Made by a program: the position numbers and the translations under genes | From: Chitinophaga pinensis | GTDB lineage: Bacteria > Bacteroidota > Bacteroidia > Flavobacteriales_D > Crocinitomicaceae | Assembly (NCBI GenBank): GCA_945902745.1 | Contig: CAMDNE010000001.1 | Span: forward strand, 124,001-188,000 | Direction of reading: 5' to 3' | Length of the DNA: 64,000 bases | Shown here: positions 1-64,000 of the stretch, piece after piece | Position numbering within the stretch: position 1 is the stretch's first letter | Layout: the number at the start of each line of letters is the position of its first letter | Notes under the pieces: model-generated | Databases searched by the model: none | What the model saw: only the letters and a program-made list of their open reading frames with translations | What the model was told of the DNA's origin: nothing

Positions 1-703
1 TTAATTCTGCCAAATAATGATCTTCATTATCACAGATTTTTTTCGCTTTCAATCCAACGTTTTGAGCAGCTTTATGAAGATTATCAAAATCAACATACAA
101 CCAATCAAACCAAGGTCCTTTTTCATTCTTGTGTTTCATCTGAAAATTAAAATTTCCGTAATATTCAGAATTTAAATCTACCCACATTGATCCATCTTCA
201 TCTTGGTACAAGTACTTGATATCAGAAGAATCACACAAAATTTTACCACCTGGATTTAAAAGCGATTTAGCGTGTTGCAAAGTATGTTCCAAATTAGAAA
301 GTTTACCTGCAATACCAATCCCATTCATTAGCATAAGAATAGTATCGTATTTTTCGTCTTTTAAGTTGAAGAAGTTAACTTTACGCGCATTTAATCCCAT
401 TTGCTTCATGTAATTCACTGCTCCTTCAGAAATTTCAATTGGGAAAACATCCATTCCTCTATCGAATAATTCTAACGAGTGAACTCCAGCTCCAGCTCCA
501 ACATCCAATACTTTTCCCTTTGAACGTTCAATTGCAACTTGCTCAATTTCTGGCATTTGCTCATACTTCCTGAAAAGTATTTCAATTGGAATAATATCGT
601 CCTCACATATTTTTGATGAGACAACAATATCAAAAGGTTTTTTTCTAACTGAATATTCTAAGATTGCCGCTCCGACAGGATCTCCAATTTTTATTTTCTC
701 CAT
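1..703 (-). CDS. Class I SAM-dependent methyltransferase (C-terminus beyond window)
   Basis: The ORF reads leftward from ATG at 703 for 234 codons without a stop and runs off the left edge, so the ORF track omits it. The translation begins MEKIKIGDPVGAAILEY and contains the SAM-binding motif I VLDVGAGAGVHSLELF near residue 75, followed by a Rossmann-type acidic position (PIEIS) and MNGIGIAG. This is the class I methyltransferase fold. The substrate is not recognisable. Its ATG shares one base with the TAA of the upstream gene (TAATG), which suggests translational coupling. The family is clear; the function is not. Confidence 0.8.
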   Translation of the reverse strand, partial: MEKIKIGDPVGAAILEYSVRKKPFDIVVSSKICEDDIIPIEILFRKYEQMPEIEQVAIERSKGKVLDVGAGAGVHSLELFDRGMDVFPIEISEGAVNYMKQMGLNARKVNFFNLKDEKYDTILMLMNGIGIAGKLSNLEHTLQHAKSLLNPGGKILCDSSDIKYLYQDEDGSMWVDLNSEYYGNFNFQMKHKNEKGPWFDWLYVDFDNLHKAAQNVGLKAKKICDNEDHYLAEL

Positions 704-1254
704 TAATAATCGTATTCGTCTAAATTTGAATAATCTTCATCTGACATGCCGTCTTCGAAATCGTCAAAACCTAATTCATCCTCGTCTTCTTCTAAATCAC
801 CCACAAACATATCTTCATTGTCTGCGGCAACTCTAGAATCTTCTGGAGGCGCCATTCCCATTGAAAGTAGTACTTCAGGTTTTTCTGGACCTTCTTTTTC
901 ATAACCAATTAGTTCCAAAAGGAAAATCCACATGCGCATAAAATCATACACCAAAATGAATTTTTGATCTGGTTCTTCAATGAAATCTTTAATTAGCGCA
1001 TCTTTCATGATTGCAGTTGGAGATTCAGTTAATTCATCATCATAAGATAAATCCATTAAACTGATTTCACTTCCCTTGTCCCAACTGTCATTTGAAACAT
1101 AAAAACTGGCCATTTGATCGCCTTGAAAACGAAAAGAAGAAACAATTGCTTTGTACAACGTTTCGAAATTATCGGTGTCTTTAATTAAGATATCTCTGAA
1201 AATCTCACTACTGTTTTCAGAATCAAGTAGAACTCTGAATTTTAGTCCTGCCAT
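703..1254 (-). CDS. Plasmid pRiA4b ORF-3-like (IS1096 passenger TnpR-like) family protein
   Basis: I chose ATG 1254 (MAGLKFRVLLDSENSSEIFRDI) rather than the track start at 1317, because the extra 21 residues overlap the upstream CCA gene and look non-coding. The pattern FRVLL..S...FRDI.I..., FETLYKAIVSSF and MASFYVSNDSWDKGSEISL matches the pRiA4b ORF-3-like family. Bacteroidetes databases often name this family an IS1096 passenger protein although no IS is involved. The C-terminus is strongly acidic (GDLEEDEDELGFDDFEDG). It is probably cytoplasmic and its biochemical role is unknown. It lies between cca and the methyltransferase in one orientation. Confidence 0.7.
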   Translation of the reverse strand: MAGLKFRVLLDSENSSEIFRDILIKDTDNFETLYKAIVSSFRFQGDQMASFYVSNDSWDKGSEISLMDLSYDDELTESPTAIMKDALIKDFIEEPDQKFILVYDFMRMWIFLLELIGYEKEGPEKPEVLLSMGMAPPEDSRVAADNEDMFVGDLEEDEDELGFDDFEDGMSDEDYSNLDEYDY

Positions 1255-1294
1255 AGTTATTTCTGTTGGGTTTGACTTTTCTGTAAAATTAAAA

Positions 1295-2731
1295 CTATTT
1301 GTCCAAAGTTGGCTCATTCACCTTCTTTAAACCTAATTCTTCTCCAATTTTCAGCATTAATGCAATTGCATCTTCAGGCTCATTTGGAATTTCGCCTTCT
1401 AAGATTGCTTCTTTTATGCGCGCTTTAATAGATCCAATTTCAGCACAAGGAGCAAGATTATAGGTTTTCATGATTAATTCTCCAGTCACAGGAGCTTGAA
1501 AATTTCGAATGCGATCTTTTTCTTCAACAGCTTTCAATTTCTCCATGACCATTTCAAAATTCTGCTTGTATTTCTTTACTTTGAATTCGTTTTTGGAGGT
1601 AATATCAGCATTACAAAGCGTCATTAAATCCTCAATATCATCGTCTGCTTCACTCAATAGTCGTCTAATCGCAGAATCGGAAACGGACCCTTTTACTAGT
1701 GCTATCGGACGTAAATGTAGTCGAACTAATTTTTGGACGTATTTCATTTTATGATCCATTGGAAGTTTTAAACGTTTGAAGATTCTCGGAGTCATTCGCG
1801 CTCCTAATTCTTCGTGACCGTGAAAAGTCCAACCAATCTCTGGATCTAATTTTTTTGTTGGTGGTTTGGCAATGTCATGTAAAATTGCTGCCCAACGTAA
1901 CCACAAATTGTCACTTTCCTTGGCAACATTGTCTAAAACTTCTAAGGTATGAAAGAAATTATCTTTATGCGTTTTTCCATCAATCGTTTCTACACCATGT
2001 AAATCAACCATTTCAGGAAAAAACTGGTGCAATAATTTTGTTGAAAAAAGCAATTTAAAACCTCTGGATGGTTCGGTACAAAGAATGATTTTATTGCATT
2101 CATCCATGATGCGTTCAACTGAAATGATATCTAGACGTTGAGCATTATCATAAATTGCTTGTAAACTTTTTCCTTCAATTTTAAAATCTAATTGGGCTGC
2201 AAATCGCACAGCGCGCATCATGCGCAATGGATCGTCACTATACGTAGTGTTTGGATCTAATGGAGTGCGCAATATTCCTTTTTCTAAATCATTTACACCG
2301 TTGAACGGATCAATTAATTCACCGAAATTAGAAGCGTGAAGACTCAATCCCATTGCATTGATTGTGAAATCTCTGCGATTTTGGTCGTCTATTAATGTCC
2401 CATTTTCAATTAACGGTTTTCTTGAATCTTGTCGATAGGATTCTTTTCGAGCTCCAACAAATTCAACATCTAAGTCTTTATATTTAAATTGAGCAGTACC
2501 AAAATTATGAAAGAAGGATACTTTTTTCACTCTTAATCGTTCGGCACATTCTTTCGCTAAATCCAAACCATTTCCGATTACAACGATATCAATATCTTTT
2601 GACGGTCGCTCTAATAATAAGTCACGCACATAACCACCAATTACGTATGCCTCAAGGTTTTTCTCAGTGATGATTTGAGAAGCGACCTTAAAAACGGGGT
2701 GTGTAAGAAATGAAGCGTAATTATTCGACAT
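1295..2731 (-). CDS. cca: CCA tRNA nucleotidyltransferase with HD domain
   Basis: The enzyme adds or repairs the 3'-CCA end of tRNAs using CTP and ATP. The nucleotidyltransferase head carries the template motif VIGGYVRDLLL and the metal-binding pair DIDIVV (residues about 35-55). It is followed by the poly(A)-polymerase-like RRDFTINAMG and the RNA-binding stretch DDPLRMMRAVRFA. An HD phosphohydrolase domain follows, with the LHDIAKP motif near residue 285. At about 478 aa this is the long HD-containing form common in Bacteroidetes. I prefer ATG 2731 (MSNNYASFL) over 2740 because only two extra residues are lost; this choice is weak. Confidence 0.92.
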   Translation of the reverse strand: MSNNYASFLTHPVFKVASQIITEKNLEAYVIGGYVRDLLLERPSKDIDIVVIGNGLDLAKECAERLRVKKVSFFHNFGTAQFKYKDLDVEFVGARKESYRQDSRKPLIENGTLIDDQNRRDFTINAMGLSLHASNFGELIDPFNGVNDLEKGILRTPLDPNTTYSDDPLRMMRAVRFAAQLDFKIEGKSLQAIYDNAQRLDIISVERIMDECNKIILCTEPSRGFKLLFSTKLLHQFFPEMVDLHGVETIDGKTHKDNFFHTLEVLDNVAKESDNLWLRWAAILHDIAKPPTKKLDPEIGWTFHGHEELGARMTPRIFKRLKLPMDHKMKYVQKLVRLHLRPIALVKGSVSDSAIRRLLSEADDDIEDLMTLCNADITSKNEFKVKKYKQNFEMVMEKLKAVEEKDRIRNFQAPVTGELIMKTYNLAPCAEIGSIKARIKEAILEGEIPNEPEDAIALMLKIGEELGLKKVNEPTLDK

Positions 2732-2887
2732 GGGGCGCAAAGATAATGAATGATTCGGGATTAATAATTTGGAATTTGGAATTTTGAGTGATGAGTTACA
2801 AATTGCTAGTTACAAGTTATGAATTACTCCTATGTGAACTATGTGCCTATGTGTTTCCAATTTGTATTCTACAGCGTTGGTCCAAAT

Positions 2888-3442
2888 CTAACCCCTAATT
2901 ATTTTCACCGATCCATTCAAATCAATTTTAATAATTTGTGACGGTATACTCATCTTTTCTATAATTCGCTCTTCTAAAAGGGCATCAACACCTTCTTTGA
3001 TGATTGTATTAATTTCAGTAAACGCAGAAGGCGAGGGCTGGTTCGAAAGATTTGCAGAAGTGCTAACAATTGGTTTTCGAATTGCACGAATGAGTTTCAA
3101 ACAGATAGGATCTTTTGTGATTCTAATCGCTACGGATCCATCTTTACCCAATACAGACGAAGCAAGTCCTTTGCTTGTCGGGTAGATTATAGTTAACGGT
3201 TTGTCAGCTAAATCGACCAAATCGTAACATACTTCATTGAATTCCGGAACATATTTTTCCAACATCTGGAAACTATCCATTAGCAAAATAAAACTCTTTT
3301 CCTCTGGTCGATTTTTTAATTTCAAAATCTGTTGGCATGCTTCTTCATTTGTTGCATCGCACCCAATTCCCCAAATCGTATCAGTAGGATAAAGGATGGT
3401 ACCACCGTTTTTTAATACTTCTATCGTTTGTTCTAAATTCAT
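2888..3442 (-). CDS. tsaC: L-threonylcarbamoyladenylate synthase (TsaC/Sua5/YrdC family)
   Basis: It makes threonylcarbamoyl-AMP from threonine, bicarbonate and ATP, the first step of t6A37 modification of ANN-decoding tRNAs. The 184-aa protein has the YrdC-fold signature GGTILYPTDTIWGIGCDAT at the N-terminus, then the KNRPEEKSF and STSANLSNQPSP motifs. The length fits a YrdC-only enzyme rather than the longer Sua5 type. It is grouped with two other tRNA-processing genes (cca, trmD) on the same strand. The gaps on both sides contain dispersed repeats, so it is probably transcribed separately. Confidence 0.92.
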   Translation of the reverse strand: MNLEQTIEVLKNGGTILYPTDTIWGIGCDATNEEACQQILKLKNRPEEKSFILLMDSFQMLEKYVPEFNEVCYDLVDLADKPLTIIYPTSKGLASSVLGKDGSVAIRITKDPICLKLIRAIRKPIVSTSANLSNQPSPSAFTEINTIIKEGVDALLEERIIEKMSIPSQIIKIDLNGSVKIIRG

Positions 3443-3452
3443 ATTTCACATT

Positions 3453-3635
3453 TATAATGCACCACATAGGCACATAGAAATTAATCAAAAACTATCAGTT
3501 ATAAACTTTAAACTCCTCACTCCTCACTTTTTCAAAACACATAGACACATAGTTCACATAGAAATTAATCAAAAAACTTTCAGTTTTAAACTATAAACTC
3601 ATCACTCATCACTCATCACTCATCACTCATCACTC
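3453..3635. repeat. Direct intergenic repeat ending in five heptamers
   Basis: Two tandem near-copies of a roughly 85-bp sequence are visible. Each has CACATAGAAATTAATCAAAAA, then a (C)TTTCAGTT..TAAACT stretch, and ends in CTCATCAC/CTCCTCAC blocks. The second ends in five perfect copies of the heptamer ATCACTC (3601-3635). The trmD stop codon lies inside the last heptamer. The CACATAG..CACATAG motif recurs inverted at about 2831-2860, on the other side of tsaC. No coding function is apparent. Confidence 0.75.
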
Positions 3636-4307
3636 CTCCAATAAATCCGGTCTTCTTTCCCGTGTCCTTTTCAACGCTTGTTCTTCGCGCCATTGTTCAA
3701 TCTTACTGAAATCTCCTGAGATTAATACTTCTGGAACTTTCCACCCATTAAATTCGGGAGGACGTGTATATACAGGAGGTGAAAGTAAATTATCTTGAAA
3801 ACTATCTGTTAATGCGGAAGTTTCATCGTTCAAAACACCTGGAATTAAACGGGCAATTCCATCAACTAAAACCGCTGCTGCTAGCTCTCCACCGGATAAA
3901 ACGTATGAACCAATTGAGATCTCTTTAGTGATGTAATGTTCGCGAATCCGCTCATCAACTCCCTTGTAATGACCACATAAGATCATCAGGTTTTCACTCA
4001 AAGAAAGCGCGTTACAATGAGCTTGTTCTAAGATTTCACCATCTGGAGTCATGTAGATGATTTCATCGTATTTTCGCTCCGATTTTAATTTTTCAATAAT
4101 TGCCGCAATTGGCTCAATCGACATCACCATTCCTGCACCGCCACCATATTGGTAATCATCCACGTTTTTGTGTTTATTCGTTGAATAATCACGGATATTG
4201 TGGACATGAAGTTCTAAATGACCTTTATCTTGAGCACGTTGCATGATAGAAGCCGAAAATGGGCTTTCTAATAATTGAGGAAGAATCGTTAATATGTCAA
4301 TTCGCAT
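3630..4307 (-). CDS. trmD: tRNA (guanine-37-N1)-methyltransferase
   Basis: TrmD methylates G37 next to the anticodon with SAM, preventing +1 frameshifting. The 225-aa protein starts [21 protein letters not shown] and shows the SPOUT trefoil-knot motifs [23 protein letters not shown] and [16 protein letters not shown], ending in the [19 protein letters not shown] region. These are diagnostic for the family. The gene stands alone here rather than in the rimM-trmD-rplS order seen in many bacteria. Its stop codon sits in a heptamer tandem repeat. Confidence 0.96.
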
Positions 4308-4424
4308 GGTGTAAAGTTATGAAATAGTTACGAGTTGCGAATTGCAAATTACAAGTTGTGCCAAATCAACTTATCTTTACTATTCAAGTATTGAAGACAA
4401 AAGAGATTTGATTATTTTAGTCGA

Positions 4425-6155
4425 ATGAATATTTCAAATTTTAAATTCACAGGTGCATTAAAGCTTAGTATCTATATTCTATGCTCCATGTTCTATGCTC
4501 CCTTTTCACATGCTCAATGGTCCGAAAACACGTCTCCTACCTACACCGAATTAATAGCTTATTATCAGAAACTTGACAAAGAGAATAAGGAAATAGAAGT
4601 GTATTCGATGGGTAATTCTGATTACGGTTTGCCAATTTATGTGTGTATCGTGAATGGAGCTCAAGATTCTTTGAAAACGTTTAGTAAAGCGAAAAATGAA
4701 ACGACAATTCTGATTAATAATGCGATTCATCCAGGCGAACCAGATGGAGTAAATGCGTGCTTGATTTGGATTGACAATTGGATTAAAAACGGAAAAAAGA
4801 CAAAAGATTTACCAGTCATTGCGATAATTCCAGCGTATAATGTTGGCGGAATGTTTAATAGAAATTCTTCCAGCCGTGCGAATCAAGATGGTCCTGAAGA
4901 ATATGGATTTAGAGGAAATGCACAGAACCTCGATTTGAACAGGGATTTCATCAAAATGGATTCTGAAAATGCGTATACATTTGTCACAATTTATCAAGCT
5001 TTAGATCCTGATGTATTTGTCGATACGCACGTTTCAAATGGGGCGGATTATCAGTATACTTTGACGTATATCGCCAATATGAAAGAGCGTATGGCGCCAA
5101 GTATGCGTTCATTGACCTATGATGGAATGTTGCCAGCGATTTCAAAAAAGTTAAAACAGAAAAAATGGGACTTATTTCCGTACGTTGAATTAGTGAAAGA
5201 AACACCAGAAGAAGGGATTCATGCTTTCAATGATTTACCGAGATATGCGATGGGTTATTCTGCATTGTTTGACGCAATTGGAATCACAATTGAAACACAC
5301 ATGCTCAAACCATTTCCACAAAGAGTTCAAGCGACACATGACATGTTGGATGAAATGATAAGCTGGATGAGTGATAACAAAGGGAAAATCGAAAAAGCAC
5401 GGGTATTGGCTAGAAATTATCGGGAAAATCAGACGGTTTTTAATTTTGATTATGAATTGACCGATAAAAAAGATTCTATTTCATTCAAGGGTTTTGAGTT
5501 TTCTAATCCTTTGAGTCTTGTTACCGGATTGCCGCGTTTGAAATACCATAAGGATAAACCATACGAAAAATTTGTTCCTTATTTTCATACATATATACCG
5601 AAAGATTCTATTAAAATACCAGCTTACATTATTCTCGGAAGTCAAAACAAGGAAATAGTAGAACGATTAAAACATAACGGTGTAGCGTTTTCATATCTTC
5701 CAAATGATACGACTATTGAAATGTCGAGAGAAAGACTGAGTGAATTTAAAAGTTTAACGAAGCCGTATGAAGGACATTTTTACCACAATGAAGTGAAAGG
5801 GAAATATGAATTTGCAAACGTATCCTTCAAAAAAGGTGATATTATGATTGACCTTCATCAAAATCATCGGTTTTTCATCTTGTCTAGTTTAATCTCTAGA
5901 GCTGAAGATAGTTATTTCCGTTGGAACTTTTTTGATAGTTATTTGCAACAAAAAGAAGGATTCTCGCCCTATGTTTTTGAAGAAAAAGCATTTGAAATTC
6001 TCACAGAAAAACCGTGGTTAAAAGAAGAAATGGAAGTATTGAAAGCTGCGAATAAAGAATTCAGAGAATCTTCCTGGGAACAATTGTATTTCATTTACAA
6101 AAACAGTGAACTTTTTGAGGAAAGTTACTATTTAGTGCCTATCTTCATGAATTGA
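4425..6155 (+). CDS. Secreted M14-family zinc carboxypeptidase
   Basis: The 576-aa protein has an N-terminal signal peptide ending near MFYAPFSHAQW and is probably exported to the periplasm or outside. The M14 zinc ligands are visible: IHPGEPDGVN (the HxxE pair, about residues 102-105) and DTHVSNG (His about 200). Between them is the substrate-binding LDLNRDF. A later Glu in ITIETHMLKP (about 290) fits the general base. The family removes C-terminal residues from peptides or cell-wall stems; the substrate here is unknown. No T9SS tail is visible. It precedes two small genes at short spacing. Confidence 0.85.
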   Translation: MNISNFKFTGALKLSIYILCSMFYAPFSHAQWSENTSPTYTELIAYYQKLDKENKEIEVYSMGNSDYGLPIYVCIVNGAQDSLKTFSKAKNETTILINNAIHPGEPDGVNACLIWIDNWIKNGKKTKDLPVIAIIPAYNVGGMFNRNSSSRANQDGPEEYGFRGNAQNLDLNRDFIKMDSENAYTFVTIYQALDPDVFVDTHVSNGADYQYTLTYIANMKERMAPSMRSLTYDGMLPAISKKLKQKKWDLFPYVELVKETPEEGIHAFNDLPRYAMGYSALFDAIGITIETHMLKPFPQRVQATHDMLDEMISWMSDNKGKIEKARVLARNYRENQTVFNFDYELTDKKDSISFKGFEFSNPLSLVTGLPRLKYHKDKPYEKFVPYFHTYIPKDSIKIPAYIILGSQNKEIVERLKHNGVAFSYLPNDTTIEMSRERLSEFKSLTKPYEGHFYHNEVKGKYEFANVSFKKGDIMIDLHQNHRFFILSSLISRAEDSYFRWNFFDSYLQQKEGFSPYVFEEKAFEILTEKPWLKEEMEVLKAANKEFRESSWEQLYFIYKNSELFEESYYLVPIFMN

Positions 6156-6165
6156 AAATAAAAAC

Positions 6166-6549
6166 ATGGAACAAGTAGCAAAGGCAATTGGTTATATCGT
6201 ATACGCTGTCGCGAGTGCAGATAAACATGTGGCGGAAGAAGAAAAAAAAATCGCACATGATTTAATCAATGAGCATTGGACTTTACTAGCCGATAATGAA
6301 GATCCTTTTGGCGTTCGTGCGCTTGATTTTGTTGATAAGATAATTGTTTCATTTGATGAAGATCACCTCGATTCAGAAAAAGCATTTGAGTCGTTCCAAG
6401 CTATTTACACGGAGCGAAATCAAGATTTCACGAAGGAAATTAAACAATTTATTTTGGATCTTTGTATAAAAGTAGGTTCGGCTTTCAGTCAAATGAATAA
6501 ATCTGAATTGGTGCTTTTATCTCGAATAGAAATTCTGTTGAAGGATTAA
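6166..6549 (+). CDS. TerB-like domain protein
   Basis: This is a 127-aa all-helical soluble protein. It begins EQVAKAIGYIVYAVASADKHVAEEEKKIAHDLI, which resembles the TerB/DjlA-type domain where D/E residues of an ASAD..V..EE motif bind metal. It starts 10 bp after the peptidase stop and 8 bp before the next gene, so the three are probably co-transcribed. TerB was named for tellurite resistance, but single-domain members are widespread and their role is not settled. The assignment rests on the motif pattern only. Confidence 0.55.
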   Translation: MEQVAKAIGYIVYAVASADKHVAEEEKKIAHDLINEHWTLLADNEDPFGVRALDFVDKIIVSFDEDHLDSEKAFESFQAIYTERNQDFTKEIKQFILDLCIKVGSAFSQMNKSELVLLSRIEILLKD

Positions 6550-6557
6550 TTTCAAAG

Positions 6558-6809
6558 ATGAGATCAGTTTCAGAAATAAGAAATTTCGGACCCAAAATGG
6601 TCGCTTGGTTGAATAAAATTGAAATTTACACGGAAGAAGATCTCTTACAAACAGATTATTTGACCTTGAAAAATAAATTTATTGCAGCAGGAATCCAACC
6701 GCACATTCTTATGTTTTATTCAATTGATATGGGATTACAAGATCGAATTTGGAGCGATATTACGCCTGCAGAAAAACGAGAATTGAAACTATTGTTGGAA
6801 GAAAAATAG
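6558..6809 (+). CDS. Stand-alone TfoX C-terminal domain protein
   Basis: This is an 83-aa protein with the TfoX/Sxy C-terminal helix-hairpin-like pattern: IRNFGPKMVAWLNKIEIYTEEDLL, followed by a short helical region and RELKLLLEE. In Gammaproteobacteria, TfoX is a competence regulator with an additional N-terminal domain. Here only the C-terminal domain is present, as in many Bacteroidetes genomes, so a competence role should not be assumed. It is likely the last gene of the run beginning with the M14 peptidase. Confidence 0.75.
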   Translation: MRSVSEIRNFGPKMVAWLNKIEIYTEEDLLQTDYLTLKNKFIAAGIQPHILMFYSIDMGLQDRIWSDITPAEKRELKLLLEEK

Positions 6810-6908
6810 CACGATTTTCTTAGCATTTCAAGATTCTAATTATAATAGTACTAAATCGATTTTTTATCAATTGTGTTTTAGTTTATATTTGCTAACAAAT
6901 TTTAACCT

Positions 6909-9900
6909 ATGTTCAAACAATTATTAATAGCAACGACACTTTTAATGAGTGGAGTTTCCTTTTCTCAAGATACTACTTGGGTACAAACATTCACCTTTGA
7001 TTCAATTACTTCAAGAAGAGCCAATTTTGAATTTCCAGCAACATTGGATACAATGCGCTTTGAAAAAGTTTTAATGTATTACAAGTTGAAATGTAGTCCT
7101 TTGACAACGTGGGATAGCTACAATTGTGGAGAATGGGATTATTTGACATACACACAAGTAATTGACCATACTGGAATATTTGATTCAGTTCAAGTTGACG
7201 GAAACAGGTATCTAGCGAATACGTTGTCGCCACTTTCTATAAATTATGCACCATATCCTGCAGTTTATCATGATACATATGTAAGACAAGAAAGTAATCG
7301 ATCAGGAGCAATGACGACAACATCAGTCTTGAATTCAACTAACGGAACAACTGCTTTTCCTTTTGATGTAACAAATAATGGAGGTCGTTTTCAAATGCTT
7401 CTATCAGCAGCGGAATTAACAACAGCAGGAATTACTGCTGGAAATATAGAATCGTTGTCTTTGTATTTGAATGCTTTAACTGTTAATGGTGAATTAAAAT
7501 ACCCATCAATTTCATTGAAATCTACCACAAATACTGCACTAACTTCATTCGAAAATACTGGTTTTACACAAGTTTATAATGCTTCGCACTGGGCGAGTGG
7601 AAGTCAATCTGAATTAGTAGTTGGTCAAAATGAGTTATTGTTTTACCAATCATTTGCTTGGAATGGAACTGACAATATTATAGTTGAGTTTTATTTTGAG
7701 AATTCACAGGATGCTACAAATTCACTTTTATTTGATGGTGAAACAATTGCTTCTCAAACAGCATTGAATTACAATTCAAATAATGGTTGTATTGAATTTG
7801 ATGCAACAAATCATGCTCTTTTAGAATTGTCAGATTTTGACTTGGGCGATGAAATGACACTTACTTTTTGGTCAAAAGGAAATGGATCTGCAGGTACACA
7901 AACTTCGATTTTAGAAGCATTTGACACACTTGGTAACCGCGTAATCAATATTCACATGCCATGGAGTGACAATAACATGTACTTTGATGCTGGAGAAGGA
8001 TCCGGTTATGATAGAATCTCAAAATTGATGACAGTTGCAGAAATTGATAACAACTGGAATCATTGGGCATTTGTGAAAAAGCAAAGTACGGGCGAAATGT
8101 TCGTATACAAGAATGGTATTCTTTGGCATTCAGGAACAAATAAGAATTTATCAATCGGAAATATTCACCGTTTTGTTTTAGGTTCAAACATGAATCAAGC
8201 ATTTAATTGGAAAGGAAAAATTGACGATTTTCAATTATATAATGTTGCGTTAGATCAAACAACAATTCAATCTTGGATGACTACTAAACCAGATGTTTCG
8301 CATCCTAACTGGTCAAATCTTCTTGCTTTTTATGATTTCGATAATAAATTATGGGCTGAAGACATGTCTCAAAATGACAATTTATTGATGCCTTCTGAAC
8401 TTGGGATGATTAAGTTTGGTGAATATCCAAATGCTGGAATTCAACAAGCAACAATGAGACCGTTGATTGGTTTAGGGCAAGGAATGGCAATGGGATCTCT
8501 TGTGATTTCTGAACATCCTGAAAATCGCTTAAAAGAACCAACCGTAATTTTTGAAGAACAAGCTTTGGACAATTATTTTGATATCATTAGTTCTGATTTA
8601 GGAATTCTTGGAGGAAATGAAACTGTTTATAATAATATAGGAAATGTTGTTTCGCAAACTCCTTTTATTGGATCTACAACGTTGAATAATTCAACAATAA
8701 CCTATTATCAACAACCGTATGAAATATTTAAAAATGTTGAAATTGCGCGTTACATTACTCCTTATGGTATTCAATTTGATTTAGGTCCAAATGGTTTTTA
8801 TTGGATTTATGACGTTACAGATTACCAAGATTATTTAAAACATACGGTTGATTTAGCAGCACATAACACGCAAGAATTAATTGATTTGAAATTTGCATTC
8901 ATTGAAGGAATTCCTCCAAGAGATGTGCATAAAAGAGAACCTGTTTGGAGCAATTTTAGAAGTTATTCATTTGCAAATTTGGCGAATGATACAGATATGG
9001 CAGCAACAAATGTTGTATTGTCTGACAGTTCAGAAATGTTTAAAATTAAAACCCGTTTTTCTGGTCATGGACAAGTTGGTAATCAGGCGTGTTGCGAATG
9101 GGTGCCAAATAATCACTCATTTAAAGTAGACGGTGTTTCTCGATTCGCTTGGAATATTTGGGAAGAGTGTGGTGATAATCCAAATACAGAGCAAGGTGGA
9201 ACATGGCCATACGATAGAGAAGGCTGGTGTCCGGGTGATATAGTGAAAGAATATGAATTCGAATTAACACCTTTCGTTACACCTGGAACAACAACTTCGT
9301 TGGATTATGCTATAAATGCAGTTCCAGCAAGTGATCCAGGACAGGCTAGTGGGAATTATATTGCTGCGATTGATTTAATTTCATATTCAGCTCCGAATTT
9401 CCAGAACGATGCAGCTTTGATTGATGTTTTAAATCCAAATAGTTGGGAGTATTATAGAAAATGGAATCCAAGTTGTTCTAATCCGCGTGTAGTTCTTCAA
9501 AATACGGGTGCATTGCCTTTAACAAGTTGCAAGATTCGTTGTTGGATTTCTTATGGTGACTATTTGGAATATACTTGGACAGGAAATTTAGCTTTCTTAG
9601 AAAAACAAACAGTAGAAATACCTGTTACAGATTTAGGTTGGTGGAGAGACTATAGCGGTGAGCAAACGTTTCACGCTCAAGTATACGATATTCAAGGAAC
9701 ACCGAACTTAGACGAATATGACAATAATAATGTTGTTAAAACACAATTCAATGCTCCAGAAGGTATAAATGGACCTTTCTTTGTTTGGCTTACAACAAAT
9801 AATAAAGCGTCTGAAAACAATTACAGACTAGAAGATGCAAGTGGAAATGTTATTTTCTCAAGAAGTAATATGACGAATAACACCAATTACAAAGATACAT

Positions 9901-10373
9901 TTGATTTATCCCCAGGATGTTATTCAATCATTATTGAAGATACGGATAGCGACGGTTTAGGTTTTTGGTATTCTGCTCAAACGGAAGGAGAAACAAATGG
10001 TAATATGCGCTTGCGTCTAGTTGGTGGAACTTATATATCTTTTTTCCCAGTTGATTGGGGGGGCTATTATCGCTACGATTTTTCAGTTGGATTTACGTTA
10101 GACGTTGATGATAAAGTATTAGATCATGAAGTAATGATTTTCCCAAATCCAACGACTGGACAATGTACAATTGAAGTTAGTGGTTTCGTAGATAATCATG
10201 CGGATTTAGCTATATATGATTTGATGGGTAGAGAAGTGTATACAGGAGCGATGAACGCAACGTCGAATTTTGCAGATGCATATTTGGACTTATCACATCT
10301 ACCAAAAGGACAATATATCGTGAAAATTGTTACGAACGAACAGGTTTATACGAAAAACATGATCAAACAATAA
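6909..10373 (+). CDS. PNGase F-related protein with LamG domain and T9SS type A sorting tail
   Basis: The 1154-aa secreted protein has a signal peptide cleaved near VSFSQDTTW. The N-terminal part carries the peptide-N-glycosidase F-like pattern NCGEWDYLTYTQVIDHTG. A concanavalin-like LamG domain follows at about residues 293-450 (CIEFDATNHALLELSDF, HWAFVKKQSTGEMFVYKNG). A second PNGase F-like segment follows at about 610-850 (FYWIYDVTDYQDYL, FIEGIPPRDVHKREPVW). The last ~85 residues (MIFPNPTTGQ ... LPKGQYIVKIV) form a T9SS type A sorting domain, so the protein is secreted or surface-attached. The predicted role is release of N-glycans or a related amidase activity; this is unproven. A -7 box (TATATTTG) lies at 6884-6891. 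Confidence 0.8.
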   Translation: MFKQLLIATTLLMSGVSFSQDTTWVQTFTFDSITSRRANFEFPATLDTMRFEKVLMYYKLKCSPLTTWDSYNCGEWDYLTYTQVIDHTGIFDSVQVDGNRYLANTLSPLSINYAPYPAVYHDTYVRQESNRSGAMTTTSVLNSTNGTTAFPFDVTNNGGRFQMLLSAAELTTAGITAGNIESLSLYLNALTVNGELKYPSISLKSTTNTALTSFENTGFTQVYNASHWASGSQSELVVGQNELLFYQSFAWNGTDNIIVEFYFENSQDATNSLLFDGETIASQTALNYNSNNGCIEFDATNHALLELSDFDLGDEMTLTFWSKGNGSAGTQTSILEAFDTLGNRVINIHMPWSDNNMYFDAGEGSGYDRISKLMTVAEIDNNWNHWAFVKKQSTGEMFVYKNGILWHSGTNKNLSIGNIHRFVLGSNMNQAFNWKGKIDDFQLYNVALDQTTIQSWMTTKPDVSHPNWSNLLAFYDFDNKLWAEDMSQNDNLLMPSELGMIKFGEYPNAGIQQATMRPLIGLGQGMAMGSLVISEHPENRLKEPTVIFEEQALDNYFDIISSDLGILGGNETVYNNIGNVVSQTPFIGSTTLNNSTITYYQQPYEIFKNVEIARYITPYGIQFDLGPNGFYWIYDVTDYQDYLKHTVDLAAHNTQELIDLKFAFIEGIPPRDVHKREPVWSNFRSYSFANLANDTDMAATNVVLSDSSEMFKIKTRFSGHGQVGNQACCEWVPNNHSFKVDGVSRFAWNIWEECGDNPNTEQGGTWPYDREGWCPGDIVKEYEFELTPFVTPGTTTSLDYAINAVPASDPGQASGNYIAAIDLISYSAPNFQNDAALIDVLNPNSWEYYRKWNPSCSNPRVVLQNTGALPLTSCKIRCWISYGDYLEYTWTGNLAFLEKQTVEIPVTDLGWWRDYSGEQTFHAQVYDIQGTPNLDEYDNNNVVKTQFNAPEGINGPFFVWLTTNNKASENNYRLEDASGNVIFSRSNMTNNTNYKDTFDLSPGCYSIIIEDTDSDGLGFWYSAQTEGETNGNMRLRLVGGTYISFFPVDWGGYYRYDFSVGFTLDVDDKVLDHEVMIFPNPTTGQCTIEVSGFVDNHADLAIYDLMGREVYTGAMNATSNFADAYLDLSHLPKGQYIVKIVTNEQVYTKNMIKQ

Positions 10374-10390
10374 GTACTTAATTATATATG

Positions 10391-10420
10391 AAAAGGTCGG
10401 CGATTGTCGGCCTTTTTTTT
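10391..10420 (+). terminator. Intrinsic terminator after the PNGase F-related gene
   Basis: A G+C-rich hairpin, AAAGGTCGGC-GATT-GTCGGCCTTT with G-U pairs, is followed directly by a run of eight Ts. It sits 18 bp beyond the stop codon of the upstream plus-strand gene and ends that transcription unit. Confidence 0.85.
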
Positions 10421-10575
10421 GTTAATAAAACGGGACAATGAAAAAATCGAAAGGTTATTAAAAATTGAATTCAAATAGTTGATCCAATATGATTAATCTG
10501 CGTTTTTTGCGGGAACTTTTTTTGATACTTTTTCTCCCGCTGATCTCGATGAAATACGCGGATGACTTTCATCAA

Positions 10576-11721
10576 TTACCTAAAATACCTTTTCAAACCC
10601 AATAACGGCTTTTCAAAGTACTTCATGCTTAAATAAGCTGTTGCATACGTACTTATAAAAACAACAAGAATATAAAGTATGAATTGCCATATTGTTTGCG
10701 TGAAACCATGATTAGCAAAGAATATGCTCCAATAATAGATGAAAACACAATGAAACATGTAAAATCCGTATGTCAATTTTCCCGATTGAAAGAAATAAGG
10801 AACCTTGTCTATTTTGTAAAATGAGTTATCGGAATAAACCTGTTCTAAAATCACAAAGGCAAAAAACAAACCGATAACAACCTTTTCAATTGACACCAAA
10901 ACACCTTTAAAAATTACATTAGACGCTATAATCAAGGAAATTCCAGCAGCGTAAATAAACAACACGTGTATTTTTTTGATTGGTTTTAGGATCTTTTGAA
11001 TGGAATGTTTTTGAACCAAATAAGCTAATAGTCCACCTATTGCTAAATCACTTATGACAGAGAAGGTATGGAAGTAGAGCGTGCGTTCATCTGTCAAATT
11101 CAAAAAGCGGAAAACAATTGAAACTGTAATTAATAAAATAAAATACAGTTGAAAATACTTCCCTTTTCGAAAGAAGGGTAAAACTACCATTAAAAACATC
11201 CAACTCAAATAGAATTGTTCTTCAATGCTCACAGACCAAGTTACCGTTAGAAAATTCAAACTATCTGTCAAGCCAACAGCAATTTCATCAAGATTGGAAA
11301 GGAAACTACCATACATTAATAGAGAATGATTTGTTGATTGACCATAAGGTAATTGTGGGAAAATGAAAAAACCAAAGAGAACTATAAGGAAATAAAGCGG
11401 CCAAATTCTCAAAATACGTCGCATGAAAAAATGTTTCACATTGACGCTTCCATTTTTCGAAATTTCATTGAGTAAGAGAAATGTGATTAAAAACCCACTC
11501 AATACAAAAAACAATCCTACACCATGATGTCCTTTGGAAGCGAGTTTGTACATGATTTTAAATGTGTTGCTATTCGTGAAATTTCCCCAAATATCTCTGT
11601 TTAGCGTGAAACAATGGAAGATAAAAACCATCAAAGCGCCAGAAAAACGTAAACCATTTAAATTTTCAAAAAAAGGTCTTTCAGATAAAATGCTTTTCTT
11701 TTGCTGTTCCAAAGTTTGCAA
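10576..11721 (-). CDS. Membrane acyltransferase, OafA/acyltransferase-3 family
   Basis: This is a 381-aa polytopic membrane protein. It shows the acyltransferase-3 signature LNGLRFSGALMVFIFHCF near the N-terminus, GVGLFFVLSGFLITFLLL, then RRILRIWPLYFLIVLFGF and SVSIEEQFYLSW, with about ten hydrophobic segments. Members O-acetylate cell-surface polysaccharides, LPS or peptidoglycan; the acceptor is not predictable. The start appears to be TTG at 11721: an in-frame TAA lies two codons upstream and there is no ATG before the conserved region. It stands alone, convergent with the PNGase-related gene. Confidence 0.88.
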   Translation of the reverse strand: MQTLEQQKKSILSERPFFENLNGLRFSGALMVFIFHCFTLNRDIWGNFTNSNTFKIMYKLASKGHHGVGLFFVLSGFLITFLLLNEISKNGSVNVKHFFMRRILRIWPLYFLIVLFGFFIFPQLPYGQSTNHSLLMYGSFLSNLDEIAVGLTDSLNFLTVTWSVSIEEQFYLSWMFLMVVLPFFRKGKYFQLYFILLITVSIVFRFLNLTDERTLYFHTFSVISDLAIGGLLAYLVQKHSIQKILKPIKKIHVLFIYAAGISLIIASNVIFKGVLVSIEKVVIGLFFAFVILEQVYSDNSFYKIDKVPYFFQSGKLTYGFYMFHCVFIYYWSIFFANHGFTQTIWQFILYILVVFISTYATAYLSMKYFEKPLLGLKRYFR

Positions 11722-11760
11722 TGATTAATTTTACGCCAAATTAATGTAAATCTCAGAATT

Positions 11761-12975
11761 ATGGCATTTGATATCGCAATTATTGGTGGAGGAATTGTTG
11801 GAGCAGCAACTTTATACAAACTTCAACTGAAATATCCAGACTTAAAAATCGTGTTGATTGAAAAGATGGATATTTTGGCGGATCATCAAACTGGTCATAA
11901 TTCAGGTGTTATTCACTCAGGATTGTATTACAAACCAGGCTCTTTAAAAGCAAAAAACTGTATTCAAGGTCGACATGAATTAGTTGCTTTTGCGAAAGAA
12001 CATGGGATTCCTCATGATATTTGTGGGAAAGTGGTCGTCGCGACGGATGCTTCTGAGTTGGAGAACATGGAAAAGGTTTATAAAATTGGCCTTGAAAATA
12101 AAATTGAAGGAATAGAATGGATCACAGCTGAGCAAGTAAAAGAACATGAGCCATTCGTTGAAAGTATCGGTGGAATTTGGGTTCCTTGCACTGGGATTAT
12201 TGATTTTCGTGCTGCAACGGCAAAAATGGTTGAATTAGCTCTTGCTATGCAACCTGAAAGCAAATTAGAACTTGGGCATGAAGTTCTTGAAATCGAAAAA
12301 GGAGAAAAAACATCCAAAATAATCACCAATAAAGGATCATTTGAAGCTGAATATTTAGTTTTTTGTGCTGGTTTACAAGCAGACCGTTTAGCTCGAAAAG
12401 ATGGCGTTGATTTAAAAGAACAAGTTGTTGGATTTAGAGGTGACTATTACGAATTAACGGATGCAGCAAAACACAAAATCAAAAACTTAATATATCCAGT
12501 TCCAAATCCTGATTTCCCATTTTTAGGTGTGCATTTCACACGAATGACAGATGGCGAAATTGAATGTGGCCCCAATGCCGTGTTTACCTTCAAAAGAGAA
12601 GGATACGGAAAAACAGATTTTTCATGGAAAGATACGTGGGACGCTTTGACATACATTGGAACATGGAAGTTATTCTTTAAAAATATGTCGTTTGGAATCG
12701 GTGAATACCGTCGTGCATTTTCGAAACGCTTATTTTTAAAAACGTTGCAACGCATGGTTCCTTCATTAACAATGGAAGACATTAAACCGGGTAGAGCAGG
12801 AGTGAGAGCCTTATTACTTGCCAGAGATGGAGATACACGTGATGATTTCAGAATCGAATACCACGGTAAATCAATTCACGTCTTAAATGCTCCTTCACCA
12901 GCAGCTACTGCATCACTCGCGATCGGTGGATATATCGCAGAAGAAGCAGAGAAACATTTTGAATTGAAGAAGTAA
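11761..12975 (+). CDS. lhgO: L-2-hydroxyglutarate oxidase
   Basis: LhgO is an FAD-dependent enzyme that oxidises L-2-hydroxyglutarate to 2-oxoglutarate and feeds electrons to the quinone pool. The 404-aa sequence starts with the dinucleotide-binding motif IAIIGGGIVGAATLYKL and an acidic strand end (VLIEK). The family segment HNSGVIHSGLYYKPGSLKAK follows, then FCAGLQADRLA, and the C-terminal GRAGVRALLLARDG and NAPSPAATASLAIG. The length is typical for the family. The last 57 bp of the gene occur again about 2.3 kb downstream (15218-15274), evidence of an insertion or duplication event just after this gene. Confidence 0.93.
   Translation: MAFDIAIIGGGIVGAATLYKLQLKYPDLKIVLIEKMDILADHQTGHNSGVIHSGLYYKPGSLKAKNCIQGRHELVAFAKEHGIPHDICGKVVVATDASELENMEKVYKIGLENKIEGIEWITAEQVKEHEPFVESIGGIWVPCTGIIDFRAATAKMVELALAMQPESKLELGHEVLEIEKGEKTSKIITNKGSFEAEYLVFCAGLQADRLARKDGVDLKEQVVGFRGDYYELTDAAKHKIKNLIYPVPNPDFPFLGVHFTRMTDGEIECGPNAVFTFKREGYGKTDFSWKDTWDALTYIGTWKLFFKNMSFGIGEYRRAFSKRLFLKTLQRMVPSLTMEDIKPGRAGVRALLLARDGDTRDDFRIEYHGKSIHVLNAPSPAATASLAIGGYIAEEAEKHFELKK
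12919..12975 (+). repeat. 57-bp direct repeat, copy 1 (3' end of lhgO)
   Basis: This stretch encodes the last 18 residues and stop of lhgO (AIGGYIAEEAEKHFELKK). It matches 15218-15274 at 55 of 57 positions in the same orientation. The mismatches, at 12921 and 12929, are both in the 5' part. Confidence 0.9.
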
Positions 12976-13498
12976 AGAGTATTCAAACAGTTTGATGTAA
13001 GGACATAAGATTTGAAATGGTATTCTTTTTATTGAAAAAATAAGTACCCATAATTTTTAATTTTAAAAATTTATTTTTTTATTTTTTTTCACGGAAGTTT
13101 AAGTTGGAAAAATTGTCATCACGACCAACCCAATTAAAAATGCCAAATGGCAAAGTCTTTATGGGGTGTGTTTTTTTTGCAGTTTTTTATGGTATCAATA
13201 CTTTTTAGATTTATGTTTTGGTTTTTACTAATACTCTTGGATTAATAAAAATAAAATCTCTTAAATAACTTGATTTTATATTGAAATCTTCATCTTTATG
13301 AATATGAACTAATTTAAGAATAACTGTTTGTGAAATTAGTGTGACGTTTAAATAAATTTAACTTTATCTAAATAAATTCAAACACAATTAATACTGAAAA
13401 TTGGTAATTTTAACTTTAAAAATAAATGGTAGTTTGGTGTTCTTGTGTTATTCGAAAATATAACACGTGATGCGTAGTTTTGTCAAAAAACAATAACT
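12976..13498. other. 523-bp AT-rich gap, no gene
   Basis: No credible ORF or RNA gene is seen. The stretch is very AT-rich with T-runs around 13068-13092 and 13168-13180. Near its end are a perfect 7-bp inverted repeat, GTGTTAT/ATAACAC (13445-13451 and 13460-13466), and a -7-like box TAGTTTTG (13475-13482). Both sit just upstream of the 13499 gene and may form its promoter and an operator. No matching -33 TTG was found at the usual spacing. Confidence 0.5.
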
Positions 13499-15046
13499 AT
13501 GAAATCGACACTATTAAACATATTTTTTTTCATTCTTCTCAGTTATAATAGTTATAGCCAAACGGTTTTGTCTCCTGGAGATATTGCTATTATTGGATTT
13601 TCTTCAAGTGGAAGGAATGATGCCGTTAAGTTAGTTACCTTGGTTGATTTAGAATGTGGCACCTCATTTATTGTAACTGACAACAATTGGAGAAGCACTA
13701 ATGTATGGTATTGCGATAATGATGAATTTGGAATTCAATTAACTGCTACAAGTGTTGTGTTAGCGGGAAGTGTTATTTATTTAGATGTAGACGCAAGTGG
13801 AGGAGCAGTAACCGTTTCTACAGGTGCATTAACAAAAACAAATTTAGGGAATCCATGGGGAACGAATTATGGTCTAAATAGTGGTGGAGATAATTTATTT
13901 GTCTTACAAGGTACGCGAGCAGCTCCTTCTTTTATTTTCGGGTTAAGACATTCTGGTACTTTTGCAAGTGGAGGTGATTGTGGATCAAAGAATAACACTT
14001 CAAAACCTTCGTCCTTAACATTAGGCACCACTGCAATTCAAATGGCGAGTTCTCAAAATCAATGGCATTTCAATTGCTCTTCCGGCTTAACTGTCGGTTC
14101 TAAAACAAATATTCTTTCATCAATTGGGAACAATGCAAACTGGACAAATAATTCAACTTGGAATGCAACTAATTCAACATGTGATTTCATTTTGAATGAC
14201 CAAGTGACGTATGGATATATTTCTGGCTCGATGCATGTTATTGGAGCAGGATGTGGTTGTCTTGGATCTTGTGATTTAAGTGTAATTGGCGGTACTAATT
14301 GTGGAGGCGGTATTTCGGGTGATTGCACTGGAGGCTCTCAAAACGTTTTTGAGGACATTGATGTACCTGTTGGTTGTACTTATACTATTTATGGAATAAT
14401 TCAACCTTGGACAAGTTGTAGTTCATCTGGAGCAGATGCCGGAGATGGGTTAAAGGTTGATCTTGTTGGAGGGGCCAAGGTTTTTCAAACAGGATCAAGT
14501 AATGCAATTTTAAGAGATAGTTATACAGTCGCTGGTCCTGCAACAATTAGAATTAGTTTACGAGCAAATAGATCAGACGAAATTGCAACATATAGGGTTG
14601 TGCCTTCAACATGTGGAACTTGTGAACTGATTTCTTTACCAGTTGGACTGATTGATTTTAAAGCAGAAATGCAAAATGATATTGTCGCTATTTCATGGGC
14701 TACTGCATTTGAGTTCAATTCGGCTTATTTTATAGTTGAGAAAAGCACAAATACTAAAGATTGGGAGTCGATTTCTGAAATATTAGCACAAGGAAATTCC
14801 TCATCCATTTATAATTATCATTTATTTGATAGTTCACCATATGAAGGGATTAGTTATTATCGATTAAAACAAGTCGATTTAGATGGTCAACAAATTTTAA
14901 GTCAAATAATCTCAGTTAATAATACTATTAATCAAGAAAAGGCAGTTAGATATTTCAATTTAATGGGGCAAGAAGTAAATGATCAAGCAACAGGAATTTT
15001 ACTCATGGAATTAGCAAATGGAGAAATTATTAGAGTGATGAGATAA
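13499..15046 (+). CDS. Secreted protein with probable T9SS-type C-terminus
   Basis: The 515-aa protein has a signal peptide (FFILLSYNSYSQ) and an N-terminal region TVLSPGDIAIIGFSSSGRNDAVKLVTLVDL. That region resembles the lamin-tail-like or secreted-nuclease accessory domains seen in Bacteroidetes surface proteins. A Cys/Gly-rich middle (GCGCLGSCDLSVIGGTNCGGG) follows. The C-terminal part has the beta-sandwich pattern LPVGLIDFKAEMQNDIVAISWATAFEFNSAYFIVEKS, which usually precedes T9SS tails, and ends in a short sorting-like strand (FNLMGQEVNDQATGILLMEL..GEIIRVMR). Function is unknown. It is the only gene between the two copies of the lhgO 3' end, so it may have been acquired. Confidence 0.65.
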   Translation: MKSTLLNIFFFILLSYNSYSQTVLSPGDIAIIGFSSSGRNDAVKLVTLVDLECGTSFIVTDNNWRSTNVWYCDNDEFGIQLTATSVVLAGSVIYLDVDASGGAVTVSTGALTKTNLGNPWGTNYGLNSGGDNLFVLQGTRAAPSFIFGLRHSGTFASGGDCGSKNNTSKPSSLTLGTTAIQMASSQNQWHFNCSSGLTVGSKTNILSSIGNNANWTNNSTWNATNSTCDFILNDQVTYGYISGSMHVIGAGCGCLGSCDLSVIGGTNCGGGISGDCTGGSQNVFEDIDVPVGCTYTIYGIIQPWTSCSSSGADAGDGLKVDLVGGAKVFQTGSSNAILRDSYTVAGPATIRISLRANRSDEIATYRVVPSTCGTCELISLPVGLIDFKAEMQNDIVAISWATAFEFNSAYFIVEKSTNTKDWESISEILAQGNSSSIYNYHLFDSSPYEGISYYRLKQVDLDGQQILSQIISVNNTINQEKAVRYFNLMGQEVNDQATGILLMELANGEIIRVMR

Positions 15047-15346
15047 ATTAAACAAATAAACTTTTTAAATTCAAATCGCCACGTAATCTAGAAGATAATT
15101 TTATTATTTGAATTTAAGGGATTTTAAAAAGTAAAAAATATTATTTCTTCTTTTTTTCAATTTATTGAACCTTGATTTAAAAAAAAATCCAAAATAAAAC
15201 AGTTAACGGTTTGTGGGGCAATCGGTGAATATATCGCAGAAGAAGCAGAGAAACATTTTGAATTGAAGAAGTAAGAAAATTAAACTTCACTAATTGAACT
15301 CACTGATTTTGAAAATTAGAAGTGAATTGAACTTTTAGAATCGTTA
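15047..15346. other. 300-bp gap holding the second lhgO-tail copy
   Basis: This is AT-rich sequence with no credible gene. It contains the 57-bp lhgO 3'-end copy (15218-15274) and otherwise A/T runs. No terminator hairpin is obvious after the 13499 gene. Confidence 0.6.
15218..15274 (+). repeat. 57-bp direct repeat, copy 2 (orphan lhgO 3' end)
   Basis: This near-identical copy (55/57) of the lhgO C-terminal coding sequence includes the TAA. It has no lhgO sequence before it and no start codon of its own. Homology stops at the left at GCAATCGGTG and at the right with the stop codon. Confidence 0.9.
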
Positions 15347-16045
15347 TTAAACTCTTAAGGTAGACATTCCGCCATCGGCATGCATGATTTGCCCTGAAAT
15401 CCAACTGGCATTTGTAGATAATAAAAAGTCTGCGAGATGCACAATGTCGTCCGTTGTTCCTATTCTTTTGAGTGGATGTCGCAATGCATTCGCTTCCTTT
15501 TTCTGATCAGTATTTAATAACGATGCAGCCAAAGGTGTATCTGTTAGAGATGGAGCGATACAATTAACTCTGATTTTTGGAGCGTATTCAGCAGCCAATG
15601 CTTTTGTTAAACCTTCAATTGCTCCTTTAGAAGCAGAAACTTGTGTGTGAAAGGGCAAACCAGTTTGAACGGCAAGCGTTGAAAATAAAAGTATAGCCGC
15701 ATTATCGGTATTTTTTAACCTTGAAACAACTGATTGAATGGTCTTTATGGCTCCAACAACTTGTAAATTATAGTCATGCGCAAAATCAACTGGTTTAATT
15801 CTCTCGAAAGGACGAAGATTGATAGTCCCCGGACAATAAATAACGCCAGCTAATGTATCAGGTAAATAATCAAATGAAAGATTGTCGTCCAAAACATTCA
15901 GATGAGTGTAGCTTATTAACGGATTGTCAGATTGAATTTCATGGGTATTGTAAGTTCCATATACGCGATGACCATTCTCAGCCATTTTCAAAGCGAGCGC
16001 TCTTCCAATTCCTGATGAAGCGCCGATAATTAAGTAATTTGCCAT
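15347..16045 (-). CDS. SDR-fold protein lacking the catalytic tyrosine
   Basis: The 232-aa protein has the classical short-chain dehydrogenase cofactor motif IIGASSGIGRALAL at the N-terminus, a YCPGTINLRPF variant of the NNAG region, LLFSTLAVQ with the catalytic-Ser strand, and a C-terminal DGGMSTL. The active-site YxxxK is changed: the sequence reads HTQVSASKGAIEGL, with Val where the catalytic Tyr normally stands, while Ser and Lys are kept. I recall the same VSASK form in related Bacteroidetes proteins, so it seems to be a subfamily trait and not a sequencing error. The substrate is unknown. It lies next to the DUF2805 gene. Confidence 0.85.
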   Translation of the reverse strand: MANYLIIGASSGIGRALALKMAENGHRVYGTYNTHEIQSDNPLISYTHLNVLDDNLSFDYLPDTLAGVIYCPGTINLRPFERIKPVDFAHDYNLQVVGAIKTIQSVVSRLKNTDNAAILLFSTLAVQTGLPFHTQVSASKGAIEGLTKALAAEYAPKIRVNCIAPSLTDTPLAASLLNTDQKKEANALRHPLKRIGTTDDIVHLADFLLSTNASWISGQIMHADGGMSTLRV

Positions 16046-16107
16046 TTTATTTTTTTTAGTAGTAAGAAACTGTTGAATACTTTAAGGAAATCTTAACTTA
16101 ATGCTCT

Positions 16108-16377
16108 TTACCGTTTACTTATTTTATTCATTGAAATGGAATTTTGACGGCTACATTTAAACCGATTGATTTCTGGATTTCTCTTAAATGCATGTTTTTG
16201 ACTCGTTCCGCTATTAACGCGCTTACGCCACAAATTAAAACTGCTTCTCTTTAATTCTTTGCGCATTAATACAATTACAGCTGATTCGGAAAATCCAAAT
16301 TGTAATTCAATGGCCTCAAACGTAGTTCTGTCTTCCCAAGCCATTTCAATTATTCTATCAATATCCTTTGGTTCCAT
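16108..16377 (-). CDS. DUF2805/TIGR03643 family protein
   Basis: I take ATG 16377 as the start (MEPKDIDRIIEMAWEDRTTFEAIELQFG), giving 89 aa. The track's 43 upstream residues are unlike the family and probably not translated. The core AWEDRT.FEAIE.QFG.SE..VI.LMR.ELK..SF.LWRKRV..G.SQKHA is the TIGR03643 signature, a small helix-turn-helix-like basic protein of unknown function. From memory, this family is often near cryptochrome/photolyase genes, together with an SDR like the neighbour here. No photolyase is present in this window. Confidence 0.85.
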   Translation of the reverse strand: MEPKDIDRIIEMAWEDRTTFEAIELQFGFSESAVIVLMRKELKRSSFNLWRKRVNSGTSQKHAFKRNPEINRFKCSRQNSISMNKISKR

Positions 16378-16749
16378 TCTTTTGCTTTTTAAAGGGAATC
16401 TTTTCCAAAAAAAACTTCGGATGAGTCTTCCAAACAGATAACAGTTTTTAAGCACAAATTGTTTAGGTAATCGAAAGCTATTCAAAATTTGATGGTGTGA
16501 TAGCAAACAGAATGATATTCATTGAAAAGAGCTGGGCTTTATTGTCTTAAAGAAGATGGTTTTGCTTATTAAAAATAATTTAACGTTTCGCGCATTTGCG
16601 AAGCCGGGGACTTTTTACCGAAATGCTTCTGCGAACCCAAATGTAAAACAAAACCGGAAACTCTCAAACGTGCTGAGAAACCCCGGTTTTGCGAATGCGC
16701 TGTTATCAGTAGGGCTTTACTTTCGTGTCGTGCTTCGTGTTTATTACAT
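16378..16749. other. 372-bp gap containing an attC-like site
   Basis: The right half is occupied by the attC-like palindrome listed separately (16578-16711). The left part is the probable leader of the DUF2805 gene. The 74-aa plus-strand ORF at 16556-16780 runs through the palindrome and looks like chance. Confidence 0.5.
16578..16711 (-). repeat. attC-like site A (large imperfect palindrome)
   Basis: Read on the minus strand, the order is TACTGATAAC (16711-16702), then a 20-nt arm (16700-16681) that pairs 17 of 20 with 16609-16590, a centre of about 70 nt, a 5-nt spacer, and GTTAAAT (16584-16578). GTTAAAT fits the integron core GTTRRRY. The first box is complementary to GTTATCAGTA at the other end of the preceding gene module (17658-17649), as expected for the simple-site core of an integron cassette. 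The total of about 134 bp is within the size range of long attC sites such as Vibrio VCRs. The assignment to attC is inference from architecture. Confidence 0.55.
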
Positions 16750-17256
16750 TCAAAGTTTATTATATGTGGATTGCACTTGAACTCCTTTCGCTAATGTCTG
16801 ATACACCACACAATATCTTTCGGTAAGTTTTGCAAGTGATTGCATTTGTTCTTCGGACGCATCTGTGTCAAGAATAAAGGAGAGGCGAATGTTTTTGAAA
16901 CCTACAGGTGCTTCTTTTGAAACTCCTAAAGTCCCCCGAAAATCTAAATCGCCTTCGGCTTTTACAGTTCCTTCTTTTATATTAACTGAAATGGCTGTAG
17001 CAACAGCAGTGAGTGTAACTCCTGCACAAGCAACCAATGCTTCTAAAAGTAAATCGCCCGAACAGGCCAACATTCCTGTGCCGCCTGTTGCTTTATGAAG
17101 ACCCGCTTCAACTATTGTTTTGCCTGTTTCCACTTTGCACGAAATGCCTTCACCAACTTTCCCCTGTGCTTTTAAAGTGATGATTGCAACATCAGGTTGT
17201 TCACGATACTTTTGTTTAATTGGGGCTTGCAAATTTTTCAGTTCGTCAGCGTTCAT
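16750..17256 (-). CDS. OsmC family peroxiredoxin-like protein
   Basis: The 168-aa protein has the OsmC/Ohr fold pattern: a strand-rich N-terminus, GGTGMLACSGDLLLEALVACAGVT with the peroxidatic-type Cys of the ACAG motif (about residue 77), and a second Cys in LTERYCVVYQTLAKG. OsmC proteins reduce organic peroxides or handle persulfides. Its ATG abuts the TAA of the DUF4242 gene with no gap, so the two form an operon. Both lie inside one cassette-like module between attC-like sites A and B, and their base composition looks more GC-rich than the flanks. Confidence 0.9.
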   Translation of the reverse strand: MNADELKNLQAPIKQKYREQPDVAIITLKAQGKVGEGISCKVETGKTIVEAGLHKATGGTGMLACSGDLLLEALVACAGVTLTAVATAISVNIKEGTVKAEGDLDFRGTLGVSKEAPVGFKNIRLSFILDTDASEEQMQSLAKLTERYCVVYQTLAKGVQVQSTYNKL

Positions 17257-17529
17257 TTATTCAGCTGTTGTTGGGTCAATGATTGTTGAAACCTGACTAA
17301 CTGAATTAGCAGGAAATCCTCCTTGCATTGCATGTTCACGCACCATCGCTTCATTTGGCGCATTGTAAATGCAATAGATTTTATCTGTGGTCACGTAGCT
17401 GTGAACCCATTGAATTTGCGGTCCCATTTTGTTTAACACTCCACAAGAAGTTTGTGAAATTGCTTTCAATTGTTCAGCGGTCAATTTTCCTGCTCCAGGA
17501 ATTTCTCTCTCAATTACATATTTAGGCAT
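17257..17529 (-). CDS. DUF4242 (SCO4226-like nickel-binding) protein
   Basis: I chose ATG 17529 (MPKYVIEREIPGAGKLTAEQLKAIS) over 17598, because the family begins with this strand; this gives 90 aa. Features are LNKMGPQIQWVHSYVTTDKIYCIYNAPNEAMVREHA, a ferredoxin-like alpha/beta dimer fold. Family member SCO4226 of Streptomyces binds nickel; the general role is unknown. It is followed without a gap by the OsmC gene. The start of the cassette-like module (GTTATCAGTA) lies about 120 bp upstream, leaving a short leader for a promoter. Confidence 0.8.
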   Translation of the reverse strand: MPKYVIEREIPGAGKLTAEQLKAISQTSCGVLNKMGPQIQWVHSYVTTDKIYCIYNAPNEAMVREHAMQGGFPANSVSQVSTIIDPTTAE

Positions 17530-17649
17530 TTTATTGTCGTCAGTGATTATAGTGCTGACTCCGCACTTTTTTTGCCTACTCTGATCGGTTTTCGGCAACC
17601 CCGTTTATTTTTTGTTCGTCTGTGTCAAGTTAGCACGTCCCCAAGCATT

Positions 17650-17785
17650 ACTGATAACTGTTTGCAGCTACAAGAAGTTGGCGATTACGAAGCACAAAAC
17701 TGTCTGCCAGCACTGAACTAGATACGAAGCACAAAGCTTCATTTAACCACTGAACCGCCAATTTTTTGTAGGTGCTGTTATGGGC
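17650..17785 (-). repeat. attC-like site B (large imperfect palindrome)
   Basis: On the minus strand the order is GCCCATAAC (17785-17777), a 2-nt spacer, a 19-nt arm (17774-17756) pairing 16 of 19 with 17683-17665, a 6-nt spacer, and GTTATCAGT (17658-17650). The box/spacer/arm geometry and total length (136 bp) match site A, and the boundary sequence GCTGTTAT on the plus strand is shared. The first box is complementary to GTTATGGGC beyond the other end of the next module (18880-18872). The centre holds a short direct repeat, ACGAAGCACAAA. Confidence 0.55.
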
Positions 17786-17857
17786 TGGTTTTATTTCTGT
17801 GTCGGAAATATTATTGCCTCCATAGAAATTTGCTTAGTAAATGATAAGCCAACAAAT

Positions 17858-18697
17858 TTAATTGGTCCATAAAAAATTATTACTACCAAGTCCATTAATT
17901 TGTAAAAAACCAACGGTTGAGTTAGGATTAAACAAAAATGCCTTGTCAGCTGACTGAGAAAAAATGAGTAGATTTTCCGAACCTTGTATACCGTTACAAT
18001 CTTGAATGCCACCAGAACCAAATGGGATATGATACCATTGGTTTTTAATAGCAGAATAAGCAATTAGCATATCCTCTGCGTCTGAGAATAGGATTACGCA
18101 TTTTTGAGTAGACGAAATTACTTTAAAGTCATTACTTGTAAAATCACTCTTGGTGTATTTGTTAAATGTATTTTCCTTACCAGAACTAAATCCGTATAAA
18201 TAATCTGCATCAAAGTCATAAATTAAACAACCATCTCCGAAATTCACAACTTTAGTATTATCATTTACACCGCCACCTAGTGTAAGAGTTGCCCACTTTC
18301 CGATTTTTCCATAATGATCAAAAATATAAATTTCATCCGCAAATGGATCTGTAAATGCAGATATTTTTGTCCCATAGCTTTTAACCTTGAGGTCTGAATA
18401 TTTATTTATGCTTTTTTTATCCAATATGAAGTAATTATTGGTATATGCAATGCACTCTAAATAATCATTTGAATGAATGCATAAAGCAGTGCCATTTTTT
18501 TCAAGAGTTTCTTGCGAGGGGTCAATTACTTTTATAACTTCATAATTCTTGGGGTCGTTCATTAAGTCAGTACTATAATAATAAATGGTTTTGTCCTGAA
18601 TAAAGAGCATGGCATTTGTGCTTGGCGTAACAATTGTTTGTGCTCCTGCATCTAAAATTGTGATAATGATAAAAAGAAAGAAAAAATTAGTTCTCAT
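17858..18697 (-). CDS. Secreted protein of unknown function in a cassette-like module
   Basis: The 279-aa protein has a clear signal peptide (FFFLFIIITILDAGAQ). The mature part is mostly short beta-strand-like segments with repeated D/N-Y-x-Y/F patterns (IYIFDHYGKIGKW, LIYDFDADYLYGF), which would suit a beta-propeller. I recognise no family motif. No T9SS tail or lipobox is visible. The gene lies between GTTATGGGC (minus strand 18880-18872) and attC-like site B, in the orientation expected for an integron cassette gene (start, stop, then attC). Confidence 0.7.
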   Translation of the reverse strand: MRTNFFFLFIIITILDAGAQTIVTPSTNAMLFIQDKTIYYYSTDLMNDPKNYEVIKVIDPSQETLEKNGTALCIHSNDYLECIAYTNNYFILDKKSINKYSDLKVKSYGTKISAFTDPFADEIYIFDHYGKIGKWATLTLGGGVNDNTKVVNFGDGCLIYDFDADYLYGFSSGKENTFNKYTKSDFTSNDFKVISSTQKCVILFSDAEDMLIAYSAIKNQWYHIPFGSGGIQDCNGIQGSENLLIFSQSADKAFLFNPNSTVGFLQINGLGSNNFLWTN

Positions 18698-19007
18698 AAA
18701 ACACTATATTTAATTTACCTACTCGTTTGGCTTTTCGGTGTCGCCCCGTTTTTTGAGTGGTCGCTGGTCTCCACTTTTGAATTGCAATATTAAGAATTTG
18801 TCAGACAGTGTCGTAAAAATTTTTTGACGGGTTCGTGTCTGGCCGTTGCGTCATTGTCGTTTTATAAACTTGCCCATAACTTATCGCTTAGCCTCACTGC
18901 ACCTAATTTTAAAACAATAACATTATTGATGTTAAATGGTAAGTTCCTTATAAATTTACTATTAACATTAGACTTAACCGATAAATATCGTTTTTAATCT
19001 CTTGTTA
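18698..19007. other. 310-bp gap, module boundary
   Basis: No gene is seen. GCCCATAAC at 18872-18880 is the inverted partner of the box in attC-like site B and marks the putative outer end of that module. Between it and the 17858 gene lies a more GC-rich stretch with an imperfect inverted CAGACA.../...TGTCTGG pair (about 18800-18844). Beyond 18880 the sequence is AT-rich. I could not build a convincing attC palindrome there, which would suit the first cassette of an array. Confidence 0.4.
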
Positions 19008-19469
19008 CTAACCTGCATATTCAATCGAAAACAACTTCCATTCGTTGTCAAACTTTTTGAAAAATAGAATTGTCGAAGATTCGTAGGTTTCTTGGGTTTC
19101 AATATCGGTGTAGTAAGACATCAAATTGATGATTAACTGAATTTCGCCAGCATCATTGGCATAATGCGTTAAATCATTGTACGTTTTCTCGCGTAAAAGT
19201 ATTCTTAATTCTTCCGTAAAAATTGATTCAAGATTAGTGATGTAATCCGTTTTTGTCCATTCTTCGGGTGCCGTTTCTAAACCAATGGCATAACCCCAAG
19301 ATCCTTCTAAAGGGAAATTTGTTTGAGCTATTATTTTTGTTGAATCGAAATCAACAATCGCTTTGATGTTGCTTTCCCAAAATGCCACAACAACATTGTA
19401 CTCTAATTTTTGACTGAATGAATTTGAAACGCAAAGGAGAATTGCAGTGAAAAGGAGAAGTGGTTTCAT
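19008..19469 (-). CDS. Secreted protein of unknown function
   Basis: The 153-aa protein has a signal peptide (LLLFTAILLCVSNSFSQ). The mature chain contains W/Y-rich segments (AFWESNIKAIVDFDS, SWGYAIGLETAPEEWTKTDYI) and ends FFKKFDNEWKLFSIEY. That last pattern recalls NTF2/SnoaL-like or lumazine-binding folds, where a final strand reads W.l..i. No catalytic residues are identifiable. It is divergent from the lipoprotein gene at 19548, with a 78-bp shared promoter region. Confidence 0.65.
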   Translation of the reverse strand: MKPLLLFTAILLCVSNSFSQKLEYNVVVAFWESNIKAIVDFDSTKIIAQTNFPLEGSWGYAIGLETAPEEWTKTDYITNLESIFTEELRILLREKTYNDLTHYANDAGEIQLIINLMSYYTDIETQETYESSTILFFKKFDNEWKLFSIEYAG

Positions 19470-19547
19470 GGATCTAATTTTTAATAAATATACTGTATTT
19501 TCAATTTTGTGTATCTTTCAACTCGAAATAAATTTTCAAGACTAAAA

Positions 19548-20501
19548 ATGAAAAGCCATTTTTATGCCATTTTTGTTGGCTTACTTTTATTTACAAGTTG
19601 TGTTTCAGATAATAAAATGAAGATTACAATCGAATCGCGAATACTATTGGAGCAAATTCCTTCTGCTTCAGGAATTGAATTCATGGATAATAAATTTTGG
19701 ATTGTTGGGGATAATTCCCCCTGGCTTTTTGAATTGAATCAAGATCTGTTTATTCAAAATAAGTATGCGATTTACTCCATGAAAGAATTGGAAAATGACA
19801 TCCTCCCAAAGAATAAAAAACACGATTTCGAAGCATTTACATCAATAATTTGGGAAAAGGATTCTGCTCTTTTTATATTCGGATCAGGATCAAAATTAGA
19901 ACAAAGAAATTATGGGAGATTAATCCAAATCGGTTTAGAACCATCGGTTACAGAATTTGATTTGGTTGATTTTTATATTCTCATTAAAGATGAAGCGAAA
20001 CTCGATAAGGATGAATTTAATCTCGAAGCTGCAGCTGTAATTGACGATAAATTATACCTGCTCAACAGAGGGAACAACAAGGTTATTTCAATGAAAATTG
20101 CAGATTTCAAAGCATTCCTTCTTAAGGACAAAGAAAAGTTAAAAATTAAAGTAAGCAATATTGATCTTCCTTCAATTGACGGCGTTCAAGCTGGTTTTTC
20201 TGGAGCTGCAGCCGATGTTGTGAATGGGAATATAGTTTTTACGGCTTCTGTTGAAAACACCTATGATTGGGTGAATGACGGTGCGGTTTTGGGAAGTTTT
20301 ATTGGTGTCATTGAACTAGATAAACTTCAAGAACATTATGTCCCTCAATTTTCAATGCTCTCTAAAAATGGTGAAGCCGAACTGTTAAAGGTTGAATCGA
20401 TCGCCGTTGTTTCTTCAGTGAATAAAACCTTGAAATGCATTATCGTAACCGATAGCGACGGAGGTAATTCTGAATTGCTCAAAATCACAATTGAATATTG
20501 A
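19548..20501 (+). CDS. Lipoprotein, probable beta-propeller (DUF6929-like)
   Basis: I chose ATG 19548 (MKSHFYAIFVGLLLFTSCVSDN) because it gives a lipobox (LFTSC) right after a hydrophobic stretch; the track start adds 13 unlikely residues. The protein is 317 aa. SGIEFMDNKFWIVGDNSPWLFELNQD, KKHDFEAFTSIIWEKDSALFIFGSGS and LEAAAVIDDKLYLLNRGNNKVISM show repeated blades of a propeller and resemble the DUF6929 family of Bacteroidetes. It is likely anchored in the periplasm or outer membrane. Role unknown. Confidence 0.65.
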   Translation: MKSHFYAIFVGLLLFTSCVSDNKMKITIESRILLEQIPSASGIEFMDNKFWIVGDNSPWLFELNQDLFIQNKYAIYSMKELENDILPKNKKHDFEAFTSIIWEKDSALFIFGSGSKLEQRNYGRLIQIGLEPSVTEFDLVDFYILIKDEAKLDKDEFNLEAAAVIDDKLYLLNRGNNKVISMKIADFKAFLLKDKEKLKIKVSNIDLPSIDGVQAGFSGAAADVVNGNIVFTASVENTYDWVNDGAVLGSFIGVIELDKLQEHYVPQFSMLSKNGEAELLKVESIAVVSSVNKTLKCIIVTDSDGGNSELLKITIEY

Positions 20502-20783
20502 TTATTTAGTTCAAATCTTAAAATCTTGTTATACCTTATCGTACCGAAAAATTAAGTGACAGAACAAAATCGAAAGTGCGTTCAATGATCGTTATACAAA
20601 TTATCCTAGAACTAGTTCGTAAAGCGACGCCGAAGCAAGATCGTAAAGCAAATTCGTGGTAATCGTGAGCTTTATCGACGGTCCCGTTTCGCAATGCAAT
20701 GGAGAATCGGGAAGTTCCTTGGATAATTTGTGAAAAAGCACTTTTTGTTACTTTTTGTTGCTTTGGACAAAAAGTAAAGAATC
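20502..20783. other. Gap between convergent genes
   Basis: No gene is seen in these 282 bp. The middle contains a more GC-balanced stretch (TTCGTAAAGCGACGCCGAAGC ... TCGACGGTCCCGTTTCGC) unlike the coding flanks, possibly a degenerate repeat. The right end holds the ACTTTTTGT/ACAAAAAGT hairpin. Confidence 0.5.
20750..20775. terminator. Bidirectional terminator-like hairpin
   Basis: A perfect 9-bp inverted repeat ACTTTTTGT ... ACAAAAAGT with an 8-nt loop lies between two convergent genes. T/A-runs within the arms could serve both strands. An extra copy of CTTTTTGTTA precedes it. Confidence 0.5.
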
Positions 20784-21824
20784 TTATTCTTTATTCGAAA
20801 TTTTTCCATGATGCGACATCAGTATCGCAATAGATTTAGTTTTAGGAAATTGTGCCAACAAAATAATCAAAATCACAGTTATCGGAACACTCACAATCAT
20901 TCCTGTAATTCCCCAAATTGCACCCCAAAAGGCCAAGGCAAACAATGCTACCAACGGACTAATATTCAAAGAATCTCCCATTAGTTTTGGCTCCAAAATG
21001 TTGCTGATTAATGTTTGAATCGTACCAAGAACAAAGAATAAAATTAACGCATAATTGATGTCCCCAAATTGAATCATAGCGAACAATGTTGGCAGAATTA
21101 CCGCTAACAATGCCCCAATTACTGGAATAAAATTCATGATGAATACAATAAATGCCCATAATAATGGTGAAGCTATTCCGAATGAAAGAAGTGCTATAAA
21201 ACATATTACTGACGAAATGAAACTTATCAATGTCTTTAATCCAATATAATGCGTTATTGAATGTTCGATGTTGTTTAATAATTCTTTGATTTGCGCATGC
21301 TTTTCTGGTTTGGAAAAGACCAAAAGCATTTTCTTCTTGTAGTTGGATTCTTCAATAAATAGAAATAACAAGTAAAATAGTGCCATCATAAAACTTCCCA
21401 TAAATCCAGTGATTGAATTTAACAAGGGGTTAATAATTGTTGAAATCTGAAATTTTTGAAGTGTATTTGTAATGTTTTTTGAAATATCGATTCCAAATAA
21501 ATCATTTGTTTGTGCAACAATCCCGTCAATATTTGACTGATAAAATGAAAATGATTTTACAAGACTTTGACTATTTAAAACCAACATTTCTCCCATAAAA
21601 CCAATAAGTGAAAAAATAAATAAGGATGCAATAAGATTTTTAAACCAGGAAGGGATTTTATCTCTCACAAAACTGCTTTTATCAATAAATCTTCTTATTG
21701 AGCGAATCAAAAAATAAATCAAAAGGGCAAACAAGAAAGGAAATAACAAAGATTTCCCAAAAATCAATGCCAATACACAGCCAAAGATGATAATTAAATT
21801 ACTCGCGAAATTGGATAAATTCAT
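20784..21824 (-). CDS. AI-2E family (PerM-type) membrane transporter
   Basis: This is a 346-aa polytopic protein of the AI-2E/PerM (formerly UPF0118) family. It has paired N-terminal helices (FGKSLLFPFLFALLIYFLI), a soluble central loop, then the conserved region LLWAFIVFIMNFIPVIGALLAVILPTLFA, followed by LEPKLMGDSLNISPLVALFALAFWGAIWGITGMIVSVPI, which is diagnostic. Members have been linked to autoinducer export, Na+/H+ exchange or organic-compound efflux; the substrate here is unknown. It is followed on the same strand by no other gene and is convergent with the lipoprotein. Confidence 0.9.
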   Translation of the reverse strand: MNLSNFASNLIIIFGCVLALIFGKSLLFPFLFALLIYFLIRSIRRFIDKSSFVRDKIPSWFKNLIASLFIFSLIGFMGEMLVLNSQSLVKSFSFYQSNIDGIVAQTNDLFGIDISKNITNTLQKFQISTIINPLLNSITGFMGSFMMALFYLLFLFIEESNYKKKMLLVFSKPEKHAQIKELLNNIEHSITHYIGLKTLISFISSVICFIALLSFGIASPLLWAFIVFIMNFIPVIGALLAVILPTLFAMIQFGDINYALILFFVLGTIQTLISNILEPKLMGDSLNISPLVALFALAFWGAIWGITGMIVSVPITVILIILLAQFPKTKSIAILMSHHGKISNKE

Positions 21825-21861
21825 ACTTCAAATATAATGTATTTGTGTTGTCTTGTTATCA

Positions 21862-22275
21862 TTAATAGGAAGAAGTAATAAATCGATAACTTACTTTCAA
21901 TTTAAAATTTCTATTCGTTTCAGAATGAACAAGGATGAAACAATTATCTTCATACCAATCTGAACTCGTTACAAATTTAATGGGTCCTTTTTTAAGCATT
22001 ACCTGACCCGACATTTCAGTTGGACTCGTTCCATAAAGCACTAAAATATTTTCTTGAGTTCTTCCTTCAATTTCAATTTCTAAGGAATAAGGAAAGTTTT
22101 GTGACGAATGTTTTTTAATCTCAATTAATTTTGAATCACTCTTTTCATCTATTTGAATTGTTTGAGTTTGGTTGTTCCAATAAATATCTTTTAAATAAAA
22201 TCGGTAAGAAATGTAACTAACAATTACGATTAAAAGAATAGGAATGAACGACTTAAGTAGTTTTGTTTTTAACAT
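21862..22275 (-). CDS. Membrane-anchored protein of unknown function
   Basis: The 137-aa protein has one N-terminal transmembrane segment (LLKSFIPILLIVIVSYISYRFYL) and a beta-rich domain with KKHSSQNFPYSLEIEIEG, NILVLYGTSPTE and FVTSSDWYEDNCFILVHSETNRNFKLKVSYRF. It looks like a small periplasmic beta-sandwich. No family is recognised. It starts upstream of the AI-2E-type gene on the same strand with a 37-bp gap, so co-transcription is likely. Confidence 0.6.
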   Translation of the reverse strand: MLKTKLLKSFIPILLIVIVSYISYRFYLKDIYWNNQTQTIQIDEKSDSKLIEIKKHSSQNFPYSLEIEIEGRTQENILVLYGTSPTEMSGQVMLKKGPIKFVTSSDWYEDNCFILVHSETNRNFKLKVSYRFITSSY

Positions 22276-22330
22276 GATTTGAGTTTCAAAAGAAGTGTTT
22301 TATAAAATGATTATCTGTTAATTTTACTTT

Positions 22331-22440
22331 AAAACTCCAAAGGAGTAAAATATTCGCAACGACGGATAAAATCCGTCGTGGAAGAATGATTGAAATTCAG
22401 TTTTGGCATGTGTTTTTGATTAAAAACCATGACAAAACTA
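22331..22440. repeat. Three-hairpin dispersed repeat, copy 1
   Basis: The element has three hairpins in order: ACTCC-AAA-GGAGT, GACGGAT-AAA-ATCCGTC, and AGTTTTGGCATG...TTTTTGATTAAAAACCATGACAAAACT. Near-identical elements are at 26136-26540 (with an expanded first part) and 28234-28340. It lies upstream of the SAM riboswitch and has no ORF. Confidence 0.85.
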
Positions 22441-22544
22441 ATCTAGATTGATACATATTGAAAATCATTTTATAAATAAAATAGGTTTTTAAAAAACAAA
22501 TTTAATACATTTGCAACGTCATTTCCACAATCGGTGGATCTAAG

Positions 22545-22668
22545 ATTTATAAAGAAGAGGTGAGAGATAGGCTCGAAGACCCTCTGGCAACCAACTTTAA
22601 GTCCCGATTTATCGGGGTTGGAAAACCGGTGCCAATTCCTAATTCCGAATGTTCGGAAGAATATAAAT
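22545..22668 (+). promoter_or_regulatory. SAM-I (S-box) riboswitch
   Basis: The core AAGAAGAGGTGAGAGATAGG...CTCTGGCAACC and the later GGTGCCAATTCC match the conserved SAM-I aptamer. The closing P1 helix is perfect over 7 bp: ATTTATA (22545-22551) pairs with TATAAAT (22662-22668). A 3' P4 hairpin, TTCCGAA-TG-TTCGGAA, sits at 22643-22658, and an internal CCCGAT/ATCGGG hairpin is present. It precedes metX and hom. A -7 box TACATTTG is at 22506-22513, close upstream. SAM binding should lower expression of methionine synthesis genes. No terminator lies between the aptamer and the leader ORF, so the switching mechanism is not obvious. Confidence 0.92.
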
Positions 22669-22676
22669 AGAAAAAA

Positions 22677-22802
22677 ATGGAGAAGAAACAGTTTTCAGTT
22701 TACCAAATGACACAAAATCCCAATCAGGAGATTTCAGTTTTTAATTCCTTCATCGGAAACAATTTGATGCGTTGTATGTGCTGTTGCTGCATGTGCTGCT
22801 AA
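22677..22802 (+). CDS. Cys/Met-rich leader peptide upstream of metX
   Basis: This 41-codon ORF was not in the track. It starts at ATG 9 nt after the riboswitch P1 helix, behind seven As, and stops at TAA 22800-22802. The N-terminal 30 residues are ordinary (MEKKQFSVYQMTQNPNQEIS). The last eleven read MRCMCCCCMCC, giving seven Cys and three Met codons in eleven. That is hard to explain by chance in this AT-rich DNA and resembles amino-acid-sensing attenuation leaders, where ribosomes stall when charged tRNA is scarce. The sensed residues would be cysteine and methionine, the products of the downstream pathway. Function is inferred. Confidence 0.75.
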   Translation: MEKKQFSVYQMTQNPNQEISVFNSFIGNNLMRCMCCCCMCC

Positions 22803-22827
22803 TTCCATAATTCTTTTAATGGTTTTT

Positions 22828-22854
22828 ATTGCAATCTGAATACTCAGAGGCAAT
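22828..22854 (+). promoter_or_regulatory. Possible attenuator hairpin between leader and metX
   Basis: The sequence ATTGC-AA-TCTGA-ATAC-TCAGA-G-GCAAT can fold into a two-part stem 25 nt after the leader stop. It is followed by TCCTTTTATCAAATTTTTTC, a weak U-rich tract. This could be a terminator controlled by leader translation, but the stem is short and the assignment is tentative. Confidence 0.35.
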
Positions 22855-22889
22855 TCCTTTTATCAAATTTTTTCAATTTCAAATTTATC

Positions 22890-23963
22890 ATGAGTAAAAC
22901 AATAATCTTTAATACTGAAAATAATTTTCAGCTCGAAAGCGGTGAACAAATTCCACAACTTTCAATCGCATACAATACATATGGTACTTACGATCCTCAA
23001 AAAAACAATGTTATTTGGGTGTGTCATGCACTTACGGCAAACAGCGATGTGTTCGATTGGTGGAAAGGTGTTTTTGGCGAAAATGACTTGTTTAATCCTA
23101 ACGATCATTTCATTGTTTGCGCAAATATTCTAGGTTCACATTATGGAACTAGTGGACCCTTAAATACATTTAATGATGACAAACCGCTTTTAGATTTGTT
23201 TCCATTTATCACAACCAGAGACATGGCTCGTGCGCATGAATTATTGCGTCAAGAATTGAAAATCGAAAAAATTCAGTTGTTAATTGGCGCATCTTTAGGT
23301 GGACAACAAGCATTGGAATGGTCAATTGAGCAACCTTCAATCATTGAGAATTTAATCTTGATAGCAACCAATGCGCGTCATTCTGCTTTTGGAATTGCAT
23401 TTAATCAAACGCAACGGTTGGCTTTATTCGCAGATCAAACTTTTGGGAATGGAAATGTAGATGGTGGAAGACATGGATTAATATCTGCACGAGCGATTGC
23501 AATGTTGAGCTACCGATCGTATGATGGTTATGCAAAAACACAGACCAATCCTGGGAATCACACAACAGATGATTTTTTAGCGGCATCGTACCAAGAATAT
23601 CAAGGGGAGAAATTAGCAAAGCGATTCAATGCTTATTCCTATTTGATATTATCGAAAGCGATGGATGCACACAATATCGGAAGAAAACGACCATCGATTG
23701 AAATTGCTTTGCAACAAATAAAGGCTAAAACATTGGTTATTGGAATAGAATCAGATTTGTTATTTCCGATAAAAGAACAAGAGTTTTTAAGCGAATGGAT
23801 TCCAAATGCCTATTTCGGTAAAATAGATTCTGATTTTGGTCACGATGGATTCTTGGTAGAAAACACACAATTAACAGCATTAATCTCGGACTTTTTGCAC
23901 AATGATTTCAAGCAAAATCGTCCAACAATATTTAAAACAACATCAAAAAAAGAACTAGCATGA
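22890..23963 (+). CDS. metX: Homoserine O-acetyltransferase
   Basis: It transfers acetyl from acetyl-CoA to homoserine, the entry step to methionine. The 357-aa alpha/beta hydrolase-fold protein shows the oxyanion region VWVCHALTANSDVFDWW, the nucleophile elbow LLIGASLGGQQALEW, the Asp of the triad in IGIESDLLFP and the His in SDFGHDGFLVE. It is controlled by the upstream SAM-I riboswitch and probably by the leader peptide. It overlaps hom by four bases (ATGA), indicating translational coupling. Acetyl versus succinyl specificity is inferred from family resemblance. Confidence 0.94.
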   Translation: MSKTIIFNTENNFQLESGEQIPQLSIAYNTYGTYDPQKNNVIWVCHALTANSDVFDWWKGVFGENDLFNPNDHFIVCANILGSHYGTSGPLNTFNDDKPLLDLFPFITTRDMARAHELLRQELKIEKIQLLIGASLGGQQALEWSIEQPSIIENLILIATNARHSAFGIAFNQTQRLALFADQTFGNGNVDGGRHGLISARAIAMLSYRSYDGYAKTQTNPGNHTTDDFLAASYQEYQGEKLAKRFNAYSYLILSKAMDAHNIGRKRPSIEIALQQIKAKTLVIGIESDLLFPIKEQEFLSEWIPNAYFGKIDSDFGHDGFLVENTQLTALISDFLHNDFKQNRPTIFKTTSKKELA

Positions 23964-25210
23964 GAAATAAATTAAACATCGGATTATTTGGTTTTGGGGT
24001 AGTAGGAACTGGCCTTTATGAAGTATTGAATAAAAGTAAATTGCTTGAAGCAAGTATTTCTAGAATTGTTGTCAAAGATCCAACGAAGAAAAGATCGATT
24101 GGAACAGAATTGTTCTCCTTCGATAAGAATGACATCTTGAATGATGCAGCAATTAATGTTGTTGTTGAGCTGATCAATGACAGTGAAGCAGCTTTCGAAA
24201 TTGTGAAACAAGCGTTAAAAAGTGGGAAACATGTTGTCTCTGCCAATAAGAAAATGATTGCAGAACACTTTGAAGAATTGATTCAATTGGCAAAAGAAAA
24301 TAATGTTTCTATTCTATACGAAGCAGCTGTTGGTGGTTCAATTCCAATCATTCGGAATTTGGAAGAATATTACAACAATGATTCTTTGTCTTCTGTTCAA
24401 GGTATAGTGAATGGAACAACAAATTATATTTTAACACAGTCAAATTTTGGTGTTTCTTATCAAGATGCTTTAAAGAAAGCCACTGAATTAGGATTTGCAG
24501 AAATAGATCCAACATTAGATGTCGATGGTTTTGATTCGAAATTCAAATTGGTTTTATTGATAAAACATGCCTTTGGATTAATTGTAGAACCAAAAAAAGT
24601 ATTCAATTATGGCATTAGAAACATTAAACCACAGGATGTGAAATATGCTGGTGAAAAAGGATTTAGAATTAAATTGTTTTCTCGCGCCGAAAAGTTGAAT
24701 GATGACATTGTGGGGTTCGTTGCGCCGCACTTTGTCAAAAATGATCATTTTGCATATCAAGTGGATAACGAGTTTAACGCTGTTGTAGTGGAAGCGTTGT
24801 TTTCAGATAAACAATTGTTCATAGGAAAAGGGGCAGGGAGCTACCCAACGGCAAGTGCTGTTCTTTCAGATATTTCGGCACTTCAATTTGATTATCAATA
24901 TGAATATAGAAAATCGACAGAACATGTTGCCGCTGATTTGGAGGATGATTTTTTCTTAAAAGTATACATCGGTTCTGAATTTATTGAATCGATCAATGAA
25001 ATTCCTTTTTATAGAATTGATGAGGTGTATCAAGGAGGTGAATACAATTATCAAACAGGTTGGGTGAGATTTAGTGACATAAAATCCTTTGATTTAAATG
25101 AACTGAAAGATTTATCCTTAATCGTGCTTCCTGAACCATTTGTTGCTTCCAATCAAGTTGACAAATTGAAAAGGGAACGCATTCAATATTTATCAGAAAT
25201 AGAAAATTAA
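23960..25210 (+). CDS. hom: Homoserine dehydrogenase
   Basis: It reduces aspartate semialdehyde to homoserine with NAD(P)H, supplying MetX. The 416-aa protein begins with the cofactor motif LNIGLFGFGVVGTGLYEVL. It continues with VVSANKKMIAEH, the conserved GGSIPIIRNLEEYY and GIVNGTTNYILT, and ELGFAEIDPTLDVDGFDSKFKL with the catalytic Asp/Lys region. After about residue 320 the C-terminus does not look like a classical ACT domain, so feedback inhibition by threonine is uncertain. It is coupled to metX by a 4-bp overlap and followed by permease genes 4 bp downstream. Confidence 0.94.
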   Translation: MRNKLNIGLFGFGVVGTGLYEVLNKSKLLEASISRIVVKDPTKKRSIGTELFSFDKNDILNDAAINVVVELINDSEAAFEIVKQALKSGKHVVSANKKMIAEHFEELIQLAKENNVSILYEAAVGGSIPIIRNLEEYYNNDSLSSVQGIVNGTTNYILTQSNFGVSYQDALKKATELGFAEIDPTLDVDGFDSKFKLVLLIKHAFGLIVEPKKVFNYGIRNIKPQDVKYAGEKGFRIKLFSRAEKLNDDIVGFVAPHFVKNDHFAYQVDNEFNAVVVEALFSDKQLFIGKGAGSYPTASAVLSDISALQFDYQYEYRKSTEHVAADLEDDFFLKVYIGSEFIESINEIPFYRIDEVYQGGEYNYQTGWVRFSDIKSFDLNELKDLSLIVLPEPFVASNQVDKLKRERIQYLSEIEN

Positions 25211-25214
25211 AAAA

Positions 25215-25706
25215 ATGAATACACCTTTAGCATGGTATTTTGCAGGCCCGTTAATTGGACTGATTGTACCTTTATTATTGATTTTACGTGAAAAACAATT
25301 CGGAATTTCATCGAGTTACCGTTTCATTGGAGCGACTTTATTACCGAAGATTAAGTATTTCAATTATTCAAAAGAACAAGACCGTTGGCAAATTCACTTT
25401 GCACTGGGATTGATTCTTTCTGGATTTGCAGCATTTCAACTATTTGGAGCGTTTGATAAAGTTGTGATTCAACCAGTATTAGATTACGAAAAAGCAGCAG
25501 TTACTATTTACGATGTGAAAAATGGCTTACAATTCTTCTTAGGTGGAATTTTAGTTGGATTTGGAGCACGTTATGCAAACGGATGCACGGCTGGACATTG
25601 TATAATGGACGTTTCACAATTTGCTACAAGTTCAATTATTGCCACCGTTTCCTTTTTTGTCGGAGGATTAATCGGCTCGCTATTTATCAATCCAATTATT
25701 TTTTAA
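25215..25706 (+). CDS. YeeE/YedE half-transporter (thiosulfate-type), first subunit
   Basis: The 163-aa membrane protein has four or five hydrophobic segments and the YeeE/YedE signature GGILVGFGARYANGCTAGHCI, whose Cys residues line the sulfur path in the full-length thiosulfate transporter. At about half the length of E. coli YeeE, it probably pairs with the next gene. It lies 4 bp after hom in the methionine operon, which suits import of a reduced sulfur compound (thiosulfate or similar) for homocysteine synthesis. The substrate is inferred from family and context. Confidence 0.85.
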   Translation: MNTPLAWYFAGPLIGLIVPLLLILREKQFGISSSYRFIGATLLPKIKYFNYSKEQDRWQIHFALGLILSGFAAFQLFGAFDKVVIQPVLDYEKAAVTIYDVKNGLQFFLGGILVGFGARYANGCTAGHCIMDVSQFATSSIIATVSFFVGGLIGSLFINPIIF

Positions 25707-25707
25707 G

Positions 25708-26127
25708 ATGTTTAAATTTATCATTACACTACTTTTAGGATTCGCTTTCGGATTAATTCTATTGGCTTCTCAAGCATTTTCATGGTTCCGAATTCAAGAA
25801 ATGTTTCACTTCCAATCGTTTCACATGTTTGGGTTACTTTTTTCTGCCATTGGAACGTCTGCAGTGTTCTTGTTTATTATCAAAAGGAAGAAAATTAAAT
25901 CAGCGCAAGGAAATCAAATTGAAGTCAAACCAAAGAAACTGGAATTAAAAGCCAACATTATTGGCGGACTTATTTTTGGACTTGGATGGTCAATTTCTGG
26001 CGCTTGTTCAGCCCCAGTTTATATTCTAGTTGGACTTCATTGGCAAATAGGATTGATTCTATTGGCTGGTGCATTTACGGGAACAGTTATATTTGGATTG
26101 CTAAAAGGAAAAAATGGACTACTTTGA
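25708..26127 (+). CDS. YeeE/YedE half-transporter (DUF6691-like), second subunit
   Basis: The 139-aa membrane protein has hydrophobic segments at both ends, a short basic loop (KRKKIKSAQGNQIEVKPKK), and the second-half signature GGLIFGLGWSISGACSAPVYILVG. The Cys in SGACSAP corresponds to the conserved cysteine of the family's second repeat. Its ATG follows the previous stop by one base, so the pair is co-translated. The operon appears to end in the 74-bp repeat array that follows. Confidence 0.82.
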   Translation: MFKFIITLLLGFAFGLILLASQAFSWFRIQEMFHFQSFHMFGLLFSAIGTSAVFLFIIKRKKIKSAQGNQIEVKPKKLELKANIIGGLIFGLGWSISGACSAPVYILVGLHWQIGLILLAGAFTGTVIFGLLKGKNGLL

Positions 26128-26135
26128 TTTAATCT

Positions 26136-26540
26136 AAAACTCCAGAGGAGTTAAATGTTTGCAGCGACGGATGAAATCCGTCGTGGAAAAATTATTGAGA
26201 ACGAGTATTAAAACTCCAGAGGAGTTAAATGTTTGCAGCGACGGATTAGATCAGTAGTGGGAAAAATTATGAGAACGAGTATTAAAACTCCAGAGGAGTT
26301 AAATGTTTGCAGCGACGGATGAAATCCGTAGTGGAAAAATTAATGAGAACGAGTATTAAAACTCCAGAGGAGTTAAATGTTTGCAGCGACGGATGAAATC
26401 CGTAGTGGAAAAATTATGAGAACGAGTATTAAAACTCCATAGGAGTTAAATGTTTGTAGCGACGGATGAAATCCGTCGTGAAAAAAAGATCGAGAATCAG
26501 TTTTGGCATGTGTTTTTGATTAAAAACCATGACAAAACTA
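26136..26540. repeat. Five-copy 74-bp tandem array plus third hairpin (dispersed repeat copy 2)
   Basis: The unit AAAACTCCAGAGGAGTTAAATGTTTGCAGCGACGGATGAAATCCGTCGTGG...GAGAACGAGTATT starts at 26136, 26210, 26284, 26358 and 26431 (periods 74, 74, 74, 73). Each unit holds two hairpins. The second copy has lost pairing in the second hairpin (GGATTAGATCAGTAG). After the fifth copy the array runs into the third hairpin, which ends CATGACAAAACTA as in copies 1 and 3. There is no spacer diversity, so this is not CRISPR. It fills the 456-bp gap between the permease and OsmC genes. Confidence 0.92.
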
Positions 26541-26583
26541 AAATAGAGGAAACACAGGGGGGATTAAATAAATTACCGAAAAC

Positions 26584-26997
26584 ATGAAGTTAAAGCTGAA
26601 AAGAATCGAAGCGCCATTTGTTCTTGAATTGAATAATGAAAATGGAAGTACTGTAATAATCGATGCAAATCCATCTATCGGAGGTAAAGGTTTGGGATTT
26701 CGACCAATGGAATTGTTAGCGGGTTCGTTGGCAAGTTGCGCCTCAATCGATGTAATTTCAATTTTGAAAAAGCAACGCATTGAACTTGCTTCTTATACGA
26801 TAGATATTGTTGCAAAACGATCTGAAGGTGTTCCATCTCCATTTGAAAGCATTCAGCTGAATTTTGAATTTGATAATTCAGTTGATTTGGAGAAAGCAAA
26901 AAAAGCCATCGATTTATCGTTAGAGAAATACTGCTCAGTTTCGGCCAGTTTAAAGGATGAAATAACCATTACTTATTCAATCAATTCAAATTTGTAA
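26584..26997 (+). CDS. OsmC family protein
   Basis: The 137-aa protein has the OsmC/YhfA-type pattern GFRPMELLAGSLASCASIDVISILKKQRIEL with the first reactive Cys (about residue 56), and LEKYCSVSASLKDEITITY with the second. In this fold the pair reduces peroxides or binds persulfide. It lies 17 bp before the MetZ-type gene and inside the sulfur cluster. That placement would suit a role in handling reactive sulfur or peroxide during sulfur assimilation, but this is inferred from position only. Confidence 0.88.
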   Translation: MKLKLKRIEAPFVLELNNENGSTVIIDANPSIGGKGLGFRPMELLAGSLASCASIDVISILKKQRIELASYTIDIVAKRSEGVPSPFESIQLNFEFDNSVDLEKAKKAIDLSLEKYCSVSASLKDEITITYSINSNL

Positions 26998-27014
26998 AAC
27001 CCATTTCCTTGCTT

Positions 27015-28181
27015 ATGAAAAAAGAAACAGAATCAATTCGAATTCAGTCAAAAAAATCTTCGTTTAACGAACATTCGACGCCTTTATATCTTACAAGTAG
27101 CTATGTTTTTGAAGATGCGGAAGACATGCGAGCACAATTTGCGGAAGAAAAGGAAGGAGAAATTTACTCGCGTTACGCCAATCCAAATGTGCAAGAGTTC
27201 ATTGATAAAATGGCCAACTTAGAAAACGCAGAAGGTGGATGGGCAACAGCCTCGGGAATGGCAGCAGTTTTTTCTTTTTTTGGTGCGTTATTATCATCTG
27301 GTGATCACATTGTTTCCGCTCGATCGGTGTTCGGTTCAACGCATCGCTTGTTCACAGAGATTTTACCGAAATGGGGAATTACAACATCATATGTTGATTT
27401 TGATGATTATGAAGGTTATGAAAATGCGATTACTGCCTCGACAAAAATTCTTTATTTAGAAACACCAAGTAATCCAGGATTGGATATCATTGACCTTAAA
27501 AAAGTTGCTGAAATTTGCAAAAGGAAGCAAATTCTTTTTGCAGTTGACAATTGTTTTGCGACACCAATAATTCAGCGCCCATTGGATTTTGGTGCCGATG
27601 TTTCGATTCATTCAGCTACAAAATACATTGATGGTCAAGGCAGAACAATGGGAGGAATAATACTTTCTTCGTCTGAGATTATTGAAAAGATTAAAGCTTT
27701 CGCCCGCCACACTGGTCCAGCACTGAGTCCTTTCAACGCTTGGGTATTGTCAAAATCTTTAGAAACATTAGATGTACGCATGGAACGCCATTGTAAAAAT
27801 GCACTAGAAATAGCAAAAAGATTGGAATGTCATCCAGCTATTTCATGGGTGAAATATCCGTTTTTGCCTTCTCATCCACAATATAAAATTGCCACCGAAC
27901 AAATGTCGAGTGGTGGTGGAATCGTTTCTTTTGAATTAAAAAATGGTTTGTCTGCCGGAAAGAATTTTTTAGACAGTTTAAAACTATTTTCCTTAACAGC
28001 AAATTTGGGAGATACGAGAAGCATTGCTACACATCCAGCATCCACAACCCATTCTAAACTAACGCAAGAGCAAAGGACGGATGTTGGCATCAGTGATGGA
28101 TTGGTTCGACTTTCAATCGGCTTAGAGCATGTTGAAGATATTTGGGCTGATTTAATTGGCGCTTTGGAAAAGGCTAATTGA
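27015..28181 (+). CDS. metZ: MetZ-type O-acyl-homoserine sulfhydrylase
   Basis: This PLP enzyme of the Cys/Met metabolism family joins sulfide to activated homoserine to give homocysteine. I prefer ATG 27015 (MKKETESIRIQ) over 27009. It is 388 aa, with STPLYLTSSYVFEDAEDM, YSRYANPNVQEF, ATASGMAAVFSFF, the Asp pocket LFAVDNCFATP, the PLP lysine in VSIHSATKYIDGQG (about residue 205) and SIGLEHVEDIWADL. The order of motifs is closest to MetZ. With MetX nearby the substrate is probably O-acetylhomoserine, although MetZ is named for the succinyl ester. The exact substrate cannot be read from sequence. Confidence 0.88.
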   Translation: MKKETESIRIQSKKSSFNEHSTPLYLTSSYVFEDAEDMRAQFAEEKEGEIYSRYANPNVQEFIDKMANLENAEGGWATASGMAAVFSFFGALLSSGDHIVSARSVFGSTHRLFTEILPKWGITTSYVDFDDYEGYENAITASTKILYLETPSNPGLDIIDLKKVAEICKRKQILFAVDNCFATPIIQRPLDFGADVSIHSATKYIDGQGRTMGGIILSSSEIIEKIKAFARHTGPALSPFNAWVLSKSLETLDVRMERHCKNALEIAKRLECHPAISWVKYPFLPSHPQYKIATEQMSSGGGIVSFELKNGLSAGKNFLDSLKLFSLTANLGDTRSIATHPASTTHSKLTQEQRTDVGISDGLVRLSIGLEHVEDIWADLIGALEKAN

Positions 28182-28233
28182 ATGTTTCTAAAACTTCGTG
28201 TACTAAATTGAAATTAATTAAAGTTTATCCTTT

Positions 28234-28340
28234 TAACTCCAGCGGAGTTAAATAGCGCAATGACGGATGTAATCCGTCATGGGGAAAAAAGAGAATTCAG
28301 TTTTGGCGTGTGTTTTTGATAAAAAACCATGACAAAACTA
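28234..28340. repeat. Three-hairpin dispersed repeat, copy 3
   Basis: TAACTCC-AGC-GGAGTTA, TGACGGAT-GTA-ATCCGTCA and AGTTTTGGCGTG...AAAAAACCATGACAAAACT are in the same order as copies 1 and 2. Base changes in hairpins 1 and 2 (AGC loop, TGACGGAT/ATCCGTCA) are compensated, so the fold is kept. It lies just after the MetZ gene. Confidence 0.85.
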
Positions 28341-28452
28341 ATTTTGTAAAACTATTTGAATAATCAAATATTAGAATTGACAAACATTCAACTAGAAACA
28401 AGTATTTTTGGTTTGGTATTTGTAAACCGCTTGACATCTTAAAAATCACACT

Positions 28453-29661
28453 ATGAAAACAATCCTTACTCTTTGCCTTTTTATTGGTTCTATTTCCGTT
28501 GTATCTGCTCAAAATGTTGATGACAATAAAGTGAATTTCCCTTATATTCAATTACCATTACAAAAGATAAATCCTGCTTATACAAAATATGAGGTGCGTA
28601 CAAACCATGTTTACAAAAGTGCAAATAACGATAGTTTAGCTTTATATAACTTGAAAAAAGAGACAGCTCAGAATACGTATAATCTTCAATATGCAACATG
28701 GTTAGAGCAAAAGAAAGTTGTTGAAAGAGCCTATTTAACGCAAATGGCTGCATACGAAAAAGCAATTAATACTGGAACGGTTGCAACTGCACCGGCAAAT
28801 CCAATTTATCCAATTGCACCTGTATTTGTGCCCTTAGACAAAATAAAATTGAATTCGGAGCTTTCGGATAGCGATGTTAATTCAGTAATGGTATTGCAAG
28901 GATTTGAAAAAGGACTTGGTGGTTCTATAGTTACCATAGATGTTTTTCCAATCCGTTCAGTTAAAATTATTGAAACAAAAACTGGTTCTGGAGCGACAAC
29001 AAAATATGAGTATAAATGTCAATACATTTTACCAATTCAATTAACGTTTGAAACACCAACCGAAGGAAAATTGTATTCAAAAGTATTGTTCGATAATATT
29101 CAGAATTATACAATGAAATCGTATTCAAGTAAATATGAATACCAAGCTTGGTATCTAGATAATGCTGAAAAGTTTTTTGTTGATATGGAACGCGATGTGC
29201 GCAAAACAGCAATTAACGAATCAAATCAAATTTTGAATAATGAGTTTGGATTCGTGAAATCAACGCGAAGTACTGAAATTTATACGGTAAAAAAGTACAA
29301 AGATTACGAGTATTCAGATGTTGTTGCAGCTTTCACAATGACAACACAAGCATTTACTTTAGTAGGAAAAGATCGCAATAGAGCGAGTGCAATTGCGAAA
29401 TTAGATTTAGCGATCGATAAATGGAAATCTATCTTGGAAGAAAGTAATTTATACGATGAAAAAGCTAGAGTAAACGATAAAATTACAGCAATGATTCAAT
29501 GTAATTTAGCCGAATTATTGATTTGGAAAGGTGATTTTGATCAAGCCGAATTATACGTTAATCTCGCATTAAACAGTAAAGTATTCAAATTCAAAAATCA
29601 AGCTGAACGCGTTCAAGGGTTTTATGCCGATCAAAAATTAAGATGGGGCGTACATTTTTAA
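28453..29661 (+). CDS. Secreted protein of unknown function with C-terminal helical (TPR-like) region
   Basis: The 402-aa protein has a signal peptide (LCLFIGSISVVSAQN). Residues about 60-120 form a charged helical segment (YNLKKETAQNTYNLQYATWLEQKK) followed by a Pro/Ala linker (APANPIYPIAPVFVP). The centre is beta-rich. The C-terminus (RNRASAIAKLDLAIDKWKSILEE ... AELLIWKGDFDQAELYVNLAL) has the helix-turn-helix spacing of one or two TPR units. No enzyme motif or T9SS tail is seen. It may act as a periplasmic scaffold. It is monocistronic, ending at the hairpin after 29697. Confidence 0.65.
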   Translation: MKTILTLCLFIGSISVVSAQNVDDNKVNFPYIQLPLQKINPAYTKYEVRTNHVYKSANNDSLALYNLKKETAQNTYNLQYATWLEQKKVVERAYLTQMAAYEKAINTGTVATAPANPIYPIAPVFVPLDKIKLNSELSDSDVNSVMVLQGFEKGLGGSIVTIDVFPIRSVKIIETKTGSGATTKYEYKCQYILPIQLTFETPTEGKLYSKVLFDNIQNYTMKSYSSKYEYQAWYLDNAEKFFVDMERDVRKTAINESNQILNNEFGFVKSTRSTEIYTVKKYKDYEYSDVVAAFTMTTQAFTLVGKDRNRASAIAKLDLAIDKWKSILEESNLYDEKARVNDKITAMIQCNLAELLIWKGDFDQAELYVNLALNSKVFKFKNQAERVQGFYADQKLRWGVHF

Positions 29662-29696
29662 ATTGGTTAACGAAAGTTAAAATCAATTAATTTAAT

Positions 29697-29736
29697 GAAA
29701 GTCGGGTTGTGCAAACAGTCCGACTTTCGACTTTTC
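29697..29736 (+). terminator. Intrinsic terminator
   Basis: A perfect 9-bp stem GAAAGTCGG ... CCGACTTTC with a 14-nt loop is followed by GACTTTTCTG. It closes the 28453 transcription unit just before the promoter region of the FKBP genes. Confidence 0.75.
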
Positions 29737-29764
29737 TGATTATTTTTGTCGAAAATTTTAGAAC

Positions 29765-30364
29765 ATGACAGAAGAGATTAAAGCAGTAAGTTACTGCGTT
29801 GGAATGAGTATCGCAGGAAGCTTGATGGAACAAGGATTAGAAGGTATTTCTCCGGAAACAATGGCACAAGCAATTACAGATGCGTTTTCAGGAAAACAAC
29901 CACAATACACACCTGAAATGGCAAATACGATAATTCAAAATTATTTGCAAAATGCAGGCGAGCAAAAATATGCTCAAAACAAAGAAGTGGGTGAAGCTTT
30001 TTTACATGAAAATAAAACGAAACCAGGAATTCATACAACACCATCGGGACTTCAATATGAAATAGTAACAGAAGGAAATGGTGCAAAACCGTTAGCTTCT
30101 CAAACAGTTTCAGTTCATTATCATGGTTCCTTAATCGACGGTACTGTTTTCGATAGTTCTATCGAACGTGGTCAACCTGCAACATTTGGTGTACACCAAG
30201 TAATTCCAGGATGGACAGAAGCGCTACAATTGATGAATGTTGGTTCAAAATACAGATTGTACATTCCTCAAGAATTGTCTTATGGAGCGCATCCGCATCC
30301 TGGTGGACCAATCAAACCATTTAGTGCGTTGATTTTCGACGTTGAACTTTTAGAAATTGTTTAA
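29765..30364 (+). CDS. FKBP-type peptidyl-prolyl cis-trans isomerase, cytoplasmic (FklB-like)
   Basis: The 199-aa protein has no signal peptide. The first ~85 residues are a helical FKBP_N dimerisation domain (VSYCVGMSIAGSLMEQGLE). The FKBP catalytic domain follows: TTPSGLQYEIVTEGNGAKP, VSVHYHGSLIDGTVFDSS, VIPGWTEALQLMNVGSKYRLYIPQELSYGA. These are the aromatic and loop residues that form the active site. It catalyses proline isomerisation in folding proteins. A TATTTTTG -7 box lies at 29741-29748. The stop overlaps the next ATG by one base. Confidence 0.93.
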   Translation: MTEEIKAVSYCVGMSIAGSLMEQGLEGISPETMAQAITDAFSGKQPQYTPEMANTIIQNYLQNAGEQKYAQNKEVGEAFLHENKTKPGIHTTPSGLQYEIVTEGNGAKPLASQTVSVHYHGSLIDGTVFDSSIERGQPATFGVHQVIPGWTEALQLMNVGSKYRLYIPQELSYGAHPHPGGPIKPFSALIFDVELLEIV

Positions 30365-31305
30365 TGAATAAATTATTCTTTTTAATCTTTCCAGTTTTAT
30401 TGTTTAGCTGCGGAGATAAAACCAACGAGGAAGTTGAAGAAGTTGTAAAACTTGAAACACAAAAAGACCGTTTGTCTTATGTTTTGGGTGCAATGAATGC
30501 AAAAACAATCGTTGGGACGCAAGATCCAAATATTGATAAATTGGATTTAGAGCAAATTGCAATCGGCTTTGGTGATAATTTGAATGGGAATAAGCCAACA
30601 GATTGTGAAGCAACTTTGATTAAATTATTTGGACCTAATTTCCAAGATTTTGATTCAACTTACGCAAAAGAAGGTGCTCAATGTTTGGGTAAATTAACTG
30701 GTTATGCGTTTTATCAAGATATGATTAAAATGGATGGTCTTGCTTCTGTAGATATGAAAATGGTGAAAATTGGATTCAGACACGGTTTATTGAAAAAAGA
30801 CACGTTGATTGCTGAGACTGAAAAACAAGCAATTATTCAAAATTTCATCAAAGACTTGAATGTTAAAAATGGAAAAAGAATGATGGACAAAGCAAGTAAA
30901 ATCAAAGGTGCTCAAGTCTTTGAAAATGGCATTGTAATGGAAGTTATTTCTGAAGGTAAAGGTGGAAGCCCAAGCGCAACAGATGACGTGAAAGTTGAAT
31001 ATATTTTGACTTCGGCAATGGGCGATACTGTTCAAAGTTCTTACGAAATGAAAAAGAAACCTGGAGCACCTCAAGAAGCTGTTGCTTTGAAATTGAATGG
31101 TGGCGTGATTCCTGGCTGGTCATTCATCGTTCCGAAAATGAAAAAAGGAGGAAAGTATAGAATTTATGTTCCTTGGGAATTAGCTTATGGCGAAGAAATG
31201 GGAAGAGAATCACTTTGTTTTGTGATTGAACTTGTTGATTATGCGAAAGAAGGATCTTTTGTAAAGCCAAAAGCTCCAGCAGTTAATCCAACACAAGGAT
31301 TTTAA
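30364..31305 (+). CDS. FKBP-type isomerase lipoprotein
   Basis: The 313-aa protein starts with a lipoprotein signal (LIFPVLLFSCGDKTNEE), so it is anchored in the cell envelope. It has an FKBP_N-like helical region duplicated in part (LSYVLGAMNAKTIVGT; LGKLTGYAFYQDMI) and a C-terminal FKBP domain (VIPGWSFIVPKMKKGGKYRIYVPWELAYGEE). The catalytic domain is less canonical than its neighbour's: the usual FDSS segment reads VQSSYEMKKK, so isomerase activity may be weak. It is translationally coupled to the cytoplasmic FKBP (TAATG). Confidence 0.87.
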   Translation: MNKLFFLIFPVLLFSCGDKTNEEVEEVVKLETQKDRLSYVLGAMNAKTIVGTQDPNIDKLDLEQIAIGFGDNLNGNKPTDCEATLIKLFGPNFQDFDSTYAKEGAQCLGKLTGYAFYQDMIKMDGLASVDMKMVKIGFRHGLLKKDTLIAETEKQAIIQNFIKDLNVKNGKRMMDKASKIKGAQVFENGIVMEVISEGKGGSPSATDDVKVEYILTSAMGDTVQSSYEMKKKPGAPQEAVALKLNGGVIPGWSFIVPKMKKGGKYRIYVPWELAYGEEMGRESLCFVIELVDYAKEGSFVKPKAPAVNPTQGF

Positions 31306-31325
31306 CTAAGATAAAGATGTTTATA

Positions 31326-31350
31326 AAGGGTTTCGCAAGAAGCCCTTTTT
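31326..31350. terminator. Terminator between convergent genes
   Basis: AAAGGGTTT-CGCAAG-AAGCCCTTTTTT forms a hairpin with a T-run on the plus strand, and the A-rich 5' side gives a weaker signal on the minus strand. It lies 20 bp after the FKBP lipoprotein stop and just before the minus-strand stop at 31353. Confidence 0.8.
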
Positions 31351-31352
31351 TA

Positions 31353-31985
31353 TTACCAAGTTTCTTCAACAGGTTCTTCTTCTGTTTTTTTCGACTTCGA
31401 TTGTTTCTTATTGTGTGTTAAAGGGAAGAAAAAAGATATTCTATAAATTAATGGAATATAGCCTTGAATTGCCCCAGATTGAGCATTTTTAATCGGTATA
31501 GCGTAGGCACTTCTGAATGGGCTGTTTTTACTGTTAATTACATCATAATAAAGACCAACATTTAACCGTACAATTCCACTAAATTCTTTAGAAAATCCAG
31601 CGCAAATAAATAGAGTAGGTACCACTCTCTTAAATACTGCACTTGTGTCAATATAGGTATTAGCCGTTTTTAACACCTCCATTTCGAAGCCTCCGTATAT
31701 TACATTTTTATATCTCGCATGTAAAAAAAAACCACCCCCATAATTATTGTAGTGATATTTAGTCGCTGTATAATAACTACTTGTCCAATTTCTTTGGTAT
31801 CTAAATGATGGACCTAAAATCAAATTTTCATTCATCAAAAAACCAAATTTTGGTCCTATACCAAAAGCACCGCCCATTGTTGAAGCACCAAAAAAGCCAT
31901 CAAAGCCTATTTCTGTACCTTCAATTTTCTGTGAAAAAGAATTACATGAAACGAAAATCAAAAAGATTACAATAATTCTTTTCAT
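31353..31985 (-). CDS. Probable outer-membrane beta-barrel protein
   Basis: The 210-aa protein has a signal peptide (IIVIFLIFVSCNSFSQ). The mature part alternates aromatic and glycine residues (GFDGFFGASTMGGAFGIGPKFGFL, LILGPSFRYQRNWTSSYY, GFFLHARYKNVIYGGFEME), typical of small eight-strand barrels. It ends with a basic then acidic tail (NKKQSKSKKTEEEPVEETW), unusual after a barrel and perhaps periplasmic. No specific family is recognised and function is unknown. Confidence 0.65.
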   Translation of the reverse strand: MKRIIVIFLIFVSCNSFSQKIEGTEIGFDGFFGASTMGGAFGIGPKFGFLMNENLILGPSFRYQRNWTSSYYTATKYHYNNYGGGFFLHARYKNVIYGGFEMEVLKTANTYIDTSAVFKRVVPTLFICAGFSKEFSGIVRLNVGLYYDVINSKNSPFRSAYAIPIKNAQSGAIQGYIPLIYRISFFFPLTHNKKQSKSKKTEEEPVEETW

Positions 31986-32092
31986 ACAGTTATTTTTTTT
32001 GACAAAGATATGGCTTATTTATTTTTAAAAAGAATTGAATAGTTTCTTTTAATTATAGGTTCACAATCCTATATTTGTTTAAAATAACTTCC

Positions 32093-32971
32093 ATGATCCT
32101 ACTAGACGGTAAAACTACATCTGAAAACATTAGAAAAGAGCTTGGTGAAGCAATTCAACTTCGAAAAAGTAAAGGAATGAAAATTCCTCATTTGGTAGCT
32201 ATTTTAGTTGGTAATGATGGTGGATCAAAAACGTACGTCGAGGCAAAAGTTAAAGCATGTGAGCAAATTGGTTTTGAAAGTTCTTTGATTAGATACGATG
32301 AAACAATTTCTGAAAAAGAGTTGTTGGACAAAGTTCATTCGTTAAATATGGATGATGATATTGATGGATTTATAGTACAATTGCCACTTCCAAAGCATAT
32401 TGATGAAATGAAAGTCACAGAAGCAATCGATCCTAAAAAAGATGTCGATGGTTTTCACCCCATGAATTTAGGAAATATGGTATTAAATCTGCCTGGTTTC
32501 CTTCCTGCAACTCCGGCCGGAATAATTGAATTATTGAAAAGATATAAGATAGAAACTGAAGGGAAAAATTGCGTAGTTATTGGCCGAAGTAATATTGTTG
32601 GAATGCCATTAAGTATTATGCTCGCTAGAAATACAAACCCCGGAAATTGCACCGTTACGTTGACGCACAGTAAAACAAAAAATATCAAGGAAATTTGTCG
32701 GAATGCTGACATCATCATTGCTGCAATTGGTAAGCCTGATTTTGTAACCGCTGATATGGTTAAAAATGGAGCTGTTGTAATTGATGTAGGAACAACTAGA
32801 GTTGAAGACGCTTCAAAAGTAAGCGGTTGGAAACTAAAAGGCGATGTGAAATTCGACGAAGTAGCTGAAAAATGCTCTTATATTACTCCTGTTCCAGGTG
32901 GTGTAGGACCAATGACGATTGCCTCGTTAATGATTAATACATTAAGAGCAATGGAATTAAAAGGGAAATAA
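32093..32971 (+). CDS. folD: Bifunctional methylene-THF dehydrogenase / methenyl-THF cyclohydrolase
   Basis: FolD interconverts 5,10-methylene-, methenyl- and 10-formyl-THF. I chose ATG 32093 ([17 protein letters not shown]) because it matches the family start; the protein is 292 aa. Motifs are [14 protein letters not shown] with the catalytic Lys, [24 protein letters not shown], the Rossmann segment [19 protein letters not shown] and [16 protein letters not shown]. It would link the formate-derived 10-formyl-THF made by Fhs (60.9 kb) to serine and methyl supply. A -7 box TATATTTG at 32070-32077 gives a short leader. Confidence 0.96.
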
Positions 32972-32993
32972 TTTAGGATAAAATCAAAAGAAA

Positions 32994-34484
32994 TTATAAC
33001 CTTTCCAGCGGTGTTTTGACTCCGTCTACCAATGAATAACAAGATAGTTTATCCTTAAAAACGGAAGATTTAAAAACCGATTTTTTTAAAAGCATTCGAA
33101 CACACTCTTGTATCCCTTCAACTATTGATGGGTGAGGATGAATTAATTCAGATAAAACTTCAATCGACATGTTTAATTTAATCAATAATCCAACTGCTTG
33201 AATTGCAGATGATGCATGCTCTCCAACAGCTCTCATGCCTAATATTTTCATTTCCTTATCATTGGTAACAATAATCTTAAAAAAACCTTGTGTTTTACGC
33301 ATCGCAATTGCCCGTGCAATTACTGAAAAGTCTAATTTCACAACTTTTACAGGAATATTGTTTTGTATACAAGTTTGTTCGTTCATTCCAACAGCCGCCA
33401 CTTCAGGATGCAAAAACATGATTGTACAAATATTGTCATAACTTAATCGCTCAGTTTTTTGACCAAACATTTTTTCAACAGCATGACGCGCTTCAATTTC
33501 GCCCATGTTGACCAATGCAATTCTGCCACTAACATCACCAACAGCATAAATATTAGGGATATTTGTTCGTGTGTCATCGTCACCGATATGTATTCCACGT
33601 TGCGACATTTCAACTCCTGCTGTTTCCAAACCTAAATTCTCAACATTTGGAATTCGACCAATTGACATCAATGCTTTTTCAACGCGAATGATTTCCTTTC
33701 GGCCATCAGAATAGGCTAGTTCATATTCTACTTCACCATCAATTGTTTCCATTCTTTCCAATTTGGCATTTGAATGAATTACAACTCCTTTTTCAATCAG
33801 GTTTCCAGCTACCAATTTTGAAATATCTTCGTCTTCAAATGGTAATATGCGCTCTGCTCTATCTATAATATGAACTTTTGTCTTTCCGAAATTTGAAAAT
33901 ATAGTTGCGTATTCACAACCTATAACTCCGGCTCCAACGATTACTAAACTTTTCGGATAATCTTCTATTTGATCAATTCCATCGCTGGTCATAATCGTTT
34001 TTTCATCAACAATTATTTTAGGGTCCTTTCTTGGTCTACTGCCTGTTGCAAGAATTATATTATCCCCCCAAATAACTTTTTGCTCGCCTTCATGATTAAT
34101 AATTACCTCATTCTTCGATTTTAAACTTCCTGCACCTCTTTCATAATGTAGGAGTTTTTGCATTGTTTCCGTTTGCAGCAATTTAATATGACAAGAGTAT
34201 TGAAACTTGCGCTCAAAAATGGCTTCGTCTAATGTTTTTTTGACATCTTTCCATGATAATTCAAATTTCGAGCGTCCACTTGATACGATCATTTCATTTA
34301 TTCCAGATACTTTGTTCGCAATTTCCCAAAGAGTTTTAGATGAAAGAGCACCATTGTAAACTCCTGCGCCCCCAACTTTATCTTTTTCAATTAAGCAAAC
34401 GCGTTTTCCATAATCTATTGCTCGCATTGCTCCTGCATATCCTGCGGGACCACCACCTATAATTATTAAATCAAATTTATCCAT
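32994..34484 (-). CDS. Lpd-like FAD/NAD(P) oxidoreductase without the redox disulfide
   Basis: The 496-aa protein has the pyridine nucleotide-disulfide oxidoreductase layout: FAD motif DLIIIGGGPAGYAGAMRAI, the ATG motif IILATGSRPR, NAD-binding LVIVGAGVIGCEYATIFSNFG, the second FAD motif NIYAVGDVSG, and a dimer domain with ELIHPHPSIVEGIQE. The CxxxxC active-site disulfide is absent: GGAGVYNGALSSKTL has Gly and Ala at the two Cys positions. It therefore cannot act as dihydrolipoamide dehydrogenase. It resembles transhydrogenase- or quinone-reductase-like members such as mycobacterial LpdA, which have also lost these Cys. The substrate is unknown. Confidence 0.85.
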   Translation of the reverse strand: MDKFDLIIIGGGPAGYAGAMRAIDYGKRVCLIEKDKVGGAGVYNGALSSKTLWEIANKVSGINEMIVSSGRSKFELSWKDVKKTLDEAIFERKFQYSCHIKLLQTETMQKLLHYERGAGSLKSKNEVIINHEGEQKVIWGDNIILATGSRPRKDPKIIVDEKTIMTSDGIDQIEDYPKSLVIVGAGVIGCEYATIFSNFGKTKVHIIDRAERILPFEDEDISKLVAGNLIEKGVVIHSNAKLERMETIDGEVEYELAYSDGRKEIIRVEKALMSIGRIPNVENLGLETAGVEMSQRGIHIGDDDTRTNIPNIYAVGDVSGRIALVNMGEIEARHAVEKMFGQKTERLSYDNICTIMFLHPEVAAVGMNEQTCIQNNIPVKVVKLDFSVIARAIAMRKTQGFFKIIVTNDKEMKILGMRAVGEHASSAIQAVGLLIKLNMSIEVLSELIHPHPSIVEGIQECVRMLLKKSVFKSSVFKDKLSCYSLVDGVKTPLERL

Positions 34485-34616
34485 CTTTTAACTAAATTCG
34501 CACTGATTTTATTCTATAATAACACTTCAAAAGATTGGAAACTTTTATAGATGTAATTAGACGCTATAAATATAAAAATATAAGCCAAGTTGAACATTAA
34601 CTAATGCCTAATTAAT

Positions 34617-35108
34617 TTGAAAGAAGAATTCAAACAAGCAATTGAAAATGCTAAAATTGAAAAGGAAATCATTAAAAAATCCTTTGTTAAATTAAAGCAA
34701 AAAAAGCCGAAAGATTTAGACCAAGCATTTGAATCTCTTCATACGAAAGTTTTTCAGAAAATTGATTGTCTAGATTGTGCAAATTGCTGTAAAACAACAA
34801 GTCCAATATTTCGAGATATTGACATTAAAAGAATTTCTAAATATTTCAGAATAAAAGAAAATCAATTCATTGATCAATATTTGTTTATGGATGCAGAAAG
34901 TGATTATGTATTGAAACAGTCACCATGTGCTTTTTTAGGCAATGACAACAAATGTTCCATCTATGAATACAGACCCTTGGCATGTAGAGAATACCCGCAT
35001 ACCGATCGGAAAAATATGCATCAAATTTTAGAGTTGACACAAAAAAATACAGAGATTTGTCCGGCTGTGGCAAAAATCGTAAATGAAATTGTTTTAAAAT
35101 ATAAATAG
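34617..35108 (+). CDS. YkgJ-family cysteine cluster protein
   Basis: The 163-aa protein starts at TTG 34617; the only nearby ATG (34603) hits a stop after three codons. The eight-Cys pattern DCLDCANCC ... PCAFLGNDNKCSIYEYRPLACREYPHT ... ICPAV is the YkgJ family signature, thought to bind zinc or an iron-sulfur cluster. It is cytoplasmic and possibly involved in metal or redox processes or nucleic acid handling; function is unproven. The N-terminal 40 residues are a charged helix (QAIENAKIEKEIIKKSFVKLKQKKPK). Confidence 0.85.
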   Translation: MKEEFKQAIENAKIEKEIIKKSFVKLKQKKPKDLDQAFESLHTKVFQKIDCLDCANCCKTTSPIFRDIDIKRISKYFRIKENQFIDQYLFMDAESDYVLKQSPCAFLGNDNKCSIYEYRPLACREYPHTDRKNMHQILELTQKNTEICPAVAKIVNEIVLKYK

Positions 35109-35160
35109 AGCCAACTATTTTATGATTATTTTCGTCTAGAACTGTGAAACATTTATAACT

Positions 35161-38100
35161 ATGAAAATTAAACTGGCAAAATTACTGCTGGCTTTTATTA
35201 GCTTCTCTCCACTAATTTCCGCTGCTCAAAAAGGCAAAGATAGCACCTACACGACGGTTTCAGTTACAAATACCATTGTAAACACATATACTTATCTAAT
35301 GGCAAATGCCTCTGCAGGCGGCACATCAATTAATGTTAATAGCAGTACAATGGCGGGTGGCGCTTTTACAGGAAATCTGGCTGCTGGTGATCTTATCATG
35401 ATCATCCAAATGCAAGGTGCAACAATGGATATTGATTTGACAGTTTCTTTACCTGCACCAGGTGGATGGGCTTCAAATTATACTACTCCAAATGGGCATA
35501 CATATGATGGGTCTTGGCCACAATATCAAGATCTTTGGGGACAAATCACAACGGTTGCACCTTTTAACAATTATAACAATGCTGGGAAACATGAGCTCAG
35601 AGAAGTACTAAGTATTTCAGGTGGAAATATCATAAATTTAACTTGTGCGTTACAAAATTCTTACACAGCAACTGGGCATACACAAATTGTGCGGATTCCT
35701 AGATTTAAAAATTTAACATTAACTGCAGGTGCCTCCTCAATTGTTCCAGTTGCTTGGAATGGTCAAACTGGCGGAGTTGTAGCAATAGAAGTTAATGGAA
35801 ATTTAGTAATCGATGCGGGAGCAAAAATCTCCGCAAGCGCAATGGGTTCGAGGGGAGCGTTAGCAAATAATCCTGGTGTAGGAACAGGTACCGCAACTAC
35901 CCATACTAATGGAAATGGTTTCGGAAGCACTTTTTTAGGAACCTTTAATGGTGCCGATGGTGCTCGAAAAGGAGAAGGAATTGGAGGTTATACAACTGAA
36001 TATGCTGCTTTATACTCGGAATTTGGACGAGGAGCTCCTGCTAATGGTGGAGGTGGTGGCGGCCATTCAAATTCTGGCGGTGGCGGTGGTGCCAACGTCG
36101 GTGCTGGGGCATACACAGGGAAAGGTGTTCCAACAACCACTTTTGGAAATGGTCCTTGGAATCTAGAATTAGCTGGTTTTGGAGGTTCCTCAAGTTCTGG
36201 CGGTGGTAGAGGAGGATATTCCTTGTCTTTGTCTGATCAAAATGCGCTGGTATCTAAACCAAATTTAGCTATTTGGGGAGGGAATGCCCGAAGAGAAAAT
36301 GGTGGTTTAGGAGGTCATCCTTTAGCCTATGACGCAACCCGCTTATTCATGGGTGGCGGAGGCGGCGCTGGTGAAGAAGATTCTGGACAAGCAGGAGATG
36401 GAGGTACTGGAGGAGGAATAGTTTATGTCGTTTCATATGGAACTATTAGTGGAACGGGTAGCATAGAATCTAATGGAGCTGTTGGTCAAAATACGAATCC
36501 ATTAAATCAAGCATTAAGTGGAATTCCTTCAACTACAAATAAAAAAGGAAATGATGGAGCAGGAGGCGGTGGTGCTGGTGGTTCCATTTATATTAAAAAT
36601 ATCGCAGCAATTCCAGCAACAATTTCATTAACTGCTAATGGCGGTGTTGGTGGAAATCAAAATTTAACATTTAACTTTCCTGCTGTGTCAGAAGCATCTG
36701 GCCCTGGTGGTGGCGGTGGTGGTGGTAATATCACACTTACTTCAGGAACACCTATTCAATCTATTATTGGTGGTATTTCTGGCACAACAAATTCAACTCA
36801 ATTATCAGAATTCAACGTGAACGGTGCAACAAATGGTGCTGCTGGCGTTGTGAATCCAGCGAGTACGATTTTCAATTATACCGCTAATAATGTAAGTATT
36901 TGTCAAGGAACGAATCCAACTTTGACGGCTGTTGTAACTGGTATTTTACCTGGTACTTTAAATTGGTACGCTGTGCCTTTTGGAGGAGCCTCACTTGGCA
37001 CTGGTTTAACCTATACTATTCCATTGCCGCTTCTTGCTGCAGGAGTTTATACGTATTACGTTGGTGTTTGTCCAGGAACATTTAGAATTCCGGTTAAAGT
37101 TACAGTAAATCCTAAACCCGTTATAAATGGTCCCGCTGTTTTAACCAATCCGAATTGTATCTCCGCAGGTTCAATTACTGCATTAACAGTTAGTAGTGGC
37201 ACAGCAGCTTATACTTATTCTTGGAATGGAACAGCAACTGTTGGTCCTGATTATACTAATATTCCGGCTGGAACATATAATTTGACGGTTACAGACAGTA
37301 AAGGTTGTACTGCAACTTCAGGACCTTATAACTTAGTTGGCACTTCAGGACCAATTATTAACGCTACAGCAGTAGTTGTCACAAATCAACTGTGTAATGG
37401 TACATTAGGTTCTATTACAGGAATCACTGCAACAGGAACAAGTTTAACTTATTTATGGTCAAATTCAGGTGGCGCCTCATTAAATGCTACAAATTTAGTG
37501 GCTGGAGCATATACATTGACAGTTACAGATGGAGTTGGTTGCACATCTACTTCAGGTCCTTATAATGTTGGTTTTACCGCTGGACCCACAGTTAATGCAA
37601 CTGGATTAGTTATTACACCTGAAACATGCGGAAATGCAAACGGTGCTATTTCTGGAATCACTGCAACTGGAACGGGATTAACGTATACTTATAATGGGGT
37701 TTCGAATCCATCAACGGGTATTTCCTCGCAAGTTGGGGGATCTTATACACTAGTAATTTCAGATGTAAATGGTTGCACTGTTTCATCTGGACCACATGTG
37801 ATTCCTTCAATTGCAGGTCCTACAATTAGTACAATTGGAATTAACGTATTGAATGAAAATTGTAATCAAGGAAATGGAAGTATTTCTGGTTTAACGATTG
37901 TTGGAGGAACTCCAATATACACGATTAGTTGGTCCAATACTGCACAAACGACTATGGATATTTCCAATATTGTAACAGGGCAGTATACGTTAACTGTGAC
38001 TGATTTCAATAATTGTGTTGCAACTTCAGGACCTTATGATATTGCAAATTTATCAGGACCAGTATTAGATGTTACAGGCGTTACTTTACAGAATGAATTG

Positions 38101-40215
38101 TGTAATGGAACAATGGGTTCTATAACAGGAATTACGGCAACAGGTTCAGGATTAATTTATTCTTGGTCAAATTCTGGCGGAGCTGCATTAGATGCGACGA
38201 ATTTAACAGCTGGGTCTTATACTTTAACCGTAACTGATGGGGCAGGATGTACAGCAACTGCCGGGCCTTACGTTATTTCGTTTGTTGCAGGTCCAACAGT
38301 TGATGCTACGAATAGTGTTATTACTCCAGCGACTTGCGGACTTGCGAATGGGTCTATTAATGGAATGACCGCAACAGGAAATGGATTAATTTATACTTGG
38401 AACGCTATTGTTAGTGCTTCATTGAATTTAGCCAATCAAAACGGGGGGAATTATACACTTGTGGTGACTGATAATAATGGGTGTACTGTTTCATCTGGTC
38501 CGCATAATATAGCTACGATTTCGAGTCCAACTATTAATATTGGTTCAATAGTGATGGTGCCAGAAAATTGTAATCTTGCAAATGGTAGTATTAGTGGAAT
38601 TACAATTTCAGGCGGAAGCCCTGGTTATTCCTATTCATGGACTGGAACGAGTCAAACAACCTTAGATATAACAAATTTATCTGCAGGAAGTTATTCTTTA
38701 ACAGTTACAGATCTAAGCGGGTGTGTGGTGAACGGTGGTCCTTATTCAGTGACTAATTCAGGTGGACCAAACTTGGATGAAACGAATGCTGTCGTTACGA
38801 ACTTGCTTTGTGACGGTACACTTGGAACAATTTCTGGAATTACTTCGACAGGAACAGGATTAAGTTATAGCTGGTCCAATGGAGGAGGAAATTCACTTGA
38901 TGCAACAGGATTAGCAGCAGGAACTTATACGCTAACGGTAACAGATATTAACGGTTGTACTTATAATTCATTGCCTTATACAATAAATCCTTTAGTCCCT
39001 TTTGATTTAGATTTATTAGGCATTTTGGTTACTCAAACATCGTGTACATCGAATACAGGAACTGTTACTGGAGCCATTTTAGTAGGAGGAGTTAATGCTG
39101 TCGTTTCATGGACAAATAGCACTGGGACATACAGCGCAAATACATTGGATATTGCAAATTTACCATTCGGAACTTACACAATAACAGCTAGCGATGACCA
39201 AGGTTGTTCTGAATCATTTACAATTTACATAACACAATTAAATGCACCAATGATTGATTTAAGTTTGATGGTTCTTACTCCTGAACATTGTGGACAAAGT
39301 GATGCTAGTATTACAGGTGTTTCAGCTGTTGGAGGGTTCGGAGCATATACATATATGTGGAATAATGATCCACTCATAAATACACCAGATTTAGCAGGTC
39401 TTACAGCAGGTGATTACATTGTTACAGTTACGGATGTTGCTGGTTGTTTTGATCAGCAAACAATAACTGTAACTGGTTCAACTTTGCCTGTAATTGCAAT
39501 AAACAACCTTGATATAAACTCAATTACATGTTTAAATAACGGCTCAATTTCAGGAATTCAAGTTACAGGTGCGCAGCCAATTACTTATTCTTGGACAGGA
39601 ACAACTGAAACAACTTTGGATATCTCCAATTTAACAGCTGGAAGTTACACGTTAACAGCAACGGATAATTTTGGTTGTACGAGTACTTATGGCCCAATCG
39701 ATTTTGTTGACCCAACTCCGCCAATTGCTGCATTTACTTGGAGTCCGAATGAACCAGTCATATTTGAAAATGTAAACTTTACAAATACATCAATTGGATC
39801 AACTTTAACTTCTACTTGGACAATTGATGGGCAGCAATTCAATTCTGCAGATGCACAATATGCTTTCAATGATATCGGCGACATGATCGTCACTTTGTCA
39901 ATAGTAGATGGAAATGGTTGTGTTTCAAGTGTTTCAAATACTATTTCCGTTTTTGGAGAGCTTATAATACCAAATGTTATTACTGTAAATCAAGATGACG
40001 TTAACGAAAAATTTGTCATTCAAGGATTAAAACCAAATTCAGGTTTGGTTATTATTAATCGATGGGGCGAGGTTGTTCTTGATACAGATAATTATTTGAA
40101 CGATTGGGAAGGAAAAGATATATCTGGTAAAGAATTGACCGATGGCGTTTATACTTATTTGCTAAAAGAACCAGATGGTAATTTAAAACATGGTATTATT
40201 CATTTGATTCGATAA
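35161..40215 (+). CDS. Giant T9SS type-B secreted adhesin with SprB-like repeats and PKD-like domain
   Basis: The 1684-aa protein has a signal peptide (LLLAFISFSPLISAAQK). Residues about 230-570 are extremely Gly-rich (GGGGGGHSNSGGGGGANVG). About 11 SprB-like units of 75-80 residues follow, each with a Cys near the start (CNGTLGSITGITATG), a Y-S-W strand and an AG(S/T)YTLTVTD..GCT end. A PKD-like domain follows (PIAAFTWSPNEPVIFENVNFTN), then a gliding-motility-type C-terminal domain (VIINRWGEVVLDTDNY, DGVYTYLLK), the type-B T9SS signal. Disulfides between the paired Cys of each unit are likely. The role is surface adhesion or gliding by analogy with SprB. Confidence 0.88.
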   Translation: MKIKLAKLLLAFISFSPLISAAQKGKDSTYTTVSVTNTIVNTYTYLMANASAGGTSINVNSSTMAGGAFTGNLAAGDLIMIIQMQGATMDIDLTVSLPAPGGWASNYTTPNGHTYDGSWPQYQDLWGQITTVAPFNNYNNAGKHELREVLSISGGNIINLTCALQNSYTATGHTQIVRIPRFKNLTLTAGASSIVPVAWNGQTGGVVAIEVNGNLVIDAGAKISASAMGSRGALANNPGVGTGTATTHTNGNGFGSTFLGTFNGADGARKGEGIGGYTTEYAALYSEFGRGAPANGGGGGGHSNSGGGGGANVGAGAYTGKGVPTTTFGNGPWNLELAGFGGSSSSGGGRGGYSLSLSDQNALVSKPNLAIWGGNARRENGGLGGHPLAYDATRLFMGGGGGAGEEDSGQAGDGGTGGGIVYVVSYGTISGTGSIESNGAVGQNTNPLNQALSGIPSTTNKKGNDGAGGGGAGGSIYIKNIAAIPATISLTANGGVGGNQNLTFNFPAVSEASGPGGGGGGGNITLTSGTPIQSIIGGISGTTNSTQLSEFNVNGATNGAAGVVNPASTIFNYTANNVSICQGTNPTLTAVVTGILPGTLNWYAVPFGGASLGTGLTYTIPLPLLAAGVYTYYVGVCPGTFRIPVKVTVNPKPVINGPAVLTNPNCISAGSITALTVSSGTAAYTYSWNGTATVGPDYTNIPAGTYNLTVTDSKGCTATSGPYNLVGTSGPIINATAVVVTNQLCNGTLGSITGITATGTSLTYLWSNSGGASLNATNLVAGAYTLTVTDGVGCTSTSGPYNVGFTAGPTVNATGLVITPETCGNANGAISGITATGTGLTYTYNGVSNPSTGISSQVGGSYTLVISDVNGCTVSSGPHVIPSIAGPTISTIGINVLNENCNQGNGSISGLTIVGGTPIYTISWSNTAQTTMDISNIVTGQYTLTVTDFNNCVATSGPYDIANLSGPVLDVTGVTLQNELCNGTMGSITGITATGSGLIYSWSNSGGAALDATNLTAGSYTLTVTDGAGCTATAGPYVISFVAGPTVDATNSVITPATCGLANGSINGMTATGNGLIYTWNAIVSASLNLANQNGGNYTLVVTDNNGCTVSSGPHNIATISSPTINIGSIVMVPENCNLANGSISGITISGGSPGYSYSWTGTSQTTLDITNLSAGSYSLTVTDLSGCVVNGGPYSVTNSGGPNLDETNAVVTNLLCDGTLGTISGITSTGTGLSYSWSNGGGNSLDATGLAAGTYTLTVTDINGCTYNSLPYTINPLVPFDLDLLGILVTQTSCTSNTGTVTGAILVGGVNAVVSWTNSTGTYSANTLDIANLPFGTYTITASDDQGCSESFTIYITQLNAPMIDLSLMVLTPEHCGQSDASITGVSAVGGFGAYTYMWNNDPLINTPDLAGLTAGDYIVTVTDVAGCFDQQTITVTGSTLPVIAINNLDINSITCLNNGSISGIQVTGAQPITYSWTGTTETTLDISNLTAGSYTLTATDNFGCTSTYGPIDFVDPTPPIAAFTWSPNEPVIFENVNFTNTSIGSTLTSTWTIDGQQFNSADAQYAFNDIGDMIVTLSIVDGNGCVSSVSNTISVFGELIIPNVITVNQDDVNEKFVIQGLKPNSGLVIINRWGEVVLDTDNYLNDWEGKDISGKELTDGVYTYLLKEPDGNLKHGIIHLIR
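37393..39000 (+). repeat. 708-bp higher-order repeat inside the adhesin gene
   Basis: SprB-like units 2, 5 and 8 share the C(N/D)GT.G.I(T/S)GIT.TG...SW/LWSN pattern, units 3 and 6 share TCG.ANG, and units 4 and 7 share ENCN..NGSISG.TI.GG.P.Y..SW. The anchoring Cys codons of units 2, 5 and 8 are at 37393, 38101 and 38809, exactly 708 bp apart twice. So a three-unit block of 236 residues was duplicated as a whole. Confidence 0.85.
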
Positions 40216-40259
40216 GTTAAATTTATTGTTGTAGCTTAATCCCCAAGTTGAAAAATTAA

Positions 40260-40847
40260 ATGGTAGACACCTTAAATAGTGTAATTGCTTCAGATATCCG
40301 AAATTCATATTTGCGGTATTTAGAGAAATTTTCTAATGAAGATCAACGGAGTATTTCTGTGAACCATTTTGGCATTTTCTCTCAAGATTTGATTAATAGT
40401 ATTGCGAATGGCGTTGAAGAAATTATGGTCTCAAGTGGAGATCAAAAGAAATTAATAAAACGAGTTTTCTCAATTTTAATAGAAGGTCTTCAAAACATTC
40501 GTTCACATGGTGAAAAGGATGAGTTAAATAGGCAATTGGCTTTCTTGTTTATATGTAAAAACACGGCTTCATATAAAATAGTTTTTGGAAATATTATTCA
40601 AAATGAAGACCGAGATATAATAGTTGAATATTTAGATAAAATTAATAGGCTTGAAAATCAAGAATTAAAAGATTTATATATGAATGTTCTCACTAATGGG
40701 TTTTTATCTAAAAAAGGAGGCGCAGGCTTGGGCTTTTTAACGATGCGTATTAAATCAGAAAACGTTTTAAAGTATTCTATTGAAAATCTAGACAACAATA
40801 AATCCCTTTTTATTGTTGAAGTAGTTTTAAACCGTGATTTGGAATAA
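40260..40847 (+). CDS. SiaB-like protein kinase (DUF6272)
   Basis: The 195-aa soluble protein has a GHKL-like fold: an N-box-like helix VFSILIEGLQNIRSHGE and a glycine loop KKGGAGLGFLTMRIKS near the C-terminus. This is the DUF6272/SiaB pattern. In Pseudomonas, SiaB phosphorylates the partner-switch protein SiaC. Neither SiaC nor a SpoIIE phosphatase is in this window, but a STAS anti-anti-sigma-like protein is at 45179. It starts 44 bp after the adhesin stop, so it may be co-transcribed and linked to surface behaviour (inference). Confidence 0.78.
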   Translation: MVDTLNSVIASDIRNSYLRYLEKFSNEDQRSISVNHFGIFSQDLINSIANGVEEIMVSSGDQKKLIKRVFSILIEGLQNIRSHGEKDELNRQLAFLFICKNTASYKIVFGNIIQNEDRDIIVEYLDKINRLENQELKDLYMNVLTNGFLSKKGGAGLGFLTMRIKSENVLKYSIENLDNNKSLFIVEVVLNRDLE

Positions 40848-40909
40848 AGTTATTCTTTCAAATTAAATCAGTCAGAACAATAAAAACTATTTTTCTAGAT
40901 TAAATAAAA

Positions 40910-41332
40910 TTAAAGCGTTTCCAATTTAGCTACAGTCATCTTTAATGTACTCATATCTGTAATACGTAATAAATAATTTTCTGCTGGATATTCAGTTAAA
41001 TCAAAATTAAGTGACGTATTAGGTTCAAGACTAAAGTCCATTATTGTTTTACCATTATTGTCTTTTAAATTTACAGTGTATGCATTGTTAGAATTATTAG
41101 ACATTATAGTAAGACTTAGAAAATCAATTTTTGAATCAATTTGAACATCTAGCGTATTTTGAAGTTCGTCTATTAATTTTGTTAAGACAAATTCGTTTTT
41201 TTCATCCTCATTATCAACTACTGTAGTTTGTGCCATTGATTTAGACTCAGAATCAGATGAAGTGTTATTTTGAGCATTTGCAGAAGCATTTAATAAAATA
41301 AATAAACTTCCTAATAAGTAAATCTTTTTCAT
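40910..41332 (-). CDS. Secreted protein with T9SS-like C-terminal beta domain
   Basis: The 140-aa protein has a signal peptide (LLGSLFILLNASANAQN), an acidic linker (SSDSESKSMAQTTVVDNEDEKNE) and an 80-residue beta domain. Within that domain, YTVNLKDNNGKTIMDFSLEPNTSLNFDLTEYPAENYLLRITD resembles a type A sorting domain (L.D..G..........DL..YP.G.Y.lri). It may be a small T9SS cargo made mostly of sorting domain. Function is unknown. It is convergent with the SiaB-like gene. Confidence 0.6.
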   Translation of the reverse strand: MKKIYLLGSLFILLNASANAQNNTSSDSESKSMAQTTVVDNEDEKNEFVLTKLIDELQNTLDVQIDSKIDFLSLTIMSNNSNNAYTVNLKDNNGKTIMDFSLEPNTSLNFDLTEYPAENYLLRITDMSTLKMTVAKLETL

Positions 41333-41478
41333 AATTATTGTTTTTTCAATTTGTATGAGTCAAAGAAATAGATCAAATCCCATTTATTTTCAATTATTTG
41401 AACTCTTTAAAATTAAATACGGGAATAGTAATAAACAGAACTACGTATTTCTACTTATTGAAATTTTATATAAGGATA

Positions 41479-41508
41479 TTGTTGTTTTAAAAAATAAACT
41501 TATCTTTG
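41479..41508 (+). promoter_or_regulatory. Promoter of the small Cys-rich protein gene
   Basis: TTG (41479-41481), a 19-nt spacer and TATCTTTG (41501-41508) match the Bacteroidetes -33/-7 consensus (TTG-N19-TAnnTTTG). The ATG at 41531 lies 22 nt further on. Confidence 0.7.
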
Positions 41509-41530
41509 TTTGGAATTATTCTAAATAAGG

Positions 41531-41671
41531 ATGAAACAAGAACTAAAACCAAGTCAAAAAGAATTTCAACAGTTTACTCCCTGCGCTAATTGCTCATGTG
41601 ATAAGAAAAAAGATTGCTGTAAGAAATACAAAAAGCACGGTATACATTGCAAAAAGTGCCCAAAACTTTAA
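41531..41671 (+). CDS. 46-aa Lys/Cys-rich small protein
   Basis: This ORF is too short for the track. It reads MKQELKPSQKEFQQFTPCAN then CSCDKKKDCCKKYKKHGIHC and KKCPKL, with seven Cys in its second half (CANCSC, CC, CKKC) and about one third Lys. It has no signal peptide. The even Cys spacing suggests metal binding. A consensus promoter just upstream supports expression. I think similar small proteins exist in Bacteroidetes but cannot name a family. It is followed 32 bp later by an outer-membrane protein gene. Confidence 0.65.
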   Translation: MKQELKPSQKEFQQFTPCANCSCDKKKDCCKKYKKHGIHCKKCPKL

Positions 41672-41703
41672 ATCACATCTAATTCTTTCCCTATCTTTGG
41701 TTC

Positions 41704-42216
41704 ATGAGATATTTCATATACCTAACGATATTATTTCTTATTAATTCAAGCCACGCAAAATCTCAAGATTCTCTGAATAATTCAATCGGTATCCAAATTG
41801 GTATGACGCGTCTCGACTTTTTTACTGGTTTCCGATATGCACGATCATTTGACAAGTTGGTTCCATTTTGCACCGCTGAAATGGGAATTAATAGAACAAT
41901 TTTCCAATCTCGATTTTTTCCAAAGTTAGGAATTGGTTCTTCGTATTTCGTCGTGAATAAACCCAAACTTAAAATTGGCCCCCAATTATCTTATAGTCAT
42001 TCGCTTTTAAAAGTTAATTCAACTTCAAATCATTTCCATAACTGGAATGAAGTTTACATAGGTGGAAGAATGGAAATTGGTTCAAAAATTCGTTTTACAC
42101 TTGACGTAAATGGTGGTCTATTAAATGAACGGTACTACAATCAAATAAGCAAAAAAAAAGAAGGTGTGAATTCTTTGGGTTTTAATGGTAATATCGGCTT
42201 ACTGTATGTTTGGTAA
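41704..42216 (+). CDS. Probable small outer-membrane beta-barrel protein
   Basis: The 170-aa protein has a signal peptide (YLTILFLINSSHAKSQD) and barrel-like alternating strands (SIGIQIGMTRLDFFTGFRYARSF, FFPKLGIGSSYFVV, LKIGPQLSYSHSLLK, FNGNIGLLYVW). It ends in an aromatic residue, as many outer-membrane proteins do. No family is recognised. A TATCTTTG box ends only 4 nt before the ATG, so a leaderless transcript is possible. Its 3' end overlaps the next gene by 11 bp. Confidence 0.62.
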   Translation: MRYFIYLTILFLINSSHAKSQDSLNNSIGIQIGMTRLDFFTGFRYARSFDKLVPFCTAEMGINRTIFQSRFFPKLGIGSSYFVVNKPKLKIGPQLSYSHSLLKVNSTSNHFHNWNEVYIGGRMEIGSKIRFTLDVNGGLLNERYYNQISKKKEGVNSLGFNGNIGLLYVW

Positions 42217-43003
42217 AATAGTATTGATATCAATTTTGCTGGTTTCTTGTTCTAAGAAAAAAGAATTTGACCAAATCAAGGTGGTTGGTCATGCTGCAAC
42301 AGGCCTAGAAATTCTAAACTCAGTTTACCATGACAATTCGAAAGAAGCTGTTGAATTTGCACTTTCCATTGAAGGATGCGATGGCGTAGAAATAGATATA
42401 CAGCTTTCTAAAGATGGAACATTGTGGTTGTTTCACGATGATCAATTGGATAAAGAAACAAATGGAAGTGGTTGTGTAAATGATTTAACCGATAATCAAT
42501 TATCAGTAATTGAATACGAATCAATTCATAAAGAAAAACTCATTCGTTTAAATGATTTAAATTTCGCTTTGTTCAAAGGGAAAGAGTTGTTTTTAGACTT
42601 ACGCCATTATACTTCTTGCTCAGGGAATTTTGTAAATGTTAATCAAGTCATTGCGGACTTAAACTTACTGAATCTTCAAACAATAATGGATTTCAATGTT
42701 CATTGTGTTTTGTCATATGACCAATGGATTTCACCTTTTGTTGCAGCTGGTTTTAAAGTAGATTATTCTATTTACAATTTGAATGAATTCAATACTTACA
42801 CAAATCTTTATCCTTCAATTTCTGGTTTTGTTGTTCGGAATAGTGATTTTGAAAAAAATGAAATTGAAATGATTAAGAACGCAAATAAAGATCTTTTTAT
42901 CTTTGAAATTCGATCTCCAAAAGGAATTCGATCTGCATTAAATAAAAATCCTGATGCGGTAATAACAGATGATATTCGTGCAACACTAATTGAAAAGTAC
43001 TAA
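42206..43003 (+). CDS. Glycerophosphodiester phosphodiesterase-family lipoprotein
   Basis: I chose ATG 42206 (MFGKIVLISILLVSCSKKKE), which gives a lipobox (LLVSC) and 265 aa; the track start adds seven residues. The TIM-barrel phosphodiesterase pattern is present: VVGHAATGLEILNS (His of the HRG-like motif), CDGVEIDIQLSKDGTLWLFHDDQLD with the metal-binding Glu/Asp and catalytic His, and GFVVRNSDFE. The usual HRG is HAA here, so catalysis may differ. It probably hydrolyses glycerophosphodiesters at the cell envelope. It overlaps the previous gene by 11 bp and the next by one. Confidence 0.8.
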   Translation: MFGKIVLISILLVSCSKKKEFDQIKVVGHAATGLEILNSVYHDNSKEAVEFALSIEGCDGVEIDIQLSKDGTLWLFHDDQLDKETNGSGCVNDLTDNQLSVIEYESIHKEKLIRLNDLNFALFKGKELFLDLRHYTSCSGNFVNVNQVIADLNLLNLQTIMDFNVHCVLSYDQWISPFVAAGFKVDYSIYNLNEFNTYTNLYPSISGFVVRNSDFEKNEIEMIKNANKDLFIFEIRSPKGIRSALNKNPDAVITDDIRATLIEKY

Positions 43004-43341
43004 TGGCAAAAAAGGAAAAATTAAACATCGTGTATTCTACAAACCCAAATTTTCAATACGAATTTGAGGAAGAAGAAAGTGTAGAATCGAAAGCCAATAA
43101 CCAACAGAAATTGTATGTTTCGATCGATAAGAAACAACGTGGTGGAAAAGAAGTGACCTTAGTTGAAGGATTTGTTGGTCCTGAAGAAGAATTGAAAGAA
43201 TTAGGAAAATTGCTAAAAAGCAAATGTGGCGTTGGTGGTTCTGTAAAGGACAATGAAATATTGATTCAAGGAAATTTCAAAGACAAAATCTACGATTTAT
43301 TGGTGAAGGAAAACTATAAAGTCACGAAAAAAGGTGGATAA
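43003..43341 (+). CDS. eIF1/SUI1-like translation factor (YciH family)
   Basis: The 112-aa protein has a disordered acidic N-terminus (QYEFEEEESVESK) and a SUI1 fold: LYVSIDKKQRGGKEVTLVEGFVGPEEELKELGKLLKSKCGVGGSVKDNEILIQGNFKDKIYDLL. The KQRGGK and KCGVGGSVKD motifs are diagnostic. Bacterial YciH proteins bind the small ribosomal subunit and affect initiation fidelity. The ATG overlaps the upstream TAA by one base (TAATG). Confidence 0.9.
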   Translation: MAKKEKLNIVYSTNPNFQYEFEEEESVESKANNQQKLYVSIDKKQRGGKEVTLVEGFVGPEEELKELGKLLKSKCGVGGSVKDNEILIQGNFKDKIYDLLVKENYKVTKKGG

Positions 43342-43673
43342 AAAAATCAGTCTTCAATTATTCCTGTTGAACATGCCAAAAGAACTAATTGAAGACCGAT
43401 TAACCTAAACCAAAAACAAACGAAAACAATTTGTGGAAAATTTGTATTTCGCTACCACTACTAGTTTAAAGATACGAATGCTTTAGGGTGCTTTTCAAAA
43501 AATAACTTTAACTGTTCTATTTGTTGATTGAAGGGAATGGATTTTTATGTGAAAGGGATTTATTCGTTTTATTTGATTAAAGATCTTCAGTATTAGAACT
43601 ACATTTCTTAAAAATCACGAAAAAGATTTCCAAAGTTCGAAGCTATAAAATGAAAACTCTTATCTTTGTTGAA
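43342..43673. other. 332-bp gap with an 11-bp inverted repeat
   Basis: No gene is seen. A perfect inverted repeat GTCTTCAATTA (43350-43360) and TAATTGAAGAC (43386-43396) with a 25-nt loop follows the yciH-like stop. It is not followed by a T-run, so it may be a processing or termination structure. The rest is featureless up to the pyrR promoter box TATCTTTG (43661-43668). Confidence 0.55.
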
Positions 43674-44222
43674 ATGGAAAAGCAAGTCATTCTAAACAAA
43701 CGACATTTTGAATTAACACTCAATAGACTTTGCTATCAACTTATTGAATCTCACACCGATTTCTCAAACACCGTTTTAATTGGACTTCAGCCAAGAGGAG
43801 TGAACGTCGTTGCGCGTTTGAAATCCCAATTAGAAGAAATTCTAGGGAAAGAAATTATTTGTGGAAACTTGGATATCACATTCTACCGCGATGATTTTAG
43901 AAGAAGAGAAAAACCATTGATCCCAAGTGCAACAAACATCGATTTCGTCATTGAAAACAAGAATGTTGTTTTGGTAGATGATGTATTATACACCGGAAGA
44001 ACAATTCGCTCTGGTTTAGATGCGTTATTGGCTTTTGGTCGACCAAAGAAAGTTGAATTACTCGTTTTAATCGACCGCCGTTTTCAAAGAGATTTACCAA
44101 TTCAAGGTGATTATGTTGGAAAATCTGTTGATACCTTGAATTCTGAAAGAGTATCCGTTGAATGGAAAGAAATAGAAGGAGAAGATAAAGTAGTTTTATA
44201 CACAGCAGAAACAAATGAATAA
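43674..44222 (+). CDS. pyrR: PyrR-type uracil phosphoribosyltransferase / pyr regulator
   Basis: The 182-aa protein (ATG 43674, MEKQVILNKRHFELTLNRLC) is preferred over 43650, because the extra codons cover the TATCTTTG promoter box. It has ..TVLIGLQPRGVNVVARL, DITFYRDDFRRRE and the PRPP loop VVLVDDVLYTGRTIRSGLDAL, then VELLVLIDRRFQRDLPI. PyrR converts uracil and PRPP to UMP and in Firmicutes also binds pyr mRNA. I see no PyrR-binding anti-antiterminator here, so RNA regulation is not shown. The end overlaps pyrB by 8 bp. Confidence 0.92.
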   Translation: MEKQVILNKRHFELTLNRLCYQLIESHTDFSNTVLIGLQPRGVNVVARLKSQLEEILGKEIICGNLDITFYRDDFRRREKPLIPSATNIDFVIENKNVVLVDDVLYTGRTIRSGLDALLAFGRPKKVELLVLIDRRFQRDLPIQGDYVGKSVDTLNSERVSVEWKEIEGEDKVVLYTAETNE

Positions 44223-45147
44223 TTTAAGTGTAGAACATCTTACAGGGATAAAAGACCTGACGCGCGAGGATATCGAATTGATATTCACAACTGCGGATAG
44301 TTTTAAGGAGGTTATTAACCGTCCGATTAAAAAGGTACCATCTCTGCGCGATATGACGATTGCGAATCTATTCTTTGAAAATTCAACACGAACAAGGCTT
44401 TCATTTGAATTAGCTGAAAAAAGATTATCGGCCGATGTTGTCAACTTTAGCGCCGCAAGTAGTTCTGTTAAAAAAGGAGAAACACTGATTGATACGGTGA
44501 ACAACATTTTATCGATGAAAGTTGATATGGTGGTAATGAGACATCCAAACCCAGGAGCAGCCAAATTTCTTTCAGAACGAATCAATGCGAAAGTGATCAA
44601 TGCAGGAGATGGGACACACGAACATCCAACACAAGCTTTATTAGATGCTTTTTCTATTCGTGAACGTTTGGGTTCATTGGAAGGAAAAAAAGTAGTAATT
44701 GTGGGCGATATCTTACATTCTCGTGTTGCACTTTCAAATATTTATTGCCTTCAAAAAATGGGAGCTGAAGTTATGGTTTGCGGGCCAACAACACTGATTC
44801 CAAAATATATTCATGAATTAGGAGTAAAAGTTGAACATAATTTGCGCGCGGCACTAGAATGGTGTGATGTTGCAAATATGTTACGCATTCAACTTGAACG
44901 TCAAGACATAAAATTCTTTCCTTCATTGCGTGAATATTCGATGCAATTTGGTTTGACAAAAGAAATATTAGATTCATTGCCAAAAGAAATCATTGTCATG
45001 CATCCTGGTCCAATCAACCGTGGAGTAGAAATAACAAGTGATGTTGCGGACTCCAAACAATCAATCATTCTGCAACAAGTAGAAAATGGAGTTGCCATAA
45101 GAATGGCCGTGATTTATTTGTTAGCATCGAAAATTGAACGTCAATAA
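44215..45147 (+). CDS. pyrB: Aspartate carbamoyltransferase catalytic subunit
   Basis: It condenses carbamoyl phosphate with aspartate, the committed step of pyrimidine synthesis. The 310-aa protein contains the carbamoyl-phosphate motif FFENSTRTRLSFELAEKRL, KGETLIDTVNNILSM, MRHPNPGAAKFL, HEHPTQALLDAFSI, and the aspartate-binding MHPGPINRGVEIT. The length matches the catalytic chain. No pyrI regulatory subunit is adjacent. It is translationally coupled to pyrR. Confidence 0.96.
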   Translation: MNNLSVEHLTGIKDLTREDIELIFTTADSFKEVINRPIKKVPSLRDMTIANLFFENSTRTRLSFELAEKRLSADVVNFSAASSSVKKGETLIDTVNNILSMKVDMVVMRHPNPGAAKFLSERINAKVINAGDGTHEHPTQALLDAFSIRERLGSLEGKKVVIVGDILHSRVALSNIYCLQKMGAEVMVCGPTTLIPKYIHELGVKVEHNLRAALEWCDVANMLRIQLERQDIKFFPSLREYSMQFGLTKEILDSLPKEIIVMHPGPINRGVEITSDVADSKQSIILQQVENGVAIRMAVIYLLASKIERQ

Positions 45148-45163
45148 ATTTTAGTTACATTTG
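45134..45163 (+). promoter_or_regulatory. Promoter of the STAS-protein gene
   Basis: TTG (45134-45136), exactly 19 nt, then TACATTTG (45156-45163) fit the Bacteroidetes housekeeping promoter. The -33 element lies within the 3' end of pyrB. The ATG at 45179 is 15 nt downstream, which argues against the track's TTG start at 45161 inside the -7 box. Confidence 0.75.
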
Positions 45164-45178
45164 AACAAACAGAACATA

Positions 45179-45520
45179 ATGAACTTCGAGTCTACTCAAA
45201 ATAAAAATGAAGCGGTTGTAAAAACGAACGTTGATAAACTTGACGCTTCAAACGCTCCAGAATTAAAAGCAGAATTACTTTTGTTGAACAAAAATGGTGT
45301 TAACAATATTGTGATTGATATGAGCGCTACAAAATATTGTGACTCTTCAGGCTTGAGTGCTATTTTAACTGCAAATCGTTTGTGTAAAGATACCAATGGT
45401 AAATTTGTTTTATGTGGCTTGCAAGATAATGTAACGAAATTGATTCATATTTCACAATTGGATAAAGTTTTATCAATTTCATCCAACCAAAAAGAAGCAC
45501 TCGAAGTAATTCATTCGTGA
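45179..45520 (+). CDS. STAS-domain (anti-anti-sigma-like) protein
   Basis: The 113-aa protein (ATG 45179, MNFESTQNKNEAVVKTNVDKLDASNAP) has the STAS fold. The motif VIDMSATKYCDSSGLSAILTANRL contains the Ser that partner-switch kinases phosphorylate (DSSG), and LCGLQDNVTKLIHISQLDKVL follows. It probably takes part in a partner-switching or regulatory phosphorylation circuit. The kinase partner is not adjacent; a SiaB-like GHKL kinase is 4.3 kb upstream. It is coupled to the RNase Z gene by a GTGA overlap. Confidence 0.88.
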   Translation: MNFESTQNKNEAVVKTNVDKLDASNAPELKAELLLLNKNGVNNIVIDMSATKYCDSSGLSAILTANRLCKDTNGKFVLCGLQDNVTKLIHISQLDKVLSISSNQKEALEVIHS

Positions 45521-46434
45521 GTTTTGAAGTAACAATTCTCGGGAGTGGAGCAGCAGTTCCAACTTTAAGAAGAAATCCAACATCCCAGTATGTAGTTTGT
45601 AACGATCGTCATATCTTAATTGATTGTGGTGAAGGTACACAAATGCAAATTCGAAAATTTGGAATCAAGTTTCAACGGATCAACCATATTTTAATTTCCC
45701 ATCTGCACGGAGATCATTTTTTTGGACTCGTTGGGTTGTTAAGTACCATGCATTTAATGGGACGTGATAAAGGTGTCACGATTTATGGTCCTCATGAATT
45801 GGAACTAATCGTGCGAACACAATTAGAAGTTGGTGGAGGAAAGCTTAATTTCGATTTAGTTTTTGTCGCAATAAATGGAGATGAATCAAAACTGATTTTT
45901 GAGGATAATTTAATTGAAATTCATACATTTCCTTTAAAACATCGTGTTCCTACAAATGGTTTTCTAATCAAGGAAAAATTGAAAGAACGCCAATTGTTGA
46001 GTGATGCGATAAAAGGTGCAGGACTGAAATTGGAATATTTACCTCGGCTTAAAAAAGGGGAAGATGTTGTTGATGAAAATGGCAATCTTTTTTCTTTTGA
46101 TGAATTTACAGCTCCACCGAAGCCAAGTTATTCGTATGCTTATTGCTCGGATACTACTTATTGGGAAACGATAATTCCGCATATTGAAAATGCAACTGTA
46201 TTGTATCACGAAGCAACTTTTATTGAAAAAGACAAGGAACGTGCAAAAGCTACTTTTCATAGTACTGCTTCACAAGCTGCCAAAATCGCAGTGAAAGCGA
46301 ATGTCTATAAATTGCTTTTAGGACATTTAAGTGCGCGCTACGACTCAACTGAAATTCATTTGAGTGAAGCCAAAGTTATTTTCAATAATTCTATCGTTGT
46401 TGAGGACGGAGAAAAGTACATTATTTCTCGATAA
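45517..46434 (+). CDS. rnz: Ribonuclease Z
   Basis: This is the zinc metallo-beta-lactamase-fold tRNA 3'-endonuclease. The 305-aa protein starts at GTG within GTGA, overlapping the STAS stop. It shows VTILGSGAAVPTLRRNPTSQ, the metal motif ISHLHGDHFFGLVGLL, FPLKHRVPTNGFLI, YCSDTTY, VLYHEATFIEKDKERAKATFHSTASQAA and LLGHLSARY. All RNase Z zinc ligands appear present. It processes tRNA precursors that lack encoded CCA, which pairs logically with the CCA-adding enzyme at the left end of the window. Confidence 0.94.
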   Translation: MSFEVTILGSGAAVPTLRRNPTSQYVVCNDRHILIDCGEGTQMQIRKFGIKFQRINHILISHLHGDHFFGLVGLLSTMHLMGRDKGVTIYGPHELELIVRTQLEVGGGKLNFDLVFVAINGDESKLIFEDNLIEIHTFPLKHRVPTNGFLIKEKLKERQLLSDAIKGAGLKLEYLPRLKKGEDVVDENGNLFSFDEFTAPPKPSYSYAYCSDTTYWETIIPHIENATVLYHEATFIEKDKERAKATFHSTASQAAKIAVKANVYKLLLGHLSARYDSTEIHLSEAKVIFNNSIVVEDGEKYIISR

Positions 46435-46530
46435 GCTTTTCAACCTTAAAGCGTTCAAAAGTCCTGATAACTTCCTGTTAAACATCAGCTTCCTGTACTT
46501 ATATTTGTTTGTTATGCATTAATGCGTTTT

Positions 46531-46600
46531 AATACCGATGCTGTTTTCAATATAGTTGTCTCCTTAAAATGGAAAACTATTTTCAAACTATATCGGCATT
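46531..46600. promoter_or_regulatory. Imperfect inverted repeat upstream of parE
   Basis: CCGATGCTGTTTTCAATATAGTT and AACTATTTTCAAACTATATCGG form imperfect arms around about 20 nt, between the rnz stop and the parE start. A TATATTTG -7 box lies upstream (46500-46507). It could be a leader hairpin or an operator for the topoisomerase IV genes. Pairing is incomplete, so this is tentative. Confidence 0.35.
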
Positions 46601-46645
46601 ATACTTAAACGATAAGTGTTTTGAATTACAATACATGTAGTATAA

Positions 46646-48535
46646 ATGGCTGAAAATCAATATACGGAAGACAATATTCGTTCCCTCGATTGGAAGGAAC
46701 ATATTCGTTTGCGTCCAGGAATGTACATCGGGAAGCTTGGTGATGGTGCTGCGGCTGATGATGGTATTTATATTCTTGTAAAAGAGGTAACGGATAACTG
46801 TATTGATGAGTTTGTCATGGGGAATGGTAAACGAATCGATATTAAAGTTCGAGACGGAAAAGTTACCGTTCGTGATTACGGACGTGGAATTCCATTAGGG
46901 AAAGTAGTTGAAGTTGTTTCAAAAATGAATACCGGTGGAAAATATGATTCAAAGGCATTTAAAAAATCGGTAGGATTAAACGGTGTCGGTACGAAAGCAG
47001 TAAATGCTTTGTCGTCGCATTTCATGGTTTATTCTGTTCGTGAAGGGAAAAAGAAACAAGCATCTTTCTCAAAAGGTGAGCTTATTGAAGATTTAGCAAT
47101 CGTTGATACGGATGAACAAAATGGAACATACGTTGAGTTTATTCCTGATGAGACAATCTTTAAAAAATATGCTTTTAAAACACCGTATATTGAGAAAATG
47201 ATGTGGAATTATTGCTACCTGAATAGAGGTTTAGCAATGTATTTCAACGGAGAAAAATTTCAATCGAAAGATGGATTAAAAGACCTTCTTGAGAACAATA
47301 TGGATGGTGATCCATTGTACCCAATTATACACATTGAAGCAGAAGATATTGAAGTAGCTTTTACGCATGGAAAAACGTACGGTGAAGATTACTATTCTTT
47401 TGTCAATGGACAACACACAACACAAGGAGGAACGCACCAAAGTGCTTTTCGTGAATCTGTAGCCAAAGTAATCCGTGATTTTTACAACAAGAATTATGAA
47501 GCATCCGATATCCGTCAATCAATTGTTGCAGCAATATCAATAAAAGTAGTTGAACCTGTTTTTGAATCTCAAACAAAAACGAAATTGGGTTCTCAAGAAA
47601 TGGAGCCTGGAGGGAAATCTGTAAGAACATTTATTAATGATTTCTTGAAAGAGAAATTGGATAACCATCTGCACAGAAACCCTGAAGTGGCTGACTTAAT
47701 TGAACGAAAAATAAAGCAATCTGAAAGAGAGCGTAAAGAACTTTCTGGGATTAGAAAAATAGCGCGTGACAGAGCGAAAAAATCAAATCTTCACAATAAG
47801 AAATTAAGAGATTGCAGAAGTCACTTGACTGATTTGAAAGATGAACGTCGTGAGCAAACAACCTTGTTTATTACTGAGGGAGATTCTGCAAGTGGATCAA
47901 TTACAAAATCGAGAGATGTGAATACGCAAGCTGTTTTTTCCTTGCGTGGTAAACCATTGAATTGTTATGGACTTACGAAGAAAATTGTATACGAAAATGA
48001 AGAGTTCAATCTCATTCAAGCAGCTTTAGACATTGAAGACGATATGGATAATTTGCGTTACAACAACATCGTTATTGCAACAGATGCGGATGTCGACGGA
48101 ATGCATATTCGGTTGTTGTTATTGACTTTCTTCTTGCAATTCTTTCCTGATTTAGTGAAAAGAAATCACGTTTATGTTCTTCAAACACCTTTATTTCGTG
48201 TGAGAAATAAGAAGAAAACGATTTACTGTTATTCAGAACAAGAGCGTCGTAATGCAATTGAAGAATTAGGTAAAAATCCGGAAATAACACGATTCAAAGG
48301 ATTGGGTGAAATTTCTCCAGATGAATTTAAATATTTCATTGGTGACGATATTCGCTTGGAACCAGTAATCCTTTCAAAAGACGCTTCAATTGATTCAATT
48401 TTATCTTATTATATGGGTAAAAATACACCTGAACGACAAGAATTTATTATTGATAATTTACGTGTTGAAAAAGATATTGCTGAGATCATAGAGGAAAATG
48501 ATACAGAAGATAATAACCTTGAAATTGCTTCATAA
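46646..48535 (+). CDS. parE: DNA topoisomerase IV subunit B
   Basis: This is the ATPase subunit of a type IIA topoisomerase. The 629-aa protein has GHKL motifs ([65 protein letters not shown]), a transducer region with QTKTKLGS, and the [20 protein letters not shown] with [10 protein letters not shown]. The shorter TOPRIM tail and the adjacent ParC-type gene argue for topoisomerase IV rather than gyrase B. The enzyme decatenates daughter chromosomes. The ATG of parC follows after 3 bp. Confidence 0.9.
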
Positions 48536-48538
48536 AAG

Positions 48539-51229
48539 ATGGCTGAAGAAGATTTAGAAGATCAAAATGAAAATCAAGGGGACGAGAATAATCCTTTCGA
48601 AAGTAAATCTGTTGACGACAAGATTGTTCCTGTCGGCGGACTTTACGAAAATTGGTTTTTAGATTATGCGAGTTACGTTATTTTAGAACGTGCTGTTCCT
48701 TCTTTACACGATGGATTGAAACCTGTTCAACGTAGAATTTTACATTCGATGAAAGAATTGGATGATGGTCGTTACAATAAAGTGGCGAATATCATTGGGA
48801 ATACAATGAAGTATCATCCCCATGGAGATCAATCAATTGGGGATGCTTTAGTGCAATTAGGTCAAAAAGATTTGTTAATAGATTGCCAAGGAAACTGGGG
48901 AAATACACTTACCGGTGATGGAGCTGCGGCGCCTCGTTATATTGAAGCAAGAGTTTCTAAGTTTGCCACCCATGTTGTTTTTAATCCAAAAACAACCCAA
49001 TGGCTTTCAAGTTACGATGGTCGAAATAAAGAGCCTGAGCATCTGCCGGTAAAATTCCCTTTGTTATTAGCTCAAGGAGCTGAAGGAATTGCTGTTGGTA
49101 TGGCCTGTAAGTTTTTGCCACATAATTTCATAGAATTGATTGATCAGTCAATCAATCACCTTAGAGGAAAAAAAGTAGAGCTCTTTCCTGACTTTCCAAA
49201 TGGTGGAATGGCTGATTTTACGAACTATAATGACGGGTTGCGTGGAGGGAAAGTTCGTGTTCGCGCAAAAATTAAAAAACTAGACAATAAAACCCTTGTG
49301 GTTTATGAAATTCCTTTTGGTACAACAACGGGTTCGTTAATTGAATCTGTGATTAAAGCCAATGACAAAGGGAAAATAAAAATCAAGAAAATTGAAGATA
49401 ATACTGCTGCAGTAGCAGAGGTAATTATTCACATGGCACCTGGCGTTTCTCCAGATAAAACCTTAGATGCGCTTTATGCTTTTACGGATTGTGAAGTTTC
49501 AATTTCTCCGAATTCATCTATTATTGACCGAGATACACCACGCTTCTTAGGTGTGAGTGAAATCTTGCGTTTCAATACAGATAATACAGTTCGTCTATTA
49601 AAATTGGAATTAGAAATCCGATTGGATGAATTAGAACGTCAATGGCATTTTTCAACCTTAGAGAAAATCTTCATCCGTGAAGAAATGTACATTGATTTTA
49701 AGCTTCACCACGATAAAGACACCTTATTCGAATATCTGTACAAACGATTTGAGAAATTTAAAAAACAATTTATTCGTGAAATAACGGATGAAGATTTAAA
49801 TAAATTGACTCAAATTCCAATGATTAGAATTACCCGATTCGATTCCTCTAAAGCTGATGATGTGCTTTTGAAGATTGAAGAGGAAATGGAAGCGGTCAAA
49901 GAAAAATTGAAGAATCTAATAGAATATTGTATTGAGTATTTCAAAGATTTGAAAAAACGTTTTGGTGAAGGAAAAGAACGTAAAACAGAAATCAAAATAT
50001 TTGATAATATCAGTGCCGCGAAAGTAATTATCGCAAACCGCAAATTGTATGTGGATTACGAAGAAGGTTTCATCGGTTACGGTTTAAAGAAAACAGATCC
50101 TATCAACGATTGTTCGGATATCGATGATGTTATTATCTTCTTTGCGACAGGTAAAATGATGATTACCAAAGTTGCTGATAAGAAATTTGTTGGTAAAGGA
50201 ATTGTTCATGCTGATGTCTGGAAAAAAGGCGACAAAAGAACAATCTATCACTTGATTTATCAAGATGGTGTTGGTGGGCCTGCCATGATGAAACGGTTTT
50301 ATGTGAACTCAATTACACGTGATACTGAATACGATTTATCGAAAGGAACAAAAGGTTCGAAAATGCTTTATTTCTCTGTTCATCCGAATGGTGAGCGAGA
50401 AGTAATCAATATTTTATTGCGTCCAAGACCACATCTGAAGCGTTTGCGTTTTGATGTTGACATGGGAGAATTATTGATAAAAGGACGTCAATCAGCAGGA
50501 AATAGAGTAACAAAAGAAATCGTTCAAAAAATTACGCAAAAAGAAGTGGGTGGCTCAACACTTGCAGAACGTAAAATATGGTTTGATACGGTTGTCGGAA
50601 GATTAAACGATGAAGACAGAGGAAAGTTTCTTGGTTCATTCAAGGGTGAAGACCGAATTTTAACGGTTTATAAAACAGGAGAATACCGTTTGAGTAATTT
50701 TGACCTTGCGAACCACTTTGATGAAGATATGATTTTGATTGAAAAATGGCATCCTAATCGACCTATTTCAGCAGTTTATTACGATTCAGAAAAAGACATG
50801 CACTTTGTGAAACGTTTCTTATGTGAAGTAACCTCGGATAAAAAAGTGTCCTTTATCAGTGAAGGAGAAGGATCTTATATGGATGTCGCTTCAACTGCTT
50901 ATCGTCCGAATATAAAAATCATTTATAATAAGTTGTTGAAGGAAACAAAAAATCTTCCAGACAATGAAATTCAATTAGCTGATTTTATTGAGATCAAAGG
51001 AATGAAAGCACAAGGAAATCAATTGACAAAATTGAAAGTCAAAGAAATTGTCTTGACGCAAGCGTCGGAAGGAGAAGAAACATGGCCAGTTGAAGAGAAA
51101 CCATTGAAGTTGGATGACGACGATAGTGATGATGAAGGTGATGATGGAGAAGAAGGAAGTGATGGAACAACCATTGAATGGGATTTGACCAAAGACGATG
51201 AGGAAGATGATCAAATGAAATTATTTTAA
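48539..51229 (+). CDS. parC: DNA topoisomerase IV subunit A
   Basis: This is the DNA-cleaving subunit, 896 aa. After an acidic N-terminus it reads ASYVILERAVPSLHDGLKPVQRRILHSM, the winged-helix segment YHPHGDQSIGDALVQLGQ, and the catalytic Tyr in GDGAAAPRYIEARVSKFA (about residue 136). A long coiled coil follows (MEAVKEKLKNLIEYCIEYFKDLKKRF) and a diverged C-terminal propeller. The last 45 residues are very acidic (DDDDSDDEGDDGEEGSDG) and end QMKLF, similar to a beta-sliding-clamp-binding peptide. It is co-transcribed with parE (3-bp gap). Confidence 0.92.
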   Translation: MAEEDLEDQNENQGDENNPFESKSVDDKIVPVGGLYENWFLDYASYVILERAVPSLHDGLKPVQRRILHSMKELDDGRYNKVANIIGNTMKYHPHGDQSIGDALVQLGQKDLLIDCQGNWGNTLTGDGAAAPRYIEARVSKFATHVVFNPKTTQWLSSYDGRNKEPEHLPVKFPLLLAQGAEGIAVGMACKFLPHNFIELIDQSINHLRGKKVELFPDFPNGGMADFTNYNDGLRGGKVRVRAKIKKLDNKTLVVYEIPFGTTTGSLIESVIKANDKGKIKIKKIEDNTAAVAEVIIHMAPGVSPDKTLDALYAFTDCEVSISPNSSIIDRDTPRFLGVSEILRFNTDNTVRLLKLELEIRLDELERQWHFSTLEKIFIREEMYIDFKLHHDKDTLFEYLYKRFEKFKKQFIREITDEDLNKLTQIPMIRITRFDSSKADDVLLKIEEEMEAVKEKLKNLIEYCIEYFKDLKKRFGEGKERKTEIKIFDNISAAKVIIANRKLYVDYEEGFIGYGLKKTDPINDCSDIDDVIIFFATGKMMITKVADKKFVGKGIVHADVWKKGDKRTIYHLIYQDGVGGPAMMKRFYVNSITRDTEYDLSKGTKGSKMLYFSVHPNGEREVINILLRPRPHLKRLRFDVDMGELLIKGRQSAGNRVTKEIVQKITQKEVGGSTLAERKIWFDTVVGRLNDEDRGKFLGSFKGEDRILTVYKTGEYRLSNFDLANHFDEDMILIEKWHPNRPISAVYYDSEKDMHFVKRFLCEVTSDKKVSFISEGEGSYMDVASTAYRPNIKIIYNKLLKETKNLPDNEIQLADFIEIKGMKAQGNQLTKLKVKEIVLTQASEGEETWPVEEKPLKLDDDDSDDEGDDGEEGSDGTTIEWDLTKDDEEDDQMKLF

Positions 51230-51252
51230 CTGAACAATTAATAGTTAACCTT

Positions 51253-51984
51253 ATGAAACAATATATCAATACAACGATAATCGCATTGGCTGTAATTATA
51301 TCTGGTTATTTATTGGCGAATGGGTATAAAAATCGTGCAAAAGTAAGTCAGTCAATTAGCGTTACCGGTGCTGGAGAAGAAAATTTTTCGAGTGATTTAA
51401 TTGTTTGGAGAGCCAATTTCTCTAAGAAAGACTATGAATTGAAAACGGCTTATGCCAATTTGAACAAAGATCAAAACACCATTCGAAAATACCTTATTTC
51501 TAAAGGTATTCAAGGTGATGAAATTGTTTTTGATGCTGTCGAAATTCAGAAAGATTATTTCAACGAATACGACGATAATGGTCAATTAAGAAGCTCAGTT
51601 TTTAATGGTTATAGCTTGACACAAAGTTTGAAGATTCAATCTAAAAACGTTGACCGTGTAGAAAGTATATCTCGTGAAGTAACAGAATTGATTGACGCTG
51701 GAATTGAATTGAATTCCTTTTCACCTGATTATTATTATACGAAGCTTGCTTCTCTTAAAATTAAAATGATTGAAGCGGCAACAAAGGATGCAAAAAACCG
51801 TGCTGATAAAATTGCTTTGAATGCTGGTGGTGTTTTGGGAACGTTGAAAAGTGCTGAAATGGGCGTTTTTCAAATTACTGGAGAAAATACTTCTGAAGAT
51901 TTTTCATGGGGTGGAAATTTCAATACTTCGTCAAAAAAGAAAACAGCGAATATTACAATTCGTTTAAAGTATGATATTGATTAA
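51253..51984 (+). CDS. SIMPL-domain periplasmic protein
   Basis: The 243-aa protein has one N-terminal hydrophobic anchor (IIALAVIISGYLLANGY). A SIMPL (DUF541) domain follows: ISVTGAGEENFSSDLIVWRANFS, a helical AYANLNKDQNTIRKYLISKGI, the tyrosine-rich NSFSPDYYYTKLASLKIKMIEAATKDAKNRADKIA and a final strand TANITIRLKY. Homologues such as BP26 form ring oligomers in the periplasm or envelope. The role is often described as oxidative stress protection but remains unclear. It lies 23 bp after parC and 12 bp before the porin gene, so it may be read through. Confidence 0.85.
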   Translation: MKQYINTTIIALAVIISGYLLANGYKNRAKVSQSISVTGAGEENFSSDLIVWRANFSKKDYELKTAYANLNKDQNTIRKYLISKGIQGDEIVFDAVEIQKDYFNEYDDNGQLRSSVFNGYSLTQSLKIQSKNVDRVESISREVTELIDAGIELNSFSPDYYYTKLASLKIKMIEAATKDAKNRADKIALNAGGVLGTLKSAEMGVFQITGENTSEDFSWGGNFNTSSKKKTANITIRLKYDID

Positions 51985-51996
51985 TTTTAAACAACA

Positions 51997-53169
51997 ATGA
52001 TCAATATTCGATATATTCCTTTTTTCCTTTTTACTTTCTTACTTTTTCCTTTATTTTCAGTCGGGCAACTTCAAAAAGAGTTTATTAACCGAGACACAAC
52101 GGATTTAACATTTACTGGAACAAAAATTAATCCTTACGCTGTTGAATATGATACAACGGCCAAACTTACTTTCTCAGGATATTTCGATACGTATTATGCC
52201 TATTATACTGATTCGATAAACCCGAATGGATTCTGTAAATTTCCCACAACTGCTCCACGTCATAATCAAGTAGGAATAAACATTATTCAATTATCAGCAA
52301 AATATGAATCAACCAATTTTAGAGGAGTAGCAACAGTTTTTGGTGGTGATTGTCCTCAATCTTCCTGGTCTTCTCACCTCAACTTTATTCAAGAAGCCAA
52401 TGCAGGATTTAGAATCGTTAAAAAATTATGGGTTGATGCAGGTTTCTTCAGAACACACTTTGGATTAGAATCAATTCAACCTAGAGAAAATGTCACGATG
52501 AGTACCTCCATTGTAAATTGTTTCGAGCCCTATTTTTTAAGTGGAATAAAATTAACTTGGCAACAATCTTCAAAATTTCTGGTTCAATTGCATGCGTTCA
52601 ATTCCTTCAATCAGTATATTGAAACGAATAAAAATAAAGCACTTGGTTTTTCTGTAGTATATTCTCCAACCTCAAAAATCACAGCAACTTTGTCATCGAT
52701 CGTAAGTGATGAATCTCCTGACAAACAAAATTACAATCAAACATATTGCTATAATGATTTTTTGCTAACCTACAAATCAAATAAGTGGATTCTTGGTTTT
52801 GAAGCAAATTATGGTTTACGGACAAATTCGGTATTGTCAGATTCCACAAAATCAGCGTTCGTTTTTAGTAATTTATTGTTAGCTAAATACCGTATTACCC
52901 CTCAATGGGCTCTGTATTCGAGGGGAGAGATTTTTTCAGATCCGAATGAAATATTAACTGGTAAAATTGTCGATCAAAATAGTCAACTTATAGGTTTAGA
53001 TATATTGGGAGGAACCTTTGGAGTTGAGTACAAACCCATTCCAAACAGTTTCTTTAGGATTGAATCGCGTTATTTGCAATCCAAGAAATCAGAATCGATT
53101 TTCTATTATAACGATGCATCTCAAAATTACCGATTGGAATTTATTGTTGGTTTAGGATTGTGGTTTTAA
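51997..53169 (+). CDS. Outer-membrane beta-barrel porin (BBP2/OmpL-like)
   Basis: The 390-aa protein has a signal peptide (FLFTFLLFPLFSVGQLQ), then many amphipathic strands: LTFSGYFDTYYAYYTDS, NQVGINIIQLSAKYESTNFRGVATVFGG, KLWVDAGFFRTHFGLESIQPREN, ILGFEANYGLRTN, LEFIVGLGLWF. The start FSGYFDTYY, the motif GFFRTHFGLES and the C-terminal aromatic F match the putative beta-barrel porin-2 family. It is expected to be a channel for small solutes; specificity is unknown. Confidence 0.82.
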   Translation: MINIRYIPFFLFTFLLFPLFSVGQLQKEFINRDTTDLTFTGTKINPYAVEYDTTAKLTFSGYFDTYYAYYTDSINPNGFCKFPTTAPRHNQVGINIIQLSAKYESTNFRGVATVFGGDCPQSSWSSHLNFIQEANAGFRIVKKLWVDAGFFRTHFGLESIQPRENVTMSTSIVNCFEPYFLSGIKLTWQQSSKFLVQLHAFNSFNQYIETNKNKALGFSVVYSPTSKITATLSSIVSDESPDKQNYNQTYCYNDFLLTYKSNKWILGFEANYGLRTNSVLSDSTKSAFVFSNLLLAKYRITPQWALYSRGEIFSDPNEILTGKIVDQNSQLIGLDILGGTFGVEYKPIPNSFFRIESRYLQSKKSESIFYYNDASQNYRLEFIVGLGLWF

Positions 53170-53188
53170 ATTTTTCGGCTTAAATTTG
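53158..53188 (+). promoter_or_regulatory. Promoter of rocD
   Basis: TTG (53158-53160), 20 nt, TAAATTTG (53181-53188) fit the Bacteroidetes -33/-7 consensus, with the -33 part inside the end of the porin gene. It leaves a leader of about 80 nt before the rocD ATG at 53277; I see no riboswitch in it. Confidence 0.6.
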
Positions 53189-53276
53189 CTCAGGATGATT
53201 TCTCTCCAGCATGAAATGAGGAAAGGATAGTTGCTCTCCGGGATGAGCGGCAGTCAACGAATCTAATTTTATTTTT

Positions 53277-54557
53277 ATGAACGCAACACTTACAACTATG
53301 ACATCAGACGAATTCATCCAGTTAGAAGACAAGTACGGAGCACATAATTATCATCCACTTCCGGTTGTCCTTTCAAGAGGAGAAGGAGTATATGTTTGGG
53401 ATACTGAAGGGAAACGATATTTCGATTTCCTTTCTGCTTATTCAGCCGTGAATCAAGGTCATTGTCATCCGAAAATAATACAAGCGTTAATAGAACAAGC
53501 GCAAACGTTAACATTAACTTCTCGTGCTTTTTATAATGACACACTTGGTGTTTACGAAAAGTACATAACAGATTATTTTGGTTTCGACAAAGTGCTTCCA
53601 ATGAATACTGGAGCAGAGGCGGTTGAAACGGCAATAAAAATATGTCGAAAATGGGCGTATGAGAAAAAAGGAATTCCAGAAAATGAGGCGAAAATAATCG
53701 TATGTGAAGGAAACTTTCATGGTCGTACAACCACAATTATTTCATTTTCTAGTGATCCAGATGCAAGCAAGAATTTTGGACCTTATACTCCTGGTTTCAT
53801 TCGGATTCCTTATGATGACACAGAAGCCCTAGAAAAAGCTTTACAAGAACCAAATGTTGCTGGTTTCTTAGTTGAACCAATTCAGGGTGAAGCAGGTGTT
53901 TATACGCCAGCAGTTGATTTTTTATCAAAATCACGTGAATTATGCTCAAAGTACAACGCATTATTTATCGCAGATGAAGTTCAAACAGGAATTGCTCGAA
54001 CAGGAAGTTTATTAGCTGTTTGTGGGAATTGTACGTGTGAAAACCACTGTGAAAAACAAACAACTTATAGTCAACCAGATATTTTAATTTTAGGTAAAGC
54101 ACTATCTGGTGGCGTTTATCCAGTTTCGGCTGTTCTTGCAAATGATGAGGTGATGATGGTAATTAAACCAGGTCAACATGGGTCTACTTTTGGAGGGAAT
54201 CCGATTGCAGCAAAAGTCGGAGTTGCAGCTTTAGAAGTTGTTTTGAATGAACAATTAGCGTTGAATGCGCGTAAACTTGGGATTCTTTTCCGTAAAGAAA
54301 TGCAACGAATCGTTGATAATACAGATTTAGTTGTGAAAGTACGTGGAAAAGGATTACTGAATGCAATTATTGTGAACGATACAGAAGACAGCACTACAGC
54401 ATGGGATTTGTGCATGCAATTGAAAGAAAATGGTTTGTTAGCAAAACCAACGCATGGAAATATCATTCGTTTTGCACCACCGTTGGTTATGAACGAAGAA
54501 CAATTGATGGAATGTGTTGCAATCATTGAAAAAACTATTCTAGGGTTTAAAAAGTAA
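53277..54557 (+). CDS. rocD: Ornithine--oxo-acid transaminase
   Basis: This PLP class III aminotransferase converts ornithine and 2-oxoglutarate to glutamate semialdehyde and glutamate. The 426-aa protein has [40 protein letters not shown], the PLP phosphate loop [51 protein letters not shown] and the PLP lysine in [18 protein letters not shown]. Between the last two motifs is a Cys-rich insertion, [20 protein letters not shown], longer than in standard RocD. A second start (MTSDEF, residue 8) is also possible. Confidence 0.93.
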
Positions 54558-54748
54558 AACCCTCATTAAATTGAGAGAGAAATCTAACACTTAATAAAAA
54601 TAAATAATAGGATTCTTCAGCTTTTTATATGGTTGAGCTATTTTTTTAATAGCACATTATTAAAGAGAAAAGGGAAACTAAAATTCCTATAAATCAAGTT
54701 ATTTACATCGGACTTATTATATTTGTCTGTATTTAAAAATTAAAAAAA

Positions 54749-56158
54749 TTGGCACAAAAAATCAAGTTTGGAACAGACGGTTGGAGAGCAATAATTGCAG
54801 AAGAATTTACAACTGAAAATGTTGCACGTGTATCATACGCAACAGGCGTTTGGTTAAAAGATAATTACGATAATCCAAGTGTGGTTGTTGGACATGATTG
54901 TCGATTTGCTGGAGAACTTTTCATGGAAACGGCTGTAAAGGTGTTTTTGAGTCAAGGGATTCAAGTTAAAATGTCACGTGGTTTCGTTTCAACACCAATG
55001 ATTTCTTTGGCAGCTAAGCAATTTGATTGTGGAATTGGTGTAATTATCACAGCAAGTCACAATCCGCCATCTTACAATGGTTTTAAATTAAAGGCATTCT
55101 TTGGTGGACCTTTAGCTCCAGAACATGTGCAAGAAGTGGAAGACATGATTCCAGATCTTTGTCCCATTGACTTATCTACTATTTCTATTGAAGGAGCAAT
55201 TTCTGCAGGTCAATTGGAAATAGTTGATATTGAAACGCGTTATGTCGATCACGTTAAGGCAAATTTTGATTTAGAAGCAATCGAAAAATCAGGGTTAAAT
55301 TTTGTCTATGATGCAATGTATGGCGCTGGACAAAACGTTATGAAGCGTTTGTTACCAAATATTCAGTTCTTGCATTGTGATCACAATCCCTCATTCATGG
55401 GACAAGCACCCGAACCGATTGGCAAAAACCTGAAAGAATTAGAAGCTTACATAAAAGCAAAAGGAAATATACATTGTGGCCTTGCAACTGATGGAGATGC
55501 GGATCGAATTGGTTTGTACAATGGAAAAGGTGAATTCGTGGATTCACATCATATCATTTTGTTGTTGATTCACTACATGGTGAAATACAAGCAAATGACT
55601 GGTAAGGTTGTAATTGCTTTTTCAGTAACACCGCGTGTTGAGAAATTGTGTAAACATTATGGTTTGGAATTGGAAACAACTAAAATTGGTTTCAAAGAAA
55701 TAGCAACTATCATGGTACACGACGATGTTTTACTTGGTGGAGAAGAATCAGGTGGAATTGCTGTAAAAGGACATATTCCTGAACGTGATGGTATTTGGAT
55801 GGGATTGATCATTTGGGAATTCATGGCGAAATCTGGAAAAACATTAGATCAATTAATTGATGAAGTGTATGAAATTGTTGGTGAATTCAAATTCGAACGA
55901 AATGATTTGCACATCACCGAAGAATTGAAACAAAAAATCATAGCAAACTGTAAGGCAGATAACTACAAATCATTCGGCAAATACCAAGTACAAGAAGTGA
56001 AAACAATTGATGGTTTCAAATACTTTTTTGACGAAAACCGCTGGTTGATGATTCGTCCTTCAGGAACAGAACCCGTTTTAAGAACTTACGCTGAAGCACC
56101 AACATTGCAAGAAGTGAGAGAGATTTTAAAAGTGACGGAAGAAACGATTTGTGTTTAA
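54749..56158 (+). CDS. Phosphoglucomutase/phosphomannomutase family protein
   Basis: The 469-aa alpha-D-phosphohexomutase starts at TTG 54749 (AQKIKFGTDGWRAIIAEEFT); no in-frame ATG occurs near. Motifs are the phosphoserine loop VIITASHNPPSYNGFKLK (Ser about 101), the metal loop GLATDGDADRIGLYN, sugar-binding GGEESGGIAVKGHIPERDG and phosphate-binding RPSGTEPVLRTYAEAP. It interconverts hexose 1- and 6-phosphates; glucose versus mannose preference is not clear. A TATATTTG box at 54718-54725 gives a short leader. Confidence 0.9.
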   Translation: MAQKIKFGTDGWRAIIAEEFTTENVARVSYATGVWLKDNYDNPSVVVGHDCRFAGELFMETAVKVFLSQGIQVKMSRGFVSTPMISLAAKQFDCGIGVIITASHNPPSYNGFKLKAFFGGPLAPEHVQEVEDMIPDLCPIDLSTISIEGAISAGQLEIVDIETRYVDHVKANFDLEAIEKSGLNFVYDAMYGAGQNVMKRLLPNIQFLHCDHNPSFMGQAPEPIGKNLKELEAYIKAKGNIHCGLATDGDADRIGLYNGKGEFVDSHHIILLLIHYMVKYKQMTGKVVIAFSVTPRVEKLCKHYGLELETTKIGFKEIATIMVHDDVLLGGEESGGIAVKGHIPERDGIWMGLIIWEFMAKSGKTLDQLIDEVYEIVGEFKFERNDLHITEELKQKIIANCKADNYKSFGKYQVQEVKTIDGFKYFFDENRWLMIRPSGTEPVLRTYAEAPTLQEVREILKVTEETICV

Positions 56159-56275
56159 AAAGTTAGATTCAATTTCAACAATCATTTTCTGATTTAGTTT
56201 TAAATAGTTCTCAAACTCATAGAAATAAATTGAACTTGCTCGAGAAGCTTTCTAAGAGTAGTATTTTGGAGTTGA

Positions 56276-56887
56276 CTAAAGTCCCAAATGTTCCTTCAAA
56301 TCAGCAATCGGATATTTTGAAGCAGCATCGTCAGGATTCAATAGAGCAACAAGGGTAACTTTCGAAACAATCTGCAGACTCATTTTTTCACCTAATTCAT
56401 GAACTAAAAACAGATTACCTGCTATTTCTATTGTTTCGGGATCAAGGTGCTCGATATTGTTCGCTTCAATTATCAATTCAACCGTTCCGTCAGCTTCTAG
56501 AAAAGCAACGTAGTACCATGGATTAGCATCAATTTCAACCACTTCCATTTCATTATTATATAAACTAAAAGTGCGTACCCAATTCTTTTGTGGCTTTCCA
56601 GCATAGAAGTTCCAATCAAGATGGCGTGGAGCAGCTTCAATAATATGCTCGACTATTTCTATCAAATCTTGATTCCCATTTGGTGAAATGGTAAAGAACC
56701 AACTGTTTTGATCGTCCAAACCTATGTCCCAAGTTAAGCGGCCAAATTCCAGAATTAAATTATTTAATTGATCGATTAAATATTCTTGTTCGATACTTAA
56801 TTCTTGTTCAATCGCATTTTTGATTAAGTATTCGTTTTGAACAAACCATCTCCAAAAATTTTCAAGTTTATCTTCGTCTATCTCCAT
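56276..56887 (-). CDS. Cytosolic protein of unknown function
   Basis: The 203-aa acidic protein has no signal peptide. It begins LENFWRWFVQNEYLIKNAIEQELSIEQEYLIDQLNNLILEF and continues LTWDIGLDDQNSWFFTISPNGNQDLIEIVEHIIEAAPRHLDWNFYAGKP. The FWxWF..NE start and the EAAP..W.F.AGKP segment occur in a widespread family of uncharacterised soluble proteins that I cannot name. It is convergent with the phosphohexomutase gene and divergent from aroC (41 bp gap). Confidence 0.7.
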   Translation of the reverse strand: MEIDEDKLENFWRWFVQNEYLIKNAIEQELSIEQEYLIDQLNNLILEFGRLTWDIGLDDQNSWFFTISPNGNQDLIEIVEHIIEAAPRHLDWNFYAGKPQKNWVRTFSLYNNEMEVVEIDANPWYYVAFLEADGTVELIIEANNIEHLDPETIEIAGNLFLVHELGEKMSLQIVSKVTLVALLNPDDAASKYPIADLKEHLGL

Positions 56888-56928
56888 ATATCCAAATCTG
56901 TTGTTAAATTAGTAATTATATTTGCAGG

Positions 56929-57996
56929 ATGGCAGGATCAACATTTGGAACTCTTTTTCGATTAAGCACGTTCGGGGAATCTCATGGAACTGCTATTGGC
57001 GGCGTTATTGATGGAGTTCCATCGAATATCTCATTAGATTTAGAAAAAATCCAAATTGAATTAGATCGCAGAAAGCCCGGTCAATCGGCAATCGTTACGC
57101 AACGAAAAGAAACAGATACAGTTCAATTTCTTTCAGGAATTTTTGAAGGAAAAACTACTGGAACGCCAATCGGTTTTGTGATTCCAAATGAAGATCAAAA
57201 ATCAGGTGATTACGAACATTTAAAAGAAGCTTATCGCCCTTCGCATGCTGATTTCACCTTCGATAAAAAATATGGAATCCGTGATTATAGAGGTGGTGGA
57301 CGATCAAGTGCACGTGAAACGGCAAGTAGAGTAGTAGCAGGTGCAATCGCAAAACAGATTTTAGATAGTTTAGGTATTGAATTTTCCACTTATGTTGACC
57401 AAGTTGGCTCAATACGATTGAATGATTCATCCTTCTTCTTAATGGATGCTATTGAATCTAGTCCTGTTCGTTGTCCAGATTTGAAAACGGCTGAACGGAT
57501 GGAAGAGTTAATTCGAGAAGTTCGGAAAGATGGCGATACAATTGGTGGATGTGTAAAATGTATGATTATCAATGTTCCTGTTGGTTTGGGCGAGCCTGTT
57601 TTTGACAAGTTACATGCTGAATTAGGAAAAGCAATGTTTTCAATCAATGCAGTAAAAGGTGTTGAATTTGGAAGCGGTTTTTCTGCTGTTGAAATGCGTG
57701 GATCTGAACACAATGATTTATTCAATGCTGATAGCACAACAAAAACCAATTTCAGTGGTGGAATCCAAGGTGGAATTTCAAATGGAATGCCAATTGAATT
57801 TCGAGTAGCATTCAAACCTGTTGCGACACTGATAAAAACACAATCAACCATTGACTCTAAAGGAGAAATCGTTGAATTAGAAGGTAAAGGTCGTCACGAT
57901 GCATGCGTCGTTCCAAGAGCAGTTCCAATTGTTGAGGCAATGGCAGCAATTGTAATTTTGGATTTCTATTTGAGGAATAAAGCTGTATCTTTGTAA
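56929..57996 (+). CDS. aroC: Chorismate synthase
   Basis: This is the last step of the shikimate pathway: FMN-dependent elimination of phosphate from EPSP to form chorismate. The 355-aa protein begins [31 protein letters not shown] and contains [48 protein letters not shown] and [18 protein letters not shown], all diagnostic. A TATATTTG box (56917-56924) ends 4 nt before the ATG, so the mRNA is probably leaderless. Confidence 0.97.
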
Positions 57997-58017
57997 GCGA
58001 ATTTTCAAGCAAAACAA

Positions 58018-58485
58018 ATGATTCAACGAAAGCAAAGCTTATATTTTTTAGCAGCACTCATATTAATTTTATTGCCATTATTTGGGACATCTTTTTTTAA
58101 TTATTTCTCTGAAGAAGGAATGGAATATAGTTACAATGCTTTTAACTTTAAACAAGTTGGAAGTGGACCATTAATTTTAAATAAAGGGTTTGAATGGATT
58201 TTGATTCTTATCATAAGCTTAATTCTAGTTTTAGCTATATTATCTTTTAAAAATAGAAAAAGACAAATTCAACTTGGTTGGTTAGCGTTTACTATGAATG
58301 TTTTAACTTCTGCACTTATCGTTTTTCATGCTTTCTTGTTTGAGTCGGCTCATAAAACTGATGCGTCACTAGTTATTGAAATGACCTTTTTTGCTTTTGC
58401 TTCGGCATTTTTGTTTATTTTTCTTGGAATTCAAGGAGTTCGGAAAGATAAAAAATTGGTCGACTCACTTAATCGCCTTCGTTAA
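58018..58485 (+). CDS. DUF4293 membrane protein
   Basis: This is a 155-aa protein with four transmembrane segments (LYFLAALILILLPLFGTSFF; WILILIISLILVLAILSF; LGWLAFTMNVLTSALIVFHAFLF; IEMTFFAFASAFLFIFLGIQGV). The start MIQRKQSLYFLAALIL and the KNRKRQIQLGWL loop are characteristic of the Bacteroidetes-specific DUF4293 family, whose function is unknown. It lies 21 bp after aroC and 3 bp before the ABC-F gene, so the three are likely co-transcribed. Confidence 0.88.
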   Translation: MIQRKQSLYFLAALILILLPLFGTSFFNYFSEEGMEYSYNAFNFKQVGSGPLILNKGFEWILILIISLILVLAILSFKNRKRQIQLGWLAFTMNVLTSALIVFHAFLFESAHKTDASLVIEMTFFAFASAFLFIFLGIQGVRKDKKLVDSLNRLR

Positions 58486-58488
58486 TTC

Positions 58489-60372
58489 ATGAATTATCTT
58501 TCAGTTGAAAATCTCACCAAATCGTTTGGTGACCGTGTTATTTTTTCAGATTTAACGTTCGGAATTGACCTCGGTCAAAAAGTTGCTATTGTTGCAAAAA
58601 ATGGAAACGGTAAAACGACCTTGCTTCGTTGCTTGATGGAATTAGAACAATATGATTCTGGTCGAATAGTTTACAGAAATGATATTCGTGTTGCATTCAT
58701 GGAGCAAAGTGAAAACTTGGATGAAACGCACACCATCATGGAGGCCGTTTTCTCACATGATTTGCCTGAATTGCAAGTTGTCAAAAAGTACAACCAAGCA
58801 ATGCGGGAAGGAAATGAAGCAGTTATTCATGAATGTTACGATGAATTAACGGAATTGAATGCGTGGGACATTGAGGTAAAAGTGAACCAGATTTTATCTG
58901 TTTTAAAATTGGATGATACGAGTAAACTAATTGGAAGTTTATCTGGTGGTCAAAAAAAGCGCGTTGCATTAGCACAAGTTTTAGTAGCAGAAGCAGACTT
59001 CTTAATTCTTGATGAGCCTACCAATCACTTGGATTTGGACATGATTGAATGGTTGGAAGAATACTTGTCAAAATCGAAATCAACGATTTTAATGGTAACG
59101 CACGACCGTTATTTCTTGGAAGTTGTATGTGATACTATTTTTGAATTAGAAGACAAAACACTTTATAAATACAAAGGAAATTTCTCTTATTATTTAGAGA
59201 AAAAAGCGGAACGACAAGAACAATTAGGTTCTACAATTGAGAAAGCGAAAAACACCTTTAAGAAAGAACTCGATTGGATTCGCCGCCAACCAAAAGCAAG
59301 AAGTGTAAAGCAAAAAGCAAGAGTTGGAAATTTTGACGAGGTTAAAAAAGCTGCAAGTCAGCGTGTGGATGATTCTGAAGTCGAAATTCCGGTAAAAATG
59401 GAACGTTTGGGTTCTAAAATTTTGGAATTGCATAAAATTGGAAAAGCATACGGACCTAAAGTAATTCTGGATAATTTTACCTACAATTTTCAAAGAAAAG
59501 AGCGTTTGGGAATTGTTGGAAATAACGGCACTGGAAAATCTACTTTTCTAAATGTGATTCAAGGCAGAGAAGAAGTTGACCGAGGAAAAGTGGTAATAGG
59601 AGAAACAGTTGTTTTTGGCTATTACAGTCAGGAATTAATCAAAGTTGACGAGGATAAAAAAGTGATTGATGTCATTCGAGACATTGCTGAATTTATTCCA
59701 TTAGAAAAAGGCAGACAATTATCAGCTGCTCAGTTTTTAGAGAAGTTCTTGTTCGACCGTAAAATGCATTACAACTTCGTTCACAAATTGAGTGGGGGAG
59801 AAAAGCGCCGTTTGAAATTGATGACAGTGTTGATGTCAAATCCGAACTTCTTGATTTTAGATGAGCCAACAAATGACCTCGATATCTTTGTAATGACGGT
59901 TCTAGAAGATTATCTAAGAACCTTTGAAGGATGTTTAATTGTTGTTTCTCACGACCGTTATTTCATGGATAAAATGGTGGATCACCTTTTTGTTTTCGAA
60001 GGAGATGGAGCCATCAAAGATATCATTGGTAATTACACTGAATACAGAAAGCAAACAGCTGTTGATTACAAGAAAGACCCTTCGACAACCTCAGGGGCAA
60101 AGGAAACTGTTAAAGAAGTAAAAGTAACCCAGCTTTCAAATTCTTCAGTTGAAGAGAAAAAGAAATTGTCATTCAAAGAAAAAGAAGAATTCAAAAAAAT
60201 AGAAAAGGACATGGAGTCACTTGAATCCGAAAAGGAAACATTGACTACAAAACTTTCTGATTCTACAATTTCAAACGAAGACATTATGAATGCTGGAAAT
60301 CGGTTAGCTGAAGTAGTTCAAAAACTCGAAGAAATTACAGATCGTTGGTTGGAATTATCGGAATATGCCTAA
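58489..60372 (+). CDS. ABC-F family ATPase
   Basis: This is a 627-aa soluble protein with two ABC domains and no membrane segments. Domain 1 has Walker A VAKNGNGKTTLL, signature LSGGQKKRVALA and Walker B FLILDEPTNHLDL. The linker has QPKARSVKQKAR. Domain 2 has GNNGTGKSTFL, LSGGEKRRLKL and FLILDEPTNDLDI. The C-terminus is a charged coiled coil (SFKEKEEFKKIEKDMESLESEKETLTTKL), as in the Uup type. ABC-F proteins act on ribosomes or, for Uup, affect transposon excision. It is not evidently a resistance-type member. Confidence 0.92.
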   Translation: MNYLSVENLTKSFGDRVIFSDLTFGIDLGQKVAIVAKNGNGKTTLLRCLMELEQYDSGRIVYRNDIRVAFMEQSENLDETHTIMEAVFSHDLPELQVVKKYNQAMREGNEAVIHECYDELTELNAWDIEVKVNQILSVLKLDDTSKLIGSLSGGQKKRVALAQVLVAEADFLILDEPTNHLDLDMIEWLEEYLSKSKSTILMVTHDRYFLEVVCDTIFELEDKTLYKYKGNFSYYLEKKAERQEQLGSTIEKAKNTFKKELDWIRRQPKARSVKQKARVGNFDEVKKAASQRVDDSEVEIPVKMERLGSKILELHKIGKAYGPKVILDNFTYNFQRKERLGIVGNNGTGKSTFLNVIQGREEVDRGKVVIGETVVFGYYSQELIKVDEDKKVIDVIRDIAEFIPLEKGRQLSAAQFLEKFLFDRKMHYNFVHKLSGGEKRRLKLMTVLMSNPNFLILDEPTNDLDIFVMTVLEDYLRTFEGCLIVVSHDRYFMDKMVDHLFVFEGDGAIKDIIGNYTEYRKQTAVDYKKDPSTTSGAKETVKEVKVTQLSNSSVEEKKKLSFKEKEEFKKIEKDMESLESEKETLTTKLSDSTISNEDIMNAGNRLAEVVQKLEEITDRWLELSEYA

Positions 60373-60902
60373 ATGATTTGATGTTAATGTTATATATGTT
60401 TTGCATTTGCTCAGCATTCTCACGTAAGGACTGTACATTTTATTTTGTCCATCAATTATCACAAATTTCCACGAATAGAGACTAGATGTACAAATTTATA
60501 TTGTCCCGTAGGGACTTTGTTTCTCTAGCAAATTTTAATTTGCGATCCGTTTTGTCCCTTAGGGACTATGCCAAATAAACCCCCAACAATTTTCATTGAA
60601 CAGATGGTTTTTAAGTAAAACATGATAAAACTGACTTTGAACACCTGTAATCATTGATGTTATACGTAATATTGCGAAGTTGCAATATTTAAATATTGCA
60701 CGTTAAATTCAAATTTTTAATTCCTGAAATTTCTCATTATCATTGCTTCTAAAACAACATGTTTCACCACAATATTAAATCAACATCTATTTCTTGATAA
60801 AATGATTGATTAACCTGATTTTATTTTCAATTGAATCGGAATAATTGGTATTTTGGTACTTGCTTTTAAATAAAAATTACTACCGTTAGAAAATTAAAAA
60901 CT
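60373..60902. other. 530-bp gap with short GTCCC/GGGAC hairpins
   Basis: No gene is seen. Two similar small hairpins are present: GTCCC-GTA-GGGAC (60503-60515) and GTCCC-TTA-GGGAC (60554-60566), each preceded by a TTG/TTT tract, about 51 bp apart. A little further on, AAACATGATAAAACTGA resembles the end of the three-hairpin repeat (CATGACAAAACTA). The rest is AT-rich leader sequence for fhs. No clear TAnnTTTG box was found near the fhs start. Confidence 0.5.
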
Positions 60903-62579
60903 ATGGCAACTTTAACAGATTTAGAAATTGCACAAAGTGCAAAAATCACTCATATTAACGAAATAGCTGGAAAGCTAAATGTTTCATTAGATGATTTGGA
61001 ACATTACGGAAAATATAAGTCCAAGCTTCCATTAAGTCTAATTGATGAAAACAAAGTTGCTCAAAGTAATTTAATACTTGTAAGTGCTGTTAATCCGACT
61101 CCAGCGGGAGAAGGAAAAACGACAGTTTCTATTGGTTTAACAGATGGTTTAAATAAAATTGGTAAGAAAGCAATGGTTGTTTTACGTGAACCATCTCTTG
61201 GCCCAGTTTTCGGAATGAAAGGTGGTGCAGCTGGCGGTGGATACTCACAAGTGATCCCAATGGTAGATATTAACCTTCATTTCACAGGAGACTTTTCTGC
61301 AATTGAAAAAGCAAACAACCTTCTAGCAGCATTGATTGATAACAACATTCAGAACAAAACATTCAACCTGAATATTGATCCTCGTACAATTGTTTGGAAA
61401 CGAGTGATGGACATGAACGATCGTTCGTTGCGTCACATCATTATCGGGATCGGTGGAACTGCTAACGGGATACCTAGAGAATCAGGATTTAATATCACAG
61501 CAGCTTCTGAAGTAATGGCAATACTTTGTTTAGCGAAAGATTTTGCAGATTTGAAAACAAGATTAGGGAATATTTTTATTGGGTATACATTCGATAAACG
61601 TCCAGTTTATGCGCGTGAATTGAAAGCTGAAGGTGCGATGGCTTTGTTGTTGAAAGATGCAATCAAACCAAACCTTGTTCAAACGCTAGAAGGAAATCCA
61701 GCGATTATTCACTGTGGACCATTTGCGAATATTGCTCAAGGAACAAATTCTATCGTTGCAACAAAAATGGGAATGTCATTGAGTGATTATGTCGTTACAG
61801 AAGCAGGATTTGGAGCTGATTTGGGAGCTGAGAAATTCTTGGATATCAAATGTCCAGTTGGTGGGTTAAAACCAAAAGCGATTGTTCTTGTTGCGACTGT
61901 TAGAGCGTTACGTCATCACGGTGGTGCAACTCCTCCAGAGTACAATACGCCAAACATGGAGTATATCGCTAAAGGATTTGAAAACCTTGAAAAACATATT
62001 GAAAATTGCAAGAAATTTGGCTTAACTCCAGTTGTTGCAATCAATAATTTCTTCTCTGATTCAGATGCTGAAATTGCATATGTGGTTGAGAAATGTGCTG
62101 CATTAGGAGTAAAAGCTGTTCTGTCTAAAGGATGGGGTGATGGAGGAAATGGTACAATGGATCTGGCTAGAGCTGTTGTTGATGTTGTTGAAAGCAAAAC
62201 AAATAATTACCACCAATTATACGATTGGAGTTTATCAATAGAAGATAAAATTAGCACGATTGCTAAAGAAATATATGGAGCGATAGACGTGACCTATTCT
62301 CCAAAAGCGAAAAATCAATTGAAAGAATTTGACAAACTTGGAGTGAATGGTTTCCCAGTTTGTATGGCAAAAACGCAGAAATCGTTTTCTGATGATGAAA
62401 AAAGAGTGGGGCGACCAAGAGATTTTAAAATCAATATCCGCGAGTTTGAATTAGCAAATGGAGCTGGATTTGTTGTTGCTATTGTTGGCGACATGATGAG
62501 AATGCCTGGTTTGCCTGCTGTTCCTGCTTCTGAAGGAATGGATATTGACAATGATGGAAACATTACAGGACTTTCATAA
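60903..62579 (+). CDS. fhs: Formate--tetrahydrofolate ligase
   Basis: It makes 10-formyl-THF from formate, THF and ATP. The 558-aa protein begins LTDLEIAQSAKITHINEIAGKL and has the phosphate loop NPTPAGEGKTTVSIGLTDGL, REPSLGPVFGMKGGAAGGGYSQVIPMVDINLHFTGDF, HCGPFANIAQGTNSIVA and the C-terminal MMRMPGLPAVPASEGMDID. Together with FolD it feeds formate carbon into the folate pool. It starts a block with fdhD and a formate dehydrogenase subunit (16-bp gap). Confidence 0.97.
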   Translation: MATLTDLEIAQSAKITHINEIAGKLNVSLDDLEHYGKYKSKLPLSLIDENKVAQSNLILVSAVNPTPAGEGKTTVSIGLTDGLNKIGKKAMVVLREPSLGPVFGMKGGAAGGGYSQVIPMVDINLHFTGDFSAIEKANNLLAALIDNNIQNKTFNLNIDPRTIVWKRVMDMNDRSLRHIIIGIGGTANGIPRESGFNITAASEVMAILCLAKDFADLKTRLGNIFIGYTFDKRPVYARELKAEGAMALLLKDAIKPNLVQTLEGNPAIIHCGPFANIAQGTNSIVATKMGMSLSDYVVTEAGFGADLGAEKFLDIKCPVGGLKPKAIVLVATVRALRHHGGATPPEYNTPNMEYIAKGFENLEKHIENCKKFGLTPVVAINNFFSDSDAEIAYVVEKCAALGVKAVLSKGWGDGGNGTMDLARAVVDVVESKTNNYHQLYDWSLSIEDKISTIAKEIYGAIDVTYSPKAKNQLKEFDKLGVNGFPVCMAKTQKSFSDDEKRVGRPRDFKINIREFELANGAGFVVAIVGDMMRMPGLPAVPASEGMDIDNDGNITGLS

Positions 62580-62594
62580 ATAGAAGTTTTCTGA

Positions 62595-63440
62595 ATGAAA
62601 ATTGAACTTTATAACGGTGTTTTATACAATGGAATAACATTCTCTCAATTGGAGGATGTTATTTCCATTGAAGTTCCCTTGAGTATTGCTGTAAATGGAA
62701 TTCCTTTCACAGTAACAATGCAAACTCCTGGAAATGAAAAAGAATTGGTTAGAGGGTTATTGTTCGGTGAAAATGTATTCAGAAGTCAAAAAATACAACC
62801 AAAAATCGAAATCTCAGAAGTAAATAAAGCAGGACATATTACAGCTGTAAATGTTGTTATTCCAATTGAATTAGTGTTAAAGGATTTTGCTGGAACAAGA
62901 AACGTGATCTCTTCCTCTTCATGTGGCGTTTGTGGTAAAACATCTTTGGAAGAAGAAGAATGTATTATCATTTCTAATACAGAAATCTTAAAAGCAGAAA
63001 TAGTTCCGGAAATGTTCGAAAAAGTTAGTGTTGGACAGAAAAATTTTCAAAAGTCTGGTGGAACACATGCTGCAGGAGCATTTACAATTGACGGAGAATT
63101 ACTAGTGCTACAAGAAGATATTGGAAGACACAATGCTGTAGACAAAGTAATTGGTTATTTAATCAATACTAATCTTCTACACAAAGTAAAATGTATCACT
63201 GTAAGTGGACGCATTTCATATGAAATTGTAAGCAAAATAAAATCGGCTGGAATTCCATTTTTAGCTGCCGTTTCAGCTCCTTCTTCACTAGCGATTGACA
63301 ATGCACAAGAGGCTGGAATTACATTGATGGCTTTCTGTAGAAATAATAAATTTACTATTTATTCAAATCCTCAAATGGTTGAAATTGGTGCAAATCAATT
63401 GAAAGCAAATGAGGTTAAAGTTAAAACTGATGTCAAATAA
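62595..63440 (+). CDS. fdhD: Formate dehydrogenase sulfurtransferase FdhD
   Basis: FdhD transfers sulfur from a cysteine desulfurase to the molybdenum/tungsten bis-MGD cofactor of formate dehydrogenase. The 281-aa protein has the active CxxC in [19 protein letters not shown], the cofactor-binding segments [13 protein letters not shown] and [17 protein letters not shown], and [34 protein letters not shown]. It overlaps the next gene by 11 bp, so FdhD and its client complex are co-translated. Confidence 0.95.
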
Positions 63441-64000
63441 TTTAAGTCATCTATTAGGTCGAAAAGGAACTGATAAGAATTTATTCGAAGAGCTCGGAAT
63501 TGCTGCTTCTAAAACGGGTACACCAAGTTCTGAAGCAATGGATAAATTGCACGAAGAATTTCTAGTCGGAAAATCAACTGTTTATGGAACGGTTTCCTTT
63601 TATGATTTTTTGAAACCAGAAAATCAAGGTAAAAAAGCATACGTATGCAACGGAAGTGTCTGCATGATTGCTGGAACTCAAAAAGCTGTGCATGAAAAAT
63701 TAGAAACTCAATTCGAAGCGAAAGAAATAGGTGAAATGTGTTGTTTGGGGCGTTGCCATGAGAACAGTGCTTTTCATATTGATGGGAAAAATTATTCTGG
63801 AAAGGACATCAATCAAATTGAAGCAATTAAAAATGGGGATAAGACGACACTTGAAACATACAATGTTGGAAGTATTGGAAATCTAATTTTGACCAAAGAA
63901 TACGGTTCAATTAGTGAATATTATAAAATCTTTACCGATTGTATTTCGAAAGATTCAAAAGAATTATTGGTTCACCTGAAAGATTCAGGATTACGTGGTA
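63430..64000 (+). CDS. NuoE-NuoF-type formate dehydrogenase beta subunit, 5' part
   Basis: The gene starts at ATG 63430 inside the fdhD 3' end and is open to the right edge (190 codons), so it is missing from the track. The first ~120 residues form a thioredoxin-like [2Fe-2S] domain: [22 protein letters not shown] and [12 protein letters not shown] hold the four Cys ligands. A linker follows, then [16 protein letters not shown] and [12 protein letters not shown], which begins a NuoF-type FMN/NADH domain. The fused order matches beta subunits of NAD-dependent formate dehydrogenases. The catalytic alpha subunit presumably lies beyond the window. Confidence 0.85.

Follow-up and report, generated by a model that had tools for sequence, protein, structure and literature searches.

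Riboswitches of the SAM-I (S-box) class are known to control either a terminator or the start of the gene itself. In the locus described here, situated before metX in the window (the whole analysed stretch of 64,000 nucleotides), the aptamer matches the SAM-I family (RF00162) over its full length, but it is followed by a leader ORF that contains control codons. In Clostridium, the ubiGmccBA operon is reportedly controlled by a Cys T-box together with an S-box, the latter lying on an antisense transcript. There, SAM and the charging of Cys-tRNA jointly control a single sulfur operon at the Met/Cys interface, as proposed here, but Cys is sensed by the T-box RNA, with no leader peptide, and the two elements are not in series. 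The mgtA/mgtL leader of Salmonella and E. coli is of the riboswitch type and contains a small ORF. The same is the case with the odc1 motif (PMC8632094). Both thus combine an RNA element and a small ORF in one leader; they differ from the present locus in their ligands and codons and in having neither a SAM aptamer nor a Cys run.

Leaders with runs of Cys codons have been described from Actinobacteria, namely from the cys operons of Mycobacterium and Propionibacterium acnes and from cbs of Bifidobacterium longum (PMC1262725). Like the leader of the window, these are short ORFs with the Cys run near the stop, located before sulfur genes and without obvious terminators, but they belong to another phylum, precede cys or cbs genes instead of metX/metY, and no riboswitch has been described with them (PMC1262725). 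In Rhodobacterales, uORFC-8-2 before cysS similarly combines Cys codons in an upstream ORF with hairpins, and has been read as ribosome-mediated attenuation (PMC8632094). It differs in that its Cys codons are a tandem pair at about positions 14-15, its consensus includes an intrinsic terminator, it lacks a riboswitch, and its target is a tRNA synthetase gene (PMC8632094). Leader-peptide attenuation has also been suspected in Flavobacterium psychrophilum (PMC9723704), which suggests ribosome-mediated attenuation within the class studied here; the passages of that report concerned with it name neither a SAM riboswitch nor a Cys leader.

The preliminary description of the locus knew of no described case in Bacteroidetes. 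Also in our literature search, in which subscription journals were sparsely covered, no publication was found that describes a Cys/Met leader in series with a SAM-I riboswitch. Each half of the arrangement has precedents, while the in-series pair of SAM-I and Cys leader is apparently unreported within the literature searched. We consider it likely that the region is a two-input mRNA leader, with a SAM-I aptamer and a sensor of Cys (probably also Met) tRNA charging in series. If so, many natural sequences would repeat a design in which a single mRNA carries a riboswitch and, in series with it, a ribosome-based sensor.

Layout of the leader region before metX

The following elements were located between the promoter-like element and metX.

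22506-22513, + strand: promoter-like element TACATTTG, from a pattern search with the Bacteroidota -7 element TAnnTTTG; weak, the motif being short
22544-22669, + strand: SAM-I riboswitch aptamer, Rfam RF00162, 66.1 bits (gathering score 44.4)
22545-22551 with 22662-22668, + strand: P1 helix of the SAM-I aptamer, from the fold of 22540-22700
22677-22802, + strand: leader ORF of 41 codons, MEKKQFSVYQMTQNPNQEISVFNSFIGNNLMRCMCCCCMCC and stop, with homologous leaders in two other genomes (G077 and G080)
22761-22769 with 22861-22869, + strand: long-range helix of 9 bp, minimum-energy fold
22767-22799, + strand: control-codon tail MRCMCCCCMCC, with 7 Cys and 3 Met in 11 codons
22774-22796, + strand: hairpin within the Cys tail (22774-22781 with 22789-22796), minimum-energy fold
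22828-22854, + strand: hairpin between the leader stop and metX, followed by UCCUUUUAUC, fold of -9.0 kcal/mol

The preliminary description had named a clear SAM-I aptamer, a 41-codon ORF ending in MRCMCCCCMCC with 7 Cys and 3 Met among its last 11 codons, and a short hairpin at 22828-22854. The Rfam score, the translation of 22677-22802 and the fold agree with it in these respects. It had also placed the ORF start 9 nt past the closing helix; the adjacency was confirmed, and the distance from the end of the P1 3' strand (22668) to the leader ATG (22677) was measured as 8 nt. The 9 bp long-range helix was absent from that description.

The leader is a short ORF with codons for the amino acids of the pathway near its stop (22800-22802), which follows the tail directly. 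The leader peptide had no match in Pfam at E 10, and in NCBIfam one sub-threshold match only, to a relative. When compared with its nearest relative (G077), the leader showed three synonymous and no replacement changes in the Cys codons, and one and six, respectively, in the other codons.

The promoter-like element, which follows the -7 consensus TAnnTTTG given for Bacteroidota in PMC9723704, sits 30 nt upstream of the aptamer. No further match to this pattern was found on the + strand from the aptamer to metX, the motif being short and frequent by chance. No T-box was detected by Rfam upstream of metX, and in the whole window only SAM and two DUF805-type families reached their gathering scores. 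The latter two are small Bacteroidota RNA motifs on the - strand, DUF805 at 18712-18779 (82.2 bits) and DUF805b at 17573-17605 (38.5 bits).

Proposed control and RNA pairing behind the leader

According to the proposed mechanism, binding of SAM would close P1, about 8 nt from the leader AUG, and the leader would not be translated. At low SAM, a ribosome would enter the leader and reach the Cys/Met codons that precede the stop. With poor charging of Cys-tRNA, and probably also of Met-tRNA, the ribosome would stall in the tail and cover both the tail and the stop codon, which would otherwise be free to pair with downstream RNA; the helix choice before metX would shift, and metX/metY would be expressed. 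With enough charged Cys-tRNA, the ribosome would run to the stop and leave. High SAM or ample charged Cys-tRNA would then give the OFF form, most likely transcription termination. The block of leader initiation by SAM is suggested by the fixed spacing and by the leaderless cases, the stalling by the selection on the codons (both described below), and the sign, starvation switching expression on, by the known attenuators. Somewhat more cautiously, we favour the view that the riboswitch gates the reading of a translated tRNA-charging sensor and not the gene, that the output of the homocysteine branch depends on Cys/Met charging, that the arrangement is old and widespread in Bacteroidia, and that metH is under SAM only.

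In the window locus, the region 22755-22889 folded better than all 200 of 200 shuffled sequences (-29.9 vs -21.4 kcal/mol, z -3.06). The 5' arm of the long-range helix is formed by the leader codons that immediately precede the Cys tail, the 3' arm is followed by a U run (22870-22873), and this helix would be open whenever a ribosome occupies the tail. The same helix was also predicted in the G077 locus (L004).

Across the collected loci, the region behind the stop was more folded than shuffled sequences, with a mean z of -1.27 (n = 78), or -2.14 when the tail was included. The stop-codon region paired with the RNA 9-75 nt further on beyond the level of the shuffles (z -0.64 ± 0.15), while an upstream control segment did not (0.07 ± 0.12). 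Competing helices, tail with segment 2 and segment 2 with segment 3, reached p ≤ 0.05 in 35% of the loci compared to 18% with the control segment. The pairing was clearest in the metY group (L044, L050, L089, L124 and L125), where the tail:segment 2 helices had energies of -19 to -29 and the folds behind the stop of -13 to -18 kcal/mol. In this group, compared by eye among five sequences, the tail ATGCACTGC of L089 stands against ATGTGTTGC of L050, and with GGTGCA in place of GGCACA in segment 2 the pairing is kept. RNAalifold found no common structure in mixed groups, and no other credible Rfam elements were present behind the leaders.

Termination is the readout that we infer, with a Rho-dependent or a translational readout as the alternative. 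It is rather unlikely, though conceivable, that the same two sensors work through Rho-dependent termination or metX translation, or that stalling means off, sparing sulfide for Cys. The reversed sign conflicts with the known amino-acid leaders, which switch genes on in starvation, and also with the occurrence of leaders before cysH operons, where a shut-off in Cys shortage would make little sense. In favour of a different readout, the terminator signal behind the leaders is weak: canonical intrinsic terminators of ≤ -9 kcal/mol were found in 37% of the loci vs 20% in shuffles, a modest enrichment, and a canonical terminator was not adopted as the common readout. Moreover, competing helices near the gene start fit either readout, and for the Cys leaders of Mycobacterium, where no terminator was seen either, Rho has been proposed by the authors (PMC1262725). 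On the other hand, strong hairpins, each with a U run, start in the last Cys codons or the stop at three loci (L039, L109 and L110), as expected if termination is the readout.

Recurrence in Bacteroidia and selection on the Cys codons

When about 85,000 species genomes were searched blindly for the tail pattern CCCCMC(C/W)-stop, eight loci were found, seven of them directly behind a SAM-I aptamer, which excludes a chance origin of the tail. Three of the seven precede metX (L045, L046 and L051), three metY (L044, L049 of Imperialibacter, and L050), and one (L048, in G080) a decayed sulfhydrylase gene. The eighth locus, in an archaeal record, looks like a chance match.

The leader was found in just three of 240 family genomes with the 41-aa protein as the query, and a leader profile found it in just two of 395 class genomes. 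Such searches miss most leaders because the peptide body is not conserved, and therefore a wider pattern was used, consisting of the SAM-I J3/4-P4 region, an ATG and then three Cys codons with no frame demanded. It matched in 39 of the 395 class genomes and 40 of the 240 family genomes, compared to a single match in each set with the reversed pattern. About 30 of the 39 class matches were SAM-I loci by inspection, distributed among 11 family groups, and Rfam found SAM-I in all 18 of the 18 other leader loci tested. In a phylum sample of 327 genomes the pattern matched ten times; the two matches from outside the class (G742 and G635) were unlike SAM-I, judged by the matched sequence, and there was no sign of the SAM-I and Cys leader pair outside Bacteroidia in this sample.

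Altogether 78 distinct leaders behind SAM-I were collected, from at least 11 families of the class Bacteroidia. Lack of conservation of the frame or of the Cys/Met codons in relatives had been named beforehand as the observation that would speak against a leader; instead, members throughout the class have the ORF, located within a few nt of P1 and rich in Cys at its end. Within the genus the Cys ends of metX loci differ (SMCCMCCCCCMC, MCMGLMCCCCCCCMSI and LMCSSCCIC), so that it is the composition and not the exact sequence that is kept. Cys makes up 42.5% and Met 13.4% of the last 14 residues, compared to 0.5% and 0.9% in the remainder of the peptide (78 leaders), the Cys figure being partly due to the selection of Cys runs by the pattern, the Met figure not. 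In 15 close pairs, the Cys sites showed 16 synonymous and 11 replacement changes, the other sites 39 and 159 (p 4e-5). The Cys codons have thus been retained through synonymous change, as looked for in the preliminary description, while the peptide body drifts, which a control-codon leader predicts, unlike a folded or metal-binding peptide. The evidence for the leader ORF and for its Cys codons is good. Of the earlier suggestion of both Cys and Met sensing, the Cys part is supported; Met is less secure, being enriched in the tails, yet with some of its codons lying in the tail hairpin. If the arrangement is as proposed, many 5' regions of Bacteroidota labelled just 'SAM riboswitch' would need reannotation.

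These data also bear on two further explanations. Cys/Met clusters of other proteins bind Cu, Zn or Fe-S, and the peptide itself might accordingly be the sensor or the product, either as a metal- or redox-binding Cys/Met-rich micro-protein or as a nascent chain with sequence-specific arrest. This we regard as highly improbable, since the leaders differ freely in how many Cys they have and in what order but keep their composition and their position before the stop, the remaining peptide is barely constrained, the family databases gave next to no match, and sulfur genes nearly always follow, with no Cys-rich leader before metH. Even less credible is an ORF without a function of its own, with RNA alone mattering or a simple TGT/TGC repeat having expanded: such runs can slip and expand, and part of the tail does form a hairpin, but in the genuine SAM-I loci collected the Cys run shares the frame of the ATG and is near the stop although the pattern required neither, both Cys codons occur intermixed (248 TGT, 225 TGC), synonymous turnover is seen at the Cys sites, and metH again lacks the Cys leader.

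Genes behind the leader

The control-codon leader is followed in the window by the following genes.

22890-23963, + strand: metX, homoserine O-acetyltransferase (TIGR01392, 320 bits, under the cut-off of 500; best family)
23960-25210, + strand: homoserine dehydrogenase (NF004976, 335 bits, above the cut-off)
25215-25706 and 25708-26127, + strand: two adjoining genes that together correspond to a thiosulfate/sulfur transporter of the TsuA/YeeE type, one half each (NF052577, weak at 36 and 32 bits)
26584-26997, + strand: OsmC-family protein (NF008009, 63 bits, under the cut-off)
27009-28181, + strand: metZ-like O-succinyl/acetylhomoserine sulfhydrylase (NF006003, 520 bits, cut-off 522)

Judged from these family matches, the operon would serve homocysteine synthesis and, probably, sulfur import. 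The PALP family is represented in the genome of the window only by a cystathionine beta-synthase-like protein, IlvA and a D-cysteine-desulfhydrase-like protein; apart from the first of these, no CysK-type synthase was found in this genome, and cystathionine lyase/synthase-type enzymes are also present. This set of enzymes suggests that Cys is probably made from homocysteine, which would then be the point where the routes to Met/SAM and, probably, Cys divide. Two-input control suits homocysteine synthesis because homocysteine feeds both SAM and Cys, and the proposed mechanism, if true, would explain the balance of homocysteine between Met/SAM and Cys in these bacteria. An exclusive origin of Cys from homocysteine in the leader genomes was rejected as a general rule: a CysE-like protein (>150 bits, none over the curated cut-off) was present in 14 of 50 leader genomes and in none of 30 genomes without a detected leader. 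The branch-point rationale is therefore not universal but may hold for the genome of the window.

In an unconditioned survey, every SAM-I match in 40 complete family genomes was recorded, and 69 of the 70 matches were classified. The 'not SAM' flags that a narrow regular expression had given among the pattern matches were disregarded for metH loci. A Cys-rich leader was present in 19 of the 26 SAM-I loci before metX/metY and in none of the 40 before metH (Fisher p 4e-11, relatedness ignored). Also in the genome of the window, a second SAM-I stands before metH without a leader. metH makes Met only and reads SAM only, and if the proposal is true, metH without the leader and metX/metY with it form a built-in control. 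The two-signal reading put forward at the outset, SAM together with Cys/Met charging, gains support from this distribution, in which the carriers appear to be metX/metY and cysH and not metH.

The seven metX/metY cases without a Cys-rich leader comprised three with a leader of one or two Cys and four (L166 and three others) without any. The leader ATG was mostly located 6-10 nt past the aptamer in the survey. In the genomes G024, G026 and G030, which have no leader, the metX ATG itself lies 8 nt past the aptamer, which suggests that P1 acts on whatever ORF start follows it. If the proposal is true, P1 beside the start of a leader ORF would be an expression platform of SAM-I riboswitches in Bacteroidota.

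The aptamers before metX/metY had a mean length of 125 nt and tended to lower scores, those before metH a length of 110 nt (40 family genomes); because of these differences in length and score, they may be separate aptamer lineages.

In three loci (L064, L076 and L077), SAM-I and a pure-Cys leader (CCCCCCC) precede cysH-like genes, which are followed by sulfite-reductase-like, OsmC-like or metZ-like genes (names read from the sequence). The arrangement thus recurs at genes of sulfate assimilation, and the pure Cys ends before cysH fit Cys as the main signal.

Three loci (L170, L175 and L177, in G125, G129 and G064) have kept the leader ORF but lost most of the Cys codons, and a fourth (L180, in G150) has a decayed, shortened leader with metX not adjacent; judged from the sequences, natural loss of the Cys input is possible in these four. 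In G080, SAM-I and the Cys leader (L005 / L048) stand before a mere 3' remnant of a metZ-type gene, and since no metX was found in that genome, the leader is orphaned.

A second small ORF of 73-79 aa is located between the Cys leader and metX/metY in seven loci of one group (f43; L053-L057, L059 and L060). It lies 109-161 nt past the leader stop, has the conserved pattern …NLL…F…A.Y…GGHLP.Y…RLV..VNLLT… and matched no Pfam family above the cut-off. In two loci (L178 and L179, in G024 and G030), a very short SAM-I leader, MKKRMCCCCYEK and stop, precedes a putative amino-acid dehydrogenase, as read from the sequence.
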